This document shows positions 1 to 64,000 of a stretch of 64,000 nt of DNA, one piece after another. The notes beneath the pieces were generated by a model. It saw only the letters and a program-made list of their open reading frames with translations, was not told the DNA's origin and ran no database searches. The stretch covers positions 1-64,000 of the forward strand of contig NZ_AXAC01000007.1 in NCBI RefSeq assembly GCF_000472665.1, written 5' to 3'. Each line of letters opens with the position of its first letter. Position 1 is the stretch's first letter. The stretch comes from Acetobacterium malicum subsp. dehalogenans DSM 11527 (lineage in GTDB: Bacteria > Bacillota > Clostridia > Eubacteriales > Eubacteriaceae). The position numbers and the translations under genes are program-made.

Positions 1-280
1 TCAGGTACAGTACTTCCGAGGTTAAGTTGCTCCGCTTGTTGTTAAAACGACCATCTCAATATATATGACTCAGCTAATTTTCGGACGTCCCCACTTTTGG
101 AAAGGTTATCCTTCATATATACCATCACTGGTTCACTTGCGTTCCGTTCCAACAACCGCCATCAGCTTCCTTCAGACCCTTCCGTCGCCGGAAACGCCCT
201 TGCTTACAGCTTGTCTTCCCAATTAGCCAGGTGACAGGTCTTCTTTCAGACCATTAGCTCGGCAACATGCCTCGCAAACC
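1..280 (-). mobile_element. Group II intron, 5' portion (domain I), running off the left edge
   Basis: Read on the minus strand, this stretch has the layout of bacterial group II intron domain I. It starts at about 279-280 with GTTTGCG, has a GGCATG near the 5' end, then the conserved run GCAAGGGCGT, GGCGACGGAAGGGTCTGAAGG and AAGCTGATGGC. From memory this aligns with the domain I core of the Oceanobacillus iheyensis group IIC intron. No reading frame is present, which fits the non-coding 5' part. The intron-encoded reverse transcriptase and domains V-VI would lie to the left, outside the window. The 5' end abuts the T-tract of the tRNA-Pro terminator, the insertion preference known for group IIC introns. 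Whether the copy is intact cannot be judged. Confidence 0.8.
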
Positions 281-308
281 AAAAAAGACAGCTATCACTA
301 GCTGTCTT
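281..308 (-). terminator. Intrinsic terminator of tRNA-Pro; intron target site
   Basis: On the minus strand a 9-bp perfect stem (AAGACAGCT / AGCTGTCTT, 6-nt loop) is followed by six T residues. It lies just downstream of the tRNA, and its T-tract is directly followed by the group II intron 5' end. Confidence 0.85.
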
Positions 309-321
309 AACTATTTTTTAA

Positions 322-398
322 TGGTCGGAGTGAGAGGATTTGAACCTCCGGCCTCATGGTCCCGAACCATGCGCTCTACCAAGCTGAGCCACACCCCG
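322..398 (-). tRNA. tRNA-Pro (anticodon CGG), CCA encoded
   Basis: The minus strand folds into a 77-nt cloverleaf. The acceptor stem CGGGGTG pairs with CACTCCG, the discriminator is A, and CCA is encoded. The anticodon loop TTCGGGA is closed by CATGG/CCATG, giving CGG, which reads CCG proline codons. The TTCAAATC T-loop is canonical. It is a single-gene transcript with its own promoter (432-459) and terminator (281-308). Confidence 0.95.
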
Positions 399-431
399 TA
401 ATATGTTGCATTTCCGACTCAAATATTGTAC

Positions 432-459
432 ACTATAATAGACAAAAATACAATCTCAA
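432..459 (-). promoter_or_regulatory. Likely promoter of tRNA-Pro
   Basis: On the minus strand TTGAGA (454-459) and TATAGT (432-437) are separated by 16 bp and end about 34 bp upstream of the tRNA 5' end. Confidence 0.5.
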
Positions 460-495
460 ATATAAAATTTTTTCTATGTTAAGGAGGAACCCACC

Positions 496-585
496 ATGCA
501 CAAAAGAAATCCACTTTATCGTGTTGGCGCATTGGTTTTAGTCGCTGTTATTGTTCTGAGTCTTCTCGTTGTTTACAGTTTCTAA
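496..585 (+). CDS. Small single-pass membrane peptide (29 aa), unknown function
   Basis: A 29-residue frame begins with ATG 9 nt after a strong AAGGAGG. It encodes a short basic N-terminus (MHKRNPLYR) followed by one hydrophobic helix of about 18 residues rich in V, L and A, ending YSF. It stops 5 nt before the rlmH start, so it is probably co-transcribed with rlmH. I recognise no family. The ribosome binding site, the positive-inside topology and the tight spacing support translation, but a peptide this short could be a leader or a chance frame. Confidence 0.55.
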   Translation: MHKRNPLYRVGALVLVAVIVLSLLVVYSF

Positions 586-590
586 TCTGA

Positions 591-1070
591 ATGAACATTC
601 GTATTATTGCTGTTGGAAAAATAAAGGAAAAATACTTGACCCAGGCTATCCTGGAATACACCAAACGATTAAATGCCTATTGCCGTCTGGAGATCATTGA
701 GGTTAAGGATGAAAAAATTCCCGAAAACGCCAGTGAAGCTCAACGACGAAAAGCCGTCGAAATTGAGGGCGGTCGAATTCTTTCCTATTTAAAGGACGAG
801 GAAATTCTGGCCACCCTGGAAATACAGGGCGATCAACTGGACTCACCGACTTTTGCCAGGAAAATCGAAAATTATGGAATCCAGGGAAAAAGCCAGATCA
901 CCTTTGTCATCGGCGGATCAATCGGCCTTTCCCCTGAGATTACCAGCCGCTCAAAATGGAAATGTTCCTTTTCTAAAATGACATTTCCCCACCAGTTATT
1001 TCGGGTTATGCTGCTAGAACAAATTTACCGTTCTTTTAAAATAATCCGTGGCGAAACGTATCATAAATAA
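591..1070 (+). CDS. rlmH: 23S rRNA (pseudouridine1915-N3)-methyltransferase RlmH
   Basis: This SPOUT-class enzyme uses S-adenosylmethionine to methylate N3 of pseudouridine 1915 in helix 69 of 23S rRNA on assembled 70S ribosomes. The 159-residue product has the normal family length. It contains the glycine-rich SAM-knot segment FVIGGSIGL at residues 105-113, the conserved TFPHQLFRVMLLEQIYR block at 131-147, and the invariant C-terminal YHK that positions the substrate. The start ATG follows the stop of the small membrane peptide by 5 nt. Identification is secure. Confidence 0.95.
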   Translation: MNIRIIAVGKIKEKYLTQAILEYTKRLNAYCRLEIIEVKDEKIPENASEAQRRKAVEIEGGRILSYLKDEEILATLEIQGDQLDSPTFARKIENYGIQGKSQITFVIGGSIGLSPEITSRSKWKCSFSKMTFPHQLFRVMLLEQIYRSFKIIRGETYHK

Positions 1071-1102
1071 CAAATACAAATTATAAAATGGAGAGGTAAA
1101 AC

Positions 1103-1987
1103 ATGCCGGACTATGTACTAAAAGCCACCGCAGGAAACGGACAGATCCGGGTCTTTGCGGCGACAACACAAGGGCTCGCTGAAACTGCCCGGAGGCTTCA
1201 TCAAACCAGCCCCGTCGTTACCCAGGCGCTGGGTCGATTACTCACAGCAGGTTCCCTGATGGGTTCAATGATGAAAAATGCCGATGAACTAATCACTTTA
1301 AAAATCGCTGGAGACGGACCTTTGAGCGGCTTATTGGTAACGGCAGATGCCAAGGGCAATGTCAAAGGCTATCCTTATGTCAATGATCTTCACGATACGA
1401 TGGAATCTCCCCTTCCTGTTTCCGAAGCGATTGGTGGCGGTGCCTTAAATATCATGAAGGATATTGGCCTGAAAGAACCCTACGTTGGCTATTCACCACT
1501 TATCAGCGGGGAGCTTGCCGAAGATTTAACCTATTACTATGCTCAGTCTGAACAGATTCCCACCTCGGTATCACTGGGAGTTTTATTAAACAACGACGGC
1601 ACCGTCCGACAGGCCGGCGGGTTTATCATTCAATTAATGCCTGACACCGATGATGAGGTTATCGACGCCCTGGAGGCCGCTCTGGCCGATACCCCTTCTT
1701 TAACCAAGCTGCTGGACGAAGGAAAATCCCTTGAAGCAATTATGGAAGACTTGTTTAGAAACCTGAGTTTAAAGGTTAATAAAACAGAAATCACCCGGTT
1801 TAGCTGTGATTGTTCCCGACAACGTATTACCAAAGCGCTGACATCGATCGGTAAAGAAGATCTCATTGACATGATCTCGGATCAGGAAGATATTGAAATC
1901 AATTGTGACTTCTGCAAAGAAAAATATCTTTTTTCGACCGCTGATCTCGAATCAATCCTGACGCGGATTGAAGAAAACGAGGGCTGA
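1103..1987 (+). CDS. hslO: Redox-regulated holdase chaperone Hsp33
   Basis: Hsp33 is a cytoplasmic chaperone that is inactive when its cysteines hold zinc and is activated by oxidation plus unfolding. The 294-residue product has the usual N-terminal holdase domain and the C-terminal zinc switch: Cys235 and Cys237 (CDC) and Cys268 and Cys271 (CDFC), the CXC-X30-CXXC pattern of the family. The start has a GGAGAGG site at good spacing. It lies 32 nt after rlmH, and malQ begins 1 nt after its stop, so the three genes probably share a transcript. Confidence 0.95.
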   Translation: MPDYVLKATAGNGQIRVFAATTQGLAETARRLHQTSPVVTQALGRLLTAGSLMGSMMKNADELITLKIAGDGPLSGLLVTADAKGNVKGYPYVNDLHDTMESPLPVSEAIGGGALNIMKDIGLKEPYVGYSPLISGELAEDLTYYYAQSEQIPTSVSLGVLLNNDGTVRQAGGFIIQLMPDTDDEVIDALEAALADTPSLTKLLDEGKSLEAIMEDLFRNLSLKVNKTEITRFSCDCSRQRITKALTSIGKEDLIDMISDQEDIEINCDFCKEKYLFSTADLESILTRIEENEG

Positions 1988-1988
1988 T

Positions 1989-3527
1989 ATGTCTTTAAAA
2001 TCCCGTTCCAGTGGTGTTCTAATGCCCGTTTCCTCCTTACCGGGGGACTACGGCATTGGAACCTTAGGTGCAGAGGCCCGACATTTTGTCGATCTTCTCC
2101 AGTCGATGGGCTGCAGCTATTGGCAAATTCTGCCAATCGGGCCGGTAGATGACTATTTCTCTCCTTATAATAGCACCTCGGCTTTTGCCGGAAATCCGTT
2201 TTTTATTGACCTGGAACTGCTATTTAAATGGGGCTTATTAACAGCGGATGAATTGACTGCCAGCAAGTCAACAGATCCTCCCTATTCCATCAACTATACT
2301 AATCTCATCGACAATCGCAACGCTATCTTCAAAATCGCCTATTCCCGATTAACGACCTCATTAAAAAACGATATCCACCAATACTGCCTTGCCAACCATG
2401 AATGGCTGCCCGATTTTTCTTTATACACGGTACTGTCTCAGCACTTTTCAGAAAAAAACTGGACCAAATGGAATAACCCGGATCTGGTCAAGCGCCAGCC
2501 CGCTGCACTACAGTCAATTACCAGTGCCTATCAGGATGAAATCAATTTTCAGAATTTTCTGCAATATCTTTATGATAAACAGTGGACCGCTCTAAAGACC
2601 TACGCCAATGGGAAAGGCATCCGAATCATTGGCGACATGCCGATCTATTTGGCCCACACCAGTGCCGACGTGTGGTGTCATCCCGAACTTTTCCAGTTGG
2701 ACGCCGATGGTTGTTGCATTGAAGTGGCTGGTGTACCGCCGGATTATTTTGCCAAAGATGGCCAGCTATGGGGCAATCCGTTGTATCACTGGGATATCAT
2801 GAAAGCCGACAATTACAGCTGGTGGATGCGGCGAATCAAGCGCGCGTTGGAAAGTTTTGATACCGTCAGGATTGATCATTTTCGGGCCTTTTCGGCTTAT
2901 TGTTCGATTCCGGCAACGGAGGAAACCGCCCGAAATGGCCGCTGGATTCCCGGCCCGGCGATGGATTTTTTTGCGCAATTGCAAAAAACCTTTCCCGAAC
3001 CCAACATCATTGCCGAAGATCTGGGTCTGCAGGATGAAGACCTGGTCAAACTGTTAAAAGACACCGGCTTCCCCGGCATGCGGATTATGGAGTTCGCCTT
3101 CATCGACGACCAGAACAATATTCATCTGCCCCATAACTACAGCGCCAATACCGTGGCCTACTCGGGGACCCATGACAATAATACGCTGCTGGGGACTTTT
3201 TTTGACTACACCCCAGAACATCGTCGTTATGCTTTTGACTACTGCGGCTACACAGATGCCTGGGAAAACCAATGGCAGATCGGTGGCCACCAGAGCCCTT
3301 CCTGTCGGGCCTTTATTCGCACGCTTTTTCAAAGCGCCGCCAATTTAGTGATCCTGCCGATTCAGGATGTTTGTGGTTATGGCAGCGATACCCGCATGAA
3401 CGAACCCGGTACGAAAGAACGCAATTGGATTTTTCGCATGACCCGGGAAGGTTTATCTCAAATTGATGTCAATTGGTATAATCACATCAATCAGCTTTAT
3501 CAACGAAAAGACTCATCTGTCATCTAA
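1989..3527 (+). CDS. malQ: 4-alpha-glucanotransferase (amylomaltase)
   Basis: This GH77 enzyme transfers maltooligosyl units between alpha-1,4-glucans in glycogen or maltodextrin metabolism. The 512-residue protein carries the catalytic triad in family context: nucleophile Asp296 (VRIDHFRAF), acid/base Glu343 (IIAEDLG) and Asp396 (GTHDNNT). An upstream in-frame ATG at 1968 overlaps hslO. I prefer 1989 because GAGGG lies just before it and the protein then begins close to the family N-terminus (SSGVLMPVSSLPGDYGIG). No other maltose gene is adjacent. Confidence 0.93.
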   Translation: MSLKSRSSGVLMPVSSLPGDYGIGTLGAEARHFVDLLQSMGCSYWQILPIGPVDDYFSPYNSTSAFAGNPFFIDLELLFKWGLLTADELTASKSTDPPYSINYTNLIDNRNAIFKIAYSRLTTSLKNDIHQYCLANHEWLPDFSLYTVLSQHFSEKNWTKWNNPDLVKRQPAALQSITSAYQDEINFQNFLQYLYDKQWTALKTYANGKGIRIIGDMPIYLAHTSADVWCHPELFQLDADGCCIEVAGVPPDYFAKDGQLWGNPLYHWDIMKADNYSWWMRRIKRALESFDTVRIDHFRAFSAYCSIPATEETARNGRWIPGPAMDFFAQLQKTFPEPNIIAEDLGLQDEDLVKLLKDTGFPGMRIMEFAFIDDQNNIHLPHNYSANTVAYSGTHDNNTLLGTFFDYTPEHRRYAFDYCGYTDAWENQWQIGGHQSPSCRAFIRTLFQSAANLVILPIQDVCGYGSDTRMNEPGTKERNWIFRMTREGLSQIDVNWYNHINQLYQRKDSSVI

Positions 3528-3660
3528 TCACGGACGATTGTGCTCCGCAGTCGCTACTTTAATTTATCACTTTAGCGTACTGATGCGTTCTTTTCATAAT
3601 TTGCCAATCAGCGTAATTAAAACAAGTGTCCGTAACATTCAAACATTTCTTAATATAAAC

Positions 3661-3690
3661 TTGCAATAAAAGCTTAACCTTTGGTATAAT
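3661..3690 (+). promoter_or_regulatory. Promoter of the liv-type transporter operon
   Basis: TTGCAA (3661-3666) and a perfect TATAAT (3685-3690) are separated by 18 bp, about 45 bp upstream of the binding-protein start codon. Confidence 0.7.
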
Positions 3691-3736
3691 AAGCCCAGGT
3701 AAAAATTAGGAAAAAAAGAAAAAGGAGGACTTTACC

Positions 3737-4903
3737 TTGAAAAAAACTCTAGCATTATTGTTGTCTTTGGCGATGGTTGTTACCATGGTCGCTGGCTGTT
3801 CCAGTGGATCAACTACATCTTCCGCTGACAGCGACGTCATTAAAATTGGCGTGTTCGAACCATTAACCGGTGCCAATGCGGCCGGCGGTGAACTGGAAGT
3901 TGAAGGGGTTGAATTGGCTAACCAATTACGTCCCGAAGTATTAGGCAAAAAAGTTGAGCTGGTTATTGCTGATAACAAATCAGACAAAGCTGAAGCAACA
4001 ACTGCTGCCGCTCGTTTAATTGAAAAAGATAAGGTTGTTGCAATCTTAGGTTCCTGGGGATCTTCACTCTCCATCGCTGCTGGTGACGTTGTTAAAACCA
4101 ACCAGATTCCTGCTGTGGCTCTTTCTGCCACCAACCCACAGGTAACTGCCGGAAATGATTACTACTTCCGTGTTTGTTTCCTTGATCCTTTCCAGGGTAC
4201 AGTAATGGCTAACTATGCATCCAAAAAACTGAATGCTAAAAAAGTTGCCATCATTCAGGAAGTATCCAATGACTACTCAGTTGGTCTGGCTAAATTCTTC
4301 ACTGATTCATTTGTCAAGTTAACTGGCGATCCAAATGCTATCGTTGCAACTGGTAACTACAACACTGGTGACCAGGATTTCAATGGTATCTTAACAAATA
4401 TCAAAGCGGCTAACCCCGATGTAATTTTTGCCCCAGGTAACTTTACTGAGTCGGCATTAATCATCAAACAAGCTCGTGCCCTTGGTATTACTGCTCCATT
4501 TATTGGTGGCGATACCTGGGAAACCAATGAATTTATTACCGTTGGTGGTGCTGACGTCGAAGGCGCTGTTATGTCAACATTCTTTGATGACACCAACCCA
4601 CTGACTGAAGCTGGTAAAACATTTGTTGCTGAATACAAAAAAGCCTACCCAGACCGTGAAAACATTGCTGCTGTAACCGCTCTTGGTTATGACGGTTACA
4701 TGATGACCCTGGATGCCATCGAACGTGCTGGATCTGCTGATCCTGTTGCTATTCGTGACGCATTGGCAGCTACCAAAGATTTTGAAGGCGCTACCGGCAT
4801 GATCACCATTGATGCCAACGGCGATGCCACCAAGAACGAAGCAATCATCAAAACAGTAAAAGATGGTAAATTCACTTACCTTGATTCTGTAACGATTGAC
4901 TAG
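3737..4903 (+). CDS. Branched-chain amino acid-type ABC transporter substrate-binding lipoprotein
   Basis: This is the extracellular receptor of a Liv/HAAT-type importer. The 388-residue protein starts with TTG behind AAAGGAGG. It has a lipoprotein signal peptide with lipobox VAGC and lipidated Cys21, a serine/threonine-rich linker, then a type I periplasmic-binding fold beginning IKIGVFEPLTGANAAGG. The ligand may be leucine, isoleucine or valine, another amino acid, or a small amide; the sequence does not decide. It is separated from the permease genes by two hairpins, usual where the receptor is made in excess of the membrane components. Confidence 0.9.
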   Translation: MKKTLALLLSLAMVVTMVAGCSSGSTTSSADSDVIKIGVFEPLTGANAAGGELEVEGVELANQLRPEVLGKKVELVIADNKSDKAEATTAAARLIEKDKVVAILGSWGSSLSIAAGDVVKTNQIPAVALSATNPQVTAGNDYYFRVCFLDPFQGTVMANYASKKLNAKKVAIIQEVSNDYSVGLAKFFTDSFVKLTGDPNAIVATGNYNTGDQDFNGILTNIKAANPDVIFAPGNFTESALIIKQARALGITAPFIGGDTWETNEFITVGGADVEGAVMSTFFDDTNPLTEAGKTFVAEYKKAYPDRENIAAVTALGYDGYMMTLDAIERAGSADPVAIRDALAATKDFEGATGMITIDANGDATKNEAIIKTVKDGKFTYLDSVTID

Positions 4904-4964
4904 TTTATTACAATAGTTTTACATAAAGAGGCCGTTGTTCAGTATGACGCTCTTTTATACGCAA

Positions 4965-5000
4965 GGGTGCGTAACTAAATACAGTTTAGTTTGCGTACCC
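4965..5000 (+). other. Imperfect hairpin after the binding-protein gene
   Basis: GGGTGCGTAACTAAA and TTTAGTTTGCGTACCC pair with small bulges around a 4-5 nt loop. It has no T-tract. It may protect the upstream mRNA 3' end. Confidence 0.5.
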
Positions 5001-5014
5001 GTCTAAAACAAACA

Positions 5015-5044
5015 TTGAGGGTATTTGTTATCAGATACCCTCAA
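5015..5044 (+). terminator. Partial terminator or attenuator between binding protein and permease genes
   Basis: A perfect 10-bp stem (TTGAGGGTAT / ATACCCTCAA) with a 10-nt loop is followed by TTTAAATT. The short T-tract suggests partial read-through into livH. Confidence 0.65.
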
Positions 5045-5076
5045 TTTAAATTAAATGATATAACGAGGTTTTAATT

Positions 5077-5982
5077 ATGGTCGTTGGAATGACAATGGAA
5101 ACATTCTTACAGCAACTTATCAATGGTTTATCAGTCGGGAGTTTGTATGCCTTGATTGCCATAGGCTATACCATGGTTTATGGTATCCTGAGACTGATCA
5201 ACTTTGCTCATGGCGATATCTTTATGATGGCTGCCTATTTCACATATTTTGGGATTGCCGTATTTTTTCTTCCCTGGTATGTCACATTTATTATCACGAT
5301 TGGTTTAACCATGCTACTGGGTGTCACAATCGAACGGGTCGCCTATCGTCCCCTGCGGGATGCGCCCAAGACATCGCTTCTGATTTCAGCAATCGGGGTT
5401 TCGTTCTTACTGGAAAATGTTGCCACCTATTTATTTTCGGGAAAACCACAAGCATTCCCAGAATTTCCACTGATGACAACACCTTTCTTTATTGGCGGAC
5501 TGTCTTTTCAGCCGGTTTCTATTGTTATTCCAATTGTTGCATTTATCCTGATGTCCGCACTCCTTTTTATCATTAATAAAACTAAAATAGGGATGGCCAT
5601 GCGGGCTGTGGCTGTTGATTATGACACTGCCAAACTCATGGGAATTAAGATCAATGGGGTTATTTCTTCAACCTTCGCCATCGGCTCGGCGCTGGCCGCA
5701 GTTGGCGCTATTTTATGGTGTATGAAATACCCATCGGTGTTACCCCTCATGGGCGTTGTTCCAGGACTTAAGTGCTTTATCGCTGCTGTTATCGGCGGAA
5801 TCGGCAACGTTAAGGGCGCCGTTCTCGGTGGTCTGATCCTGGGCTTTTCCGAAGTACTGATGGTCGCCTTCTTCCCAGCACTGACCGGATACCGCGACGC
5901 TATTGCATTTGTCATCTTGATTATAATCCTGCTGTTTCTTCCCAATGGACTCCTTGGTAAGAAACAAGTGGAAAAGGTTTAG
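5077..5982 (+). CDS. livH: Liv-type ABC transporter permease LivH
   Basis: First inner-membrane permease of the importer, 301 residues. It has about eight hydrophobic segments and family motifs near the N-terminus (QQLINGLSVGSLYALIAIGYTMVYG, then LINFAHGD) and the LivH loop KCFIAAVIGGIGNVKGAVLGG. The start at 5077 is preceded by AACGAGG at about 8 nt. It is followed after 14 nt by livM. Together with livM it forms the translocation channel energised by LivG and LivF. Confidence 0.92.
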   Translation: MVVGMTMETFLQQLINGLSVGSLYALIAIGYTMVYGILRLINFAHGDIFMMAAYFTYFGIAVFFLPWYVTFIITIGLTMLLGVTIERVAYRPLRDAPKTSLLISAIGVSFLLENVATYLFSGKPQAFPEFPLMTTPFFIGGLSFQPVSIVIPIVAFILMSALLFIINKTKIGMAMRAVAVDYDTAKLMGIKINGVISSTFAIGSALAAVGAILWCMKYPSVLPLMGVVPGLKCFIAAVIGGIGNVKGAVLGGLILGFSEVLMVAFFPALTGYRDAIAFVILIIILLFLPNGLLGKKQVEKV

Positions 5983-5996
5983 GGGAGGTACCAGAA

Positions 5997-7100
5997 ATGA
6001 AAGAAACTCAAAACAGTATCGGTGCCTACTTAAAACTCCACTGGAAAACAGCCGTATTCTTAGTTGTTCTCCTCATTGGGATCGGTTTAGCCGACATTTT
6101 TGTTGATTCCTATATGCGCCGGCTTTTAAATTTGTGCGCTATTTATGTTATTGTCAGTCTGGCAATGAATCTGGTCAACGGTTTTACCGGCCAGTTTTCT
6201 TTAGGACAGGCTGGTTTTATGGCTATTGGTGCCTATACCGTAGCGGTTTTCACCGTTCCTATCGAATCCCGGGCCGCTATTTTCTACCTGGAACCAATGG
6301 CGCCTTTTTTAGCCAATATTCAATTGCCCTTTATTGTGGCATTAATTCTCGGTGGACTGGCTTCGGTAGTCGTGGCCTTTTTTATCGGATCGCCCTGTTT
6401 ACGGCTCCGAGGGGATTATCTGGCGATTGCCACCCTTGGTTTTTCCGAAATTATCCGAATTGTCTTCACCAATACCCAGTCGATCACCAATGGTGCCCTG
6501 GGCATTAAAAGCATTCCCACCATCAGCAGTCTCTGGTGGACCTACGGAACGGCCCTGCTAATCATCATCGCAACCGTCCTGCTGATTAACTCCACTTATG
6601 GACGGGCCTTTAAATCCATCCGTGAAGACGAAATCGCAGCTGAAGCGATGGGGGTCGGACTGTTTAAGACAAAGATGACCTCATTCCTGATTGGTGCCTT
6701 TTTCACCGGTATCGGCGGCGGTTTATTTGCCGCTTTATTGGGAACTGTTGACCCCAAACAATTCTATTTTACCCTGACCTATAACTTTTTACTGATCATT
6801 GTGCTTGGTGGTATGGGCAGTATTTCTGGTACCATCATTGCCAGCTTTGTCGTCACATTGGGTCAGGAAGCTCTACGTTTTCTGGATGAACCAATGGCCT
6901 TCGGCCTGGATCTGCCAATCTTCAGACCTGGTCTGAGAATGGTTGTCTTCTCCTTCCTGCTGATGGTCATTGTCCTCTTCTATCGAAAGGGCTTAATGGG
7001 TACCAATGAGCTCACCTGGGACTTCATCGCTCAGAAATACCGCTCTATCAAGAAGAAGCTGAGCGGAAAAAAGACATCAACTGAAGGAGGTGGCAATTAA
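5997..7100 (+). CDS. livM: Liv-type ABC transporter permease LivM
   Basis: Second permease subunit, 367 residues, highly hydrophobic. It contains the LivM signature NLVNGFTGQFSLGQAGFMAIGAY near the N-terminus, RLRGDYLAIATLGFSEIIRI in the middle, and the coupling-helix region KSIREDEIAAEAMGV. GGGGAGG precedes the ATG by about 10 nt. Its TAA shares one base with the livG ATG, indicating translational coupling. Confidence 0.93.
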   Translation: MKETQNSIGAYLKLHWKTAVFLVVLLIGIGLADIFVDSYMRRLLNLCAIYVIVSLAMNLVNGFTGQFSLGQAGFMAIGAYTVAVFTVPIESRAAIFYLEPMAPFLANIQLPFIVALILGGLASVVVAFFIGSPCLRLRGDYLAIATLGFSEIIRIVFTNTQSITNGALGIKSIPTISSLWWTYGTALLIIIATVLLINSTYGRAFKSIREDEIAAEAMGVGLFKTKMTSFLIGAFFTGIGGGLFAALLGTVDPKQFYFTLTYNFLLIIVLGGMGSISGTIIASFVVTLGQEALRFLDEPMAFGLDLPIFRPGLRMVVFSFLLMVIVLFYRKGLMGTNELTWDFIAQKYRSIKKKLSGKKTSTEGGGN

Positions 7101-7903
7101 TGAGTCTTCTGCGAACAGAGAATGTCATCATGCAGTTTGGCGGTGTTGTTGCCGTCAACGATTTAAATATCGATATTAAAAAAGGTGAGCTGGCCGCTCT
7201 GATCGGACCGAATGGCGCCGGTAAAACCACCGCCTTTAATGTCATCACCGGAGTCTATACACCCACCAGCGGAAAGGTACTTTTTACCCCGACCGATAAA
7301 AATGGTGCCACTACCGAGATCGATATTACCGGGAAGAAACCAGATAAAATAACCGGAATGGGCGTTGCCCGAACCTTTCAGAACATCCGACTGTTTAAGG
7401 AACTTACGGTTCTTGAAAATGTTCTGGTAGCCACTCACCTGAATGCCGATTATAGTTTTCTGTCAGCCATGCTGCGCGCACCAAAAGCCCGCAAAGGCGA
7501 ACGTCAGGCTAAAATGGATTGCGAATTCTTATTGGAACGGCTGGGCCTCATCGATCTGAAAAATGAAAAAGCCTCATCCCTCCCCTATGGACAGCAACGC
7601 CATCTGGAGATCGCCCGGGCCCTGGCAACCAAGCCGCAGTTGCTATTGCTTGATGAACCGGCGGCGGGGATGAATCCTCAGGAAACAGATGAATTAACAG
7701 ATCTGATTTTTAAACTGAAAACTGATTTTGATCTGACTATTTTTATGATTGAACATCATATGGATCTGGTTATGGAAATTTCTGATCATATTTATGTATT
7801 GGATTTTGGATGTACCATCGCAAAAGGAACCCCGGATGAGGTTCAGAATAATCCAAAGGTTATTGAAGCATATTTGGGGGTAGACGCTGATGTTGAAGAT
7901 TAG
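7100..7903 (+). CDS. livG: Liv-type ABC transporter ATP-binding protein LivG
   Basis: ATPase subunit of the importer, 267 residues. It has Walker A GPNGAGKTT at 36-44, the Q-loop and LivG-specific VARTFQNIRLFKELTV block, an atypical signature SLPYGQQRHLEIARAL, Walker B LLLLDEPAAGMN and the switch His in IEHHMD. The LivG family normally has the same GQQR-type signature, so the ATPase should be active. The ribosome binding site AAGGAGG lies inside the 3' end of livM. It overlaps livF by 14 nt. Confidence 0.93.
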   Translation: MSLLRTENVIMQFGGVVAVNDLNIDIKKGELAALIGPNGAGKTTAFNVITGVYTPTSGKVLFTPTDKNGATTEIDITGKKPDKITGMGVARTFQNIRLFKELTVLENVLVATHLNADYSFLSAMLRAPKARKGERQAKMDCEFLLERLGLIDLKNEKASSLPYGQQRHLEIARALATKPQLLLLDEPAAGMNPQETDELTDLIFKLKTDFDLTIFMIEHHMDLVMEISDHIYVLDFGCTIAKGTPDEVQNNPKVIEAYLGVDADVED

Positions 7904-8603
7904 TAATTTACAGGTCGCCTATGGTGGTATTGAAGCCGTCAAAGGGATTGATCTGGAAGTGCCGGAAGGCAAAATTGTAACCCTGATCGGAGCTAACGGG
8001 GCCGGAAAAAGTACCACCCTCCGGGCTATTGTCAATCTGGTTAAATCAAAAGCTGGAAGCATTACCTATCACGGCGACGAACTCCTGGGCCTGGACACCA
8101 CAAAGGTTGTCGATAAGGGTATCACCCTGGTTCCCGAAGGACGACATGTATTTCCGGATCTGACAGTGCTGGAAAATCTGAAAATTGGCGCTTATATGCG
8201 TAAGGATAATCTGGATGAAGATATTCAAAAGATTTACGGACTCTTCCCTCGTCTGGAAGAACGCTCCTGGCAACAAGCTGGAACCTTATCCGGTGGTGAG
8301 CAGCAAATGCTGGCGGTAGGCCGGGCAATGATGAGCCGACCAAAACTGCTGATGATGGATGAACCTTCCCTGGGTTTGGCCCCACTGGTCGTTCAGGGTA
8401 TATTTGATATCATCGAAACCCTCAATAAAGAAGGGATGACCATTCTTCTGATTGAACAAAATGCCAACATGGCTCTCCGGGTTGCCGATTATGCCTATGT
8501 GCTGGAAACTGGAAAAATTACCAAAGAAGGAACTGGCCGGGAATTACTGGCTGATGATAGTATTAAAGAAGCATATCTGGGCAAAAGCCACAGAAACAAA
8601 TAA
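7890..8603 (+). CDS. livF: Liv-type ABC transporter ATP-binding protein LivF
   Basis: Second ATPase of the heterodimer, 237 residues. It has Walker A GANGAGKST at 34-42, a Q-loop followed by the LivF block LVPEGRHVFPDLTVLENL, canonical signature LSGGEQQMLAVGRAM, Walker B LLMMDEPSLGLAP, and H-loop replaced by IEQN as is normal in LivF. Start overlaps livG. It is the last gene of the operon, closed by a strong terminator. Confidence 0.93.
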   Translation: MLKISNLQVAYGGIEAVKGIDLEVPEGKIVTLIGANGAGKSTTLRAIVNLVKSKAGSITYHGDELLGLDTTKVVDKGITLVPEGRHVFPDLTVLENLKIGAYMRKDNLDEDIQKIYGLFPRLEERSWQQAGTLSGGEQQMLAVGRAMMSRPKLLMMDEPSLGLAPLVVQGIFDIIETLNKEGMTILLIEQNANMALRVADYAYVLETGKITKEGTGRELLADDSIKEAYLGKSHRNK

Positions 8604-8604
8604 G

Positions 8605-8647
8605 AAAAACTCCAATTATTCATTTTCGAATAATTGGAGTTTTTTTA
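8605..8647. terminator. Bidirectional terminator between livF and ppx
   Basis: A stem of about 17 bp (AAAAACTCCAATTATTC / GAATAATTGGAGTTTTT) with loop ATTTTC is T-rich on both exits. It serves livF (+) and the convergent ppx (-), whose stop codon lies at its edge. Confidence 0.9.
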
Positions 8648-10180
8648 TCGCCGGGAAATAATAACCTTATTATTAATCGTCAGGGTTTTGTTAAAGACTC
8701 GCTTGAATTTTTTGCCACATTCGTTGATGATCATGTTATCAAATACTGAATGCCCCGTCGTCAGGACATTAAGCTGGACTTCTTTTTCCATAATCACGCA
8801 ATTCACATCTTTGACGACGCCATCCATGCTGCGGTCCAGATACTCGGATATTTGCAGGAACAGACTCAGCTGATCAATGAGCTGCCGTTCTTCATTCTGA
8901 AGCAGTCCCATGTACTCTTCAGAAATATGGATTTTCTTGTTGGTCCGATGGTTAAGGGCAATAAAGGCGCTCATTAACAGCTCTTTCTGCTCAATACCCA
9001 ATAGTCCCGAGTTTAAAATAATATAAAAGCTATGTTCATGATGATTGCCAAACTGGAGTTTGATACCGACATCATGGAGCATGGCCGCGGCGCGAATCAT
9101 TTTCCGGACATCCTCTTTTATGCCATGCAGCGGTTTCAGCTGTTCAAACAGGTTTTCGGTCAGCTTAAGTACATGGTAAGCATGAGGAATGTTCACATTA
9201 AAGTTAAGCATGATATTCACCAGTGACAGCTCAAAAATATCATAAACCAGATTATCCTCATTGTAACCAAAGTAGTCATAAATAATACCATCTCGCAAGC
9301 CGGCGTTGCTGATAATCAGTTCTGGTGAATCGATGTGCTTCATCACCCGTTCCAGGGTATGACTGGACCCGACAAAAATATCAATTCGTCCTTTTGACAA
9401 ACCTTTGAGATTTGAGCGTTCCGCTAAATTCATACTGGCAGCCATTTCACAGATCCGTTTAACATCATTTGAACCCATCTTGTAATTATGGGCAATCTCC
9501 ATCGGGTAATCATTGAAGCTGCGGTGGATCCGTCCGACGTTTCGAATGGTTCCGCCCACACCAATCACTGGCAGACCAACGGCCTTTTTTAGGATTGGGG
9601 TTTCATTAAAGGCTTCCTTCAAAAACTCATCCAGCGCCTTCAGTTTTTTTTCTGAAACCTCGTCGGTTAAATCAAACTTTTCTGCCAAATCAATGGACCC
9701 AAAGGGCAGACTGACAACCTCCACTTTTTTGCGGTCTTTGATGAGTACAAATTCCGTACTCCCACCGCCGATATCCATCAGCAGTGCATCCCTGATATCG
9801 AGGGTGTTGATGGCACCGAGGTAGTCCATTGAGGCCTCCACTTCCCCGGGGATCACAGTGACGTCCAGACCCACTTCAGCTTTGATTCGAGCGACATAGT
9901 CTGTTCCGTTTGATGCTTTTCGAACCGCTGCTGTTGCCACGGCAATAACCTTTTCAATGCCATAGGCATCACACATACTGACAAACATGGCCAGGGTTTC
10001 GATCCCGAAATCCATCCGATCCTGCTGCAGTTTTCCAGTTTCTGCCAGTCCGTCGTTTAAACGGACATTTACTTTCACGTCATCTATAATCTGAAAATAC
10101 TCATTGTTATAATATTCGCCGATAACCAGATGCACACTATTCGAGCCAATATCAATGACCCCGATATTTCGTCTTTCCAC
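8645..10180 (-). CDS. ppx: Exopolyphosphatase / pppGpp phosphohydrolase (Ppx/GppA) with HD domain
   Basis: It removes terminal phosphates from inorganic polyphosphate or hydrolyses pppGpp. The 511-residue protein has the actin-like ATPase fold: phosphate loop 1 DIGSNS (10-15), catalytic acidic region PGEVEAS with Glu113 and Glu115, and glycine loop DIGGGST (136-142). A C-terminal HD-type helical domain (MLHDVGIKLQFGNHHEHS) gives it the long Ppx form. It starts with GTG, and its ribosome binding site GAGGGAG lies in the 3' end of ppk1, 2 nt away. Its pairing with ppk1 favours polyphosphate as substrate. Confidence 0.9.
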   Translation of the reverse strand: MERRNIGVIDIGSNSVHLVIGEYYNNEYFQIIDDVKVNVRLNDGLAETGKLQQDRMDFGIETLAMFVSMCDAYGIEKVIAVATAAVRKASNGTDYVARIKAEVGLDVTVIPGEVEASMDYLGAINTLDIRDALLMDIGGGSTEFVLIKDRKKVEVVSLPFGSIDLAEKFDLTDEVSEKKLKALDEFLKEAFNETPILKKAVGLPVIGVGGTIRNVGRIHRSFNDYPMEIAHNYKMGSNDVKRICEMAASMNLAERSNLKGLSKGRIDIFVGSSHTLERVMKHIDSPELIISNAGLRDGIIYDYFGYNEDNLVYDIFELSLVNIMLNFNVNIPHAYHVLKLTENLFEQLKPLHGIKEDVRKMIRAAAMLHDVGIKLQFGNHHEHSFYIILNSGLLGIEQKELLMSAFIALNHRTNKKIHISEEYMGLLQNEERQLIDQLSLFLQISEYLDRSMDGVVKDVNCVIMEKEVQLNVLTTGHSVFDNMIINECGKKFKRVFNKTLTINNKVIISRR

Positions 10181-10182
10181 GT

Positions 10183-12288
10183 CTATTCTCCCTCAATATT
10201 ATGTTTTAAAACGGCTTTCTTAGCCTGTTCAAATTCTGCTTCAGCTTCTTTGCAGAAGTAGTCCTGACAGGAAAGCAGTTCTTTGCCACGTTTGTCAATA
10301 CGGATGTATTCTCCGGTTTCGGTCATTAACCGGGTTTTTATGGTATCTTTCAAGGTAAGATCCAAAATATGTTTCAATTTCTTCTTGAGGCTCTCTTCTT
10401 CAATCGGAAACAAGGTTTCAATTCGCCGGTTCAGATTTCGTTCCATCCAGTCCGCGCTGGAAAGAAAAATATCTTCCTTGCCCTGATTGTAGAAATAATA
10501 GATCCGGCTGTGTTCCAGAAAAGTTCCGACAATGCTGTGAACAGTGATGTGTTCGCTGACGCCTGGTAAACCAGGTTTCAGTGAGCACATCCCTCGGACA
10601 ATCAATTGAATTTCGACTCCTGCCTGGGATGCTTCATACAATTTATTGATGATCCCTTCATCCACCAGGGCATTCATCTTCCCAATTATTCTGCCTTTTT
10701 CACCCATTCTGACATTCTCAATTTCCCGGTCAATGGCAATGTAAAAGGCATTTCTCATGGTTTTGGGGGCGACTTCAATTTTTTTCCACAAGGTGTAATG
10801 GCTGTAACCAGATAATAAATTAAATAGGGTTGAAACGTCAGAACCATAATTCTCTTTGGCGGTAAACATTCCCAAATCGGTGTAGAGACCAGCGGTGACA
10901 TCATTGTAGTTACCGGTTCCCAGGTGGACATAACGCCTGATTCCATCGGACTCTTTTCGCACTACCAGGATCATTTTACAGTGAATCTTGAGACCCACCA
11001 GGCCATAAATGACATGGCAACCAGCCTGTTCCAGCTTTTTCGCCCAGACAATATTATTGGCTTCATCAAAACGCGCCTTCAATTCAACCAGAACGGTGAC
11101 CTGTTTACCATTCTGAGCGGCCTGGATCAATGCTTCAATGATGGGTGAATCGCCGCTGACCCGGTAAAGCGTTTGCTTGATGGCCAGTACGTCCGGATCT
11201 TTTGATGCAGCTCTGACAAAGTCAACCACTGTCTGAAAGGACTGGTAGGGGTGATGAAGCAGCCGGTCTTTTTCGCGGATGACTTCAAATATATCCTCGA
11301 CCTCATAAAATTCATTAGAGATTAGAGGGGTATAGCGGGGTTCACGGAGTTCATTAAATTCACTGCGATTCTGAAACTTCATAAAACAGGTCAGATCCAG
11401 ATTACCCTTGAGCTCATAAAGTTCGCTTTCAACAATTTCCAATTCATGCATTAACCATTTTTTCATTTTTTTGCTCATGTCTCTGGTAACTTCCAGTTTG
11501 ATACTGGCGCCCCATTTACGCTGTTGAATTGATTTCTCAATTTCAATCAGTAAATCCTCGGCTTCATCTTCGTCAATAGCCAGGTCACCGTTACGGGTAA
11601 TGCGAAATTCATTAACCTGTTTGACGTCATAACCAGTAAAGAGCTCATTGACAAAGGGGCTGATCAGATCCTCGACAAAAATATAGTTAAGCACCTCGGA
11701 ATCTTTAGCCTTTGGCAACGCAATGATCCGATCCAGAACCTTGGGAATCTCAAGGATGGCTATATAATCTTTTTCATCTTTTACCTTGGCTTCGGTATCA
11801 TGGAGCATGATACACAGATAAACCTGATTATTTTTCACCAGTGGAAATGGCCGGCTGTTGTCAATGGCCTGCGGAGTCAGAACCGGGTAACACTCGTGCC
11901 TGAAATAATGCAGGGCAAAGTCTTTGCCTTCTTCATCCAGCTCATCATAACGCAAAAAAAAGATGTTATTCTGATTAAGCTCCGGAATGATGGATTTTGA
12001 CAAACAGGTATACTGCCTGGACATCATTTCCTGGGTTATGCTGTTGAGGGTTGCCAACTGTTCAATCGGGGTTAATCCATCCACCGATTTTTTATTGTAA
12101 CCAACATTTATCTGATCCATGATCCCAGCCACCCGAACCATAAAAAATTCATCCAGGTTAGAAGCCGTAATCGCCAAAAATTTCAGGCGATCCATAACCA
12201 GATTGCATTTATCATAGGCCTCATCCAGGACCCGGTAATTGAAATCCAACCAGCTGATCTCTCGATTTATAAATAAATTACTTTTCAT
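10183..12288 (-). CDS. ppk1: Polyphosphate kinase 1
   Basis: PPK1 reversibly transfers the gamma phosphate of ATP to polyphosphate through a phosphohistidine. The 701-residue protein has family length and landmarks: N-terminal REISWLDFNYRVLDEA, SNLDEFFMVRVAG, the phospholipase D-like histidine motifs GLKIHCK and LEHSRIYYF (equivalents of E. coli His435 and His592, from memory), HLGTGNYND, and SSADWMERNLNRR. Its ATG overlaps the stop of the upstream degenerate Ppx gene by 4 nt, so the operon is ppx-like, ppk1, ppx. Confidence 0.95.
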   Translation of the reverse strand: MKSNLFINREISWLDFNYRVLDEAYDKCNLVMDRLKFLAITASNLDEFFMVRVAGIMDQINVGYNKKSVDGLTPIEQLATLNSITQEMMSRQYTCLSKSIIPELNQNNIFFLRYDELDEEGKDFALHYFRHECYPVLTPQAIDNSRPFPLVKNNQVYLCIMLHDTEAKVKDEKDYIAILEIPKVLDRIIALPKAKDSEVLNYIFVEDLISPFVNELFTGYDVKQVNEFRITRNGDLAIDEDEAEDLLIEIEKSIQQRKWGASIKLEVTRDMSKKMKKWLMHELEIVESELYELKGNLDLTCFMKFQNRSEFNELREPRYTPLISNEFYEVEDIFEVIREKDRLLHHPYQSFQTVVDFVRAASKDPDVLAIKQTLYRVSGDSPIIEALIQAAQNGKQVTVLVELKARFDEANNIVWAKKLEQAGCHVIYGLVGLKIHCKMILVVRKESDGIRRYVHLGTGNYNDVTAGLYTDLGMFTAKENYGSDVSTLFNLLSGYSHYTLWKKIEVAPKTMRNAFYIAIDREIENVRMGEKGRIIGKMNALVDEGIINKLYEASQAGVEIQLIVRGMCSLKPGLPGVSEHITVHSIVGTFLEHSRIYYFYNQGKEDIFLSSADWMERNLNRRIETLFPIEEESLKKKLKHILDLTLKDTIKTRLMTETGEYIRIDKRGKELLSCQDYFCKEAEAEFEQAKKAVLKHNIEGE

Positions 12289-13835
12289 GATTCAACCCTC
12301 TTAATCTTTAGTATCGGTTTAATGCCATAGACGTTTTCCATGGTTGTCCGACTTGCTTTGAAAAAATATTCTTCCAATTGAAAATTTTTCCCCGTTGTCA
12401 CATCAATAATCAGTTTCTCATCTTTGACATGACAGGAAAGATTTTGGATTTTTTGCTGATAACTTTTATCCAGCGCAATGGCCAGTTTCAGGATCGCCGC
12501 CAGTTTGGCAACCAGTAACTGTTCTTTTTCATCACTTGAATGAATTTTTTCTTCGCTTTTGATAAAATTCGTTTTAACCGCTTCAGCCACCTTACCCATC
12601 ACCGCTTTTTCTTCCTGATTTACGCCGATGATGTCGGTGGTTTCAATAATATAATGACTTTGAACCCAAAAATTTTTATGATCGATAAAGCTTCCTACTT
12701 CCATCAGATAACAGAGCATCGATAAAAGCTGCCGCTCTCTTTTCCCCAGTTGATGATACTTTTTTAAGGAGTCGAAAATTTTCAGGCTGATCTTTTCCAC
12801 AAATTCTGAATGCCTGAGGCTGGTATGATATTTTTTTCCAATGGTTTTGGCCGAAAGATAACTGCCTTCTTCGATCCAATCGATGAGCTGCTGTTTTTTG
12901 GTAATCTGAAATTCAAAATCCAGAAAAGCATCCCCGATGATCATCGGAATCAGTATAAATGTTTCAACCCCAGTTTCAGCCAACAGCTTTAAATAGAGCA
13001 TCAGGGTATGGTTCAGGGTTTCTGCTTCACTTTGATCCAGAAGCGGGTACTTTTTCAACAATTGGTTAACTGTGAGATCTCCAGCTACCTTGCATAGCTT
13101 GCCAAAGTCCTCGGCATTGATAACATAATAATCCTGCCGCTCTGTATAACCACAAAGCTGGGCAATCACATCCACTTCATGGGAAGATACAAACAGTCTT
13201 TTGATACGTCGTTTTCTGATATTTTCGACGATGTCCTGGGTATTGATCGAAATGAACTCCATCAGCAGGGTTTCGAATCGTTCCGAATTCTCTTCGATGG
13301 ATTTCAGGATTTCCTTCATTTTGAGATAGCCCAGTTCGGCTGTCTGATGATAGTCGATAACTCCATTTTTCAGCAAAGCAACCGACACATTTCCACTGGA
13401 AATAGAAGCCAGCATCTGATCTTCTTTGGTTTCATTCAGAATATTAAATTCAGGATCACATTTTAATACCATATGGCGGTAAATAAGATGGGTTTCTTCT
13501 TCCTTATCCAGAATTTCAACCTCATAGCCGCCGGTATTAATTTTTATTTGTTCAAGAATATAAAGCCGGTTTCGCGCTTCCCGGAGGGCTGTTGTTCCGA
13601 AAATCTTAATCGATTCAACCCCATATGTTTTAGACATTTCGATATATTCGTTAATCGTCTGACACAATGCATAAACAGATTTAAATGAAATCTCACCTTT
13701 AGTAAAACTCTGACTCCCAAAATTTATAGGAAACATGGCTCGATCTAATATTTTAATGCATCCTTTTCCCCTTTGTCCCACAATCAGTTCGCATCGGATT
13801 GAGCCAATATAAATAACTGAAAACCGCTTTATCAT
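12285..13835 (-). CDS. Divergent Ppx/GppA-family protein, probably catalytically impaired
   Basis: The 516-residue product aligns along its length with the Ppx/GppA family and with the canonical ppx at the far end of this operon, but key elements are changed. The first phosphate loop DIGSNS is YIGSIR. The second loop DIGGGST is replaced by SISSGNV. The HD motif (HDVG) becomes MEVG. Acidic residues near 112-114 (DKEEETH) remain. I infer a regulatory or scaffolding role, perhaps sensing polyphosphate or (p)ppGpp for Ppk1. I chose ATG 13835 over GTG 13844 because GAGGTGA fits it better. The family assignment is firmer than the role. Confidence 0.75.
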   Translation of the reverse strand: MIKRFSVIYIGSIRCELIVGQRGKGCIKILDRAMFPINFGSQSFTKGEISFKSVYALCQTINEYIEMSKTYGVESIKIFGTTALREARNRLYILEQIKINTGGYEVEILDKEEETHLIYRHMVLKCDPEFNILNETKEDQMLASISSGNVSVALLKNGVIDYHQTAELGYLKMKEILKSIEENSERFETLLMEFISINTQDIVENIRKRRIKRLFVSSHEVDVIAQLCGYTERQDYYVINAEDFGKLCKVAGDLTVNQLLKKYPLLDQSEAETLNHTLMLYLKLLAETGVETFILIPMIIGDAFLDFEFQITKKQQLIDWIEEGSYLSAKTIGKKYHTSLRHSEFVEKISLKIFDSLKKYHQLGKRERQLLSMLCYLMEVGSFIDHKNFWVQSHYIIETTDIIGVNQEEKAVMGKVAEAVKTNFIKSEEKIHSSDEKEQLLVAKLAAILKLAIALDKSYQQKIQNLSCHVKDEKLIIDVTTGKNFQLEEYFFKASRTTMENVYGIKPILKIKRVES

Positions 13836-14011
13836 AAACGTCACCTCACATTCTTTTTTCTATTCTATCACAATTTTAAAAAAAATTATGTTAAAACTCA
13901 TCGAAACTCTGATTTTTTTTCAATAAATCAGCTTGTCAGGGCAGTTATGATTTCAGCTCTTTCGCTTTTATGTTACAATAGTTAAAGATATCACTTCAGG
14001 AGGAAAAATCT

Positions 14012-14701
14012 TTGCTTGGAACCATTATTAATGCCGCCGCCATCGTTGTTTGCGGCTTGATCGGACTTTTATTTAAACGGGCTTTACCCCAGCGTCTCTG
14101 TGAAACCATCACCCAGGGCCTGGGCCTGGGTGTCGTGGTCATTGGTATCACCATGACCATCGAAACTGACAACATCATGCTGATGCTGCTGAGCCTATTG
14201 TTTGGCGGAATCCTGGGTGAACTGGTTAATATTGAAAAACAGTTAAAACGGGTCGGCGACAGCCTGGAATCAAAGATGAAAAACAATAACAATAATATCT
14301 CTCAGGGCTTTGTCAGTGCCTCCCTACTTTTCTGCACCGGCTCCATGGCCATAATGGGTGCTCTGGAAAACGGACTGACCGGAACCTTCAGTATTCTTCT
14401 GAGCAAGTCGCTTTTGGATGGGATTTTTTCAATGATTCTGTCCTCGACTTTAGGCCTCGGAGTTGTCTTGTCGGCTATTCCGGTACTTCTCTATCAGGGC
14501 AGTATTTCGCTTTTGGCCGGCTCAGTCAAAACCCTGCTCTCGCCACAGATGATCACCGAAATGAACGCCGTCGGCGGCGTTCTGATTATGGCCATTGGCA
14601 TTAATATGCTAAAAATCAAAGAACTCAAGGTTGGCAATCTGCTGCCGGCGGTTTTTATGCCAATACTATTTATCTGGCTGATGGGGTTACTGGGAATTTA
14701 A
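14012..14701 (+). CDS. DUF554 family membrane protein (YdfK/YqgA-like)
   Basis: A 229-residue polytopic protein with about six to seven hydrophobic segments. It begins with the DUF554 signature LGTIINAAAIVVCGLIGLLFK and has the typical QGLGLGVVVIGI segment and a glycine-rich centre. It starts with TTG 9 nt after AGGAGG. The family is widespread, with transport activity suspected but not assigned. It stands alone, divergent from the polyphosphate operon. Confidence 0.85.
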   Translation: MLGTIINAAAIVVCGLIGLLFKRALPQRLCETITQGLGLGVVVIGITMTIETDNIMLMLLSLLFGGILGELVNIEKQLKRVGDSLESKMKNNNNNISQGFVSASLLFCTGSMAIMGALENGLTGTFSILLSKSLLDGIFSMILSSTLGLGVVLSAIPVLLYQGSISLLAGSVKTLLSPQMITEMNAVGGVLIMAIGINMLKIKELKVGNLLPAVFMPILFIWLMGLLGI

Positions 14702-14710
14702 TGCAAACAA

Positions 14711-14900
14711 AAGCCGGCAATAACGCCGGCTTGAGGTTGTCAATAACTACCGTACCGACCAATTGTTAATCTGTTGTTCGCCGCGGAATCGGACAGGCTC
14801 TACCGTGTCCGCTCCGATGCGTACAACATGATGTAACAATTGTCGGTACTGGGTTATCTTTTTGACAGTCTGAAGCCGGCAATAATGCCGGCTTTTGTTT
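14711..14900. repeat. Long imperfect palindrome flanked by near-identical GC hairpins
   Basis: Two almost identical hairpins, AAGCCGGC-AATAAC-GCCGGCTT (14711-14732) and AAGCCGGC-AATAAT-GCCGGCTTTT (14873-14896, followed by TTGTTTT), bracket about 140 bp that is itself nested inverted repeats. TACCGACCAATTGTTA (14753-14768) pairs with TAACAATTGTCGGTA (14834-14848), and TCGGACA pairs with TGTCCG inside. It lies between convergent genes, so the outer hairpins can act as terminators for DUF554 and mtaA. The inner structure resembles a structured RNA or a small palindromic element. No reading frame is present. Confidence 0.7.
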
Positions 14901-14935
14901 TGCAAAAATTGGAGTTAATAAATAGATGTTAAATA

Positions 14936-15736
14936 TTAACCAAGCAGACCGCTACGATGGGCTTTGATGTAGCCGCCACAGTAATTATCCATGCCCAGCA
15001 AGGCCCGGGAGGTGACAATATCCGCCATAGTTTTATTGTTGGTTGGGTCCAGAACATATCCATCCATACCCAGGGTCATGGTCTCAACAACGAAGAGCCG
15101 ATTCAGAATCGCCCGATTGGGCAGTCCGTAAGAAATATTACTGAGTCCACACATGAAATGCACATCTGGATAATCGGTTTTTATTTTCTTGATCGTTTCC
15201 AGCACTTCAATCCCAGCCGTACCCACACTGCTTACCGGTTTCACCAGTGGATCAAAATACATATCGTCATCTTTGACCCCTTCGCTGGCTAATTTATCGT
15301 GGAGAGTATGGACAACCTTCATACGATCATCGGATGTAACCGGCATTCCGGTACTGTCCATGCAAAGCACGACAATTTTGGCGTTGTATTTTTTGATCAG
15401 CGGCAGCACCGAATCATAGCGCTCATCTTCGTCCGAAATGGAATTAATCATCGGACGGCCATACTTACAGAGACTCAGCCCCATATCCAGCGCGGTGGCG
15501 CTGGGACTGTCGATACATAATGGCACTTCGACCTCACTTTGAATGGTATTTACCAGCCATTCCATGGTTTCTTCCTCGTTATTGATCATGTTGCCACAAT
15601 TTACATCGATAAATGTAGCCCCAGCCTTGGCCTGACGGATGGCAAGATCAATGATCATATCTCTATCCCGATTCATAGCCGCTTCTTTGACAGCGGGTCG
15701 GCTGGTATTGATTAATTCACCTACAATTGTTAGCAT
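14936..15736 (-). CDS. mtaA: Methyltetrahydrofolate:corrinoid-protein methyltransferase (MtaA-type)
   Basis: Methyltransferase II of the methanol system. It moves the methyl group between the corrinoid protein and tetrahydrofolate, feeding the Wood-Ljungdahl pathway. The 266-residue protein is a pterin-binding TIM barrel of the AcsE/MtrH type: MLTIVGELINTSR at the N-terminus, GATFIDVNCGN (expected pterin site), CIDSPS and PMINSISDE. This is unlike methanogen MtaA, which belongs to the uroporphyrinogen-decarboxylase fold. It follows mtaB and mtaC1 in the same direction, with GGAGGAG before the ATG. Confidence 0.88.
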   Translation of the reverse strand: MLTIVGELINTSRPAVKEAAMNRDRDMIIDLAIRQAKAGATFIDVNCGNMINNEEETMEWLVNTIQSEVEVPLCIDSPSATALDMGLSLCKYGRPMINSISDEDERYDSVLPLIKKYNAKIVVLCMDSTGMPVTSDDRMKVVHTLHDKLASEGVKDDDMYFDPLVKPVSSVGTAGIEVLETIKKIKTDYPDVHFMCGLSNISYGLPNRAILNRLFVVETMTLGMDGYVLDPTNNKTMADIVTSRALLGMDNYCGGYIKAHRSGLLG

Positions 15737-15766
15737 CGCTATCGTCTCCTCCCGTTCTTTTTAATT

Positions 15767-16429
15767 TTATGCACTCAATTCTTCTGGACGGCTTTGGTCA
15801 CACATCATCTGATCACATAATTCGACTGCGGTGGATGCATCCTCAGAGTAGCCATCGGCCCCGATATCATCTGCGAATTCCTGAGTAACCGGGGCACCGC
15901 CGATTATAATTTTCACCTGATTTCTTACTCCATCAGCAACCAGTTGTTTAATCGTTGATTCAATCTTCATCATCGTTGTAGTCAACAGTGAGGACATTCC
16001 GACAATATTTGGCTTATGTTCTTTAACGGCTGCCGAAAATACTTCTTCCTTAACATCCACGCCCAGATCGATGACTGTATATCCCCGGCTTTCCATCATC
16101 ATCACCAGCAGATTTTTGCCGATGTCATGCAAGTCACCATTTACCGTACCAATGATTATTTTTCCTTTGCTGGGAATGTCATCATCAGTTATCAGCGGTT
16201 TTACCAGCTTCATCCCTTCGTTCATGGTATCAGCTGATTCCATGACTTCCGGTACAAACATTTCACCGCTTTTAAACAGGGGCGCGACAATGTTCATTCC
16301 AGCAATCAAACCATCATTGATAATTACTATGGGGTCTGTTCCATCATCAATCAGCGCCTGGACCAATACTTTGATTCCATCTAAATCACCATCCAAAACA
16401 CACTGGGATACATCATTCAAAGTTGCCAT
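15767..16429 (-). CDS. mtaC: Methanol-system corrinoid protein MtaC (copy 1)
   Basis: The 220-residue cobalamin-binding protein shuttles the methyl group from MtaB to MtaA. It has the N-terminal four-helix cap domain and the B12-binding domain with DLHDIG, whose His101 is the expected lower axial cobalt ligand, followed by GMSSLLTTTM and the GGAPVTQEFAD loop. AGGAGG precedes the ATG. It lies between mtaB (88 nt upstream) and mtaA (30 nt downstream). It is clearly related to the second corrinoid protein at 19205-19867 but not identical to it. Confidence 0.9.
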   Translation of the reverse strand: MATLNDVSQCVLDGDLDGIKVLVQALIDDGTDPIVIINDGLIAGMNIVAPLFKSGEMFVPEVMESADTMNEGMKLVKPLITDDDIPSKGKIIIGTVNGDLHDIGKNLLVMMMESRGYTVIDLGVDVKEEVFSAAVKEHKPNIVGMSSLLTTTMMKIESTIKQLVADGVRNQVKIIIGGAPVTQEFADDIGADGYSEDASTAVELCDQMMCDQSRPEELSA

Positions 16430-16517
16430 CGTAAACCTCCTAAGTTTTATCTCATTTTCTTATTGCTTATTTCCATTTATTTAATCATCATCTCAAATTT
16501 TCAGTTTTATCCTTGGC

Positions 16518-17894
16518 TTATAAGCCGTACTCGCTGGGAATGAATTTGTCCATATCCAATTCCGATTTCATCTGATGGTAGAATTCGTTGGGATCATCAG
16601 GAATCGATTCAATCGCTTTTTCCATTTTATCCAGCCACTTCATGTCCCGCTTATCGCTTTTTACCTTGCCTTCGACAATTGCTTTTTTGAGTTCAGCTAC
16701 CGTCAGTTGGGCCGCTAACCTGGTTCTCAGGAAATTATCCTGGATTTTAACAAGCTCGGCACTGATTCGCATCACCACATCGGGGCGGAGCACATAGGCC
16801 TGAACATCAAGAGCTGAATCAGACTGAACCAATAGATCGCGAAACATCAGTTGCTGTCCATTTAAGGTGGCTGCGTTCATCAGTCGACAATCATAGATCA
16901 ATTGTTCCATTGCCACTACCGGGGCCATTTCAGATAATAGCTTCACTTGCTGAATCGATTCATTACTCCAGGTATCGGCAACGGCTGCGGCAATATTGCC
17001 AACCGGGCTCAAATGGGCACCAGCTGCAGTTTTTCCTTCCATCGAAATAGGACTACCGGTAATCGCTTTAAGGTACGGTCCTTCATAAGCACAATCTTTA
17101 CTCGGTCCCACGGCGCCCTGTTCAAACGCTACCAAGGCCCGGGGAACCGCGGTTACCCGAATAACCGCAGCAAATACATGGGGGATAAAGCCTTTTTCGG
17201 CCAGGACCATGGCAGTATTGGCAAACCCGCAGGCTGAATCACCAGCGGCAAAACAACAGTTGGCATTGGCTAAATCGACCAGGTGTTTCCATAAGAATTC
17301 CATGTCATTGACACCCAAAACACCCAGGGCAAAAATCGCTTTGCGGATATCCGCTTTGACCAGCGCAGTATCATGGATTTCCTTCCCTCCGGTTGATTCA
17401 ATCGAGAAGAAATCAGAGCCATCTTTGGCACATTGTTCATACAGTTCCAGCATCGTTTCCCAATATTTTCCACTGCGCATAATGGGTGGCCGGCTGAACT
17501 CCCGCAAATCGTTGGGAGTTGTTCGAATCGCTGTTTTTAAGCCATATTTTTCAGCGGCTTCTTTCATGCCATTCAACAGAATCCGATTAATCTCAATCCC
17601 ATATTTGGGATGCTCAGTAAAGTCAGGCAAGGTTTCAAATTCAACTAAAACCCCAGGTGCATAGAGTTCCGCCGCCCGTTTGAGAACCCCTTCGATAATA
17701 TTGGAATAAATCGTGGCTGCTTTTGGCATCGTCACATCATTAATATCCATACCGGGTAATGTGAAGTTGATTTCCGGATACACCACTCCTCCGCCGATCA
17801 CCATACCACTTTTCGTAGTTACCGGATTGGGACAGGAACCGTATACAAAATCATCCAAGTTTGTGTATGCTAATTGATTAAACTTCTTCGCCAT
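16518..17894 (-). CDS. mtaB: Methanol:corrinoid methyltransferase MtaB
   Basis: Methyltransferase I activates methanol at zinc and methylates Co(I) of MtaC. The 458-residue protein matches MtaB in length. Glu166 (FFSIES), Cys222 (GDSACGF) and Cys268 (PSKDCAYEG) stand where the Methanosarcina barkeri zinc ligands Glu164, Cys220 and Cys269 are, from memory. N-terminal MAKKFNQLAY and PNPV segments are also typical. GGAGG lies before the ATG. The gene follows a 215-bp gap holding a large hairpin and probably its own promoter, and is followed by mtaC and mtaA. Confidence 0.93.
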   Translation of the reverse strand: MAKKFNQLAYTNLDDFVYGSCPNPVTTKSGMVIGGGVVYPEINFTLPGMDINDVTMPKAATIYSNIIEGVLKRAAELYAPGVLVEFETLPDFTEHPKYGIEINRILLNGMKEAAEKYGLKTAIRTTPNDLREFSRPPIMRSGKYWETMLELYEQCAKDGSDFFSIESTGGKEIHDTALVKADIRKAIFALGVLGVNDMEFLWKHLVDLANANCCFAAGDSACGFANTAMVLAEKGFIPHVFAAVIRVTAVPRALVAFEQGAVGPSKDCAYEGPYLKAITGSPISMEGKTAAGAHLSPVGNIAAAVADTWSNESIQQVKLLSEMAPVVAMEQLIYDCRLMNAATLNGQQLMFRDLLVQSDSALDVQAYVLRPDVVMRISAELVKIQDNFLRTRLAAQLTVAELKKAIVEGKVKSDKRDMKWLDKMEKAIESIPDDPNEFYHQMKSELDMDKFIPSEYGL

Positions 17895-17973
17895 TTTTTC
17901 CTCCTCTTTTTTTTGATTTCAGCACCTGCAGGATTGCTAAAATTTATTCTATGCTCTAATCATACGCCTGCTT

Positions 17974-17979
17974 TGTCAA
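17974..17979 (-). promoter_or_regulatory. Candidate -35 element for mtaBCA
   Basis: A consensus TTGACA lies about 80 nt upstream of mtaB on the minus strand, but no good -10 lies at 16-18 bp. This would suit an activator-dependent promoter, for example one using the PocR/AraC regulator. Confidence 0.3.
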
Positions 17980-18039
17980 TGTGTCTTTAGACGATTTTTG
18001 TGATATTTGGTATTATATTGCTTTTTAGTCTTTATAAAA

Positions 18040-18102
18040 GAATTAAACAAGCACAATATGTATTATTTATTGTATAAAATACATATTGTGCTTGTTTAAT
18101 TC
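18040..18102 (-). terminator. 25-bp perfect hairpin between the His-rich gene and mtaB
   Basis: The arms 18040-18064 and 18078-18102 are perfectly complementary over 25 bp with a 13-nt AT-rich loop. The hairpin begins 8 bp after the stop of the His-rich gene and is followed on the minus strand by TTTTATAAAG. It most likely ends or attenuates the upstream transcript, and the perfect pairing is unusually long for a terminator. Confidence 0.65.
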
Positions 18103-18109
18103 CGAATAC

Positions 18110-18574
18110 TCAATGATGATGGCCATGACAGATTGGACAATCATTTCCGTCGCCATGATGGTGATGGTTGCTCTGCCGATCGTGCTTTGCATTGATTTGA
18201 ATCTTGATCTCAGAATCCCGTTTTATCATCGTCTGGCATGATCGTTCAAGAAAAACATGGCTTTCTTTCTCACTGATATTGGAAACCAGCGAGTTAATAA
18301 TTACATTTATATCGAAAAGATCCTGATGATTACCATGAAAGTTGCTATTAATGGCATTTGAATTGCCGACACAACTGAATTTTATAAAATCCTTTTCATC
18401 AATCTGTGCCAGCGCTTTGATATGACCAATCATCCGATTATCGTCTTTGCAAATTTGATTCACATAAAGATGCAATACATCTTGAATCCGGGAGCGCCAT
18501 TTTTCAACAGGCAAAGCCTGGTTCGATGAAAACCGGATATTGAAAACAACCGGCAGAAATTCTTCCTGATACAT
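18110..18574 (-). CDS. Small protein with histidine/cysteine-rich C-terminal tail, putative metal carrier
   Basis: A 154-residue soluble protein. Residues 1-130 are a mixed alpha/beta region with no motif I can name, resembling in size the C-terminal domain of COG0523 (CobW) GTPases. The tail contains HHHHGDGNDCPICHGHHH, an obvious metal-binding sequence with a CPIC pair. It starts 17 nt after a short CobW-type GTPase that lacks its own C-terminal domain. I infer that the two proteins are a split COG0523 metallochaperone, possibly delivering zinc to MtaB or cobalt to the corrinoid system. Function is not proven. Confidence 0.7.
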   Translation of the reverse strand: MYQEEFLPVVFNIRFSSNQALPVEKWRSRIQDVLHLYVNQICKDDNRMIGHIKALAQIDEKDFIKFSCVGNSNAINSNFHGNHQDLFDINVIINSLVSNISEKESHVFLERSCQTMIKRDSEIKIQINAKHDRQSNHHHHGDGNDCPICHGHHH

Positions 18575-18591
18575 TCATTTTACCTACTTTC

Positions 18592-19212
18592 TCACAAATA
18601 TTGATGAAGCTCCTGACTCAGCGCTTCGTTTAAATTCATTTTATATGTTTTTAAGCCTGGTCTTATGGTCTCCACCATCTTCACTGCTGTTTCAATTTCA
18701 CTCTGGTTAACCTGATCAAGCTTATTGATTACCACACATTTCGCCAGATTGATCGAATCATTAAACAACTGGTTCATCCGTTTTTGATATAAAGCAATCC
18801 GGGTTGGATCAAAAACAAACACATTTTGAATCTCTTCTTCCCGGTATCCACAATTCATAATGGCTGGATACAGCGACAATGGATTGGCCATTCCCGACGG
18901 TTCAAAGAGAATATAATCCAGATCCTCATAGTCTTCCAGCAGATGATTGACGGTCGCTTCCAGTGTCACCTTCATGGTGCAGCAGACACAGCCGCCAAAT
19001 AAATCCAGCACGTCATAGCCCATCATCCGCATCTGCCGATTATCAATTCCCACTTCCCCGATTTCGTTAATGATAATCGCACATTTTTTATCAGCCGCTG
19101 ACAGCATTTCTATGGTTTTAAGCAGCATGGTTGTTTTACCCGAACCCAGAAATCCAGAGAACAGTATAACTGGCGGCCGATCGCTTAATAATTCGCGATT
19201 TTTATTACACAT
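18592..19212 (-). CDS. Short CobW/HypB-type G3E GTPase (metallochaperone)
   Basis: A 206-residue P-loop GTPase of COG0523. It has Walker A GFLGSGKTT at 20-28, INEIGEVGID, the metal motif GGCVCC at 73-78, FEPSGMANP, and the guanine motif NKLD. It ends soon after the GTPase core, so the usual C-terminal domain is missing and may be supplied by the next gene. An ATG-less frame extends upstream through mtaC2. I place the start at ATG 19212, which overlaps the mtaC2 stop and has GGGG before it. Partner metal is inferred from context as zinc or cobalt. Confidence 0.85.
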   Translation of the reverse strand: MCNKNRELLSDRPPVILFSGFLGSGKTTMLLKTIEMLSAADKKCAIIINEIGEVGIDNRQMRMMGYDVLDLFGGCVCCTMKVTLEATVNHLLEDYEDLDYILFEPSGMANPLSLYPAIMNCGYREEEIQNVFVFDPTRIALYQKRMNQLFNDSINLAKCVVINKLDQVNQSEIETAVKMVETIRPGLKTYKMNLNEALSQELHQYL

Positions 19213-19867
19213 TAAAATACCCCGCTTTGTTCCCCAGCAATTGATTGACAATTTCAATGGCTCCGAAAACGTCTTTGCCATAGCCATTTGCACCAATTTC
19301 ATCAACATAATCCTGGGTGACTGGACCACCACCAACAACAATTTTAACCCGATCCCGGATCCCTTCGTTGACAATTGCTTGAATCACATGTTTCAATTCG
19401 CCAATGGTTGTGGTCAAAAGTGCTGACATCGCCAGAATATCCGGTTTATAGCGCTGTATAGCCGAAATAAATGATGAGGATGGCACATCGATTCCCAGGT
19501 CAATGACCTCATAACCGTCACCTTGAAGGGTCATTGATACCATATTCTTGCCAATATCATGAAGATCTCCGGCAACGGTTCCAATAACGATTAGTCCTTT
19601 TTTTCGTTTGAGGTTGGATTCAACAAGCAGTGGCTTTAACACATATAGGCTTGCATGCATGGCACGGGAAGACATTAGTACATCCGGAATAAAGATATTG
19701 CCGTTTCTAAACTCTTTACCGATTTGTTCCATCATCGGAATCAGGGCGGTGGCAATAATCACATCGGCTGAAATTCCCATCTTCAGCGCCTGCTCTGTTG
19801 AATTTTTGACTACTTCGGCGTCACCATCATTTAAGCCGTCTTGAATTTCTTTTATATAACCATCCAT
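19205..19867 (-). CDS. Second MtaC-like corrinoid protein
   Basis: A 220-residue cobalamin-binding protein with the same architecture as mtaC: helical cap domain, then B12 domain with DLHDIG (axial His103), SALLTTTIGEL and GGGPVTQDYVDE. Sequence differs substantially from copy 1, so it is an old paralogue rather than a recent duplicate. It lies 13 nt after the PocR/AraC regulator and overlaps the GTPase gene by 8 nt. It may serve a different methyl donor, or be an alternative partner of MtaB. Confidence 0.88.
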   Translation of the reverse strand: MDGYIKEIQDGLNDGDAEVVKNSTEQALKMGISADVIIATALIPMMEQIGKEFRNGNIFIPDVLMSSRAMHASLYVLKPLLVESNLKRKKGLIVIGTVAGDLHDIGKNMVSMTLQGDGYEVIDLGIDVPSSSFISAIQRYKPDILAMSALLTTTIGELKHVIQAIVNEGIRDRVKIVVGGGPVTQDYVDEIGANGYGKDVFGAIEIVNQLLGNKAGYFNV

Positions 19868-19880
19868 TGTGACCCTCCTT

Positions 19881-21209
19881 TTAGAGATTTTGCCTGAATT
19901 GTGTTGGGGTCATTCCCTCGTTGCGACGAAAGACCTTGGAAAAATAGGAACCGTCGCTATAACCCAACGACATGGCAATTTCTTCAATCTTATAACGGGG
20001 ATTGCTGAGCATTTTTTTCGCTTCATCCAACTTTACCTTGGTGACATAATCCATCACCGTCATGTTTTGACTTTCTTTAAAAATTCTACTGACATAAAAA
20101 GGGCTCAGATAAACCGAATCCGCGATTTCTTCGAGTGAGCTGTTGTTTGCATAATTATTGCGGATAAAGCCTTTAATACCTTCAACCGCAGCCCGATTTT
20201 TTGATTTACTGTGATGGTGAATTTCATCCAAGTATCGTTCCAGCAGCGAATTAGCAACAATATTAATTTCCCGAATGCTATAACAGTTATTCAGTTCCTG
20301 CAATAAATTGGCATTGAATCCCATTGATTTTTCTATGTCAACCCCAGCTTCGACACAAGCCCGGGACATGACCACCACCAATTCGAAAACCCGTCCCTTC
20401 ATAATCAAGAGCTTTTCTCCGTCACAAGAGAAAATATCGGCCAGCATAACCTTAAAGAGCTTACGGCACTCATCGAGATCACTGAGTTTGATTTTTCCGA
20501 TCAGGGCTTTTTCTTTTTCTAAAAAAAAGTTTAGGCTCTGACTATTGAGTTTTTCTTCCAGATTCTTACGGGTTTGAATTTCTTCATTCAACAGGAGTTG
20601 CTGCAATTCAATTTCTTTTTTCTGGTGCAAGCTTTCGCCACCGGTTTTGATAATGTAGTTGGCAATCACATGAAGCAGCGATGCCGCCCCCTGCACCTTT
20701 TCCCCTGACACTACCTGAAGCTTCTTGGCGGCTTCAAATAGTGCTTTAAAATCGTCGGTCAAAAAACGATTCATTTCTTCCAACTCAATCCAGAAAAACT
20801 CTTCCGGTTCCCACATCAAAACCTGTCCACAAATGATCGTTCCCAAATGCTCTTCATCAAAAATAATCGGTGCTGCCCACTCAATCAACCCGGCCGGACA
20901 ACGGAAAATATAGGGTTCATCAAAAATAGCCGCCTGTTTTCCGGCCCGAGCATATGCTCCCACACAACGACTGATCCCCTTTTGTTTTTCCATTTTCCAG
21001 ATCATGTGGCAAAATTCACAATTCTTTTGGGCATCTTTCCTGGAAAAGATCGAGTGTCCTTCCACATCAACGATATTTGCAGTCAATCCCGTTACATTGG
21101 TAAATGCATCTAATATTTTGATAATAATTTCTTTGTCCACAAGTTGGATTAAATGCGCCCGGCTGGATACATTTCCGCATTTTTTATTAGCAAACGTTTC
21201 GTTCACCAT
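19881..21209 (-). CDS. PocR-domain AraC-family transcriptional regulator
   Basis: A 442-residue regulator. The N-terminal half is a PocR ligand-sensing domain, containing ANIVDVEGH, CEFCHMIW, CVGAYARAGKQA, and YIFRCPAGLIEWAAPI. The C-terminal 100 residues are an AraC double helix-turn-helix (SLEEIADSVYLSPFYVSRIFKE and IEEIAMSLGYSDGSYFSKVFRR). PocR domains sense C1/C3 metabolites or bind a cofactor near corrinoid genes. As first gene of the cluster it is the obvious candidate activator of mta expression. Confidence 0.9.
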   Translation of the reverse strand: MVNETFANKKCGNVSSRAHLIQLVDKEIIIKILDAFTNVTGLTANIVDVEGHSIFSRKDAQKNCEFCHMIWKMEKQKGISRCVGAYARAGKQAAIFDEPYIFRCPAGLIEWAAPIIFDEEHLGTIICGQVLMWEPEEFFWIELEEMNRFLTDDFKALFEAAKKLQVVSGEKVQGAASLLHVIANYIIKTGGESLHQKKEIELQQLLLNEEIQTRKNLEEKLNSQSLNFFLEKEKALIGKIKLSDLDECRKLFKVMLADIFSCDGEKLLIMKGRVFELVVVMSRACVEAGVDIEKSMGFNANLLQELNNCYSIREINIVANSLLERYLDEIHHHSKSKNRAAVEGIKGFIRNNYANNSSLEEIADSVYLSPFYVSRIFKESQNMTVMDYVTKVKLDEAKKMLSNPRYKIEEIAMSLGYSDGSYFSKVFRRNEGMTPTQFRQNL

Positions 21210-21360
21210 TCTCCCCCCTTTACGCAGCAGATTGTAATCGTATAAACACTTCTATAATTAAGAGTATAACATTTTATAAATAAATAATAGGTACAATATT
21301 GCTATTTTAGGTATTTTTCTGTATGGAGTACCAAGTAAATAAAATAAAATAATTTGAGCA

Positions 21361-21407
21361 AAAAAAAGTGTAAAATTCAAACCTCAATTGGTTTAAATTT
21401 TACACTT
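21361..21407 (-). terminator. Rubredoxin terminator
   Basis: A stem of 18 pairs with one mismatch (arms 21366-21383 and 21390-21407, loop TCAATT) is followed on the minus strand by seven T residues. Confidence 0.85.
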
Positions 21408-21461
21408 ATGGAGCTACTTTTAAACGCGCAGCTTCTTTTCGCTAAAATTTATTAACTTTGA

Positions 21462-21620
21462 TCAAACTTCTGAAAATGAGCTTTTATCAACACCACATTC
21501 TGGACATACCCAATCTTCCGGAATATCCGCAAAAGCAGTTCCTGCTGCTACCCCGTTGTCTGGATCACCTAATTCCGGGTCATATACATAACCACAGATA
21601 TCACATTCATATTTTTGCAT
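21462..21620 (-). CDS. Rubredoxin
   Basis: A 52-residue cytoplasmic electron carrier that binds one iron through four cysteines. The frame reads [20 protein letters not shown] at the start, with CDICG giving the first CXXC pair (Cys6, Cys9) and WVCPECG the second (Cys39, Cys42), the canonical rubredoxin pattern. AAGGAG precedes the ATG by 8 nt. It is monocistronic, with its own promoter and terminator. In strict anaerobes such carriers feed oxygen- or peroxide-reducing enzymes; the partner is not in this window. Confidence 0.95.
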
Positions 21621-21656
21621 TGTATTTCTCCTTTATTTATAGTATGACTTATTTCT

Positions 21657-21684
21657 ATTATAATCATTCTAACCAGTATTACAA
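21657..21684 (-). promoter_or_regulatory. Rubredoxin promoter
   Basis: TTGTAA (21679-21684) and perfect TATAAT (21657-21662) with a 16-bp spacer, about 36 bp upstream of the rubredoxin ATG. Confidence 0.65.
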
Positions 21685-21741
21685 TGTTTTTTTTTTATTA
21701 TCCAATCATTTCATGATTTAAATCTCTGAAAAACGAACCCA

Positions 21742-22662
21742 TTAAATAAAATGGCAAAGATTGGCCGCACCAATCATCCCCGCTTCATTTCTAAAAGTGG
21801 CCAGGACAATTTCGGGCATCGCAGTTGCGGGATAGGTTAGACGGCTTTTGGTCTCAGCTTTGACCCGCTCCAGCAAAAATTCTCCAGCACCGGATAAACC
21901 GCCACCAATGGTGAAAATTTCAGGATCAATCAGATCACTGATATTGGCAATCGCCCAGCCCAGATATCGGGCCAGCCGATTAACCGCGGCTAAGGCCAGT
22001 GAATCCCCGGCTTTAGCCGCCTCAAAAATACGTCTGGCATCAAAATTTTCAGCTGCTTTTAAATCTGATTCGACACCCTCAGCAAGCTGCTTACGACAGT
22101 AGCGGATCAGTGCTGTTGCTGAAGCAAAGGTCTCCAGACAACCGTTTTTTCCGCAGTTGCAGTTATAAAAATTTTCGGCCATGATCATATGGCCAATTTC
22201 TGAGGCCACCCCATGAGCACCCGAAATAACCCGATCATTGATGATCACGCCACCGCCCACCCCAGTGCCGAGGGTCAACATCACCGAGCTGCTCCGGCCC
22301 CGGGTGCTTCCGAAAGCGGCCTCCGCAATACAGGCAGCGGTAGCATCATTAACCAGCAGTACTTCAAGCGTCAGCAATCTTTCGAGATCCTGCTTTAATG
22401 CCCTGTTTTGCCAATTGAGGTTGGGACAGGAAACAACCGTTGTACCATCTCCCGAGAGGATTCCGGGAATACCGATGCCCACCGCTGTTTCTGCGGGCGA
22501 TAGTTGCTGCAGTTCTTTAATTAATAAAACCAGATCGTCCAGCACCTGGGCATAACCCAATTGACTTTGGGTTCTTAACATCCGCTCTTCCTGAATGACG
22601 CCCAGCTGATCAACGATACCGCCTTTGATGGCAGTGCCGCCTAAATCGATGCCAATTCCCAT
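21742..22662 (-). CDS. ROK-family glucokinase
   Basis: Phosphorylates glucose (or another hexose) with ATP. The 306-residue protein has the ROK phosphate loop IDLGGTAIKGG (5-15), the catalytic VNDATAACIAEA segment with its Asp, GTGVGGGVI, and the zinc-binding ROK signature CNCGKNGCLETFAS. AGGAGG lies before the ATG. It precedes no sugar transporter here. Related ROK proteins act on other sugars, but the lack of a DNA-binding domain excludes a ROK repressor. Confidence 0.9.
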   Translation of the reverse strand: MGIGIDLGGTAIKGGIVDQLGVIQEERMLRTQSQLGYAQVLDDLVLLIKELQQLSPAETAVGIGIPGILSGDGTTVVSCPNLNWQNRALKQDLERLLTLEVLLVNDATAACIAEAAFGSTRGRSSSVMLTLGTGVGGGVIINDRVISGAHGVASEIGHMIMAENFYNCNCGKNGCLETFASATALIRYCRKQLAEGVESDLKAAENFDARRIFEAAKAGDSLALAAVNRLARYLGWAIANISDLIDPEIFTIGGGLSGAGEFLLERVKAETKSRLTYPATAMPEIVLATFRNEAGMIGAANLCHFI

Positions 22663-22679
22663 CCTTGTCCTCCTATTTC

Positions 22680-23303
22680 CTAGCTGATCGCCGTGGTGGA
22701 TAAGCCAGCCATGGAATTAAGGCTGATCAATGATACCCCCAGGCTGAGTCCGGCTGCCACCACTTCCAGTCCAATCACGGGAATAGCGGTTTTTTTGTAG
22801 CTCACTCCGTAGACAATGGCCAGACCAATAATGGTCAGGACAAGCTGCCAGATGTTGAAGACACTGAAGATCCCTCCCAGAAAGGCTACCCAATCCATTT
22901 CATAAACCTTGGTCATATCGATTGGTTTTTGAAAGAAAATATTGAGGATGTTCTGAAAGATTTTAGGAAAATAACTAAGCCCTACCACGTATACGGCGGT
23001 TTTAAAGGAACCTTCGCCCCCCATTTTCTTTAACACCAGGTTAAAGATGGCGGCCTTCACCACCATGGCAACCGCCACACTGATGATTCCGGAGATAATC
23101 CCGGTGACAATACTGATGGTTTTAACCATACCCATCTGGTCAGCGGGAAGATCCATGCTGCCCACCACGTTTCCGGCAATGACACCGGTTAAGCACCCAA
23201 TAATGGCAATAATCAAAATCGGGATTAACAGCGATACTTTTTCTTTTTCTGCAACCTGCTTAAAAAATTTAACAGGATTAATTAATAGGTATAAATAGCT
23301 CAT
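22680..23303 (-). CDS. Yip1-domain membrane protein
   Basis: A 207-residue integral membrane protein with about five hydrophobic segments. It has the Yip1-type N-terminus (LLINPVKFFKQVAEKEK) and a conserved internal YVVGLSYFPKIFQNIL. The frame extends to 23438 where it overlaps the permease stop, but AAGGAG sits just upstream of ATG 23303 and the extra 45 residues are hydrophilic and unlike the family. It follows a MacB-like exporter and is probably part of the same transcript. Function unknown. Confidence 0.75.
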   Translation of the reverse strand: MSYLYLLINPVKFFKQVAEKEKVSLLIPILIIAIIGCLTGVIAGNVVGSMDLPADQMGMVKTISIVTGIISGIISVAVAMVVKAAIFNLVLKKMGGEGSFKTAVYVVGLSYFPKIFQNILNIFFQKPIDMTKVYEMDWVAFLGGIFSVFNIWQLVLTIIGLAIVYGVSYKKTAIPVIGLEVVAAGLSLGVSLISLNSMAGLSTTAIS

Positions 23304-23437
23304 CCTTACTCCTTCGCGTTTTAATTTTTGGTACTGTTTCGGCAACTGATCATTCACACACTTAAAATCGCCTCCACTGTTATTGTTTTTCTCATTTGAT
23401 TTTTTAATTAAATAACCGGATTTGTCACGCCGTTTCA

Positions 23438-24733
23438 TTATTCACTGCGGATCGCATCCAATGAGCTGAGATTGGCAGCTTTGATGGCCGGACGAACCCC
23501 GGATAAAAGCCCCACCAAAGCCGAAAACACCAGCGCAAAAATTACCAGCCCCGGGGTAATAAAGGAAATCGTCACACCACCTTCGCCACCGATAAAAAAG
23601 CCGGCAACCAGGTTGATCAGAACCGAAAGCACCAGGCTGATGACAATCCCCACCAGACCACCGATCAGTCCAATCATCGTCGACTCAGCAATAAACATGT
23701 TCCTAATATCCGAAATCGAAGCCCCAATGACCTTCATGATCCCGATTTCCTTGGTGCGTTCATAAATAGACATGGTCATCGTATTGACAATGCCGATACA
23801 GGCAACCAGCAGGGCTACCCCGCCGATACCACCCAGCAGAATCTGCAGCATCTGGAACACCGAGCCCATGGAATCAAGAATCTGCTGCATTGAAAAGACC
23901 GTAAACTGCATCGCTTCAACTTCTGTAGTAACGGCATTAACCACTGAGGAATCCTCGACGGTCACCAATGCCTGGGTATAGCCCTGCTTCTTGACATTGG
24001 CTTTCCTGCCGGTCTGCCATTCGTTAAGCTCTGTCACCAGATTATAGTCGGCGATGATCGAATAATCCTCATTGCCGCCGGTAGCTTCCAGCACGCCGGT
24101 CACCTTCAGCTTCTGCGTCTTCATCTCTTCTTCGCCATTGGCATTAGTTCGTTTGATCGTCATGGTAATGTTCTGGCCAATCAGATCTTCCGGTTTCACC
24201 TCACTTTCGGTAAGCTGGGTTGAAGCACCGGTATAGGTTATGCTGGTTAAAACATCCTTGCCAAGGATGACACTGTTTTCATCATTGGCCCCGGGCTTTT
24301 TACCACTGGTCGTGACATACCGCATGTCTTCCAACACGGCATAGTCGACTCCCATCAGGGAAACCCCATACTGCTCGCGATCAACCTCAATTTCGCCACC
24401 ATTGAGATTCACCACGGGAGTGACCGCTACAACCCCATCGATTTTTTTCAGATCTTTAATGGCATCATCATTAAGGATCGCTTTATCATCGGTTTTTCCA
24501 CCACCCATGGAGGTCATGCCCATCGATGAAAGATCCTGATAGACCTGCAGGGTAGTCACTGAACCAATCCCGGACAGTTCATCCGTAATACTTTTCTGAG
24601 CCCCATTTCCGATTGAAACCATCACAATAATCGAGGAAGTTCCAATGACTACGCCGATGATGGTGAGAATGGTCCGAAATTTCATGCGCCAGAGATTCTC
24701 CCATGATAATCGCAGGAGTTCTTGCTTATTCAC
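23438..24733 (-). CDS. MacB/FtsX-type ABC transporter permease
   Basis: A 431-residue permease with one N-terminal transmembrane helix (RTILTIIGVVIGTSSIIVMVSIG), a large extracytoplasmic MacB-PCD domain of about 230 residues, and three C-terminal helices starting ILLGGIGGVALLVACIGIVNTM, followed by the FtsX motif RTKEIGIMKVIGAS. It starts with GTG behind GCGAGG. It works with the ATPase at 25661-26320. Such systems act by mechanotransmission on extracellular substrates; the exported protein between them may be a partner. Confidence 0.9.
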   Translation of the reverse strand: MNKQELLRLSWENLWRMKFRTILTIIGVVIGTSSIIVMVSIGNGAQKSITDELSGIGSVTTLQVYQDLSSMGMTSMGGGKTDDKAILNDDAIKDLKKIDGVVAVTPVVNLNGGEIEVDREQYGVSLMGVDYAVLEDMRYVTTSGKKPGANDENSVILGKDVLTSITYTGASTQLTESEVKPEDLIGQNITMTIKRTNANGEEEMKTQKLKVTGVLEATGGNEDYSIIADYNLVTELNEWQTGRKANVKKQGYTQALVTVEDSSVVNAVTTEVEAMQFTVFSMQQILDSMGSVFQMLQILLGGIGGVALLVACIGIVNTMTMSIYERTKEIGIMKVIGASISDIRNMFIAESTMIGLIGGLVGIVISLVLSVLINLVAGFFIGGEGGVTISFITPGLVIFALVFSALVGLLSGVRPAIKAANLSSLDAIRSE

Positions 24734-24745
24734 ACCCGCACCTCG

Positions 24746-25621
24746 CTAAGCGCCAATGCCAAAGACGACTCTGAGAAATTTCTGGAAAAAGTTTTCTTCT
24801 CCGGACTCGGTAGATTGCGAAGTCGCTTCCTCAGACACAATGGTGATGGCTTTTTCAATCATGCGTTCGTTATTGAAACTGTCCATATATTTCACCGTTA
24901 TTTTTCCCGGAAATTCACCAGTTTCTGGGGTGGTGACATCGGCTGAAAAATCATCGTTATCATCTTTTTCAAAGGTGCCGTAATACTGATAGTCTTTGGT
25001 GAAGTCAACCCCATCGGCGGACATACTAACCTGCACCCCACGCACCGGATTGGAACCAAAATTGGCTATTTCAAACTCAACGGGCGTCACGCCCTTGTCA
25101 TTTTCGGTTAAGACAAAACGATCCGGAGCAATAATCGACATCGAATCACTTTCATTAATCACGATACCAACGGTTTCAGTAAAATTATAGACACTCCCGC
25201 CACTGGTTTCACAATTAATCTGGAGATTTAAGTTGTAATTTTTTGCCTCAGCATTAGGAGAAGTAACCATAGGAATTTCAATGGTCGCGCTTTCTGCTGA
25301 AGGAATCTCTTCCCGATAAAAATGGCTGCCGCTGCCGACCATCGAAAAGACCCCCAGATCGGTGGCGCCAGATTGAGATAAGACATCCAAAGTCACGTTA
25401 TGGGCATCGTAGTCACCGTGATTGGTCAAGGTAACCACCATCTTGAATTCCTTACCGGGTGACACTGTTGCCGGATTGAAGGCGACTGAACTGATCTGCA
25501 GTAAAGGTTGTTCCGGTGCCGCCAGTGCGGTTGGTGTAAAACATAATAATAGCAGTATAACCACCAGGAGGACCGAAAGCAGGGATTTAGTCTTCATTTC
25601 GGTTTTTGTTCTTTCTTTCAT
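24746..25621 (-). CDS. Exported protein with CARDB-like adhesion/S-layer domains
   Basis: A 291-residue secreted protein. An N-terminal signal peptide (LLSVLLVVILLLLCFTPTALAAP) is followed by two immunoglobulin-like beta domains of the COG1361/CARDB type (PGKEFKMVVTLTNHGDYDAHNVTLDV, then GVTPVEFEIANFGSNPVRGVQV). The C-terminus has a short hydrophobic FLRVVFGIGA. I chose ATG 25621 (GGAG at 7 nt) rather than 25657. It is encoded between the ATPase and permease of a MacB-like exporter, where an accessory adaptor would be expected. Confidence 0.75.
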   Translation of the reverse strand: MKERTKTEMKTKSLLSVLLVVILLLLCFTPTALAAPEQPLLQISSVAFNPATVSPGKEFKMVVTLTNHGDYDAHNVTLDVLSQSGATDLGVFSMVGSGSHFYREEIPSAESATIEIPMVTSPNAEAKNYNLNLQINCETSGGSVYNFTETVGIVINESDSMSIIAPDRFVLTENDKGVTPVEFEIANFGSNPVRGVQVSMSADGVDFTKDYQYYGTFEKDDNDDFSADVTTPETGEFPGKITVKYMDSFNNERMIEKAITIVSEEATSQSTESGEENFFQKFLRVVFGIGA

Positions 25622-25660
25622 AATTTCTCCATTTCTTTGAGTTTTGATTCTGATCAATGT

Positions 25661-26320
25661 TTATTGATTGACTTCGGATTCAATCAGGCCATCGCGCATA
25701 TGAATAACCTTGGTACAATATTTGGTGGTATCTGGATCGTGGGTGACAATGACAAAGGTCTGATTCTCTTCCCGGTTGAGGCGATAGATCATTTCCATGA
25801 TGTCCGCACTTGTTTTTGAATCCAGATTCCCAGTGGGCTCATCGGCGAGAATAATTTCCGGATGGTTCACCAGTGCCCTGGCAATGCTCACCCGTTGCTG
25901 CTGTCCTCCTGATAGTTCACTGGGCTTATGCCCCATCCGATCCACCAGTCCCACCACTTCCAGGGCTTCGATTGCCCGTTCTTTGCGGATTTCTTTTTTG
26001 ACACCAGCAAAGGTCAGGGCCAGGGCGACATTTTCCATAGCGGTCATGGTTGATATTAAATTGTAGGACTGGAAAATAAAGCCAAGGTGCTCCCGTCTGA
26101 ACAGACATAGTTCATTTTCCGTCATTTCGCTGATCCGATAATCCCGAATCATGATATCTCCGGAGGTGGGCGGAACTAACCCCCCCAGCACGTTCAAAAA
26201 GGTGGATTTGCCTGATCCCGAAGGACCAAGCAGGGCCACCATTTCCCCTTGTTCAATATCCAGATTGATGCCTTTGAGGATGTTGATATCTTCTTTCCCC
26301 AACTTGAAATCTTTGTGCAA
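25661..26320 (-). CDS. MacB/LolD-type ABC transporter ATP-binding protein, non-AUG start
   Basis: ATPase of the exporter. It has Walker [11 protein letters not shown]-loop [16 protein letters not shown], signature [15 protein letters not shown], Walker [14 protein letters not shown] and H-loop VTHDPDT, the LolD/MacB pattern. The annotated start TTG 26320 (MHKDF) cuts off the first beta strand. Upstream codons in frame encode IQVRDLHKD, which matches the family N-terminus, back to a stop at 26342-26344. No ATG, GTG or TTG lies in that segment. An ATT start at 26341 or 26335 behind AGAGGG is possible. Confidence 0.85.
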
Positions 26321-26419
26321 ATCTCTGACTTGAATAAAAATTTAGATCGACCCTCTTTCTTTTTTTTCTCTGATTTCAACCAATCAATTGCTGATTATTA
26401 TAACACAAATCAACACAAA

Positions 26420-27247
26420 TTATTCCAGATTTAGACGTTTTTTCATAATTGTATGAGTCACGTAATAGAAACCAATGCCCAGCACCACATTGAGTACCGT
26501 TGACCCATTAATAAGCCATTGAACGGTTGTCATGGCCTCACTGCCATTTAGCACCATGTTTTCCAGATTGCCGATGGCAAAAACCGCCATCGCAATCGAC
26601 ATAATAATCTGCATCGCAATGGTTATGACAATATAGGCACCAAAGGCTGCTACGATCCGGTGTTGATTGAAAAGCTGACCAATCGCAATGGAAACATAAA
26701 TCATCAGGATCGAAGCAACGGTTTGAACCAGGATAAATAATATCATTTCAGCCATAAAGAGATTAAGCTCCATCCCCGTTTGCAGGTAAAACATCGAATA
26801 GGCCGAGCGGATCGTCTGCGACAATTCCATCATCGAAAAAGCACCCAGCGAAAAAATGAAAAAGGTCAGAACAATCATTACGGTGCAGACTGCCGACCAG
26901 ATCATCCCCACCAGTAGTTTGGATAAAACCAGTTCCCAGGTTTTAACCGGCAGACTGAACATCAGATAGCCCTCATCGGTGAAGAGATTTTTATAAAAAC
27001 GCTGAATGATCATCACCAGGGTCATCACGCAAATACCAACGATCAGCACAAAATAGAGGGTAAAACTGATCCCCAGAATAATTTCAGCAATATTGTTGTT
27101 ATTTGACGCTGCCTCGGAAAAGAAATCCGGTGCGCCGATCGCCATCACCAATTTAGTAAAAATTGTTAAAATCAGCAGGGCACCGTAAAGGGGCAGAAAA
27201 ATTCGACTGGTGGCCCTGGTTTCATGTTTGATCAGTTTTCCTAACAT
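26420..27247 (-). CDS. ABC-2-type transporter permease
   Basis: A 275-residue membrane protein with six predicted helices. It begins MLGKLIKHETRATSRIFLPLYG, and the long cytoplasmic start and loop with LMFSLPVKTWELVLSKLL are typical of ABC-2 permeases paired with YtrB-like ATPases. Its start overlaps the 3' end of the ATPase gene by 7 nt. It forms an operon with that ATPase and a GntR regulator. In Bacillus, such Ytr units respond to cell-wall antibiotics; the substrate here is unknown. Confidence 0.85.
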   Translation of the reverse strand: MLGKLIKHETRATSRIFLPLYGALLILTIFTKLVMAIGAPDFFSEAASNNNNIAEIILGISFTLYFVLIVGICVMTLVMIIQRFYKNLFTDEGYLMFSLPVKTWELVLSKLLVGMIWSAVCTVMIVLTFFIFSLGAFSMMELSQTIRSAYSMFYLQTGMELNLFMAEMILFILVQTVASILMIYVSIAIGQLFNQHRIVAAFGAYIVITIAMQIIMSIAMAVFAIGNLENMVLNGSEAMTTVQWLINGSTVLNVVLGIGFYYVTHTIMKKRLNLE

Positions 27248-27936
27248 TTAAACACCTCCCTGAATAATCCATCCACCGACTTGTTATGAGTTTCCCGTAT
27301 TTCATCGACACTGGAACTCAGCACCAGTTCACCCTGATTAATAAAAATAATGTCATCCAGAATCTGTTCAATATCAGCAATCAGATGGGTGGAAATAATG
27401 ACTGATGCCTCTTCTTTGTAATTAGTGATAATGGTATTTAAAATATAATCCCGGGCCGCCGGATCTACCCCGCCAATGGGCTCATCAAGGAGATACAGCT
27501 GGGCTTGACGACTCATCACCAGAATTAGCTGGACCTTTTCTTTAGTTCCCTTGGACATGGTTTTCAGCCGATCATCAGGATTGATATTCAAATCCTTCAA
27601 CATGTTTTCCGCTTTAATCCGATTGAAATCGGTATAAAAATCTTCAAAAAAGGCAATGATCTCACTGACCCGCATCCAGTCATTGAGATAGGTGCGCTCA
27701 GACAGATAGGAAACCTTCGCTTTAGTATCGACTCCCGGGGCATCACCATCGATGGTAATCTCCCCTGCTGTTGGCACCAGCAAACCGGCAGCCAACTTGA
27801 TAAAGGTACTTTTGCCGCTGCCGTTGGGCCCCAGTAAGCCAATGATCCGGCCCCGGGGTATTTCCATATTGATGTTGGCTAGGGCTGTTTTTTTTCCATA
27901 GCTTTTAGTCAGATTCTTAGTGCTTAATATGGTCAT
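27241..27936 (-). CDS. YtrB-like ABC transporter ATP-binding protein
   Basis: A 231-residue ATPase with Walker A GPNGSGKST, Walker B LYLLDEPIGGVDP and H-loop ISTHLI. The signature is degenerate (TMSKGTKEKVQLILVM), which is normal for this subfamily. It overlaps the GntR regulator upstream by 20 nt and the permease downstream by 7 nt, so translation of the three is probably coupled. Confidence 0.88.
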   Translation of the reverse strand: MTILSTKNLTKSYGKKTALANINMEIPRGRIIGLLGPNGSGKSTFIKLAAGLLVPTAGEITIDGDAPGVDTKAKVSYLSERTYLNDWMRVSEIIAFFEDFYTDFNRIKAENMLKDLNINPDDRLKTMSKGTKEKVQLILVMSRQAQLYLLDEPIGGVDPAARDYILNTIITNYKEEASVIISTHLIADIEQILDDIIFINQGELVLSSSVDEIRETHNKSVDGLFREVFKC

Positions 27937-28306
27937 CGTCTTTTTCCCCCTCCTCTATCTTTTCCATTAATACCAATATTTCATTTCGGCCCATGCCCAA
28001 CTTTTTCATTTTTTCTAGAAATGCGCCAATTTCCTGGACTGCCAAGTTTTTTTTCGCTTCTTCTATCACTTTCAAATCCTCCGTAATAAATCTGCCGCTG
28101 GTTCTTTGTGCAAAAACGAGTTCCATTCTTTCCAGTTCTGCCAATGCTTTCTGCATGGTATTGGGATTCACTCCAGCATCCATTGCCATCTCTCTCACTG
28201 ATTCAAGTTTATCGCCCGGTGCATATACACCGGAGATGATTCTGAGCTCTATCTGTTCCACCAACTGTTTATAGATGGGGCGATCGGAATCGATGTACCA
28301 TTTCAT
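27917..28306 (-). CDS. YtrA-subfamily GntR transcriptional regulator
   Basis: A 129-residue repressor with a winged helix at residues 10-75 (PIYKQLVEQIELRIISGVYAPGDKLESVREMAMDAGVNPNT, with longer pieces omitted) and a short alpha-helical tail, the YtrA architecture. AAGGAGG precedes the ATG. It is the first gene of the ABC operon, and a 14-bp perfect inverted repeat covers the -10 of its own promoter, indicating autoregulation. Confidence 0.9.
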   Translation of the reverse strand: MKWYIDSDRPIYKQLVEQIELRIISGVYAPGDKLESVREMAMDAGVNPNTMQKALAELERMELVFAQRTSGRFITEDLKVIEEAKKNLAVQEIGAFLEKMKKLGMGRNEILVLMEKIEEGEKDDDHIKH

Positions 28307-28320
28307 CGCGGTCCTCCTTT

Positions 28321-28354
28321 GTATTATTGTATTACTTGATTAATACAATAATAC
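28321..28354. promoter_or_regulatory. Operator palindrome of the GntR/ABC operon
   Basis: GTATTATTGTATTA and TAATACAATAATAC form a 14-bp perfect inverted repeat around CTTGAT. It overlaps the -10 element on the minus strand, an ideal repressor site. Confidence 0.8.
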
Positions 28355-28373
28355 TATTTCATTTAATTGTCAA
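28345..28373 (-). promoter_or_regulatory. Promoter of the GntR/ABC operon
   Basis: Consensus TTGACA (28368-28373) and TATTGT (28345-28350) are separated by 17 bp. Confidence 0.8.
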
Positions 28374-28392
28374 GCGTTATTAATGAAATCAC

Positions 28393-28416
28393 AAAAAAAA
28401 GAACCTCGAAAGGTTC
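28393..28416 (-). terminator. Terminator of the chemoreceptor gene
   Basis: GAACCT-CGAA-AGGTTC hairpin followed on the minus strand by eight T residues. Confidence 0.85.
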
Positions 28417-28458
28417 CGTTTCATGGTAAACGACCGTACTGTCACCATTTTTGCCTAA

Positions 28459-31080
28459 TTACACTGCGCGAATCTCAAAGGCACATACCATTTGTTTAAG
28501 TAGTTGCGCCTGTCCCGAAAGTTCTTCGCTGGCGGCAGCACTTTGTTCGGCTGTGGCCGAATTAGTCTGCACCACCATCGACACTTCTTCGATACCCCGG
28601 TTGATCTGAGCAATCGAAAGTGCCTGATCGTTAGATGCCACGGCTATGTCACCCACCAGAGCAGCCACCTTTTCGATCTCATCGAGAATTCCTTTGAGGC
28701 TGAGTGACGTTTGATTGGCGATCGCTGTGCCAGCTTCCACCTTTTCCAGCGATCCTGCAATCAGTTGGGTCGTCTCTTTTACTGCCTGACTGCTACGAAT
28801 CGCCAAACTTCTGACTTCCTGCGCTACCACGGCAAAGCCTTTGCCGTGTTCCCCGGCTCTAGCCGCTTCCACAGCCGCATTTAAGGCCAGAATATTAGTC
28901 TGGAAAGCAATATCATCTATGACCTTGATAATCTGTGAGATCCCATTGGAGGCTTTACTGATCTCAGTCATGGCTTTCGTCATGGTTTCCATCTGAGCAT
29001 TCCCAACTCTGGCATTTTCGCCGACTGCCACCGCCCGCTGATTGGCTTCGTCGGCTCTGATCGCATTTTGTCTGGTTTCATCGGCTACTTCTTCGATCGA
29101 GGCCGTCAGTTCCTGGATCGAGCTGGCTTGTTCGGTTGTTCCCTGGGCCAGCGCCTGGCCACTATCAGATATTTGGATAGCCCCCGACTCTACCTGAGCA
29201 GAAACCCCATCGATATCTGAAAGGGTCGTACTAAGCTGCCTATTAATATCATTTAATGACTTTTTAATGGCTGAAAAATCGCCTCTGAATTCTGAAGTAA
29301 TATCCTGATTAAGATTCCCGCGTCCCATTTCCTCAAGCGTACCAGTAATTTCCCCCACATAGGCTTCCAGCGAAACAATGGTCTGGTTAAGATCTTCTTT
29401 TATTTTAGCGTGATCGCCTTTGTATTCCCCCATAACCTTAACATGAAGATTGCCCTGGGCTAATTCCTGAAGTACCTTTGATGCTTCCCTGATTGGTTCA
29501 ATAACGGCATCCAGGGTATGATTAAAACCGTCAATGACTGTCGCATATTCACCGCTGAATTTGCTGCTGTTGCCGCGATGACTTAAATCCCCTTCCACCG
29601 CAATCTGGGCCATGGTTTCGGTTTCGGCCACCAACAGATAAATATTCTCCATCATCGCCACCAGAGTTGGCATCAGGCGATCATTTTCACTGCGTTTCCT
29701 CTCCTGTTGCAGGTTCGGCAAATCACTGAGATTGCCCTGACTGATATTTCCGGCAATCTTTGTAATCGTCAGGAGCAGTCTGCGAATACCATTAATGGAT
29801 TCGGCAATTTCCGCGTAAATGCCCAGATAATCACCCTGAATCGACTGGCTAAAATCATTCTGATTCATCAGTCCCAAAACATGGTTTCCTTCTTTCAGCG
29901 CCGTCAAACCATCAATACAGGCATTAATACTGTTCTTAAAGGTTTCAAAATCACCATAGTAGGTGTCCTCAATTTTTTCCGGGATAATCCCGCAGCCGAT
30001 CTGACTGACACACTCAGCCGCCGCATGCAATGGCACGACCAGGGCATCCAGGGTATGATTAAAGCCAACCAGAATTTCTCTGAAGCCGCCTTCAAAATCA
30101 TCGGTGTTGCCGCGGATTTCCAATCGACCTTCAACGGCGGCTTGAGACAACAAAACGGATTCGGCAATCAGTCCGCGAATGGTTTCAATGGTCTGCTTTA
30201 ACGCCGGCATTATTTCATCCTGATCATCCTTGGGTTCAATGTCTGCCGACACATTCCCGGCTGAAATCTGATGCATGGTTTCAATGACCACATGTTGCAG
30301 ATCATCGGCAAAGTGATCCATTGCCACCGCCATTTCGCCAACTTCATCCTGGTAATCCATGTTTAATCGCATCCCCAGATGGCCCAAACTCATTTCTTTG
30401 ATCATCTTATTGATTCTGGCAATGGGTTTGGTGATGGTTGAGGCAATCATAAAACCCAGCAACAGCGAGAGAATGAGTCCCACCACCAGTAAGACAATCA
30501 TCATCATCGTTGATGATGCCGCAATGGCCTGATTACTTTTGCCGGTATCCTTAACAATTACCAGTTTCAACTCCATCATTTCCCGGTAATTAGTCTCTAT
30601 TTGACTGTGAATCGCATCAAACTCGCTGCTTCTTGCTAAAACAGCCGCTTCGGCTGATTTCCCCTGATGAACCAAATCAACCATTTCGGTAACCATCACA
30701 TCAAATTGATCTTTCAGCAAATAGGTCTCATCCGCAATTTTAATGGCTTCCGGGTCCATCAGGGTCGTTTGAAAGGTTTTAAGGTTGGAGTCAAAACGGG
30801 AATTCTTTTTAAGGATTTCCTTCTCAATGGCATCAATGTCTTCTGGCGTCGTTGCCAGGATTAAATCATCAATACTGCCGATAATGCCCTGAAAAGAGTC
30901 GACGATATTAACCAGTTCTCCCAACGGTTTAGCCATTTTCTCATAAAGATAAATATCTTGCTGACTGATTTTTTGAATACCCACCAACCCCATGGCTCCA
31001 ATCCCTCCAGCTATGGCGGCAATGATCAGATATCCCAGAATTATTTTTCGGCCTATTTTTAAATTATAAAACCATTTCAT
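28459..31080 (-). CDS. Methyl-accepting chemotaxis protein with tandem HAMP-like modules
   Basis: An 873-residue chemoreceptor. Helix 1 (about 13-33) and helix 2 (about 193-215) flank a four-helix-bundle sensor. A HAMP domain follows, then a long cytoplasmic section of repeated HAMP-like units; two contain nearly the same phrase, GFNHTLDALVVPLHAA and GFNHTLDAVIEPIREA, each preceded by AVEG-L---RGN. The C-terminal signalling domain has the hairpin tip IDDIAFQTNILALNAAVEAARAG. The length is far above the usual 550-650. Ligand unknown; no che genes are adjacent. Confidence 0.9.
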   Translation of the reverse strand: MKWFYNLKIGRKIILGYLIIAAIAGGIGAMGLVGIQKISQQDIYLYEKMAKPLGELVNIVDSFQGIIGSIDDLILATTPEDIDAIEKEILKKNSRFDSNLKTFQTTLMDPEAIKIADETYLLKDQFDVMVTEMVDLVHQGKSAEAAVLARSSEFDAIHSQIETNYREMMELKLVIVKDTGKSNQAIAASSTMMMIVLLVVGLILSLLLGFMIASTITKPIARINKMIKEMSLGHLGMRLNMDYQDEVGEMAVAMDHFADDLQHVVIETMHQISAGNVSADIEPKDDQDEIMPALKQTIETIRGLIAESVLLSQAAVEGRLEIRGNTDDFEGGFREILVGFNHTLDALVVPLHAAAECVSQIGCGIIPEKIEDTYYGDFETFKNSINACIDGLTALKEGNHVLGLMNQNDFSQSIQGDYLGIYAEIAESINGIRRLLLTITKIAGNISQGNLSDLPNLQQERKRSENDRLMPTLVAMMENIYLLVAETETMAQIAVEGDLSHRGNSSKFSGEYATVIDGFNHTLDAVIEPIREASKVLQELAQGNLHVKVMGEYKGDHAKIKEDLNQTIVSLEAYVGEITGTLEEMGRGNLNQDITSEFRGDFSAIKKSLNDINRQLSTTLSDIDGVSAQVESGAIQISDSGQALAQGTTEQASSIQELTASIEEVADETRQNAIRADEANQRAVAVGENARVGNAQMETMTKAMTEISKASNGISQIIKVIDDIAFQTNILALNAAVEAARAGEHGKGFAVVAQEVRSLAIRSSQAVKETTQLIAGSLEKVEAGTAIANQTSLSLKGILDEIEKVAALVGDIAVASNDQALSIAQINRGIEEVSMVVQTNSATAEQSAAASEELSGQAQLLKQMVCAFEIRAV

Positions 31081-31138
31081 TTACTTTTCTCCCCATCTGC
31101 TAACTGATTTATATCATTAAAGCTCATACAAACTAAAT

Positions 31139-31183
31139 AACAGCGATTGAGATATAGGTTTCCCTATTATCTTCATCGCTGTT
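31139..31183 (-). terminator. Probable terminator of the quinone-like operon
   Basis: AACAGCGAT (31139-31147) pairs with ATCGCTGTT (31175-31183), with further internal pairing. It lies between menA-like (upstream on this strand) and the chemoreceptor. The T-tract is weak. Confidence 0.5.
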
Positions 31184-31268
31184 AAAGTCTAACATGCTCT
31201 GCAGTACCATATGTTAACGGCCTGGAAAGATTATATTAAGAGTCTGTTAATTTATCGTCATAATTATT

Positions 31269-32174
31269 TTAATTAAGGATCGTTCCGATTGTCAAAATAA
31301 TAATTATCGGAACTAATGAGATCACCAGGTTTTGCACACTCAGTGGAAATGTCTTTGTCTTGGACTGCTGTTTTCTGAATTTTGAAATATTTTTATGAAT
31401 AGGGATTAAACCCACAATTGCAATTAATCCATAAATTGGCACTAATCCAAGCATTACCATTATTATAGTGGCAGCAAACCCCAAGTAATAAAGCGCTGCA
31501 AAAATATTCAGGGCATTTTTTACACCAGTGTAATAAGGCAGGGTAAAGCGGTTTACTTTAACATCATCGTCAAGATCACAGATGTTATTTGCCAACATAA
31601 TATTGGCAATCCCTGTGATCGCCGGGATTGTAACAACGCCCAATTTCAGTAGGTCCAGGATGTTAAATGACACTTGCAGAAGCCAGTTCGTAAAGGTAAA
31701 ATAAATTAGACTAGCTTCAGGGGCATTAATAAAAACCACTAAGAAGGGAATAAACAAGCCCATAAATAATCCCGAGAATATTTCGCCTAACGGCATCCGG
31801 GAAATCGGTACTGGACCGAAGGTATAGAAAATCCCCACGCCAAAACAGAGGGCGCCCAATACTAGAACAATCACTCCGGTATAAAATACCAGGGCCAGCC
31901 CCAATAATATCGCCAGAATCAAAAGGAAATACAATATCTGCTTCGCAGTTCTTTTAGAAAATTCCAAAATCTTGCCATTTGCTTTCACATCGATGTAATT
32001 ATTTAAGGCGGTTGTTGCCATATCAAAGCTCAGCATTGATGTGAAAAATAGCAGTGTATTGCGAATATCAACCTGTTTATAGGTATACAAAACATAAGTC
32101 AAGCCCAGTAAAAATGGCAACAAACTGGCTATTTTTGTCCGAATTTCGACATAATTTAAAAACCGTTGGATCAT
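31269..32174 (-). CDS. UbiA-family prenyltransferase (MenA-like)
   Basis: A 301-residue membrane prenyltransferase with about eight helices. The two aspartate-rich motifs are present: NNYIDVKANGK (first, NxxxD) and NNICDLDDDVKVNR (second). MenA would attach a polyprenyl chain to dihydroxynaphthoate, but other aromatic acceptors are possible. It follows a polyprenyl diphosphate synthase by 3 nt and an NDH-2-like dehydrogenase, which together suggest synthesis and use of a lipid quinone. No other men or mqn genes are in the window. Confidence 0.85.
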   Translation of the reverse strand: MIQRFLNYVEIRTKIASLLPFLLGLTYVLYTYKQVDIRNTLLFFTSMLSFDMATTALNNYIDVKANGKILEFSKRTAKQILYFLLILAILLGLALVFYTGVIVLVLGALCFGVGIFYTFGPVPISRMPLGEIFSGLFMGLFIPFLVVFINAPEASLIYFTFTNWLLQVSFNILDLLKLGVVTIPAITGIANIMLANNICDLDDDVKVNRFTLPYYTGVKNALNIFAALYYLGFAATIIMVMLGLVPIYGLIAIVGLIPIHKNISKFRKQQSKTKTFPLSVQNLVISLVPIIIILTIGTILN

Positions 32175-32177
32175 CCG

Positions 32178-33152
32178 TTAATTCTCAACTTTCCAAATTC
32201 GCCCCAAAATCTTACCCATTAATTGTCGCTGATGCTTATTCGGCAGGGTATTGATCATTTTTTTTGTCTTGCGATAATATTTTTCGGCCACATCATGGGC
32301 CATTGAAACGCCACCAACATCGACCACCTCAGCAATGATTTCGTTAATCTCTGCCACACTCAATTGTTGCTGTCGGATTCGCTGTTTGAGTTCCGGTTTT
32401 TTCAGAAAAGCAAAAATTAACGGCAAGGTGATGACTTCTTCGGCCAGGTCATGCTTAACCGATTTTTTAGTTTCCACTACATCAGCTTCATAATCTGCAC
32501 AATCATCGAGGATCTGAAAAGCCAAACCCATATTGTGACCAATCCGCCCCATAAAACGGGCTTCTTTATCACTGCTTCCATTGATGATGGCCCCGGAATA
32601 CATCGCCAGCGCAAAGAGTGCCGACGTTTTACCAGCAATTATTTTCAGGTAATTTAAAACACTTAGATCGGTGTCTGAGTTATGTTTAAATTGACGCAGT
32701 TCGCCTAAACATATTTTTGTCATGGCCTGGGTAAATTCTTTCAGCTTTTCGGGATAGTGATTGGAAATCTCAGCCACCATGGCAATCGCAATGCAGAAGA
32801 GGTAATCACCACAGATTACCGCTTCTTTTTTGCCAAACTTTTTTTGCAGACTGGCTTGTCCCCGACGGATATCAGCCTCATCAATGATGTCATCGTGAAC
32901 CAGGGTGGCAAGGTGCAGAATTTCCACTGCTGCTCCGGCAATAACAGCATCCTGTCGGACAAGCCCTTCTTCATCCATTGCCGACCCCAACAATAACATC
33001 GCTCTCAAATTTTTTCCAGTTCCCAATGTCAGGTGTTGCATCATCGCCTGGATTAATTCATCAGTATCCAACAAGGTCTCATCGATCAATCGTCTAACTG
33101 CTTCAAGAGCAGATTGGTGGTCCAGTCGTGGTGATAATTCACTCTTAATCAT
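32178..33152 (-). CDS. Trans-polyprenyl diphosphate synthase (HepT/IspB-like)
   Basis: Elongates allylic diphosphates with isopentenyl diphosphate to make a side chain. The 324-residue protein has the first aspartate motif in LVHDDIIDEADIRRG and the second in LDDCADYEAD, plus the KTSALFALAM block. It overlaps the dehydrogenase gene upstream by 8 nt. Chain length cannot be told from the motifs alone. It would supply the prenyl donor to the UbiA protein next to it. Confidence 0.9.
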   Translation of the reverse strand: MIKSELSPRLDHQSALEAVRRLIDETLLDTDELIQAMMQHLTLGTGKNLRAMLLLGSAMDEEGLVRQDAVIAGAAVEILHLATLVHDDIIDEADIRRGQASLQKKFGKKEAVICGDYLFCIAIAMVAEISNHYPEKLKEFTQAMTKICLGELRQFKHNSDTDLSVLNYLKIIAGKTSALFALAMYSGAIINGSSDKEARFMGRIGHNMGLAFQILDDCADYEADVVETKKSVKHDLAEEVITLPLIFAFLKKPELKQRIRQQQLSVAEINEIIAEVVDVGGVSMAHDVAEKYYRKTKKMINTLPNKHQRQLMGKILGRIWKVEN

Positions 33153-35073
33153 GATAAATATATAGTTTTCGGACGATTTTGATATTCTTATAGTGCTCTT
33201 TTAACCAGGGTATTGCATAGTAATCAAGTCCGAATACGCTCCCTCCGCCAAAAATAACTGCCACTGCCGCAAAAATCATCCACCATGTACTCAGATAAAG
33301 CCCGGTAGTTGTCACAAACATCCCCTGGAGAACGATTGAATATAGGGCGGAAATGGTGGTGAACAGACCTAGAATCAACAAGACTCCGACAAGTATTTCA
33401 GAATAGACGATCACCGACTGAAAAAACACTTCTGAGCTCCCACTACTAAGAATCACAGTGTTGGTAAACCAATCCATAAGACCCATTTGTAATTTAATGG
33501 CAATATCCGATGTCTGAATTACAATAATTTTAAACAACCCTAAGATATTCCAATTGATGAGCAGATTTCCGGCCGCTTCAGCACCCGCTCCGGCTGCAGT
33601 AGCACTTGATACCGCATCGCCGCCACCAGTACCAGCCTGGAGAATCGAGTAATACAAATCATTTGCGCCTTTAAAAAACGGTGTCAGCATCGGCTTTTGG
33701 AGCCAACCTTCATTGACTTTCTTGATTCCCTCATAGACCCAGAAGGCGCCCAGAAAAACCCGTAGGGGCACCAATAAGAAACTGGGGGTTCGATTTGAAA
33801 AATGGCCGCCAACGAAACTCCGGCAATTTCGGATCGTAAAAAACTCATGTCGCATATAACTAAAGACCTTATTCCATCCCAAAATTTGGATAAAGTAAAT
33901 AATATTAATAAAATGTTTTACAAACTGAGAGAGAAACGAAGGTAAGGCAAATTTCTTTTTGTCGGTGCCGACATAAGAAATCCCATAACGCCCGCCGATA
34001 CTAACCATTACCCCATGGAACTTGGGCGCATATTTCTCCATTTTTCCAGTTCCGGTAATGACACTGGTTAGATTATGGGCGACAGTAGCTGCGGATTGTT
34101 CACAGTTTTCGACCATTTGTGGTACTGGCGTTGATTCACCCTCAGGAATATAGAAAATATTATCCCCGGCGATAAAAACATCATCTTTTCCTTCCGCTCT
34201 GAGAAATTCATCGGTTTTAATGCGGCCACGACCAACCTGGGTAAGTTGAACGGCCTGGTTGGCAATATCTGAACTCTCAATGCCAGCCGCCCAGACAACC
34301 GTGTTGGTAGGCAGTTCCTGATGCTGATCAGCCTGTTTGAGGCCAATGAAGTCGGCGCCAATACAATCAACAGCTGTTTTTAACCTTACTTCCACGCCCA
34401 TTTTTTCCAATCGTCTTTTTGCTTTTTCTGAAAGTTCCTCTGACAAATTAGGGACGACTCTGTCCATCATATCAACCAGCGTAATTTTTACCATCTCGCG
34501 CTCAATTTCAAATTGCTTGCAGAGTATCGGTACCCATTCCGCCAGTTCTCCGGCCATTTCGACGCCGGTAAACCCGGCCCCTAAAACATAGAAGCTTAGT
34601 AATTTCTGTTTTGCTGCTTGATCCGTTTCCTGCAAAGCTCTGGTGAACATTTCAAAAATATGTCCCTTCAGCTTGATTGCATCTTCATAAGACCAAAGTT
34701 TATAAGTATAGTCTTCCGCACCACAAATACCAAAAAACGACGGCTGTGAACCCGAAGCCATTACCAGATAGTCGTAGCTATAGCTGGATTTTTTTCCCGT
34801 TAATTGTTTTTTTTCATAATCAATCGCAGTGATCGTGTCCACTTCCACATCAACATTTCGACCTTCAAAAATACGTTTGATACTGATTCGGATACTATCT
34901 TCTTCAACGCGATTTGCGGCTACCTCGTGCAGCTCCGTGAGCATGGTATGATAGCTTTCTTTGTTGATTAAGGTAATTTTAACATCCGTCTGACTTTTCA
35001 AACGTTTGGCAAGCTTCTTTGCAATCAGAATACCCGAATATCCGGCACCTAATATAATAATATTCTTTTCCAT
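33145..35073 (-). CDS. NDH-2-type NADH dehydrogenase fused to a DoxX-like membrane domain
   Basis: A 642-residue protein. Residues 1-400 are a type II NADH dehydrogenase: FAD site ILGAGYSG (7-14), NADH site VLGAGFTGVEMAGEL, and the FAD-ribityl motif VFIAGD. Residues 410-640 carry about four hydrophobic segments resembling DoxX/TQO proteins, with a glycine/alanine-rich insert. Classical NDH-2 is a peripheral protein of about 400-450 residues, so this is an integral version. It heads an operon with polyprenyl synthase and UbiA prenyltransferase, arguing for a quinone-like electron acceptor. Confidence 0.85.
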   Translation of the reverse strand: MEKNIIILGAGYSGILIAKKLAKRLKSQTDVKITLINKESYHTMLTELHEVAANRVEEDSIRISIKRIFEGRNVDVEVDTITAIDYEKKQLTGKKSSYSYDYLVMASGSQPSFFGICGAEDYTYKLWSYEDAIKLKGHIFEMFTRALQETDQAAKQKLLSFYVLGAGFTGVEMAGELAEWVPILCKQFEIEREMVKITLVDMMDRVVPNLSEELSEKAKRRLEKMGVEVRLKTAVDCIGADFIGLKQADQHQELPTNTVVWAAGIESSDIANQAVQLTQVGRGRIKTDEFLRAEGKDDVFIAGDNIFYIPEGESTPVPQMVENCEQSAATVAHNLTSVITGTGKMEKYAPKFHGVMVSIGGRYGISYVGTDKKKFALPSFLSQFVKHFINIIYFIQILGWNKVFSYMRHEFFTIRNCRSFVGGHFSNRTPSFLLVPLRVFLGAFWVYEGIKKVNEGWLQKPMLTPFFKGANDLYYSILQAGTGGGDAVSSATAAGAGAEAAGNLLINWNILGLFKIIVIQTSDIAIKLQMGLMDWFTNTVILSSGSSEVFFQSVIVYSEILVGVLLILGLFTTISALYSIVLQGMFVTTTGLYLSTWWMIFAAVAVIFGGGSVFGLDYYAIPWLKEHYKNIKIVRKLYIYHD

Positions 35074-35152
35074 AATGCACCTCCGGATTTTAACTTTTTA
35101 TTTCACAACTTTTTTTCACTATTCTCATCATTTACTTTTTGCCTAAATAAAT

Positions 35153-35195
35153 AAAAGCCTCTAAATTGATGTATTTCACACTTCAATTTAGAGGC
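35153..35195 (-). terminator. Terminator of the lipoprotein gene
   Basis: A 13-bp stem (35157-35169 with 35183-35195, GCCTCTAAATTGA / TCAATTTAGAGGC) is followed on the minus strand by TTTTATTTATT. Confidence 0.8.
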
Positions 35196-35233
35196 TCCCA
35201 AAATTTTTATTGTGAAATGTCAAACAATTACTT

Positions 35234-35782
35234 CTATTGCTTTAATTCCTGAACGCCAGTAACTGAACTTGTTGCATCCATTTTAAAGGTAGCCTGGGCT
35301 TCGGGATTTGTAAAATACAAATTCCCTTCGATTTTTTGATCTTTAAGCTGGAAATCTGTGGCGGTTACGTAAACATCGCCGACAAAAGTTCCATGCTCAA
35401 TGCTGGCTTTGGGACTATTAATGGTGATCTTTGGTGCCGTCAGGGTGAATCTGGCCGTGACATTTCGGGCTTCATCCTGAGTATAGAGGCCAATCTTTCG
35501 CTGAACAATGTCATTTCCGGCGTCATCTTTCTTACCATTGACAAACTCACCATCCAGAACCAGGTCGGAATCAATTTTTAAATCACCAAGGGTGGCAATG
35601 ATCCAGGTACCATCCTTACTGATGGCTTTAATAAAAGCATCTTCAGTATTGACAAGTGAAGCCGTGGTGACAACATCTGTTGTCTCTGCATCTTTTTTGT
35701 CTGTGGTTGCCGGTGCTTGCGTACAACCAGAAATCAGTATAGCTAGTATCAGCAGCATTCCCAAAATTACATTTCTTTTCAT
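35234..35782 (-). CDS. Lipoprotein of unknown function
   Basis: A 182-residue exported lipoprotein with signal peptide and lipobox LISGC (Cys20). The mature part has a threonine-rich linker and then beta-rich sequence (DLKIDSDLVLDGEFVNG, APKITINSPKASIEHG, DVYVTATDFQLKDQKIEGNLYF) with a repeating pattern suggesting a short beta-helix. AAGGAG precedes the ATG. Monocistronic. I know no characterised homologue. Confidence 0.8.
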   Translation of the reverse strand: MKRNVILGMLLILAILISGCTQAPATTDKKDAETTDVVTTASLVNTEDAFIKAISKDGTWIIATLGDLKIDSDLVLDGEFVNGKKDDAGNDIVQRKIGLYTQDEARNVTARFTLTAPKITINSPKASIEHGTFVGDVYVTATDFQLKDQKIEGNLYFTNPEAQATFKMDATSSVTGVQELKQ

Positions 35783-35887
35783 TTCTTTCTCCTTTTCATA
35801 GAAAATATTTTAGCTTAAACGAAGCTTACTATAATTATACCCAAAAGAAATCATTCTAATCTAAAACAATTAAAAAATTATCTCAAG

Positions 35888-37519
35888 CTAACGTTTCCTT
35901 TTCTTACGGTGAATGGAAATCATCAATCCCAGACTTAAAATAATTGCAGTGAAATAGCCCAGCGCCCCCAAAGCCGGGATTCCCATGAACAGCGGTGTCA
36001 TATCAGTGGTGGCAATGAAACTGGAGCTGATCAGAAGTGCGGCTAGAATGATGCAGATCACAATCTTATTGACCATCTGATCGATTTCGGCCAGGGGTTC
36101 GTCCGATCCCATTACTTCCAGGTTAACTTTCAATTGCCCTTTATTGGCCAGACTTAAAAAATCAGAAATCTGCCCCGGTACACTAATAGCTTTTTCACCG
36201 GAGATTAGTATTTTCCGTCGATTGGTTTCCATAAAATTATTCAGATCAAAATTGGCGACTTGCTGACCGGCCATATGGTTGGCCATGATCCGGACAAAAT
36301 TGGCATCGGGAGATATTTCTGCGATCACCCCTTCAATGGTGATCATACCGCGGCTGAGCATACTGATGCCCCGGGGCATACCAATGTGATTTTCGGCAGC
36401 AATCCGCAAGATTTCTTCCAGGAATCGTCCCATATTAATGTTACTGAGTTCTTCGGTGCCATAAACATCCAGCATCCGATCAATCGCTTCATATAAAAGT
36501 GAATGGTTGATGCGCTTGCCCTTGTGGACCCCCAGGGAAAGAATCGCACCTTCCAGGCTTTCCACATCCCGGGTAGCCACGGCCTTGACACTTCGCCTTA
36601 ACAGTCCCATCTCCCGTTTGGACAGTTTTCCCATCATTCCCAGATCAATCCAAACAATTTGGCCATCCCGGATAAACATGTTTCCCGGATGAGGGTCGGC
36701 ATGGAAAAAACCATCATCAATGATCTGTTTGACATAGTTTTCGGCCAGCTTGACACCAATTTCCTGGAGATCATAGCCGGCCTCCTGCAATGCTTTCTTC
36801 TCATCAATTTCAATACCGACAATGTCTTCCATAACCAGAACCTTGGCGGTGGTAAACTGATTGTAAATTCGGGGACAGCCAATGTATTTGATTTCGGCAT
36901 TGAGTTCATTAAATAACTGGGCATTTTTGGCCTCGAAGAGAAAGTCCATTTCCTGCTGGGCGGTGCTCCACATTTCATCAACGATCATTTTAAAATCCAC
37001 CACGTCGCCAATACCACTGGCAATATTGAGAATCCCGGTGGCCCGGTTCAAGAGTACGACATCCTGGGCCATGACCTTGTAGATCCCCGGACGCTGGACT
37101 TTAATCACAACCTTAGCGCCATCAAGCAAATTGGCGGCGTGCACCTGCGCGATGGAAGCTGAACCCAGTGGCTCTTGATTAATTGTGCGAAACACTTCGT
37201 TGACTGGGCATTCATACTCCTCTTCAATAATTCGGATGAACTCATCAAAGGGCATGGGCGTCACCTGAGACCGCAGTTTTTCCAGTTCAATACAGTAGTC
37301 ACTGGGAAAGATATCCCGACGCATCGACATAATCTGACCGATTTTAATAAAGGTCGGCCCCAGGTCTTCGATAATAAGTCGAAGTTTTTCTGGGGTCAAC
37401 CCTTTGGTAATTTCGTGTTTTACCAGTATGGACACAATTTTTTTCAGCCGTTTTCCATTTGTATCCATTGGACTTTTTGGTATATCTTTTACTCTTATGC
37501 CAGAATCACTTAAGTTCAT
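35888..37519 (-). CDS. UbiB/ABC1 (AarF) atypical kinase-like protein
   Basis: A 543-residue member of the UbiB family, needed in other bacteria for quinone biosynthesis or lipid handling. It has the KxGQ motif (FIKIGQIMSMRRD), SIAQVHAA replacing the kinase glycine loop, DPHPGN and DLGMMG catalytic-type motifs, and two C-terminal helices (IVICIILAALLISS and GALGYFTAIILSLGLMI) typical of UbiB. I chose ATG 37519 (AAGGA 6 nt upstream), which overlaps the phasin-like gene by 14 nt. Nearness to the prenyl/NDH-2 operon is consistent with a quinone role. Confidence 0.88.
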   Translation of the reverse strand: MNLSDSGIRVKDIPKSPMDTNGKRLKKIVSILVKHEITKGLTPEKLRLIIEDLGPTFIKIGQIMSMRRDIFPSDYCIELEKLRSQVTPMPFDEFIRIIEEEYECPVNEVFRTINQEPLGSASIAQVHAANLLDGAKVVIKVQRPGIYKVMAQDVVLLNRATGILNIASGIGDVVDFKMIVDEMWSTAQQEMDFLFEAKNAQLFNELNAEIKYIGCPRIYNQFTTAKVLVMEDIVGIEIDEKKALQEAGYDLQEIGVKLAENYVKQIIDDGFFHADPHPGNMFIRDGQIVWIDLGMMGKLSKREMGLLRRSVKAVATRDVESLEGAILSLGVHKGKRINHSLLYEAIDRMLDVYGTEELSNINMGRFLEEILRIAAENHIGMPRGISMLSRGMITIEGVIAEISPDANFVRIMANHMAGQQVANFDLNNFMETNRRKILISGEKAISVPGQISDFLSLANKGQLKVNLEVMGSDEPLAEIDQMVNKIVICIILAALLISSSFIATTDMTPLFMGIPALGALGYFTAIILSLGLMISIHRKKRKR

Positions 37520-37889
37520 CGATTTCCTTTTCACTGACATTTTCTTCCAAGTCGGAAACCTCGACAATCTCTTTTTCCGCAGTCATCGCATCCAACTTAT
37601 CCTTAATCTTTTGAATTTCATCCGGGGTCATCTTATCAAGCCCCGCCACCACAGTGTCAGCAGAAGGTGGTGTTTCAGATTTAACCACATTGACCGTCAC
37701 CGTATCTTTGATGGTTTCTTTGATATTATGTTTTAATTCTTCGTTGAGAATTTTCCCCTGTTGAACAGTGAGGTCACCTTTTTCCACCAGTTCATCAATG
37801 AGAACCTTTGATTTCTCGGCTGTAACAGCCACCGCTCCGACACCAAACAGAAATATCTTTTTTAAATCTTCACTAATATTGGTTAACAT
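37506..37889 (-). CDS. Phasin-like coiled-coil protein
   Basis: A 127-residue acidic helical protein. The N-terminal half (SEDLKKIFLFGVGAVAVTAEKSKVLIDELVEKGDLTVQQGK, continuing to ELK) resembles the small phasin/PhaF-like family often encoded beside UbiB in Firmicutes. The C-terminus is charged and rich in Glu, Lys and Val. GGAGG precedes the ATG. It overlaps ubiB by 14 nt, so the two are probably made together. The residue run quoted here is to show the match only; no activity can be assigned. Confidence 0.75.
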   Translation of the reverse strand: MLTNISEDLKKIFLFGVGAVAVTAEKSKVLIDELVEKGDLTVQQGKILNEELKHNIKETIKDTVTVNVVKSETPPSADTVVAGLDKMTPDEIQKIKDKLDAMTAEKEIVEVSDLEENVSEKEIDELK

Positions 37890-38084
37890 TTTTCTCCTCC
37901 TGTTTTAAACATATAAACAATTTTTTATTGCTACGCTCCGATTAGATTTATCTCAGTGTGCTCTTTTTCAAAAGATTCCCGATTGATTCAAAAGCACACC
38001 ACGATAAACAGATGTTAAACACTTATCGGTTGAATTATACCCCTTTTTTCTATAATCAATCAATAGTAGCACACAATTTTCATT

Positions 38085-39281
38085 TTAATTCTGTAATTTA
38101 AATCCGCCCTGGACCAGGCCTTCCCTAATTTCGCGAATGTGTTCATAATTTCTTGTTTCCAGCTCAATTCGCAGAAAACAACCATTGATATCAGAGCCTT
38201 CATTGCTCCGTTCATGGTGGATCGAGATGACATTCCCACCCAGATCGGCAATAATCTGAGACACCTTCTTCAACTGCCCCGGCTTATCCAGCAGCTCAAT
38301 ATTAAAGGAACAAGTCCGGCCAGAGGTTAACAGACCGCGTTTGATGATCCGGGATAAGATCGTCACATCAATATTACCACCGGATACGATGCAAACCGTC
38401 TTTTTACCTTTAATCGGTAATTTGCCAAACATCGCAGCCGCCACCGCCACCGCCCCAGCCCCTTCAGCAATGAGTTTTTGCTGTTCAATCAAAGTCAGGA
38501 TAGCAGTGGATATTTCGTCTTCGGTGACGGCGACGATCTCATCGACAAAATCACTGCACAGGCTGAAGGTCAGCTCTCCTGGCTCTTTCACGGCAATTCC
38601 ATCGGCAATGGTTGATACTTGAGGCAATCGGCAGATTTTTTTCTCCAGAATAGACTGTTGCATACTGGGTGCGCCACAGGCCTGGACCCCATAAACTTTC
38701 ACATCGGGTTTTAAGGACTTGAGCACATAGGCAATGCCCGAAATCAGCCCGCCACCGCCAATCGGAACGATCACTGCATCCAGATCCGGCAGACTTTCAA
38801 GCAGTTCCAGGCCAATGGTGCCCTGACCGGCGATGACAAACTCATCGTCGAAGGGATGGATAAAGGTATAACCTTTCTCGGCCTGAAGCGCCAATGCTTT
38901 TGCATAGGCCTCGTCATAGCCGCCTTCAACCAGACAGACCTCGGCACCATAGGCTTTGGTCGCTTCCACTTTGGAGATCGGGGCTCCGTCTGGCAAGCAG
39001 ATTAGGGCTTTGATATGGTTAATCGCCGCGGCCATGGCCACCCCCTGGGCATGATTACCAGCTGAGCAGGCAATCACCCCCTTCGCTTTTTCAGCTTCAC
39101 TGAGCTGAGAAATCTTATAACAGGCCCCCCGGACCTTAAAAGATCCGGTTATCTGCAAATTTTCTGTTTTTAAATAAATATCGCTGTCCAGACATATTTT
39201 AGGGGCATGGATCAAATCCGTAGGCCGAATATATTTTTTCAGTGTAAATGATGCGTGGTATATTTTATCCAGTGTTAACAT
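38085..39281 (-). CDS. Threonine ammonia-lyase (PLP, ACT domain)
   Basis: Deaminates L-threonine to 2-oxobutyrate. The 398-residue protein has the PLP lysine Lys49 in ITGSFKVRGA, the glycine loop for the cofactor phosphate (CSAGNHAQGVA, PIGGGGL) and a C-terminal ACT domain from about 320 (SFNIELLDKPGQLKKVSQII). One ACT domain and this length fit the TdcB/IlvA2 type rather than the 510-residue biosynthetic IlvA. It stands alone, so a catabolic or isoleucine-supplying role is open. Confidence 0.9.
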   Translation of the reverse strand: MLTLDKIYHASFTLKKYIRPTDLIHAPKICLDSDIYLKTENLQITGSFKVRGACYKISQLSEAEKAKGVIACSAGNHAQGVAMAAAINHIKALICLPDGAPISKVEATKAYGAEVCLVEGGYDEAYAKALALQAEKGYTFIHPFDDEFVIAGQGTIGLELLESLPDLDAVIVPIGGGGLISGIAYVLKSLKPDVKVYGVQACGAPSMQQSILEKKICRLPQVSTIADGIAVKEPGELTFSLCSDFVDEIVAVTEDEISTAILTLIEQQKLIAEGAGAVAVAAAMFGKLPIKGKKTVCIVSGGNIDVTILSRIIKRGLLTSGRTCSFNIELLDKPGQLKKVSQIIADLGGNVISIHHERSNEGSDINGCFLRIELETRNYEHIREIREGLVQGGFKLQN

Positions 39282-39333
39282 TTTAGCTCCTATTTTGAAT
39301 CCATGGTGTCACAACAAAAATTTTCTGAAGTTC

Positions 39334-40989
39334 CTATTTCGGTTTAGCCATCTCGCTGGGATGCCATTTTAAAAACCAGAGTGAAAACACAAAGGTCGGT
39401 ATGCTCAATATGATCGGCAGTATTGCCGCAAAATTGATCAGTAACGTCGTATTAAGCCATAAAGTCAGTCCCGCCTGAGCCAGAAAGACCAGTGACCAGA
39501 CATAACATAACAATCGATTGGTCCTCAAGAACAAAACGTTTTTCAGGGCATTACGACCATTGAAATAGTGGGTGTAGTCGGCTGTCAGAGGAATCGTTTT
39601 TAAGGTGGAGATCGCCCAGATTAAGGCCAGGGCAAAATACCCGATGATCGCAAAGGTGTTTCCCGGATAATCCGATCCAAAGGTCACCACCATTAAACCG
39701 AGCAACGAAAAAGTCAACAGCGTCGCTCGTTCAAAATAAACCAGATCGGTACCGCGCTTGATGCCGCACAAGATGCCACTGATCATCAACGGGATCACTA
39801 CCCCAATCAGAGGACTGTAATCGGCAAATAAAAAACAGAAAATCCAGGGACACAAGGCCAGAAAAAACCAATAAGGAGTATTTTTAAAACTGATTGGTAC
39901 CAGTCTTTTTTTCTTATCCGGATTCAGATTAACCGGACCAAATAGGCCATCCAAAAAGGCGTTGAACAACCGCATATCGCCAACAACAGAATATTTTTTC
40001 TCCAGCAACGATTGGGCGGCGTCAATTTTCCCTTCCAGAATCCGCTCCAGAGTGGTGAGATTGATATTGATGGTCGCTGTTTCTCTGGCAAAATCATTAC
40101 GCAGCAGCGTGCAGGTTTCATCCTTGATCACAAACTGATAGCGTTCTTTAATATCAGTGAAATCAATTTGCAGAACCGCATTCATTTTAGGCCGCACCTT
40201 AGGGTTGAAGGCCGCCTGAACTTCTTTCATGTAATTCCAGGCAATCAGCCCACCGTCGGAATCCTTCATCCGGGTATCATCGACTCCCCAGCTCAGGTTT
40301 GTCGTCTGGAGATAGGTTGGCGTTTCAACGAATGGTTTAGACAGCCCTTCCCGGACTTTTGGCGTAATGCTCAGGTTTTCACCATATTCCTGGCCAGCAA
40401 TTTTAACCAAATCCAGATATGGACCAGTCAGGTTATCCAGCTGATGAATACCCAGAAGCTCACCTTCGACACAGATGATCTTTTCCCACTTATCTTTTCC
40501 GAAGAGATTATTAAACTGTTCTTCGACTCCTTCATAATTGTTTTTTGTTGACGGAAAGCCACAGGTGCTGATCAGTACATGCTTTTTTGTCAGCATTTTT
40601 TCAGGATTCCGGAACGGATGTCCGTAGGTTCCCCCGCCTTCATTGTCAATAAATGGCAATAGCGCCGGTTGGGTTCGTTCCATGAATTTTTTCATGGCGC
40701 TTGAGATCCCATAATGATAGAGCGGAGTAGCCCAGATGACGATATCAGCATCTTCATATTGATGGAAGAGTTCTGTCATGTCATCCTGAAAAACACATTC
40801 CCCTGGTGTGGTGGTCCAGCAGGTATGGCACCCCGTACATGCGTTAATATTCTTCTGGATTAAATCAACAGTTTCAATCACGGTTTCCGGATCATGCTCA
40901 ACCAGACCTGATGCAAATTGCTCGGCTATGATCATGGTATAACTTTTACCAGATTTATGACTACCGTTTAATAATAAAACTTTACGCAT
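39334..40989 (-). CDS. Flavodoxin-fold oxidoreductase fused to SCP2-like and membrane domains
   Basis: A 551-residue three-part protein. Residues 1-200 are an NADPH-dependent FMN reductase-like flavodoxin fold with the phosphate loop NGSHKSGKSY, the CTGCHTCW cysteine pair and WATPLYHYGISSAMKKFMER. Residues about 245-350 look like an SCP2 sterol-carrier domain (VLQIDFTDIKERYQFVI, LERILEGKIDAAQSLLEKKY). The last 170 residues have six hydrophobic segments. The fusion would tether a flavin reductase and a lipid-binding pocket to the membrane. Substrate unknown. Confidence 0.75.
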   Translation of the reverse strand: MRKVLLLNGSHKSGKSYTMIIAEQFASGLVEHDPETVIETVDLIQKNINACTGCHTCWTTTPGECVFQDDMTELFHQYEDADIVIWATPLYHYGISSAMKKFMERTQPALLPFIDNEGGGTYGHPFRNPEKMLTKKHVLISTCGFPSTKNNYEGVEEQFNNLFGKDKWEKIICVEGELLGIHQLDNLTGPYLDLVKIAGQEYGENLSITPKVREGLSKPFVETPTYLQTTNLSWGVDDTRMKDSDGGLIAWNYMKEVQAAFNPKVRPKMNAVLQIDFTDIKERYQFVIKDETCTLLRNDFARETATININLTTLERILEGKIDAAQSLLEKKYSVVGDMRLFNAFLDGLFGPVNLNPDKKKRLVPISFKNTPYWFFLALCPWIFCFLFADYSPLIGVVIPLMISGILCGIKRGTDLVYFERATLLTFSLLGLMVVTFGSDYPGNTFAIIGYFALALIWAISTLKTIPLTADYTHYFNGRNALKNVLFLRTNRLLCYVWSLVFLAQAGLTLWLNTTLLINFAAILPIILSIPTFVFSLWFLKWHPSEMAKPK

Positions 40990-41183
40990 ATTATCCTCAC
41001 TTTCTTTATTTTAAACAAACTACTAAAGTATTATGAACCAAATGCTAAACTTTCGCATCGGTAGTTTTTTCTATCTTATATATAATACCTCATCTCATAA
41101 GATTATAACAAAAAACATTCTCATCGAATACCACTAATTTGAAACTCAGTTTACCAAAGTTTTTTAGATTAAGGCTTAAATCA
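40990..41183. other. AT-rich spacer between divergent genes
   Basis: No gene is visible in the 382-bp gap between the fusion oxidoreductase and the DUF362 gene. The left half is AT-rich and would carry the promoter of the minus-strand gene. The right half (41184-41371) holds sigma-54 control elements annotated separately. Confidence 0.6.
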
Positions 41184-41237
41184 TGTGTCACGTGTTATAA
41201 TGACACACCATCTTGTCTCATTTTGACACATGACACA
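41184..41237 (+). promoter_or_regulatory. TGACACA repeat cluster, probable upstream activator sites
   Basis: An inverted pair TGTGTCA-N10-TGACACA (41184-41207) is followed by two tandem TGACACA copies (41224-41230 and 41231-41237), with TGTC-N7-GACA overlapping (41214-41228). They lie 55-110 bp upstream of the sigma-54 promoter, where enhancer-binding activators act. Confidence 0.75.
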
Positions 41238-41290
41238 CTTAATAATACCTCAAGAATCTCAATTTTGGGTTTTTCAGGGATATATTGTTT

Positions 41291-41305
41291 TGGCATGATT
41301 ATTGC
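41291..41305 (+). promoter_or_regulatory. Sigma-54 promoter of the DUF362 operon
   Basis: TGGCATGATTATTGC matches the -24/-12 consensus TGGCAC-N5-TTGC with one change. It is 67 bp upstream of the DUF362 start codon. Confidence 0.9.
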
Positions 41306-41371
41306 GGGTATATAACTGTACGTCCATGCTTATGGACAAATATATGGTGACTATACCAAAAGGAGATTATC

Positions 41372-42673
41372 ATGAGTAAAACAAAAGTATCTGTTGTAAA
41401 GGTTGCACAACCAGAAGGCAATGCCTCATTCATGGGCGGCAAATATGTTCGTATCGAAGAAGATGTTAGAAAAATTGAAGCCGCAGTTGCCGAAGCAGTT
41501 GAATTAGCAATTGGTTCCCTTGATACCATCATCAAAGAAGGCGATACCGTCTTAATTAAACCAAACCTTGCTTTCCAGGCACCGCCAGAAAGCCACGCCG
41601 TCGTTGATCCACGAACCATTGAAGCTGTTGTTTCTTATGTTAAGAAAAACTCCAAAGCCGGAAAAGTAGTCGTTGGTGATAATCCATCATTAGGGATGCA
41701 TGTTGGCCGGGCCAAACCTGCCTTCAAAGATTCCAAAATGGAAGAAGCAGCCAAACTTGGCGGTGCTGATGAAGTTATCTATTTTGACGAACATGACGTT
41801 GTTGCGGTAGAAATTGAAGGGGCCAAATTATTTAAACATGCCACCGTCTTTAAACCGTTCATGGATGCTGACGTTGTCATCAACTTACCAAAAATGAAAG
41901 TGCATTTAGCTGGAACCGTTACCTTAGGTCTTAAAAACTGGAATGGGATCATCCCCAACTGTCATCCCAACGATCAGCAACAGGGTGCTCACCGAATTGA
42001 ATTGGGCCAGAAAATGGCTGATATGTATAGAATCCGTCATGCTGACCTGACCATTGTCGACTCCGTTATTGGGATGGAAGGCCAGGGACCTCACGCCGGT
42101 TCGCCCATTGAAATGAACTTGATGATCGCAGGAACTGATACTGTTGCTGTTGACTCGGTTGCCTGTTCCATTATGGGCTTTGAACCGATGGAAATTCCCG
42201 CCATCCGCTGTGCCGGAACCGAAGGCCAGGGCGAAATCGATTTAGCAAAAATCGATGTTGTCGGTAATTCCATTGAATCCGTTATGAAACACTTCAAACG
42301 TCCCGGTGGCGACCCGATCGGTATGTATGCCGGTTTAACCTGTGTGATGCAGCAAACCTGTCCCGGCTGTTTTGTTAATGTTCGTGGGGCTCTCGATTCA
42401 TTTGCTTTAAGTGGCATCGACATGAACAAATTCCTGGAAAAATCTGGTGAAGTTGTCGTTATCGCTGGAGGTGTACCAGATTTCGATCCGCAAATCTGTG
42501 TTGACAAAAACGTCTTTATTTGCGGCGATTGCTGGGAGCTCTTCCCATCTGTGGATAAGGTAAAAGAAGGGGCGGCACTGGCCAAATCAGTGACTTACTA
42601 CCCCGGCTGTGCACCCGTTTATATTTTCGCCCAACTCAACGCGGATCTGCAGAAATTGGCTGCTGGTAAATAG
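41372..42673 (+). CDS. DUF362 family protein, sigma-54 controlled
   Basis: A 433-residue cytoplasmic protein of the DUF362 family. It has VLIKPNLAF, KVVVGDNPS, and the hallmark INLPKMKVHLAGTVTLGLKNWNGIIP. The C-terminal third holds clustered cysteines (CVMQQTCPGC, ICGDCWE, YYPGCAP) that could bind iron-sulfur or another metal. AAAGGAG precedes the ATG. Codon use is smooth and the promoter strong, suggesting high expression when induced. No biochemical role is established for the family. The downstream LarB and LarC raise the possibility of a nickel-pincer cofactor, which is inference. Confidence 0.85.
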   Translation: MSKTKVSVVKVAQPEGNASFMGGKYVRIEEDVRKIEAAVAEAVELAIGSLDTIIKEGDTVLIKPNLAFQAPPESHAVVDPRTIEAVVSYVKKNSKAGKVVVGDNPSLGMHVGRAKPAFKDSKMEEAAKLGGADEVIYFDEHDVVAVEIEGAKLFKHATVFKPFMDADVVINLPKMKVHLAGTVTLGLKNWNGIIPNCHPNDQQQGAHRIELGQKMADMYRIRHADLTIVDSVIGMEGQGPHAGSPIEMNLMIAGTDTVAVDSVACSIMGFEPMEIPAIRCAGTEGQGEIDLAKIDVVGNSIESVMKHFKRPGGDPIGMYAGLTCVMQQTCPGCFVNVRGALDSFALSGIDMNKFLEKSGEVVVIAGGVPDFDPQICVDKNVFICGDCWELFPSVDKVKEGAALAKSVTYYPGCAPVYIFAQLNADLQKLAAGK

Positions 42674-42683
42674 ATTTTCCATC

Positions 42684-42713
42684 CGGCATCAGGGGTTACT
42701 CCCCCTGATGCCG
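42684..42713 (+). terminator. Hairpin after the DUF362 gene
   Basis: CGGCATCAGGGG and CCCCTGATGCCG form a 12-bp perfect stem with a 6-nt loop. TTATCTTTTT follows 8 nt later, so it is probably a partial terminator limiting transcription of downstream genes. Confidence 0.65.
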
Positions 42714-42780
42714 ATTAATTATCTTTTTAGCAACAGCAATCAGCTTCTGAAAAATCAACTCTAAAAGGAGCGTGAACGCT

Positions 42781-44778
42781 TTGAAAATGTCTGCTGACTT
42801 TGATTTAATCAAAAGAACCTGGGAAGATTTTGTATTTTCCGGAAATATTGGCACGCATGTCCGCAAACCGATCATTGATTCCTGGCTGCGTTGTCAGAAA
42901 GCTGGCCTTGATCCCCGGGCTTTGAATCGAACGCCAACCGTCAGTGAAGAAAATTTTCGTAAACGTCTGGAACAAAATCAGATTCTTCTGGACGTCAGCA
43001 TTCCCTTTATGGTTGAGTTACAGGAATTTGTGAACAAATCTGGTTTTTCAACCACCCTGACCGATCCCAATGGGGTTATTCTGGAACTGATTTGTGATCA
43101 GGCCATACTCAAAGAAGCCTTCACCAAAAATCTGGTCAGGGGCAGTATCTGGAATGAACACATGGCCGGAACCAATGCCACCGGTTTAGCCATCGATCTC
43201 CTTCAGCCGATTCAGGTTATTGGAGCTGAGCACTACTATGAATGTTATCACGAACTGACCTGTTCTGCCGCACCTATTCTTGATGCCAACGGCAAACTGC
43301 TGGGTGTCATGGATATGGCCGGACCTAAAGAAATGGCCTATCCTCACACGCTGGGAATGGTAGTTGCCGCCACTAAAGCAATCTCCCGACAATTATGTAT
43401 TGCCGAATCCCATCGTCAGGTTGATTTAACCAATCACTATCTGAGCACGGTGATCGACTCCATGACCGATGGCGTGGTCGCGGTGGATGTCAAGGGCAAA
43501 ATCATCGGCATTAACTCTCAGGGGGCCAAGATTTTGAAAACCACTACCTTTGAGTCTTATGGAAAGAACATTCTGGAAATTATGGATGGCGAAACGATCC
43601 TGGATCATAACGGTAATGTTCCGCCTTCACTTGAAGAAAAAGATAAGCATATTATTACTAAAAGCAAAAAAATTAATTGCCTTATTAACAGTAAGTTGAT
43701 CCTTCATGACAATGGTACCATTGCTGGTGCCGTAGCCACCCTGAAAGATCTGGATAAAACCATTCAGGTTTCCGATAAGGCCAAACGAAAAGGGACCCGC
43801 TTTACCTTTGACGACATCATTGGCGAAAGCTCAGATCTGCTGCGGTCACTCCATCTTTCTCAAATTGCTGCTAAGGGCAGTGCTACTGTTCTTTTAGAAG
43901 GCGAAAGTGGAACTGGTAAAGAGATGTTTGCCCAGGCGATACACAACGCTTATCAATCCGATCAACCATTTATTGCCATTAATTGTGCCGGGATTCCTGA
44001 AAGTCTGATTGAAAGTGTGCTTTTTGGCTACGAAGAAGGGTCTTTCACCGGCGCCAGCAAACACGGGAAAATCGGAAAATTTGAACTGGCCAGGGGCGGC
44101 ACCATTTTTCTCGATGAAATCGGTGAAATGCCCATCAACACCCAAACCATTCTGCTGCGGGTCTTACAGGAACGATACATTCAACGCATTGGCGGAGATA
44201 AGGATATTCCCATCGACGTGCGGGTGATTGCGGCCACTAATAAAAATCTTGCCGAAGAAGTAAAAAAGGGGCGGTTTCGACAAGATCTTTACTATCGACT
44301 AAATGTTTTGCAGATCAATATCCCACCGCTACGAAAACGAAAGAAGGACATTCCGATTCTGGCTGAGTTTTTTCTCAATGACATTACCCAGGCCTGCGGC
44401 AAATACATTGAACCGCTCCACCCCTCCACCATCGCAATCATGCAGGAATATGAATGGCCGGGCAATGTCCGACAGTTTAAGAATGCCATCGAACAGGCGG
44501 TCAACTTCACAGAAACCAATCGTATTGATAACTATTTTATTTCCAGTTATCTGCCCAATCTCAATGCCGAACTGACCCCGAAAGAAGAGCCCCCACCACT
44601 GCCCAAAATTATGGAGACAAAAACGGAGCAACCCAATGTGGATTTAAAAGACTTGGAACTCACCACCATCAGAAAAGCCCTGGCGCTTTTTTCCGAACGC
44701 AAGAAAGCCGCTGAATACCTGGGTATTTCCCGAAGTACCCTGTACCGCAAAATGAAACAGTATCATCTGGAGGATTAA
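42781..44778 (+). CDS. Sigma-54-dependent activator, AcoR type
   Basis: A 665-residue enhancer-binding protein. An N-terminal GAF-like sensor (NKSGFSTTLTDPNG, IWNEHMAGTNATGLA) is followed by a PAS domain (YLSTVIDSMTDGVVAVD), the AAA+ domain with Walker A GESGTGKE, sigma-54 contact loop GSFTGA and Walker B GGTIFLDEIGEMP, and a Fis helix-turn-helix (ALFSERKKAAEYLGISRSTLYRKMK). Starts are GTG 42772 (too close to AAAGGAG), TTG 42781 and ATG 42787; I prefer TTG. The ligand is unknown; acetoin is the AcoR precedent. It probably acts on the promoter at 41291. Confidence 0.9.
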   Translation: MKMSADFDLIKRTWEDFVFSGNIGTHVRKPIIDSWLRCQKAGLDPRALNRTPTVSEENFRKRLEQNQILLDVSIPFMVELQEFVNKSGFSTTLTDPNGVILELICDQAILKEAFTKNLVRGSIWNEHMAGTNATGLAIDLLQPIQVIGAEHYYECYHELTCSAAPILDANGKLLGVMDMAGPKEMAYPHTLGMVVAATKAISRQLCIAESHRQVDLTNHYLSTVIDSMTDGVVAVDVKGKIIGINSQGAKILKTTTFESYGKNILEIMDGETILDHNGNVPPSLEEKDKHIITKSKKINCLINSKLILHDNGTIAGAVATLKDLDKTIQVSDKAKRKGTRFTFDDIIGESSDLLRSLHLSQIAAKGSATVLLEGESGTGKEMFAQAIHNAYQSDQPFIAINCAGIPESLIESVLFGYEEGSFTGASKHGKIGKFELARGGTIFLDEIGEMPINTQTILLRVLQERYIQRIGGDKDIPIDVRVIAATNKNLAEEVKKGRFRQDLYYRLNVLQINIPPLRKRKKDIPILAEFFLNDITQACGKYIEPLHPSTIAIMQEYEWPGNVRQFKNAIEQAVNFTETNRIDNYFISSYLPNLNAELTPKEEPPPLPKIMETKTEQPNVDLKDLELTTIRKALALFSERKKAAEYLGISRSTLYRKMKQYHLED

Positions 44779-44780
44779 GC

Positions 44781-45476
44781 ATGAAAAAGGACCTCACCTG
44801 GATTGACCTGGGACTGATTTCCTATGAAGATGCCTTTGTCATCCAGGAACAGCTCCACAAAAAATGTGTGGCGGAATCCTGGCCAGACACCCTGCTTTTT
44901 CAGGAAAATTTCCCCGTAATTACCCTGGGTCGGGGAACCCACGAAAAGAACCTGCTCCTGACCGCTGCTGAACTTCTGGAGCTGGGCATTGCCCTGACCG
45001 CGGTTAGCCGGGGTGGTGATATTTCCTATCATGGCAACGGTCAATTCATCGTTTCACCGATTCTGCACTTTGACCAGTATGTTAAGGGCGCTCACCAGTA
45101 TGTAAGGTGCCTGGAGCAAGTGGTGATTAATCTGCTGGCCCATTATCAGCTAAAAGGCAAACGCATTAAAGGGCGCAGCGGTGTCTGGGTTACTGAACCC
45201 GGAACCGGTGAGGATAAAAAAATATCAGCTTTAGGCATCGCGGTATCCCATGGGGTTACCCTCCACGGCATGTCTATTAATGTTAACCCCAACCTCGAAC
45301 ATTTTAAGGCCATCATCCCGTGCGGAATTGAAGATAAGGGCGTAACATCCATGGAAGTCTGCGGATGCCCCCCCGTTACCCTGTCCGATCTTCGGGATCA
45401 GTTTATTCTGACCTTTGATGAGATGTTTGGCACCCAAACAACCAGAAGAACCATTTCCGAAATTGAAAGTCGTTAA
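44781..45476 (+). CDS. lipB: Lipoyl(octanoyl) transferase LipB
   Basis: Transfers octanoyl from acyl carrier protein to the lysine of lipoyl domains. The 231-residue protein has the conserved blocks PVITLGRGTHEKNLL, SRGGDISYHGNGQFIVSPI, the GRSGVWV segment, ALGIAVSHGVTLHGMSINV with its lysine-equivalent region, and the catalytic Cys in IPCGIEDKGVTSM. It starts 2 nt after the regulator stop. The next gene encodes a free lipoyl domain, its likely substrate. Lipoyl synthase (LipA), needed to add sulfur, is not in the window. Confidence 0.93.
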   Translation: MKKDLTWIDLGLISYEDAFVIQEQLHKKCVAESWPDTLLFQENFPVITLGRGTHEKNLLLTAAELLELGIALTAVSRGGDISYHGNGQFIVSPILHFDQYVKGAHQYVRCLEQVVINLLAHYQLKGKRIKGRSGVWVTEPGTGEDKKISALGIAVSHGVTLHGMSINVNPNLEHFKAIIPCGIEDKGVTSMEVCGCPPVTLSDLRDQFILTFDEMFGTQTTRRTISEIESR

Positions 45477-45552
45477 CGATCAACTACCCATCAAAATAGT
45501 TGGTTTGTTGTAAATACTGAAAAAATAAAACTAAAATTGAAGGAGAACCAAA

Positions 45553-45789
45553 ATGAAATACGAAATAGCTATCCCCGAATTTGCTGAAGGCGCCGAAGAA
45601 ATCAATTTAAGACAATGGCTTGTCGCTATCGGCGATACCGTTAAAAAAGGCGACAACATTGCCGAAGCCGCCACCGATAAAATTTCTATCTATATTGAAT
45701 CACCAGCCGACGGCGTTCTTTCTGCCACGTTGGCCGCCGAAGATGACCGGGTTCTGGTCGGCCAAATCATCGGCGAAATTGAGGGCTAA
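45553..45789 (+). CDS. Stand-alone lipoyl carrier protein
   Basis: A 78-residue protein that is only a lipoyl domain. Lys43 in the turn ATDKIS is the expected attachment site, flanked by the symmetric beta strands (GDTVKKGDNIAEA and SPADGVLSATLAAEDDRV). It resembles the N-terminal domain of E2 acyltransferases, but has no catalytic domain after it and no E1 nearby. AAGGAG precedes the ATG. A free carrier suggests that lipoamide shuttles intermediates or electrons between separate proteins, as GcvH does. Confidence 0.88.
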   Translation: MKYEIAIPEFAEGAEEINLRQWLVAIGDTVKKGDNIAEAATDKISIYIESPADGVLSATLAAEDDRVLVGQIIGEIEG

Positions 45790-45793
45790 GACG

Positions 45794-46537
45794 ATGGCAG
45801 GTATTCATCAGGATAAGGTTATTATCATCACCGGGTCGTCCCGGGGTATTGGTTATTCATTTGCCGAATATCTCAGTAATGAAGGAGCCAATATCGTTAT
45901 AATTGGTCGGAATATCGAAACCGCCAGAGCCGCTGCCGAAAAACTTCCCACCAAATGTATTGCCGTGCAATGCGATATATCTTCCGAAGATGATGCCATC
46001 AAAATGGTCGACATCGTTATGGAAACCTACGGCAAAATCGATGTTCTGATCAACAATGCCGGGATCTTCCCGGTAAAAACCTTCAGTGCCATGACCTTGG
46101 AAGACTGGAAAGCGGTGATCGATATCGATTTAACCGGAACCTTCATCGCCACCCATGCGGTTTACAAGGTCCTGGAAAAACAAAAACGTGGCAAGATTAT
46201 TAATGTGGCTTCCATCGCCGGCCGGGTTGGCGGACTGGGGTTTACCCATTATTCAGCTGCTAAAGGTGGCGTTATTGCCTTTACTAAAGCTCTGGCCCGG
46301 GAAGCTGCCCGTCTCAACATTCAGGTTAATGCTATTGCACCGGGGGTTATTGAAACCGACATGGCTAATTCTAATTTCCCCAAATACGCCCTGACCGAGC
46401 ACACCAAAAATACCCCGGCTGGCCGACTGGGAACTGAAGAAGACCTGCTGGGAATTATTTCCTTTCTTTGCTCATCGGGCAGTGATTATATCATCGGGCA
46501 GACCATTGCCATCGATGGTGGCTATACCATGATCTAA
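45794..46537 (+). CDS. Short-chain dehydrogenase/reductase (FabG-like)
   Basis: A 247-residue NAD(P)-dependent oxidoreductase with TGSSRGIG at 13-20, NNAG at 87-90, and the active-site Tyr153 and Lys157 (YSAAK). The C-terminal APGVIETDM loop is also typical. Acidic or basic choice after strand 2 (GRN at 38-40) favours NADP. A longer frame runs back into the lipoyl gene, but ATG 45794 with GAGGG before it, 4 nt after that gene's stop, is right. It could reduce a 3-oxoacyl group or oxidise a secondary alcohol. Confidence 0.9.
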   Translation: MAGIHQDKVIIITGSSRGIGYSFAEYLSNEGANIVIIGRNIETARAAAEKLPTKCIAVQCDISSEDDAIKMVDIVMETYGKIDVLINNAGIFPVKTFSAMTLEDWKAVIDIDLTGTFIATHAVYKVLEKQKRGKIINVASIAGRVGGLGFTHYSAAKGGVIAFTKALAREAARLNIQVNAIAPGVIETDMANSNFPKYALTEHTKNTPAGRLGTEEDLLGIISFLCSSGSDYIIGQTIAIDGGYTMI

Positions 46538-46570
46538 TCTAAATCTGACAGAATTGTTGAGGAGACTTCC

Positions 46571-48430
46571 ATGAATATACAAGACTCGTTTATCAAGCTC
46601 AAAAAAAGTGATGTGACCATCACTTATCTGGAGGCCGATGGCCAGGAGTTTACTCAGACCTACGCCACGCTTTTTGAAAATGCCATGAAAGTCCTCGGCG
46701 GTTACCAGTCTCATGGTCTTAAAAAAGGATCCCAACTGGTGTTTCAACTAAAAAGCATCCAGGCCCAGATCACCTGTTTCTGGGCGGGCATCCTGGGCGG
46801 CATGGTCCCCGCGATCCTGCCCCTGGCCCAAGATGAAAAATCCCGGGCCTACCTGCAAAGTGTGCTGAGCGCGCTGGACAATCCCATCATTATCAGTGAT
46901 CTGGAAGGTGTAACCACCCTTTTCGAAAATAACCTGCTGATGTTTCGGACTTTGGCCGAATCATCCCCGGGAACCATCGCTTCTGTTAGCGACACTGACC
47001 CTGGGATGATTCAGTTTACCTCCGGCACCTCTTCGGATCCTAAAGGTGCTGTTCTGACTACCTGCAACCTCCTCGAAGGCGGCGTTGCCAGCAGTATCAT
47101 CGTTCGGGAAAATGTTCAGGAACGCTATTTAAGCTGGCTGCCGCTATCTCATTGTTTTGGTTTTGTTGGTTATCATCTGGTTCCGATTGTCAACAACTTC
47201 CCCCAATATTTAATGAGTCCGCTACAGTTTGTCCAAAACCCCAACCGCTGGCTGGAAAAACTCTCGCAGTTTTCCGCCACCGTCACCGGAGCCGCCCTGT
47301 TTGGCATTGAACTATTGCTTAAGGTCGGCATTAAACAAAATCGGGCGGTGAATCTTGACACCGTTTATATCTGCTTTTGCGGTGGCGAAGATGTTAATCC
47401 CCTTTCCTTAACCGCTTTCGAGGAGCAGACAACCCCAATGGGTTGGGCCCGGGATACCTTAAAACCAGCCTATGGTCTTAGTGAAACCACCATGGGTGTC
47501 GCTTACACACCCTATGGTTCACCCTTCCGGATGGATTATTTTTTGGGCAGTGGGATTGCCATTGGCGAAAAACTATTCTTCTGCGATCCTGATGATGATA
47601 CCATCGGTCGTATGTCAGTAGGTGTGCTAGATGAGTGTAACGAAGTCGTCATTAAAGATCTGGCTGGAAATATTCTGGAACCGGAATATTTGGGACTCAT
47701 TCATATTCGCGGTACTAATGTCATGAAGGGTTATTTTTCTAAACACAAAAATGCTCCCACCGGAGTTGATCAAAACGGGTGGTTTAATACTGGCGATCTG
47801 GGCTTTTTCAGAAAGGGCTGGTTGAATATATTTGGCCGCTATAAAGATATTATTATCGTCAACGGTGAAAATTATCTGGTCTCGGATCTGGAAAAAACCG
47901 GCAAGCAGGTATTACCGGAAAATACCAACCTGATTGTTGTTCAGGTCAAAGACCGGAACACTCAGGACAACTGCCTGATTCTCTTCAGTGATTCTCAAAA
48001 TCCGGAAACCTTAACCCTGGCCGGCCAGGCTATTTCTACCACCTGGCAGCTTCCCATCGCTTGGGGTGTGATCGTTGACGAAATTCCCAAGACTACCTCC
48101 GGTAAAATCAACCGGCTCGCTTTGGCTGTTGCCTGGGAAAACGGCGACTTCGGCGATTACGATCTGGCCATCCCGTTAGGCAGCATTTCTGAATCATCCC
48201 TGGATGGACCTTACAAAGAGATGGCTGATTACTGGTCTGCTATTCTAAAAATTTCGCCGGCAATGATTTCGTTGGACAGTCATTTCGTCTTTGATCTCGG
48301 CGGCGATTCGCTTGGACTGATCGATCTGATCCACCAACTGGAAAAGGCCTATGGGATAAAAATTAATCCCGATCAGCTCCGTTACCACCTGACCTTAACA
48401 GAAATGACCCATTTTATTCAAACACTATAA
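46571..48430 (+). CDS. AMP-dependent acyl ligase fused to a C-terminal carrier protein
   Basis: A 619-residue two-domain protein. Residues 1-530 are an ANL adenylating enzyme with P-loop TSGTSSDPKG, the GLSET motif, TGD (NTGDLGF) and the C-terminal lysine loop KTTSGKINR. Residues 540-619 are an acyl/peptidyl carrier domain with FDLGGDSLGLID, Ser580 being the phosphopantetheine site. It would activate an acid and load it on its own carrier domain. The acid is unknown. GAGGAG precedes the ATG. Confidence 0.88.
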   Translation: MNIQDSFIKLKKSDVTITYLEADGQEFTQTYATLFENAMKVLGGYQSHGLKKGSQLVFQLKSIQAQITCFWAGILGGMVPAILPLAQDEKSRAYLQSVLSALDNPIIISDLEGVTTLFENNLLMFRTLAESSPGTIASVSDTDPGMIQFTSGTSSDPKGAVLTTCNLLEGGVASSIIVRENVQERYLSWLPLSHCFGFVGYHLVPIVNNFPQYLMSPLQFVQNPNRWLEKLSQFSATVTGAALFGIELLLKVGIKQNRAVNLDTVYICFCGGEDVNPLSLTAFEEQTTPMGWARDTLKPAYGLSETTMGVAYTPYGSPFRMDYFLGSGIAIGEKLFFCDPDDDTIGRMSVGVLDECNEVVIKDLAGNILEPEYLGLIHIRGTNVMKGYFSKHKNAPTGVDQNGWFNTGDLGFFRKGWLNIFGRYKDIIIVNGENYLVSDLEKTGKQVLPENTNLIVVQVKDRNTQDNCLILFSDSQNPETLTLAGQAISTTWQLPIAWGVIVDEIPKTTSGKINRLALAVAWENGDFGDYDLAIPLGSISESSLDGPYKEMADYWSAILKISPAMISLDSHFVFDLGGDSLGLIDLIHQLEKAYGIKINPDQLRYHLTLTEMTHFIQTL

Positions 48431-48446
48431 CGCAAACACTATAACG
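48419..48446 (+). repeat. 14-bp tandem duplication across the ligase stop codon
   Basis: CAAACACTATAACG occurs twice in a row (48419-48432 and 48433-48446). The first copy contains the TAA stop of the ligase gene, so the duplication does not change the protein. Confidence 0.85.
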
Positions 48447-48491
48447 ATTTTTTAATATTCAGCTGACTCATCAGCAGTAATGGAGACAATT

Positions 48492-49241
48492 ATGAATGTA
48501 GATCAATTAACGAAATTATTGGAAGACGTCAAAAATCAGGAATGCGAGGTCAATACCGCTCTGGAGTTGCTGAAAACACTGCCTTATGAAGATCTTTCCT
48601 ATGCCAAGGTGGACCATCACCGGGAGCTGCGAAACGGTTATCCCGAGGTGATTTACAGTCCCGGAAAGTCACTGAATCAGATTAAGGGGATTGTCGAAAA
48701 CATGTTGGCACGATCCACCGGCAACATCCTCGCTTCCCGGGCTGAACGGGATGTCTTCGACACCATTAAATCCATTACCCCAGATGCCATTTATTACGAA
48801 GAAGCCCGTTCCGTCGTCGTCAAACGGGAAGAATATAAAACCACTGATGATTACATTCTCGTGGTCACGGCCGGAACCTCAGATATTCCGGTTGCCGAGG
48901 AGGCAGCTGTTACTGCGATGGTGATGGGCAATCAGGTCAAACGGCTCTATGATGTCGGGGTCGCCGGTATCCATCGGTTACTTGGCAACGTTCCGATTAT
49001 CAATCATGCCAAGGTGATTATTGTGGTGGCCGGCATGGAAGGGGCTCTGGCCTCAGTCGTCGGCGGACTCACAGATAAACCCATCGTCGCCGTTCCCACC
49101 AGTATCGGTTACGGTGCCAGCTTTGGTGGGATCTCGGCTTTACTGGGAATGCTGACCTCCTGCGCCAGCGGGATCGGCGTTGTCAATATCGACAATGGTT
49201 TTGGGGCCGCCTGTATGGCATCAAAAATTAACAAACTATAA
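48492..49241 (+). CDS. larB: Nickel-pincer cofactor biosynthesis protein LarB
   Basis: LarB carboxylates the pyridinium ring of nicotinic acid adenine dinucleotide and cleaves its phosphoanhydride, the first step in making the nickel-pincer nucleotide. The 249-residue protein has the PurE-like C-terminal domain: VVTAGTSDIPVAEEAA, GVAGIHRLL, VVAGMEGALASVVGGL and PVAVPTSIGYG-type loop (IVAVPTSIGYGASFGGISALLGML, abridged). ATG 48480 contains the ribosome binding site GGAG, so ATG 48492 is the true start. Confidence 0.92.
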   Translation: MNVDQLTKLLEDVKNQECEVNTALELLKTLPYEDLSYAKVDHHRELRNGYPEVIYSPGKSLNQIKGIVENMLARSTGNILASRAERDVFDTIKSITPDAIYYEEARSVVVKREEYKTTDDYILVVTAGTSDIPVAEEAAVTAMVMGNQVKRLYDVGVAGIHRLLGNVPIINHAKVIIVVAGMEGALASVVGGLTDKPIVAVPTSIGYGASFGGISALLGMLTSCASGIGVVNIDNGFGAACMASKINKL

Positions 49242-49290
49242 ACATAAGCGAAATTTCATCAGGGCGTGGCCCAAAGAAGGAGAATTGTCC

Positions 49291-50442
49291 ATGAAGGTTT
49301 TATTTTTCGATTGTTTTTCCGGCATTAGTGGCGATATGGTTTTAGGTGCCTTTATTGATTTGGGTATTGATCCGGCATACCTTGACGCTGAGCTAAAAAA
49401 ACTGAATCTCGGCGGATTTCGCATCAAAGCTGAATCCACCATGAAAAAGGGGATTTCCGGCACCCGCTGTCACGTCATCCTGGATGCTGACCGGCACCAT
49501 CATCGACACTTTAACGACATTAAAGAAATCATCGAAAACTCAACCCTCCCGGACGAGGTAAAAACCACTGCACTGGCTATTTTTATGCGAGTGGCCGTAG
49601 CCGAAGGCAAGGTTCACAATGTTCCCGTTGAACGGGTTCATTTCCATGAGGTCGGCGCTCTTGATTCGATTGTTGATATCGTCGGGGCCGCCATCTGTTA
49701 CCATGCGCTGAAGCCGGATCTGGTTTATGGTTCCAAAATAAATGTCGGCAGCGGCTGGGTCCGCTGTGCCCATGGTCTCCTGCCAGTGCCGGCACCAGCC
49801 ACCGCTGAAATCCTCTGTGAATCGAATTTTGAAATGTATTCCAAGGCGATTGACGGCGAATCAGCCACTCCCACTGGGGTTGCCATTCTGGCTGAACTGG
49901 CCACCTTCTCCCCCACTACCCCCAGTTTTATCCCGGAAAAGACCGGTTACGGATTTGGCGGAAAGGATTTTGGGGTTTTAAATGCCCTGCGGATAATCCA
50001 GGGGCGAAAATCCGAATCCAACACCATTATGGTTGTCGAAACCAATGTTGATGATATGACCGGTGAAATGGCCGGCTATGTATTGGAAGTTTTACTACAA
50101 AAAGGGGCTCTGGATGCCTTCTACACCCCGGTATATATGAAGAAAAACCGCCCGGGCATCCACCTGACCGTTTTATGTAGCGAAGCCCGACTGCCGCTGA
50201 TTGAAGAAATTATTTTAAAAGAAACCTCCACCATTGGCATCCGCAAATATCCAGTGGAGCGAACCTGCATGCACCGGCATTTTAAAAAAATAGCGACCCC
50301 GCTCGGTGAGGTCACCATCAAAATATCCCAGCAGGGTGATATTACCCGGGCCACCCCGGAATATGAGGATGTCAAAAAAATCGCTCAGCAATCGGGTAAA
50401 TCACTTTGGGAAGTACTGGAAATGGTCGAAAAATTAAAATAG
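49291..50442 (+). CDS. larC: Nickel-pincer cofactor nickel chelatase LarC
   Basis: LarC inserts nickel into the sulfur-loaded pyridinium nucleotide in a CTP-dependent reaction. The 383-residue protein begins MKVLFFDCFSGISGDM, contains the histidine-rich segment DADRHHHRHFNDI, VHFHEVGALDSIVDI, GSGWVRCAHGLLPVPAPAT, and the C-terminal VETNVDDMTGEMAGYV. The frame is continuous, unlike the frameshifted larC of Lactobacillus plantarum. AGAAGGAG precedes ATG 49291; a longer frame into larB is not needed. It is the last gene before a strong terminator. Confidence 0.92.
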   Translation: MKVLFFDCFSGISGDMVLGAFIDLGIDPAYLDAELKKLNLGGFRIKAESTMKKGISGTRCHVILDADRHHHRHFNDIKEIIENSTLPDEVKTTALAIFMRVAVAEGKVHNVPVERVHFHEVGALDSIVDIVGAAICYHALKPDLVYGSKINVGSGWVRCAHGLLPVPAPATAEILCESNFEMYSKAIDGESATPTGVAILAELATFSPTTPSFIPEKTGYGFGGKDFGVLNALRIIQGRKSESNTIMVVETNVDDMTGEMAGYVLEVLLQKGALDAFYTPVYMKKNRPGIHLTVLCSEARLPLIEEIILKETSTIGIRKYPVERTCMHRHFKKIATPLGEVTIKISQQGDITRATPEYEDVKKIAQQSGKSLWEVLEMVEKLK

Positions 50443-50465
50443 CGTTATTAAATCTCCAAAATAAA

Positions 50466-50501
50466 AGACTCAGCTGATTAAATCTCTGAGTCTCTTTTTT
50501 T
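50466..50501. terminator. Bidirectional terminator between larC and chemoreceptor
   Basis: AGACTCAG / CTGAGTCT stem with a 12-nt loop, followed by CTTTTTTT on the plus strand and TTTTATTTT on the minus strand. Confidence 0.85.
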
Positions 50502-50518
50502 ATGTTTTGATAATTGTT

Positions 50519-52039
50519 CTATTGGAGTTTAAACTGGCTGGTCTGTTTTTTTAGTATTTCTGCCTGGTTGAAGAGCTCTTCACTGGCTGCTGCAGTCTGT
50601 TCCGAGGTTGCTGAATTGGTATGAACCACACCAGCAATAATGTTGATACCTGAATTAATTTCATGGATACTCTGGGTCTGCATCTCTGAAGCCTTGCCAA
50701 CTGTCTCGATCCGATTTTTCACGGCTTTCATGCTGGACTTGATTTCTTCTAAAGCTTCTGACATCCGATTGGCCACTTCAATACCAATTTTTACATTTTT
50801 TCCCGATGCTTCAATTAAACTGCTGGTTTGCTTGACTGCATCAGTTGTTCGGATCGAAAGGTTTCTGACCTCTCCCGCAACAACGGCAAAACCCTTTCCA
50901 TGTTCCCCGGCCCGGGCGGCTTCAACACTGGCATTCAAGGCCAACACATTGGTTTGAAAAGCAATTTCATCAATAACTTTAATAATTTTCCCAATATTTC
51001 GTGATGACTCATTGATATCGTCCATGCATAAAAGCATCTTTTGCATTTCCTGGTCACCGCTCGTAACTTTTATCTGGGCACTGCCAACCAAATCAATGGC
51101 ATCTTCCACACTCTCACCATTGACTCGTGTCTGTTCGTAAATCTCGTTGATGGAAGCCGTTAACTCTTCAATTGAGCTGGCCTGTTCTGTTCCGCCAATT
51201 GACAGTGAGGTACTGGCCGTCGATATGTTTTGGGCGCCCATGGTTACCTCTTCAGAAGAGTTAGCGATTCGTGTTAATGATGACCGCATATTTCCGATCA
51301 TCCGCTCAAAGGCCGATGCCAGAGCCCCAATTTCATCTTTGCTTTTGACGACTTCAACTTTTTGGGTCAAATCACCCTGAGCCACCTTATTCGTCACGTT
51401 TTCCAACATCACCAATGGTTTGGTCATCCGGTCTGTGATAATCCATATCACAATGCTTGCAAGCATCATTGCAACAACGGAAAATAAAATCAGCATATTT
51501 CTGAAGTCCGCTGCCAATCGATCATAAATCGTATTGGGTATCCCGACGTACCAGATGCCAATGACATCACCATCCGCATTTCGAATCGGTTGATAAACGG
51601 TTTGGTTCCAAATCCCCACTACATTTGCTTTTCCGATATAGGTTTTTCCGTTATTCAGGACCGTTTCCTTAACAATATCGGTGGCCTGAGTGTTTGTAGC
51701 GCGGGTGCCCTCTGCATCTTTAACATTAGTTGATACTCGGGTACTACCCTGAAAAATCGTCACTGTATCCCCGGTTAACTCGCCAATTTTATCAACAATT
51801 TCAAAATTATCGTTCATTTTGATGGAACCTTTGTATAAACTTCCATTATTTACCGACCAATCTCCCGGAAACTGCTGTTCGATCAGAGCATTTCCCAGCG
51901 CAGCATCACTTAACAGCTTCTCCTGAGCAGCCCCAAGAACTTTTTGCTGCATACTGTTAACTGCATAAACACCGATTCCCAGGTTGATAAAAACAATGGC
52001 CGTGACAAACAGGGCTACGATCTTATACTTGAACTTCAT
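50519..52039 (-). CDS. Methyl-accepting chemotaxis protein (single Cache-type sensor)
   Basis: A 506-residue chemoreceptor with N-terminal helix ([21 protein letters not shown]), an extracytoplasmic sensor of about 150 residues that looks like a Cache domain ([42 protein letters not shown]), a second helix ([20 protein letters not shown]), HAMP, and the signalling hairpin [29 protein letters not shown] suits ATG 52039 rather than TTG 52042. Terminator shared with larC. Ligand unknown. Confidence 0.9.
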
Positions 52040-52163
52040 CAATCATTCTCCTTATCGGTAAGTCTAGTTGGCTTATCTTATCTTTTTAACCAATAAAAGC
52101 TCCGATAAACAAAAATTGCAAGTATCCTGTACATAACCACAGCAATAAGAAAATCTCAAATTT

Positions 52164-52832
52164 TTAATGAAGCTCGGATTTTTTTACATTTTGAGTTCTT
52201 AGGTTCCCATTTTTAAAACAAAAATCACACAATTCATTCCCACTCGCCAGTGTCCATTTTCGACGAAACTGAATTCTTGGGGCTAAAGGATCATAAGCGA
52301 CATGATCTGAATTACAAAATACCGGACAAAGCTCCAGTGCATCTCTTTTTGCAAGTTCCTCGCAGTATAAACAGGTGGTAATGTGAAAATAGATTCGCTC
52401 CCGGCTGAATTCTTTCCAGTTAATGGTCCATCCTTCCTGCGGATATCCCCGTTTGATGATCGGTTTGATCACCAGTTTAAATATCGGATAAGCAAATGGC
52501 AACCCCCTTAGCAATTCGGAAATGGTTCCCATTCGCAGGGCTGCCGTTGCAATTTCTTCTTCAACTATGGCATAAGCCACTTCCCGGGAAACACCACCTT
52601 CGATAAGCCCACGATAACAGGCATAGCCGGGCAAAATAGATGTTCTTAAATGTTTATCAACAACAGCATTTCCTCTGTCTTCAATGCTTTTAAGTTCATT
52701 TTCTAAAATAATCGCAGCTTTTTTATAATAAAACCGTCCTTTAATTTCTCCAAATAGTACAATTAATGTATCCATGAGATTAGGGAGTCGCGTCTTTTTA
52801 AAAACATCTCTGTCTTTCTTGTCTCTCATCAT
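52164..52832 (-). CDS. L-2-amino-thiazoline-4-carboxylic acid hydrolase-like protein
   Basis: A 222-residue protein resembling the ATC hydrolase family. The N-terminal helical part has YKKAAIILENELKSIED; the C-terminal part contains paired cysteines and histidine (TTCLYCEELAKRDALELCPVFCNSDH, abridged) and ends with CDFC. In many anaerobes such proteins are not tied to cysteine-analogue hydrolysis, so the activity is only a family guess. ATG 52832 has GGAG 6 nt upstream; GTG 52844 is less likely. Confidence 0.7.
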   Translation of the reverse strand: MMRDKKDRDVFKKTRLPNLMDTLIVLFGEIKGRFYYKKAAIILENELKSIEDRGNAVVDKHLRTSILPGYACYRGLIEGGVSREVAYAIVEEEIATAALRMGTISELLRGLPFAYPIFKLVIKPIIKRGYPQEGWTINWKEFSRERIYFHITTCLYCEELAKRDALELCPVFCNSDHVAYDPLAPRIQFRRKWTLASGNELCDFCFKNGNLRTQNVKKSELH

Positions 52833-53000
52833 TTTTTTCTCCACTAATTAGTTTTTATTTGCAGCCACTACATGGCATTGTACCCTTTTTAATCATCATT
52901 TTATTTTATCATACCTATCATATCCTTCAAGACTAAATGCAAAAGAACCTGTTACTTCGAACAGATTCTTCTGAAAACTATGACGATTTTTTCACTTATT

Positions 53001-53885
53001 TTATGATTCCCAGGCATTTATCAATTCTTGAATATCAAACTTTTTCATTTTCAGAAATGCCACCGTCACTTTGGCTAACTTGTCCGGGTCGTCGTCTTTC
53101 ATCATCTCGGTCATGATGGTTGGAACAATCTGCCAGGAAAATCCATAACGGTCTTTTAGCCAGCCGCATTGTTCGGCTTCTGGTACGGCCGAAAGGGCAT
53201 TCCAAAAATGATCGATTTCTTCCTGTGTTTCACAGTTGACAACAAATGAAATGGCTTCATTAAAGGTAAACTGATGATCATAGGCACTGTCCATGGCCGC
53301 AAATTTTTGCCCGGCAAGGGTAAATTCAACGTGTTGAATTGTTTCCGGTTTATCAAGCAGCGAAGCTTCACCATATCTTAAAATATCACTGACTTGAGAA
53401 TCTTCAAATAGGGACACATAATAGTTTACGGCCTCCTCGGCCTTTCCGCATTGGTCTCCGACAAACATCAGAGTCGGGGTTATCTTCTGGGCTATTTCCT
53501 GCCCGACGACAGCCATAATTTGCCAGGACAAACCATAACGATCAGCTACCCAACCGTATTTTTCGCTGAATGGATAACGATCAAGGGGCATCAGCACTTC
53601 GCCCCCTGGACTTAATTTTTCCCATAACGCATCAACTTCTTCTTGGGAATCACATGCTATCAGAAAGGATACCGCCGGCGTGAATTTAAAAAAGGGACCT
53701 GCCGAAATCAGCATAAAATCTTGCCCTGCCAGCTCGATGGTGAGCATCGTTGCCGTTCCGGATGGCGTGCCATTCAGAACGGTTTTATCCTTAAGCTTTG
53801 ATTCCTTAAATAAAGACATATAGAAGTCTGCCGCCTCTTCCGCCTCTTTGTCAAACCATAGGTGAGGAATAATCTTTTGTTTCAT
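53001..53885 (-). CDS. Tandem VOC (PhnB/glyoxalase-like) protein
   Basis: A 294-residue protein made of two copies of the PhnB-type VOC fold. Copy 1 starts KIIPHLWFDKEAEEAADFYMSLF and copy 2 KITPTLMFVGDQCGKAEEAVNYYVSLF (both quoted in part). Each copy ends with a similar phrase, KYGWVADRYGLSWQI and QCGWLKDRYGFSWQI. Older annotation calls such proteins 3-demethylubiquinone methyltransferase, which is not supported. AAGGAG precedes ATG 53885. Function unknown. Confidence 0.82.
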   Translation of the reverse strand: MKQKIIPHLWFDKEAEEAADFYMSLFKESKLKDKTVLNGTPSGTATMLTIELAGQDFMLISAGPFFKFTPAVSFLIACDSQEEVDALWEKLSPGGEVLMPLDRYPFSEKYGWVADRYGLSWQIMAVVGQEIAQKITPTLMFVGDQCGKAEEAVNYYVSLFEDSQVSDILRYGEASLLDKPETIQHVEFTLAGQKFAAMDSAYDHQFTFNEAISFVVNCETQEEIDHFWNALSAVPEAEQCGWLKDRYGFSWQIVPTIMTEMMKDDDPDKLAKVTVAFLKMKKFDIQELINAWES

Positions 53886-54016
53886 CTTACTTCTCCTTCC
53901 AATTTTAGTAATCAAATTTTTATTGGGCTTGAAAATTCATAATTGACTTTAATAGCTGGCTTTAATATCTGTCTATTTTCTTATATTTTAGCATAAGAAT
54001 CCTCAGTATCAAGCAA

Positions 54017-54060
54017 AATAAAAACCGACAACTTGTTTTAAAACGAGTTGCCGGTTTTTT
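54017..54060. terminator. Terminator at the end of the DUF2786 gene
   Basis: ACCGACAACT and AGTTGCCGGT form a 10-bp stem (one G-T pair) flanked by A and T tracts, so it can work on both strands; only the minus-strand gene at 54078 needs it. Confidence 0.8.
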
Positions 54061-54077
54061 CTTGATTGCGTTTGATT

Positions 54078-54800
54078 TCAGACAGCTTCTTGATTTGCTT
54101 CTTCTGTAGCTTCTTCTGTGGTTTCTTCTTTTACTTCTTCCAATTTATTTTGGGCCGTGAATACTTTGCCTTCGCGATAACCTTGAGCATAAAGAGAGTA
54201 ATGATCCTCATGGTTCTTCTCTTTATGTTGGGCATGTTCCATTGGTTTGAGAATTTCTTTAACTTCCGGCGGAACCGTCATCACAAGGCCCCATTCCTGA
54301 TGTTCAAAATCCTGAGTTGTATAAGCATCATCCAGCCCCTCATAAAAACCCTTGCCATAGGTTTCACAAGCTTCGTTAATAATTGCATTTGGCTTTTCAT
54401 CGAGTTTCATGACCTTTTTGATTGCCTTTAACTGAGAGCGTACACAATCAACCGCATAGGCAAAGATACTGCTACAGATTAGGGCATCCTCTTCATAGCC
54501 ATGAAAAATAATGTAGTGCCGTTGGGTACCGGGCGGCGTGATCATATAGAAGACGCAACAATTGTTTTCTGAAATAACATCAGCCAGACCAGTCATCCAG
54601 TGCTCTCTCCGGGTAGTATAATAAATATTGCTATCAACCTTAATGGGTTTTTCGTCGTATCGTAATAAATCCCGTTCCGTAAATTTATACTCAACCATCA
54701 GCTTTTTTGCTTTTAGAATAGCGTAATTCGCTTCATTGGGGTTGGGACTTTTACCAAGGGCTAACAGTTTTTTAATTCGATCTTTTATATTGGCTTCCAT
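54078..54800 (-). CDS. DUF2786 domain protein
   Basis: A 240-residue cytoplasmic protein. Residues 4-42 match DUF2786 (DRIKKLLALGKSPNPNEANY, then AILKAKKLMVEYKFTERDL). The middle contains conserved Trp/His segments (EHWMTGLADVISENNCCVFY, HYIIFHGYEEDALICSSIFAYA). The C-terminal 25 residues are almost all Glu, Ala and Thr. These proteins are often phage- or plasmid-linked, but no such genes surround this copy. No function is known. Confidence 0.8.
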   Translation of the reverse strand: MEANIKDRIKKLLALGKSPNPNEANYAILKAKKLMVEYKFTERDLLRYDEKPIKVDSNIYYTTRREHWMTGLADVISENNCCVFYMITPPGTQRHYIIFHGYEEDALICSSIFAYAVDCVRSQLKAIKKVMKLDEKPNAIINEACETYGKGFYEGLDDAYTTQDFEHQEWGLVMTVPPEVKEILKPMEHAQHKEKNHEDHYSLYAQGYREGKVFTAQNKLEEVKEETTEEATEEANQEAV

Positions 54801-54958
54801 TTTTCTTCCTCGTTTTGAACTTTCTGCTTTTTGCCAAAAACAAACACTTCAATATAGAATACATCTTAATTAAATATCATTTTATTCTATATCTCTTATT
54901 TTATTTGCTATGGCTCAAACTGTCAAGAATGAAGACGAATAAATTTATGAATTCTTAA

Positions 54959-55726
54959 TTATTTAAGGATGGGATTTTCAAATCGACGCCACTTTAGCGT
55001 TTTCTTACTATACTGAATCGCTTCCTGAGGACAGCGGTTAATACAGGCTGAGCAGTGGGTACATTGTTTCGCCGTCCAAACCGGTTTGTTATTCGCCATT
55101 TCAATGGCAGAAACCGGACAAATTTTTTCGCATTTTCCACAGTCATTACACTTTTCATCAGCATAAAAAAGCCTCGTTTTTCGGCCATGCACATATAGCG
55201 GATAGGCAACTCTGGTCAAAAATGATTTTTTTCGCTTGCTGCCATCATCCTGCCTATTTTTCGAAATGGCTGCAATAATATCGGCTAATTTTTCATCTGT
55301 CGAGTTCAGAATTCTTTTCTGCAGGTCAGGACCCGTTGGCTGGTACATCATAATGTAGTTGCTGGCCATCTTGAGTTCAAACGCTGCAGTCAAAGGTAAT
55401 CCCTGCTTTTCCAACAGCTCTTCCAGCATTCTCGGGGTTCCACCCATACCACCACCGCATGTCATCACGCCAAATACATAAGGTTTTAGTCCCGCTTCCA
55501 GATTTTGTTTAATTTTCAATTCAGCTACAAAGTCGACCACAATTGAAGGCACTCCATAAAAGTAAACGGGAAAAACAAAACCAATTTTTTCATTGCTTGA
55601 AAGCTTGTAAATAAATGATTTCTCTTTCATGGCTGCCGTTATGTCAATGAGGTCTTCTCCCAGCTCATCACCAATCTTCTTTGCTGCATACAATGAGTTA
55701 CCTGTTCCTGTAAAATAAAATATCAT
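54959..55726 (-). CDS. EFR1-family ferrodoxin (flavodoxin fold plus 2[4Fe-4S])
   Basis: A 255-residue electron-transfer protein. The N-terminal flavodoxin-like domain starts MIFYFTGTGNSLYAAKKIG (FMN phosphate loop TGTGNS). Residues about 185-240 hold two [4Fe-4S] motifs, CNDCGKCEKICP and CTHCSACINRCP. It likely passes electrons between FMN and ferredoxin clusters. It is preceded by an ArsR regulator 40 nt upstream on the same strand, probably in one operon. Confidence 0.88.
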   Translation of the reverse strand: MIFYFTGTGNSLYAAKKIGDELGEDLIDITAAMKEKSFIYKLSSNEKIGFVFPVYFYGVPSIVVDFVAELKIKQNLEAGLKPYVFGVMTCGGGMGGTPRMLEELLEKQGLPLTAAFELKMASNYIMMYQPTGPDLQKRILNSTDEKLADIIAAISKNRQDDGSKRKKSFLTRVAYPLYVHGRKTRLFYADEKCNDCGKCEKICPVSAIEMANNKPVWTAKQCTHCSACINRCPQEAIQYSKKTLKWRRFENPILK

Positions 55727-55766
55727 CTTCTTCTCCTATATTGTTAAGTTTTTACGTAATTCTAAT

Positions 55767-56108
55767 CTAATTGCATTGCTCCATTAAGTGCTCAATATGT
55801 TCCACCAATATTTTTAAATGAAGTAACCTACTTTTTTCTGGATCCAGATAATAAAAATTCATGGTTCCCTGTTTATTGACATTAACAATTTTTGCATCCA
55901 TCAGAATTTTTATATGATGGGATACTGCCGGTCGGGATAGATTGACTTTCTTTGTAATTTCCCCCACCCTAATTCCAGGATAGCACCCACTTTCCATAAT
56001 TGCTACAATAATGAGTTGTCGCGTTTCATCACCGATAGCGGTGAGCAGTGGTTGACAGTCTTTGAAATTTTCGATGAGTGATTCTTGCTCGTTACTCATT
56101 TCATACAA
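55767..56108 (-). CDS. ArsR-family winged-helix regulator
   Basis: A regulator of about 113 residues with the ArsR fold: GDETRQLIIVAIMES, then the recognition helix region VGEITKKVNLSRPAVSHHIKILMDA and the wing VNVNKQGTMNFYYL. No clear metal-binding CXC motif is present in the recognition helix, so it may sense something else. Start is uncertain: TTG 56108 lies 7 nt after GGAGG, while ATG 56099 is 16 nt away. It precedes the EFR1 gene. Confidence 0.85.
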   Translation of the reverse strand: MYEMSNEQESLIENFKDCQPLLTAIGDETRQLIIVAIMESGCYPGIRVGEITKKVNLSRPAVSHHIKILMDAKIVNVNKQGTMNFYYLDPEKSRLLHLKILVEHIEHLMEQCN

Positions 56109-56535
56109 ATTTTTTCCTCCGTTCAATGGTTTAATTCATTAAACCATTGCTAACAGTATACATGTTTAAATATTTTTTTCAACATCGGGAAAGAAATTCA
56201 AGACCATTCACATTGATTATCCCAAATAAGCCGCCTCCAAATGATACGAAAATGAACGAAGGCATCGATCAGTCCTCAGGAAATAAAGATAACCGTCTAT
56301 TTTTGATCGACAGACACTCGTATTCATACTATAATTAACTCAACTTTACCAGCCGAATTGATCAAACATACCTTGTGATATGCACGGTTTGTATCTAATT
56401 TTATCAGATATTGGATGCATTTTTCTGTTAACTTCTGTTTTTCAAAAACCAGATATGGACAATGTCTCAGCTGAATTTTACAACCGGTAAAGTTAAGTCA
56501 TTAAAAAAAGGTTAAATACCTAACGGGAGGCTAGC
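56109..56535. other. 427-bp divergent intergenic region
   Basis: No convincing gene. It must hold the ArsR promoter at the left. A 63-codon plus-strand frame (56147-56338) lacks a ribosome binding site. A sigma-70 promoter for the activator gene is visible at 56307-56335, leaving a 200-nt leader with no recognised riboswitch. Confidence 0.6.
56307..56335 (+). promoter_or_regulatory. Candidate promoter of the second sigma-54 activator
   Basis: TCGACA (56307-56312) and TATAAT (56330-56335) with a 17-bp spacer, about 200 nt upstream of the activator. Confidence 0.5.
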
Positions 56536-58473
56536 ATGATCGATAATCAAAAGGAGCTCGCAAAATATCGGGATCATTTCTTTCAGACTGGTGTTATTCA
56601 TCATTTGGTACGGAAGGAAATTGCTGAGGGATGGAAACGCTGTCGGGAAAATGGGGTCGATCGCATCTTTGGTTTGGGCGTTGAAGTTGACACTGAGACA
56701 TTTGCAGAAATATTGGAATATAACCGTGAATTTATTCGGGTTTCTGAAATTGTATTGCAGCAAGCCTATCATTCTGTAGCGAATTCAGATGCCATCATTT
56801 TTATTACCGATGCAAAGGGCTGTATTCTTGCCCAGTATAAAGACTCGAGCACTTCAGTTCCAACCAATGAAACCTGCCTTTTACCCGGGTATATCTGGCG
56901 TGAAGACGTAAACGGAATGACCTCAATGGATTTAGCAATGCGGCTGGATAAACCAGTTCGGATTGTCGGCGCTGAACACTATTGTATAAATCAGGAAATT
57001 TGTGCGGGCTCGTCTGCCCCCATACACGATGAAACCGGAAAAATACTCGGCAGCTTAAATTTGATTACGCTTATCGGACAGTATAGTAAACACTCTTTGG
57101 GCATTGTGACAGCCGGAGCCGCATTAATTGAAAACCACCTGCAGCTTGAGCAAACGCTGCGGCTTTTTAAAACCACATTCAATACGATGTCAGAAGGTAT
57201 GATTCTAATTGATCAGAATTATGAAATTGAGGAAATGAATGCCAGTGCAAAAAAAATATTGGATCTTTCTGATCAATCATTACACTATTTTGATATCCGA
57301 AAAGCACTCCGCTTCGATTCTTTTGATAACTTTTTACATAAAAAAGAAAAGGAACTGGTCTTTCATCTGGATCGTCGTACGGTATATTGTATCGGTGACG
57401 TAGATATCGTTGAATTGCGCCAGAACCGAATTTTTTACTCCATCGTTTTTAAAGCTGCAAAAACGGTCAACAAAATGATCAATAAAATGACCGGAAACGC
57501 CGCCATTTATGCATTTGAAGATATCATAACTGCGGATAAAAAAATGCTGGATCTGATCACTTATGCAAAGAAAATCGCACCGATCGACTGCAGTGTTTTA
57601 ATCTTAGGTCCCAGCGGCACAGGCAAAGAGCTTTTTGCCCATGCCGTGCACAATAACAGCCCCCGTTCGAAGGGTCCTTTTATTGCAATTAACTGTGCTG
57701 CCTTGCCGCCCGACTTGGTCGAGAGTGAAATTTTCGGGTATGAGCCTGGTGCGTTTACCGGTGCTAAGCAGGGCGGACAAACTGGTAAGATTGAGCTTGC
57801 TGATGGCGGCACTCTGTTTTTAGATGAAGTTGGCGAACTACCGCTTAACATCCAGTCGAAGCTGTTGCGGGTTCTGGACAACCATCGGATTACCCGCCTT
57901 GGCGGCAAAATGGAAAAGGAAATCGATGTCCGAATCATTACGGCCACGAACCGAAATTTAGAGGACGAAATAAAAAATAAAAACTTCCGATTAGATTTGT
58001 TTTACCGGATCAATACCTTTACGCTGGTTATTCCTCCACTTTGTGAGCGAAAGGGTGATGTTGTTTTGCTGAGCCAGTATTTTTTACAAAAGCTTAACCG
58101 GGAAAGGGATAATCAGATCTATTCCATTGATCCAGCGGTTATTTCTGCTTTTCAGGATTTTGACTGGCCTGGAAATGTCCGCCAGCTTCAGAATGTGATG
58201 ATGCGTTCCTTTTATGTGTGTGAAACCACCAAGCTGTCTTTAGAGGATTTGCCGGATACGGTAAAGGGTTTAAAGCATAGGGAAGTGACTAATCTTTTAG
58301 CGGTCAGCAGCACGATGCAGGATGCGGAAAGAGATATTATTTTAAAAGCAATTGAAAGCTGCGGTGGAAATATGACTGCCGCAGCTCAGCAGCTGAAAAT
58401 TGCGAAATCCACACTATATCGTAAAATCAAGCGATATCATATAATTGTGGAAAAGACTTTCCGCAATCATTGA
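56536..58473 (+). CDS. Sigma-54-dependent activator for the AOR operon
   Basis: A 645-residue paralogue of the activator at 42781. It has an N-terminal GAF-like sensor (DAIIFITDAKGCILAQYKD, MRLDKPVRIVGAEHYC), a PAS-like segment (FNTMSEGMILID), AAA+ domain with Walker A GPSGTGKE, contact loop GAFTGA, Walker B GGTLFLDEVGELP, and Fis helix-turn-helix (CGGNMTAAAQQLKIAKSTLYRKIKR). GGGAGG lies before the ATG. It immediately precedes the sigma-54 promoter at 58573, so it most likely activates the polyferredoxin/AOR genes. Confidence 0.92.
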   Translation: MIDNQKELAKYRDHFFQTGVIHHLVRKEIAEGWKRCRENGVDRIFGLGVEVDTETFAEILEYNREFIRVSEIVLQQAYHSVANSDAIIFITDAKGCILAQYKDSSTSVPTNETCLLPGYIWREDVNGMTSMDLAMRLDKPVRIVGAEHYCINQEICAGSSAPIHDETGKILGSLNLITLIGQYSKHSLGIVTAGAALIENHLQLEQTLRLFKTTFNTMSEGMILIDQNYEIEEMNASAKKILDLSDQSLHYFDIRKALRFDSFDNFLHKKEKELVFHLDRRTVYCIGDVDIVELRQNRIFYSIVFKAAKTVNKMINKMTGNAAIYAFEDIITADKKMLDLITYAKKIAPIDCSVLILGPSGTGKELFAHAVHNNSPRSKGPFIAINCAALPPDLVESEIFGYEPGAFTGAKQGGQTGKIELADGGTLFLDEVGELPLNIQSKLLRVLDNHRITRLGGKMEKEIDVRIITATNRNLEDEIKNKNFRLDLFYRINTFTLVIPPLCERKGDVVLLSQYFLQKLNRERDNQIYSIDPAVISAFQDFDWPGNVRQLQNVMMRSFYVCETTKLSLEDLPDTVKGLKHREVTNLLAVSSTMQDAERDIILKAIESCGGNMTAAAQQLKIAKSTLYRKIKRYHIIVEKTFRNH

Positions 58474-58499
58474 TTGTATCAAAACGAAACGACCGTATC

Positions 58500-58540
58500 A
58501 AACAATCGACTCGAAATGAGACGGTTGTTTTTATTTTTTT
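58500..58540 (+). terminator. Terminator of the activator gene
   Basis: A 13-position stem with one mismatch (AAACAATCGACTC / GAGACGGTTGTTT, loop GAAAT) followed by TTATTTTTTT. The direct repeats GTATCAAA at 58476-58483 and 58495-58502 lie just before it and may be activator sites. Confidence 0.75.
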
Positions 58541-58572
58541 GAAAAAAATGGCGTTTTTAGAAGGTTAAAAAT

Positions 58573-58587
58573 TGGCATGAAAATTGC
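58573..58587 (+). promoter_or_regulatory. Sigma-54 promoter of the AOR operon
   Basis: TGGCATGAAAATTGC matches the -24/-12 consensus and differs only in the spacer from the promoter at 41291. It is 45 bp upstream of the polyferredoxin start. Confidence 0.9.
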
Positions 58588-58631
58588 GTTAATAAGATAT
58601 TAAAATCAAAAGAATGAGTTGAGGTGCTAAA

Positions 58632-59048
58632 ATGGCATTTACAATTACTGAAAACTGTATTGGCTGTATGGCGTGTTCAAAAAAATGCCCAGTAATGGCC
58701 ATTGACGGTGAAAAGAAGAAAATGCATATTATCAATGAAAAGCGCTGTGTGGCGTGTGGCGTATGTCAGCGTATTTGTCCCAAAGGTGCTGTTTTGGACA
58801 GTGTCGGAAGCGCTGGTGAAAGACTTCCAAAAAGCCAATGGCCAAAGCCCAAGGTGAATCAGAGCCTGTGCAGTGCCTGTGGAATCTGTATGGATGTTTG
58901 TATCTTTGAAGCAATCAAAATTTCTTATCCTAAGTTTAATGGGGATTTGAAGGTGTTTGCGTATCTGGATGAACCAGAGCATTGTGTTGGTTGCAGCCAA
59001 TGTGAAAAAATGTGTCCGTTACAGGCGATTAAAATGGAGGTCGGTTGA
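58632..59048 (+). CDS. Polyferredoxin with four [4Fe-4S] motifs, AOR partner
   Basis: A 138-residue iron-sulfur protein with four CX2CX2CX3C-type motifs: CIGCMACSKKCP, CVACGVCQRICP, CSACGICMDVC and CVGCSQCEKMCP. All sixteen cysteines look present. It probably carries electrons from the aldehyde oxidoreductase that overlaps its stop codon (TGATG), like the AorA-type subunit seen beside some AORs. GAGG precedes the ATG. Confidence 0.9.
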   Translation: MAFTITENCIGCMACSKKCPVMAIDGEKKKMHIINEKRCVACGVCQRICPKGAVLDSVGSAGERLPKSQWPKPKVNQSLCSACGICMDVCIFEAIKISYPKFNGDLKVFAYLDEPEHCVGCSQCEKMCPLQAIKMEVG

Positions 59049-60952
59049 TGAAAGCAGCAAATTATTTGTATATTAATCTGAGCGATCAGAGAGTAAAAGC
59101 ATTTCCAATAAAACAAGGGGCGCTTAAGAAATATCTGGGCGGAAAAATTCTGGCTGCAAAATTACTTTACGACCTGCTGCCAGTGGGTATCGATCCCCTA
59201 TCCGAAAAGAGTATTCTAATCGTGAATACCGGACCCATGAACAATACGGGGGCACCCTCTTCCAGCCGTTTTAACATGACCTTTAAAAATGTTTTAACCG
59301 GCGGTATTGCTTCTTCAAACTGCGGTGGTCAGTTTGGTGTGATGTTAAAAAAAGCAGGCGTGGACGGCCTGATCATTACCGGACGAGCCGCGACACCCTG
59401 CAGCATGGCGATCCTGGACGGTGAGGTTATTTTTCAGGATGCGACACCTCTATGGGGTCTGGATGCTGAAGCGGTGCAGGAGGTCTTTCCCAAGGCCTTT
59501 GGCAAGCTGGTCATCGGACCAGCAGGTGAAAATATGGTACGCTATGCCTGTGCGGTTTCAGGTGAACGTGTTGCCGGAAGATGCGGTGCTGGAGCCGTTA
59601 TGGGTTCAAAAAATCTAAAGGCTCTGGTGGCTTACGGATCTAAACATACCGAGGTTGACAACCCGGAAAAATATGATGCCTACGTCAAAAAATGGGTCGC
59701 TTTTTTAAAGAACCATCCATTGACAGGCAAAGCCCTGGGACTATACGGCAGCGCCGGGCTGGTGAACACGGCCAATGCTTCCAGTGTTTTACCAACACGC
59801 AACTTCAATCAGGGTAATTGGGAAAAAGCCGATGACATTTCCGGAGAAACCCTGGCCGAAACATTATTGGTACGTAACAGCGGCTGTATCAGCTGTCCCA
59901 TCCGCTGTGAAAGACGGGTTAAGGTAAATAATAAAGAAGTAAAAGGGCCGGAGTTTGAAACCCTGGGGCTCTTTGGCTCAAATATTGAAAACAACGATTT
60001 ACAGCTGATCAACGATATTAATTACGAAGCCGATATTCTGGGAATGGACACCATCTCACTGGCGGGAACCATGGCCTTTGCCATGGAGCTTTATGAAAAA
60101 GGCCTGGCCGATTTCAGGCTTCGCTTTGGCAAAACCGACAACCTGATCGATGTTATCCGAAAAATTGCACATCGGGAAAAACCTTATGATGAGCTGGCCG
60201 ATGGCTCCATGCGCTTAAGTGAAAAATATGGAGGCAGTGACTATGCCATCCATGCCAAGGGTTTGGAGCTGGCATCTTACGAACCGCGTAAATCTGTTGG
60301 CATGGGTCTTGGCTACGCCACCTCCAACCGCGGCGGCTGTCATTTAAACGGCGGTTATTTGGCACTGATGGAGTCCATTGGCGTTATGAGTGTGGGTCAG
60401 ACCAACAGTGAAGGAAAGCCGGAGCTGACCGTCTTTTTACAAAACGCCATGGAAAGTGCTTCAGCCGCAGGCTTTTGCCTTTTCACCCTCCAGACGATGC
60501 TGCCATCTGTATTGTTCAAACTGGGGCCGGGACATCCCCTTACCGGTGTTGCCGGTAAAGCCATGATTGCTTCACGACCGGTGCTTGGACACATCTGGCC
60601 ACTGATGCCAAAGGCGCTGCCTTTTCATTCGATGTTTTTACTCCCCCACGCCAAAGCCGTGGAACTGGCAATGGGCATTCCCATGACCACCGGGCAGTTT
60701 CTGGAAATTGGCGAACGAGGCTATAACATTGAAAGATTATTCAACCTTCGGGAAGGGTTAACCAAAGAAAAAGATAACCTTCCCAAGCGTCTAACTGATG
60801 AACTTCAGGATCCCGATGACCCCAATTCCCGGGTCGATATTAAAAAAATGATGCCAATCTACTACACGATCCGAGGCTGGGACGAAAACGGCGTGCCAAC
60901 CGAAAAAAATCTAAAACGGCTAGGACTTACCAATGATTTACGTCAAATATAA
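59048..60952 (+). CDS. Tungsten-containing aldehyde:ferredoxin oxidoreductase
   Basis: Interconverts aldehydes and carboxylic acids with ferredoxin, using a tungsten bis-pterin and one [4Fe-4S] cluster. The 634-residue protein has family length. It has MKAANYLYINLSDQRVKAF at the N-terminus, ASSNCGGQFGVMLKKAGVDGLII, PAGENMVRYACAVSGERVAGRCGAGAVMGSKNLKA (abridged), cluster cysteines CISCPIRC at about 284, and a further Cys near 478 (AAGFC). I use ATG 59048 rather than TTG 59045. In acetogens it can reduce acetate to acetaldehyde for ethanol formation. Confidence 0.92.
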   Translation: MKAANYLYINLSDQRVKAFPIKQGALKKYLGGKILAAKLLYDLLPVGIDPLSEKSILIVNTGPMNNTGAPSSSRFNMTFKNVLTGGIASSNCGGQFGVMLKKAGVDGLIITGRAATPCSMAILDGEVIFQDATPLWGLDAEAVQEVFPKAFGKLVIGPAGENMVRYACAVSGERVAGRCGAGAVMGSKNLKALVAYGSKHTEVDNPEKYDAYVKKWVAFLKNHPLTGKALGLYGSAGLVNTANASSVLPTRNFNQGNWEKADDISGETLAETLLVRNSGCISCPIRCERRVKVNNKEVKGPEFETLGLFGSNIENNDLQLINDINYEADILGMDTISLAGTMAFAMELYEKGLADFRLRFGKTDNLIDVIRKIAHREKPYDELADGSMRLSEKYGGSDYAIHAKGLELASYEPRKSVGMGLGYATSNRGGCHLNGGYLALMESIGVMSVGQTNSEGKPELTVFLQNAMESASAAGFCLFTLQTMLPSVLFKLGPGHPLTGVAGKAMIASRPVLGHIWPLMPKALPFHSMFLLPHAKAVELAMGIPMTTGQFLEIGERGYNIERLFNLREGLTKEKDNLPKRLTDELQDPDDPNSRVDIKKMMPIYYTIRGWDENGVPTEKNLKRLGLTNDLRQI

Positions 60953-61169
60953 GGGCGAGCTTCGACGCTATACGAATACCTCAGCCGAAACCTTGGATTG
61001 TACATCGCTTAGAGGATTGCTGCGCTTATTTAAAAAAAACTATGGCCGCGATGCCCAGAAGGCCATGCGACAGTGTCATATTGTGGTTAACGGAAAACGG
61101 GCAAATCTGGAATTAACGCTACAGGAAAATGATGAAGTGGTTTTTATTCCGGTCTGCTGCGGTGGTTGA
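60933..61169 (+). CDS. MoaD/ThiS-like sulfur carrier for the AOR pterin
   Basis: A 78-residue ubiquitin-fold protein ending in GG (VCCGG), the thiocarboxylate end used in pterin or thiazole synthesis. It has the typical NGKRANLELTLQENDEVVFIPV closing segment. It overlaps the AOR gene by 20 nt. A MoaD copy dedicated to AOR operons would make dithiolene sulfur for tungstopterin. The double Cys before GG is unusual. Confidence 0.85.
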   Translation: MIYVKYKGELRRYTNTSAETLDCTSLRGLLRLFKKNYGRDAQKAMRQCHIVVNGKRANLELTLQENDEVVFIPVCCGG

Positions 61170-61348
61170 ATAAATATTTTAGATAGGTAATTGCGAAACT
61201 AATTATAAAAACTGATGTAAATAAGCCATTCCAAACCAACTTTGGATAAATATAAGCTGATTTGGTGAGGGAATGTATAAATATACTATGTAAGAAATGG
61301 CTTATCCAAGGGAATTATTGAGTTTCGCAAACGCATAAATATTTTAGA
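61170..61348. repeat. MITE-like palindromic insertion with 14-bp direct repeats
   Basis: ATAAATATTTTAGA occurs at 61170-61183 and 61335-61348. Between them lies an inverted-repeat unit: TTGCGAAACT (61191-61200) with AGTTTCGCAA (61321-61330), and ATAAGCCATT (61221-61230) with AATGGCTTAT (61296-61305). The 165-bp unit has no reading frame and separates the MoaD gene from the alcohol dehydrogenase. It may be a mobile palindrome or a structured mRNA segment. Confidence 0.65.
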
Positions 61349-61367
61349 AACAAGGAGGTTAAGAGCA

Positions 61368-62582
61368 ATGAATCTAAAAAAAATACCTTATCGTGCTTCA
61401 CATACTGTGATGAAAGGTGCCATGAAAATCCTGAAGATGCCAGTTCCCTCAACTCTTGTGGGACCAGGCATGGTCAAACGCTTTCCTGAAATCATTAAGG
61501 AGTGCAAGATTCGTAAAATTCTGGTAGTAACCGATAAACCCCTTATGAACCTGGGACTTTTAGACAGTTTTTTGAACGCCGTAAAAAATAACCAAATGGA
61601 ATATGTAATTTATGATGGGGTTCAGCCAAACCCGACCTTTGAAAACATTAAAGAAGGGTTGCTTCTGTATAAACAATCTGACTGCGATGCTGTGGTGGCC
61701 TTTGGCGGTGGTTCCTCGCTGGACTGTGCTAAGATTATTGCGGCAAGAGTAACCAATGACAAGCCCATCGAAAAAATGAAAGGACTCTTTAAAATAGGTC
61801 ATAAACTCCCTCCCTATTTTGCTATTCCGACAACTGCCGGTACTGGTTCCGAAGCTACCATTGCCGCCGTTATCACAAATTCGACCAATCATGAAAAATT
61901 TGCCATTAACGATCCCAAACTTGTACCGCTAGCAGCAGTTTTAGATCCAGAACTCACTTTGGGTCTGCCGCCATCATTAACGGCGCATACCGGTATGGAC
62001 GCACTCACTCATGCCATTGAAGCTTACATCGGTTGGTATGATACCCCTTTTGTTAGAGAAAAAGCCCTCTCTGCCACACAAACAATCATAAATGATCTGG
62101 AGGCAGTTTGTAAAAACGGCAGTGATCTCGGGCTGCGCCGCAATATGCTAGTGGCCTCATATGAGGCAGGCGTCGCCTTTACCCGAGCCTACGTCGGCTA
62201 TGTTCACGCCATTGCCCATAATTTGGGCGGCTTTTATGGCGTCCCTCATGGTTTTGCCAACGCCGTTACCCTTCCTCATGTTCTGGAATTCTCAAAGAAA
62301 AACGCCGCAAAGAAGTTGGCCGATCTGGCAAGATTCGCCGGTGTTGGTGATCCGGCGGAAAGTGACAATATCTTAACAATGCATTTTATCCAGAAGATTA
62401 AAGAAATGAACAAGAATATGGGCATTCCGAGTACCATCGACGCACTCCAGATAAAGGATATCCCCGAACTGTCCGCGCGTATCCTCAAAGAGGCCAATCC
62501 GACCTATCCGGTTCCCCGCATTATGGATTACAACGATTGTGTGAATCTTCTGTCCAATTTGATAACACCCCAGCATTTATAG
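61368..62582 (+). CDS. Iron-containing alcohol dehydrogenase
   Basis: A 404-residue group III alcohol dehydrogenase. It has the NAD-binding GGGSSLDCAKI loop, the PTTAGTGSEATIAAVI signature, and the metal ligands in GMDALTHAIEAYIG and YVHAIAHNLGGFYGVPHG. Downstream of an AOR it would complete the acid-aldehyde-alcohol chain. AAGGAGG precedes the ATG. The 198-bp gap before it holds the palindromic element. Confidence 0.92.
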   Translation: MNLKKIPYRASHTVMKGAMKILKMPVPSTLVGPGMVKRFPEIIKECKIRKILVVTDKPLMNLGLLDSFLNAVKNNQMEYVIYDGVQPNPTFENIKEGLLLYKQSDCDAVVAFGGGSSLDCAKIIAARVTNDKPIEKMKGLFKIGHKLPPYFAIPTTAGTGSEATIAAVITNSTNHEKFAINDPKLVPLAAVLDPELTLGLPPSLTAHTGMDALTHAIEAYIGWYDTPFVREKALSATQTIINDLEAVCKNGSDLGLRRNMLVASYEAGVAFTRAYVGYVHAIAHNLGGFYGVPHGFANAVTLPHVLEFSKKNAAKKLADLARFAGVGDPAESDNILTMHFIQKIKEMNKNMGIPSTIDALQIKDIPELSARILKEANPTYPVPRIMDYNDCVNLLSNLITPQHL

Positions 62583-62609
62583 TCACCTAAACAAAGAGAG
62601 GATAAAAAA

Positions 62610-63371
62610 ATGAAAGATACCAAAGTAATCGCCTTCTCAGGTAAAGGCGGGGTGGGAAAAACAAGTCTGGCGGCACTGACCGTTCGGCTGCTCATTGATG
62701 CCTTCCCCGAGGCCAGAATTCTGGCCATTGATGCCGATCCGGCTGTAGGTCTGTCCACGGCCCTTGGTGTGGTCGTAACCCATACCGTCGACGATGTCAG
62801 GAAGAAGTTTGTCGAAACGGTGGAAAAAGGAAAGAAACAAGAGGCCATCACGTTTTTGAATGAAGCACACTACGAAATTACTGACAGTATAGTCGAAACG
62901 GAGAACTTTGCGTTTTTAGCCATTGGCAGACCAGAAAATGCCGGCTGTTACTGCTCGGTAAACAGCTTTTTGAAGGAAACCATCAGTGCTTTAACTGAGG
63001 ATTTTGATTATGTGGTCATTGACGGTGAAGCGGGAGTTGAACAGGTGAACCGGCGGGTTATGGAAAAAGTCACTCATCTGATTTTGGTGAGCGATGCCAG
63101 CAAAAAAGGGATTGGTGTGATCCACACCATCCGGGACGTAGCTAAACATCTGGGAATGTACAATCAAACGGGTGCCATCATCAACCGAATAAAAAACGAA
63201 ACCATTAAACAACTGGTTGATACCGGTGATATCGATGTCCTGAATTATATTCCAGAAGACGAAGCATTGAGCCTGATGGACGTACAGGGGCAATGCCTTC
63301 TGAAACTGAATGCTACCACACCTGCCATCCAAGGACTCCGGGAAGCATTGATTCAAATTAACGTTATTTAA
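62610..63371 (+). CDS. CooC-like nickel/metal-insertion ATPase (MinD family)
   Basis: A 253-residue P-loop ATPase with the deviant Walker A GKGGVGKTS (11-19), DADPAVGLSTALG, and YVVIDGEAGVEQVNRR, as in CooC/AcsF proteins that help CO dehydrogenase/ACS maturation. No CooC-type C-X-C metal site is obvious; an AGCYCSVN segment holds two cysteines that could do this. It is followed 20 nt later by a dehydratase-like iron-sulfur protein, which may be its real client. Confidence 0.85.
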   Translation: MKDTKVIAFSGKGGVGKTSLAALTVRLLIDAFPEARILAIDADPAVGLSTALGVVVTHTVDDVRKKFVETVEKGKKQEAITFLNEAHYEITDSIVETENFAFLAIGRPENAGCYCSVNSFLKETISALTEDFDYVVIDGEAGVEQVNRRVMEKVTHLILVSDASKKGIGVIHTIRDVAKHLGMYNQTGAIINRIKNETIKQLVDTGDIDVLNYIPEDEALSLMDVQGQCLLKLNATTPAIQGLREALIQINVI

Positions 63372-63391
63372 AAAATAAGAGGAGGACAGAT

Positions 63392-64000
63392 ATGAAAGAT
63401 CTCAAGCATATTCATTATTTTACAGCCCTGCTTGAAGATGCCAACAATGAGTTGGTTCGAGCAGCAAAAAAAGATGGTGGCATAGCCGTTGGCTATACCT
63501 GTTATTATATTCCGGAGGCATTACTTAATGTGGGCAATGCCTTCTCGGTCAGACTACGAGCCCCCAAAACAGGCAGTCTGGATATTTCCCAATATTATAT
63601 GGGCAGTATGAATTGCAGCTATGTCCGGGCCTTGCTCGAGCGAGCCTTTGAAGGCGGTTACCACTTTTTAGATGCATTCTTTTCAAGTGAAACCTGCCAG
63701 CAGATGAACCGGCTTGTGGAGAATATCTACGAATTAAAACTGATCGATAACGGAACCTTTTATCATAGCATCATCGATGCACCATTAAAGATATCCCCAC
63801 ATGGTATCAAACATTACACCAATCAAATCCGTACGCATTTTCTTGAGCCACTACGCGATCAGTTCGGAATTGATATCTCAGAAACAGCCCTTCGTAACGC
63901 AGTAGCTGAGCACAATCGGATGTGTGCGATTTTTGAAGAAATATCCGAGCTGCGAAAAGCAGATAACCCCGGCATTACTGCTACCGAGTTTCATATTCTC
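63392..64000 (+). CDS. 2-hydroxyacyl-CoA dehydratase/benzoyl-CoA reductase-like subunit (partial)
   Basis: The first 203 codons of a gene that runs off the window in frame. It reads AVGYTCYYIPEALLNVGNAF, GSMNCSYVRALLERAFEGGYHFLDAFFSSETCQQMNRL (abridged), IDAPLKISPHGIKHYTNQIR, matching the HgdB/BcrC/FldC fold that binds a [4Fe-4S] cluster. Conserved Cys positions (YTC, MNC, ETC) fit. AGGAGG precedes the ATG. Some family members are double-cubane proteins of unknown substrate rather than dehydratases. Confidence 0.85.
   Translation, partial: MKDLKHIHYFTALLEDANNELVRAAKKDGGIAVGYTCYYIPEALLNVGNAFSVRLRAPKTGSLDISQYYMGSMNCSYVRALLERAFEGGYHFLDAFFSSETCQQMNRLVENIYELKLIDNGTFYHSIIDAPLKISPHGIKHYTNQIRTHFLEPLRDQFGIDISETALRNAVAEHNRMCAIFEEISELRKADNPGITATEFHIL

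Follow-up and report, generated by a model that had tools for sequence, protein, structure and literature searches.

Two adjoining genes in a methanol locus of the window, by which we mean the whole 64,000-nucleotide stretch of DNA analysed here, encode a single-domain GTPase and a small partner protein, and we consider it reasonably probable that they form one two-component metallochaperone (a COG0523 GTPase and its partner), most likely inserting zinc into the adjoining methyltransferase. The partner resembles a COG0523 C-terminal domain with a His/Cys end, and such pairs are also encoded next to related enzymes of other anaerobes, which makes the two proteins promising candidates for a dedicated supply of zinc.

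Layout of the methanol locus and identity of the GTPase

The earlier note on this DNA had described a GTPase that ends just after its core, followed by a separate gene for a protein with a His/Cys tail, the two lying in a methanol locus between corrinoid-protein and mtaB genes. We recovered both genes and both neighbours, all on the minus strand:

19881–21209, minus strand: PocR-domain AraC-type regulator
19205–19867, minus strand: corrinoid protein (PF02607 and PF02310), upstream neighbour of the GTPase
18592–19212, minus strand: single-domain COG0523 (CobW-type, G3E) GTPase, 206 aa; PF02492 at E 6e-38, no PF07683
19132–19155, minus strand: P-loop GFLGSGKT of the GTPase, residues 20–27, invariant in 23 sequences
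18979–18990, minus strand: CxCC of the GTPase (C75, C77, C78), where related proteins have their metal site; invariant in 23 sequences
18110–18574, minus strand: stand-alone partner, 154 aa, with a predicted fold like that of the COG0523 C-terminal domain and a His/Cys tail
18416–18427, minus strand: GHIK signature of the partner, residues 50–53, opposite RxKG of two-domain COG0523 proteins
18113–18166, minus strand: His/Cys tail of the partner, HHHHGDGNDCPICHGHHH, residues 137–154, of low model confidence and probably disordered
18040–18102: near-perfect inverted repeat between the partner gene and mtaB, 30-nt arms, 93% complementary, z −9.8
16518–17894, minus strand: MtaB, methanol:corrinoid methyltransferase (PF12176)
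15767–16429, minus strand: second corrinoid protein
14936–15736, minus strand: MeTr-like pterin-binding methyltransferase (methyltransferase II)

The GTPase start codon (ATG at 19212) overlaps the end of the corrinoid-protein gene (19205), and 17 nt separate the GTPase stop codon from the ATG of the partner gene. The inverted repeat at 18040–18102 is probably a transcript end or an attenuator. Hairpins of other sequence occupy the interval between partner gene and mtaB in three further loci (L002, L003 and L004), and a search of this interval in L005 and L011 found no hairpin. In ten loci (L003 2217–2612, L004 2168–2608, L005 862–1254, L006, L007, L008 and L010–L013) a conserved, truncated relative of the corrinoid proteins, 129–146 aa long, is encoded between the partner gene and mtaB; the two that were scanned match only the PF02607 cap domain, and the histidine of DxHxxG is lost in 9 of the 10. 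This relative was not seen in the window, where the hairpin occupies the interval.

In the GTPase, PF02492 (cobW) covers residues 14–188 of 206 with 130.6 bits against a cut-off of 20.7, and no other Pfam family rises above its cut-off, CobW_C (PF07683) being absent from the chain. The COG0523 motifs are all present as GFLGSGKT, GGCVCC, EPSG and NKLD (P-loop, CxCC, ExxG and NKxD). A C-terminal domain in the same chain is usual, not universal, for COG0523 proteins; this GTPase lacks one, and a like domain appears to be encoded by the next gene. Its closest PDB relative, found with a profile of 23 sequences, is YjiA (1nij, E 2.6e-20), and it reaches only 85.3 of the 332.1 bits set for the CobW equivalog TIGR02475. 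The position of the YjiA zinc-site residue E37 is I or V in the GTPase class of the window, so the metal site of this class is not identical to that of YjiA.

With the two-domain COG0523 proteins YjiA, YeiR and CobW the pair thus has in common a GTPase domain with P-loop and CxCC, and, in the partner, the predicted fold of their C-terminal domain; unlike them it is encoded by two genes, belongs to a separate clade, has GHxK in place of RxKG and carries on the partner a tail of apparently metal-binding type. UreG and HypB, the G3E nickel GTPases, likewise are small single-domain GTPases with separate partner proteins (UreG acts with UreD, UreF and UreE), but the window GTPase lies far under the HypB cut-off (33.3 of 121.2 bits) and its partner has no Pfam match above cut-off. 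A single-domain CobW-like GTPase is also described by the CobW-related selenoprotein model NF041053 (195 model positions), for which we know of no partner; here the window GTPase scores 74.3 against a cut-off of 180.

The partner protein and the COG0523 C-terminal domain

Passages of Haas et al. 2009 (PMC2770081) describe an additional C-terminal domain in most COG0523 proteins and a His-rich region in about 40% of them. The window partner ends in HHHHGDGNDCPICHGHHH, and its last 24 residues include 9 His and 2 Cys. Across 30 partner sequences the tail residues C146, C149, H153 and H154 are conserved at 90% or more, and 28 of the 30 have a CxxC within the tail. The earlier note had taken the second protein for the missing C-terminal domain on the grounds of its size. 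Searches against known families were negative: Pfam and NCBIfam gave no convincing family match for the partner, PDB sequence searches with the small partner family gave no relative at E below 1, and PF07683 (CobW_C) matched neither the 30 class I partners, the window's included, nor 8 others, with a sensitivity such that two true two-domain proteins reach only 20.4 and 24.3 against its cut-off of 22.

The predicted structure of the window partner (mean pLDDT 85.6) runs strand–helix–four strands–helix–strand, with the tail at low confidence. Structural similarity to COG0523 C-terminal domains, which the earlier note had put forward as a check, was seen in part. In Foldseek the best 3 of 350,542 PDB chains for the window partner all belonged to YjiA, with E values from 1.2e-3 to 2.8e-3 and so none under 0.001. 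This result is not decisive, because structural realignment of the same model favours other domains, with amidohydrolase/peptidase domains on top (Z 8.5) and YjiA not among the best 50 rows. For the second-class paralogue from the same genome (pLDDT 82.9), Foldseek ranked YjiA 2, 5 and 7 after a topoisomerase IV chain at rank 1, and realignment placed residues 166–318 of YjiA at ranks 1–3 (Z 8.0, 8.0 and 7.9 over 111 residues; next row 6.8).

We compared profiles of the partner families with the C-terminal parts of two-domain proteins, using 100 column-shuffled decoys as controls. Against 18 COG0523 C-domains, the combined partner family scored 35.3 (best decoy 16.1), the second class 37.5 (best decoy 19.6) and class I with distant members 26.5 (best decoy 15.9); class I alone barely exceeded its best decoy (19.2 versus 19.0), and the third class alone fell below its decoys (18.6 versus 20.8). 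Against 31 C-domains, the combined family scored 32.6 (best decoy 16.1) and class I with distant members 28.7 (best decoy 15.8), and the second class alone dropped from 37.5 to 21.6, a score without decoys of its own. In the profile alignment HIKA of the partner lies opposite RIKG of the two-domain proteins, and the signature separates the two kinds cleanly, as RxKG is found in 31/31 two-domain proteins and GH[ILV]K in 68/68 partner genes of split loci.

From the profile, fold and signature-position results we conclude, on the strength of sequence comparison and predicted models, that the partner corresponds to the C-terminal domain of COG0523 proteins, encoded on its own and extended by a tail, much as the earlier note had guessed; homology in profile and fold holds for the partner family and is weaker for the window's own class taken alone. 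We think it quite unlikely that the 154-aa protein is instead an unrelated small metal-binding protein with the common ferredoxin-like fold, its likeness to the C-terminal domain being convergent. The absent CobW_C match, the realignment of the window partner with its preference for other domains, the lack of a PDB sequence relative at E below 1 and a class I profile scarcely above its decoys would all agree with such convergence, but it would not account for the decoy-controlled profile hits of the combined family, in which HIKA aligns with RIKG, for the first rank of the YjiA C-domain with the paralogue, or for the strict pairing with single-domain COG0523 GTPases described below.

Conserved pairing and a separate lineage

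The window partner has 33 matches, spread over 23 of the 61 genomes searched and counting its own genome. Among the 30 loci listed, a single-domain GTPase adjoins the partner in 29 and the 30th ends at a contig end; all 30 contain a corrinoid-protein gene (within about 1.5 kb on each side). Two more single-domain COG0523 genes occur in the own genome, and after each of them comes a gene for a small protein of the second or third class. The third-class partner has an N-terminal His/Cys stretch, and the second-class partner is followed by a separate His-rich gene. For a wider count, 41 single-domain and 26 two-domain genes of 12 genomes were sorted (HypB-like, UreG-like, short and weak matches excluded; 22 of the 26 two-domain genes read, the other four being of 362–391 aa), and 39 of the 41 single-domain genes have a partner directly downstream. 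No partner lies directly downstream of any of 31 two-domain COG0523 genes. Across 69 split-pair loci, taken with unequal flanks, both genes were re-found by profile in 68, on the same strand in 68/68 and with a median gap of −8 nt.

A profile built from the remaining partner classes (A4) hits 32 sites, spread over 24 of the 398 genomes searched in the phylum (18 of 267 genera), and a GTPase lies just upstream in 30/30 of the loci listed, among which the small gene of L170 was not re-found by our profile and L183 is truncated. With the class I profile alone there are 11 hits, in 10 of the 398 genomes. As A4 also picks up the window's own partner (E 2.6e-4), the partner classes are tied together. 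All of these counts are drawn from related genomes.

Unpartnered single-domain COG0523 genes occur once each in G022 and G034, two genomes of the same genus. At L120 (3872–4600) and L121 (3920–4681), a single-domain GTPase of the same clade has no partner nearby, and the adjacent UroD-family gene is on the opposite strand; this GTPase may borrow the partner encoded in the mta locus. Elsewhere (L230 3899–5035, the same gene as in L081) a partner domain with a His-rich N terminus is fused to DUF2284, predicted to be metal-binding, near RACo and DUF1638 genes. A DUF1638 gene also lies directly 5′ of the split pair in six loci (L220, L222, L223, L225, L226 and L247), which have a corrinoid protein in 6/6 cases and a UroD-family gene in 5/6; these loci suggest a link of DUF1638 to split-pair systems, the Pfam assignment having been made on the DUF1638 protein of L080.

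The earlier note spoke of a split GTPase. Two proteins do carry the two halves, but the GTPase tree argues against a break of the gene at this locus. Built from 93 GTPase domains, it places 60 split and 2 unpartnered GTPases on the opposite side of one branch from 31 two-domain proteins (SH-aLRT 99; the tree is unrooted and comes from a quick search, with several long branches flagged). Because the split GTPases keep to their own side of a supported branch, the window pair belongs to a separate COG0523 lineage with its own partner family, and we rejected a recent or local gene break. Nor was any fusion of partner and GTPase found among the 33 matches of the window partner, the 11 of the class I profile or the 32 of A4; one partner is fused to DUF2284. 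CxCC is present in 58/60 split GTPases, the other two having CxCG, and is missing from 10/31 two-domain proteins by a crude pattern.

Of the 398 genomes searched in the phylum, 31 have MtaB, and we examined 28 of the 30 mtaB loci outside the own genome, the two excluded being fragments at contig ends. The search for fused versions that the earlier note had suggested turned up two-domain GTPases near mtaB at 13/28 of these loci, from several branches of the two-domain side of the tree. The split pair was seen at 0/28, and at 15/28 no gene of COG0523 lies closer to mtaB than about 5 kb, several of these loci being cut by contig ends. It follows that COG0523 genes of separate lineages lie beside mtaB, the split clade here and fused ones elsewhere, and that MtaB can do without a neighbouring COG0523 gene. 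Eight mtaB loci from other families (L191–L198) have the order mtaB, corrinoid protein, two-domain COG0523 GTPase and RACo activator. That COG0523 genes occur beside mta genes was already known: passages of Haas et al. 2009 (PMC2770081) report that genes of COG0523 subfamily 13 lie together with those of corrinoid-dependent methyltransferases, namely mtaA, mtaB and mtaC in methanogens, with examples in clostridia, which is the same link to methanol methyltransferases as in the window pair. In the open-licence literature we found no description of the split pair, the partner family, the clade or the GHxK signature.

Client, cargo and proposed mechanism

In the 12 genomes, mtaB lies within 3 kb of a split GTPase in 10/10 cases, and mttB lies within 10 kb of one in 0/127 (same contig only). 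Two-domain COG0523 genes lie within 10 kb of mttB in 12/127 cases, three of them within 5 kb. Within 4.5 kb of the 69 split pairs we found mtaB in 13 cases and a UroD-family gene in 48, together 61, and the same distance includes a corrinoid protein in 55, a MeTr-like gene in 46, RACo in 4 and an MtmB-like gene in 2; neither mtaB nor a UroD gene was found near 8 of the 69, two of these loci being cut short.

In an alignment to 2i2x_A, positions 164, 220 and 269, which we take to be the zinc ligands of 2I2X, are filled in the window MtaB by Glu, Cys and Cys, so that the zinc-ligand residues are present. The UroD-family proteins show a related pattern. An H-x-C/D motif plus Cys is found in 40/46 pair-linked UroD proteins versus 10/39 others, a contrast (Fisher p about 1e-8) that ignores relatedness and uses a crude pattern. 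The comparison set of 40 was made up of 20 of 28, 13 of 17 and 7 of 21 UroD genes of G000, G009 and G011, chosen among the matches listed; L274, about 3 kb from a pair, was then excluded (11/40 if included), and six genes of the set (L256–L259, L276 and L277) have a two-domain COG0523 gene at a distance of no more than 8 kb. H-x-D...GC is kept by 15/15 pair-linked UroD proteins of class I loci and H-x-C-G-x-C by 17/17 of other loci; lone UroD proteins of about 325 aa have H-H-x-D in 24/24 and no conserved Cys. MttB enzymes are not known to contain zinc. According to a passage of PMC13222342, zinc is not used by CdmB, a member of the UroD family from A. dehalogenans.

The UroD motif pattern, the mtaB and mttB neighbourhoods and the ligand residues of MtaB together favour zinc. 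The earlier note had left the cargo as zinc for MtaB or cobalt for corrinoids, and of these zinc appears to fit better, because mtaB goes with the pair and mttB, with its corrinoid-protein neighbours, does not. We therefore regard as unlikely a role in which the pair serves the corrinoid protein, by delivering cobalt or by MeaB-like help (MeaB being a G3E GTPase) in loading or protecting the corrinoid cofactor, with MtaB a mere neighbour. Such a role would suit the corrinoid-protein gene at 55/69 pairs and inside 30/30 listed partner loci as well as the RACo activator genes near 4/69, and a passage of PMC7895991 has cobalt handled by CobW, itself a COG0523 protein. It sits poorly with the absence of split GTPases within 10 kb of all 127 mttB genes, since corrinoid-protein genes lie beside mttB in 4/5 of the regions looked at. 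Cobalt, moreover, enters the corrin ring during biosynthesis and not at the protein.

Even if the metal is zinc, the pair might buffer zinc in general or respond to low zinc, lying in these operons by chance, rather than insert the metal into a specific client. A subset of COG0523 proteins is tied to zinc homeostasis in passages of PMC2770081, and His-rich ends recur across several partner classes; we nonetheless hold this to be very unlikely, as a single genome can carry more than one pair, located at different methyltransferase loci (the own genome has 3 pairs and G010 has 6).

For the preferred reading, a dedicated zinc inserter, we propose the following model. The partner tail and the CxCC of the GTPase would gather the metal, and GTP binding would then create a tight metal site on CxCC, in line with passages of PMC7895991 reporting that guanine nucleotides raise metal binding by CobW and that nucleotide-bound YjiA and YeiR prefer Zn(II). 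Bound to the GTPase, the partner would dock at the position of the usual C-domain and recognise the methyltransferase, and GTP hydrolysis would free the zinc. The clients would be MtaB in the window and, at other loci, methyltransferases of the UroD family whose sites are of the His/Cys or His/Asp/Cys type. As a ligand for the hand-off, the invariant His of GHxK is a candidate. A broader and more tentative proposal, to which we give clearly less weight, is that anaerobes have an entire clade of COG0523 inserters that work as heteromers, their C-terminal half having become a separate, exchangeable adaptor, and that an invariant His in place of the Arg of RxKG forms a metal hand-off site at the interface with the GTPase. 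Varied metal-collecting ends (C-terminal CPxCHxHHH, N-terminal His/Cys stretches or the DUF2284 fusion) would then go with one pair per corrinoid methyltransferase.

We know of no account of how MtaB-type and UroD-type methyltransferases obtain their metal, and a candidate dedicated pair with a clear GHxK signature allows a direct test of metal supply to these enzymes, which would matter for the transfer of methanol pathways to other hosts. A recurrent unclassified protein of acetogen methyltransferase loci gains a name. For the family, the pair offers a natural dissection of COG0523 proteins, in which the C-terminal domain could be removed or swapped as a separate protein.
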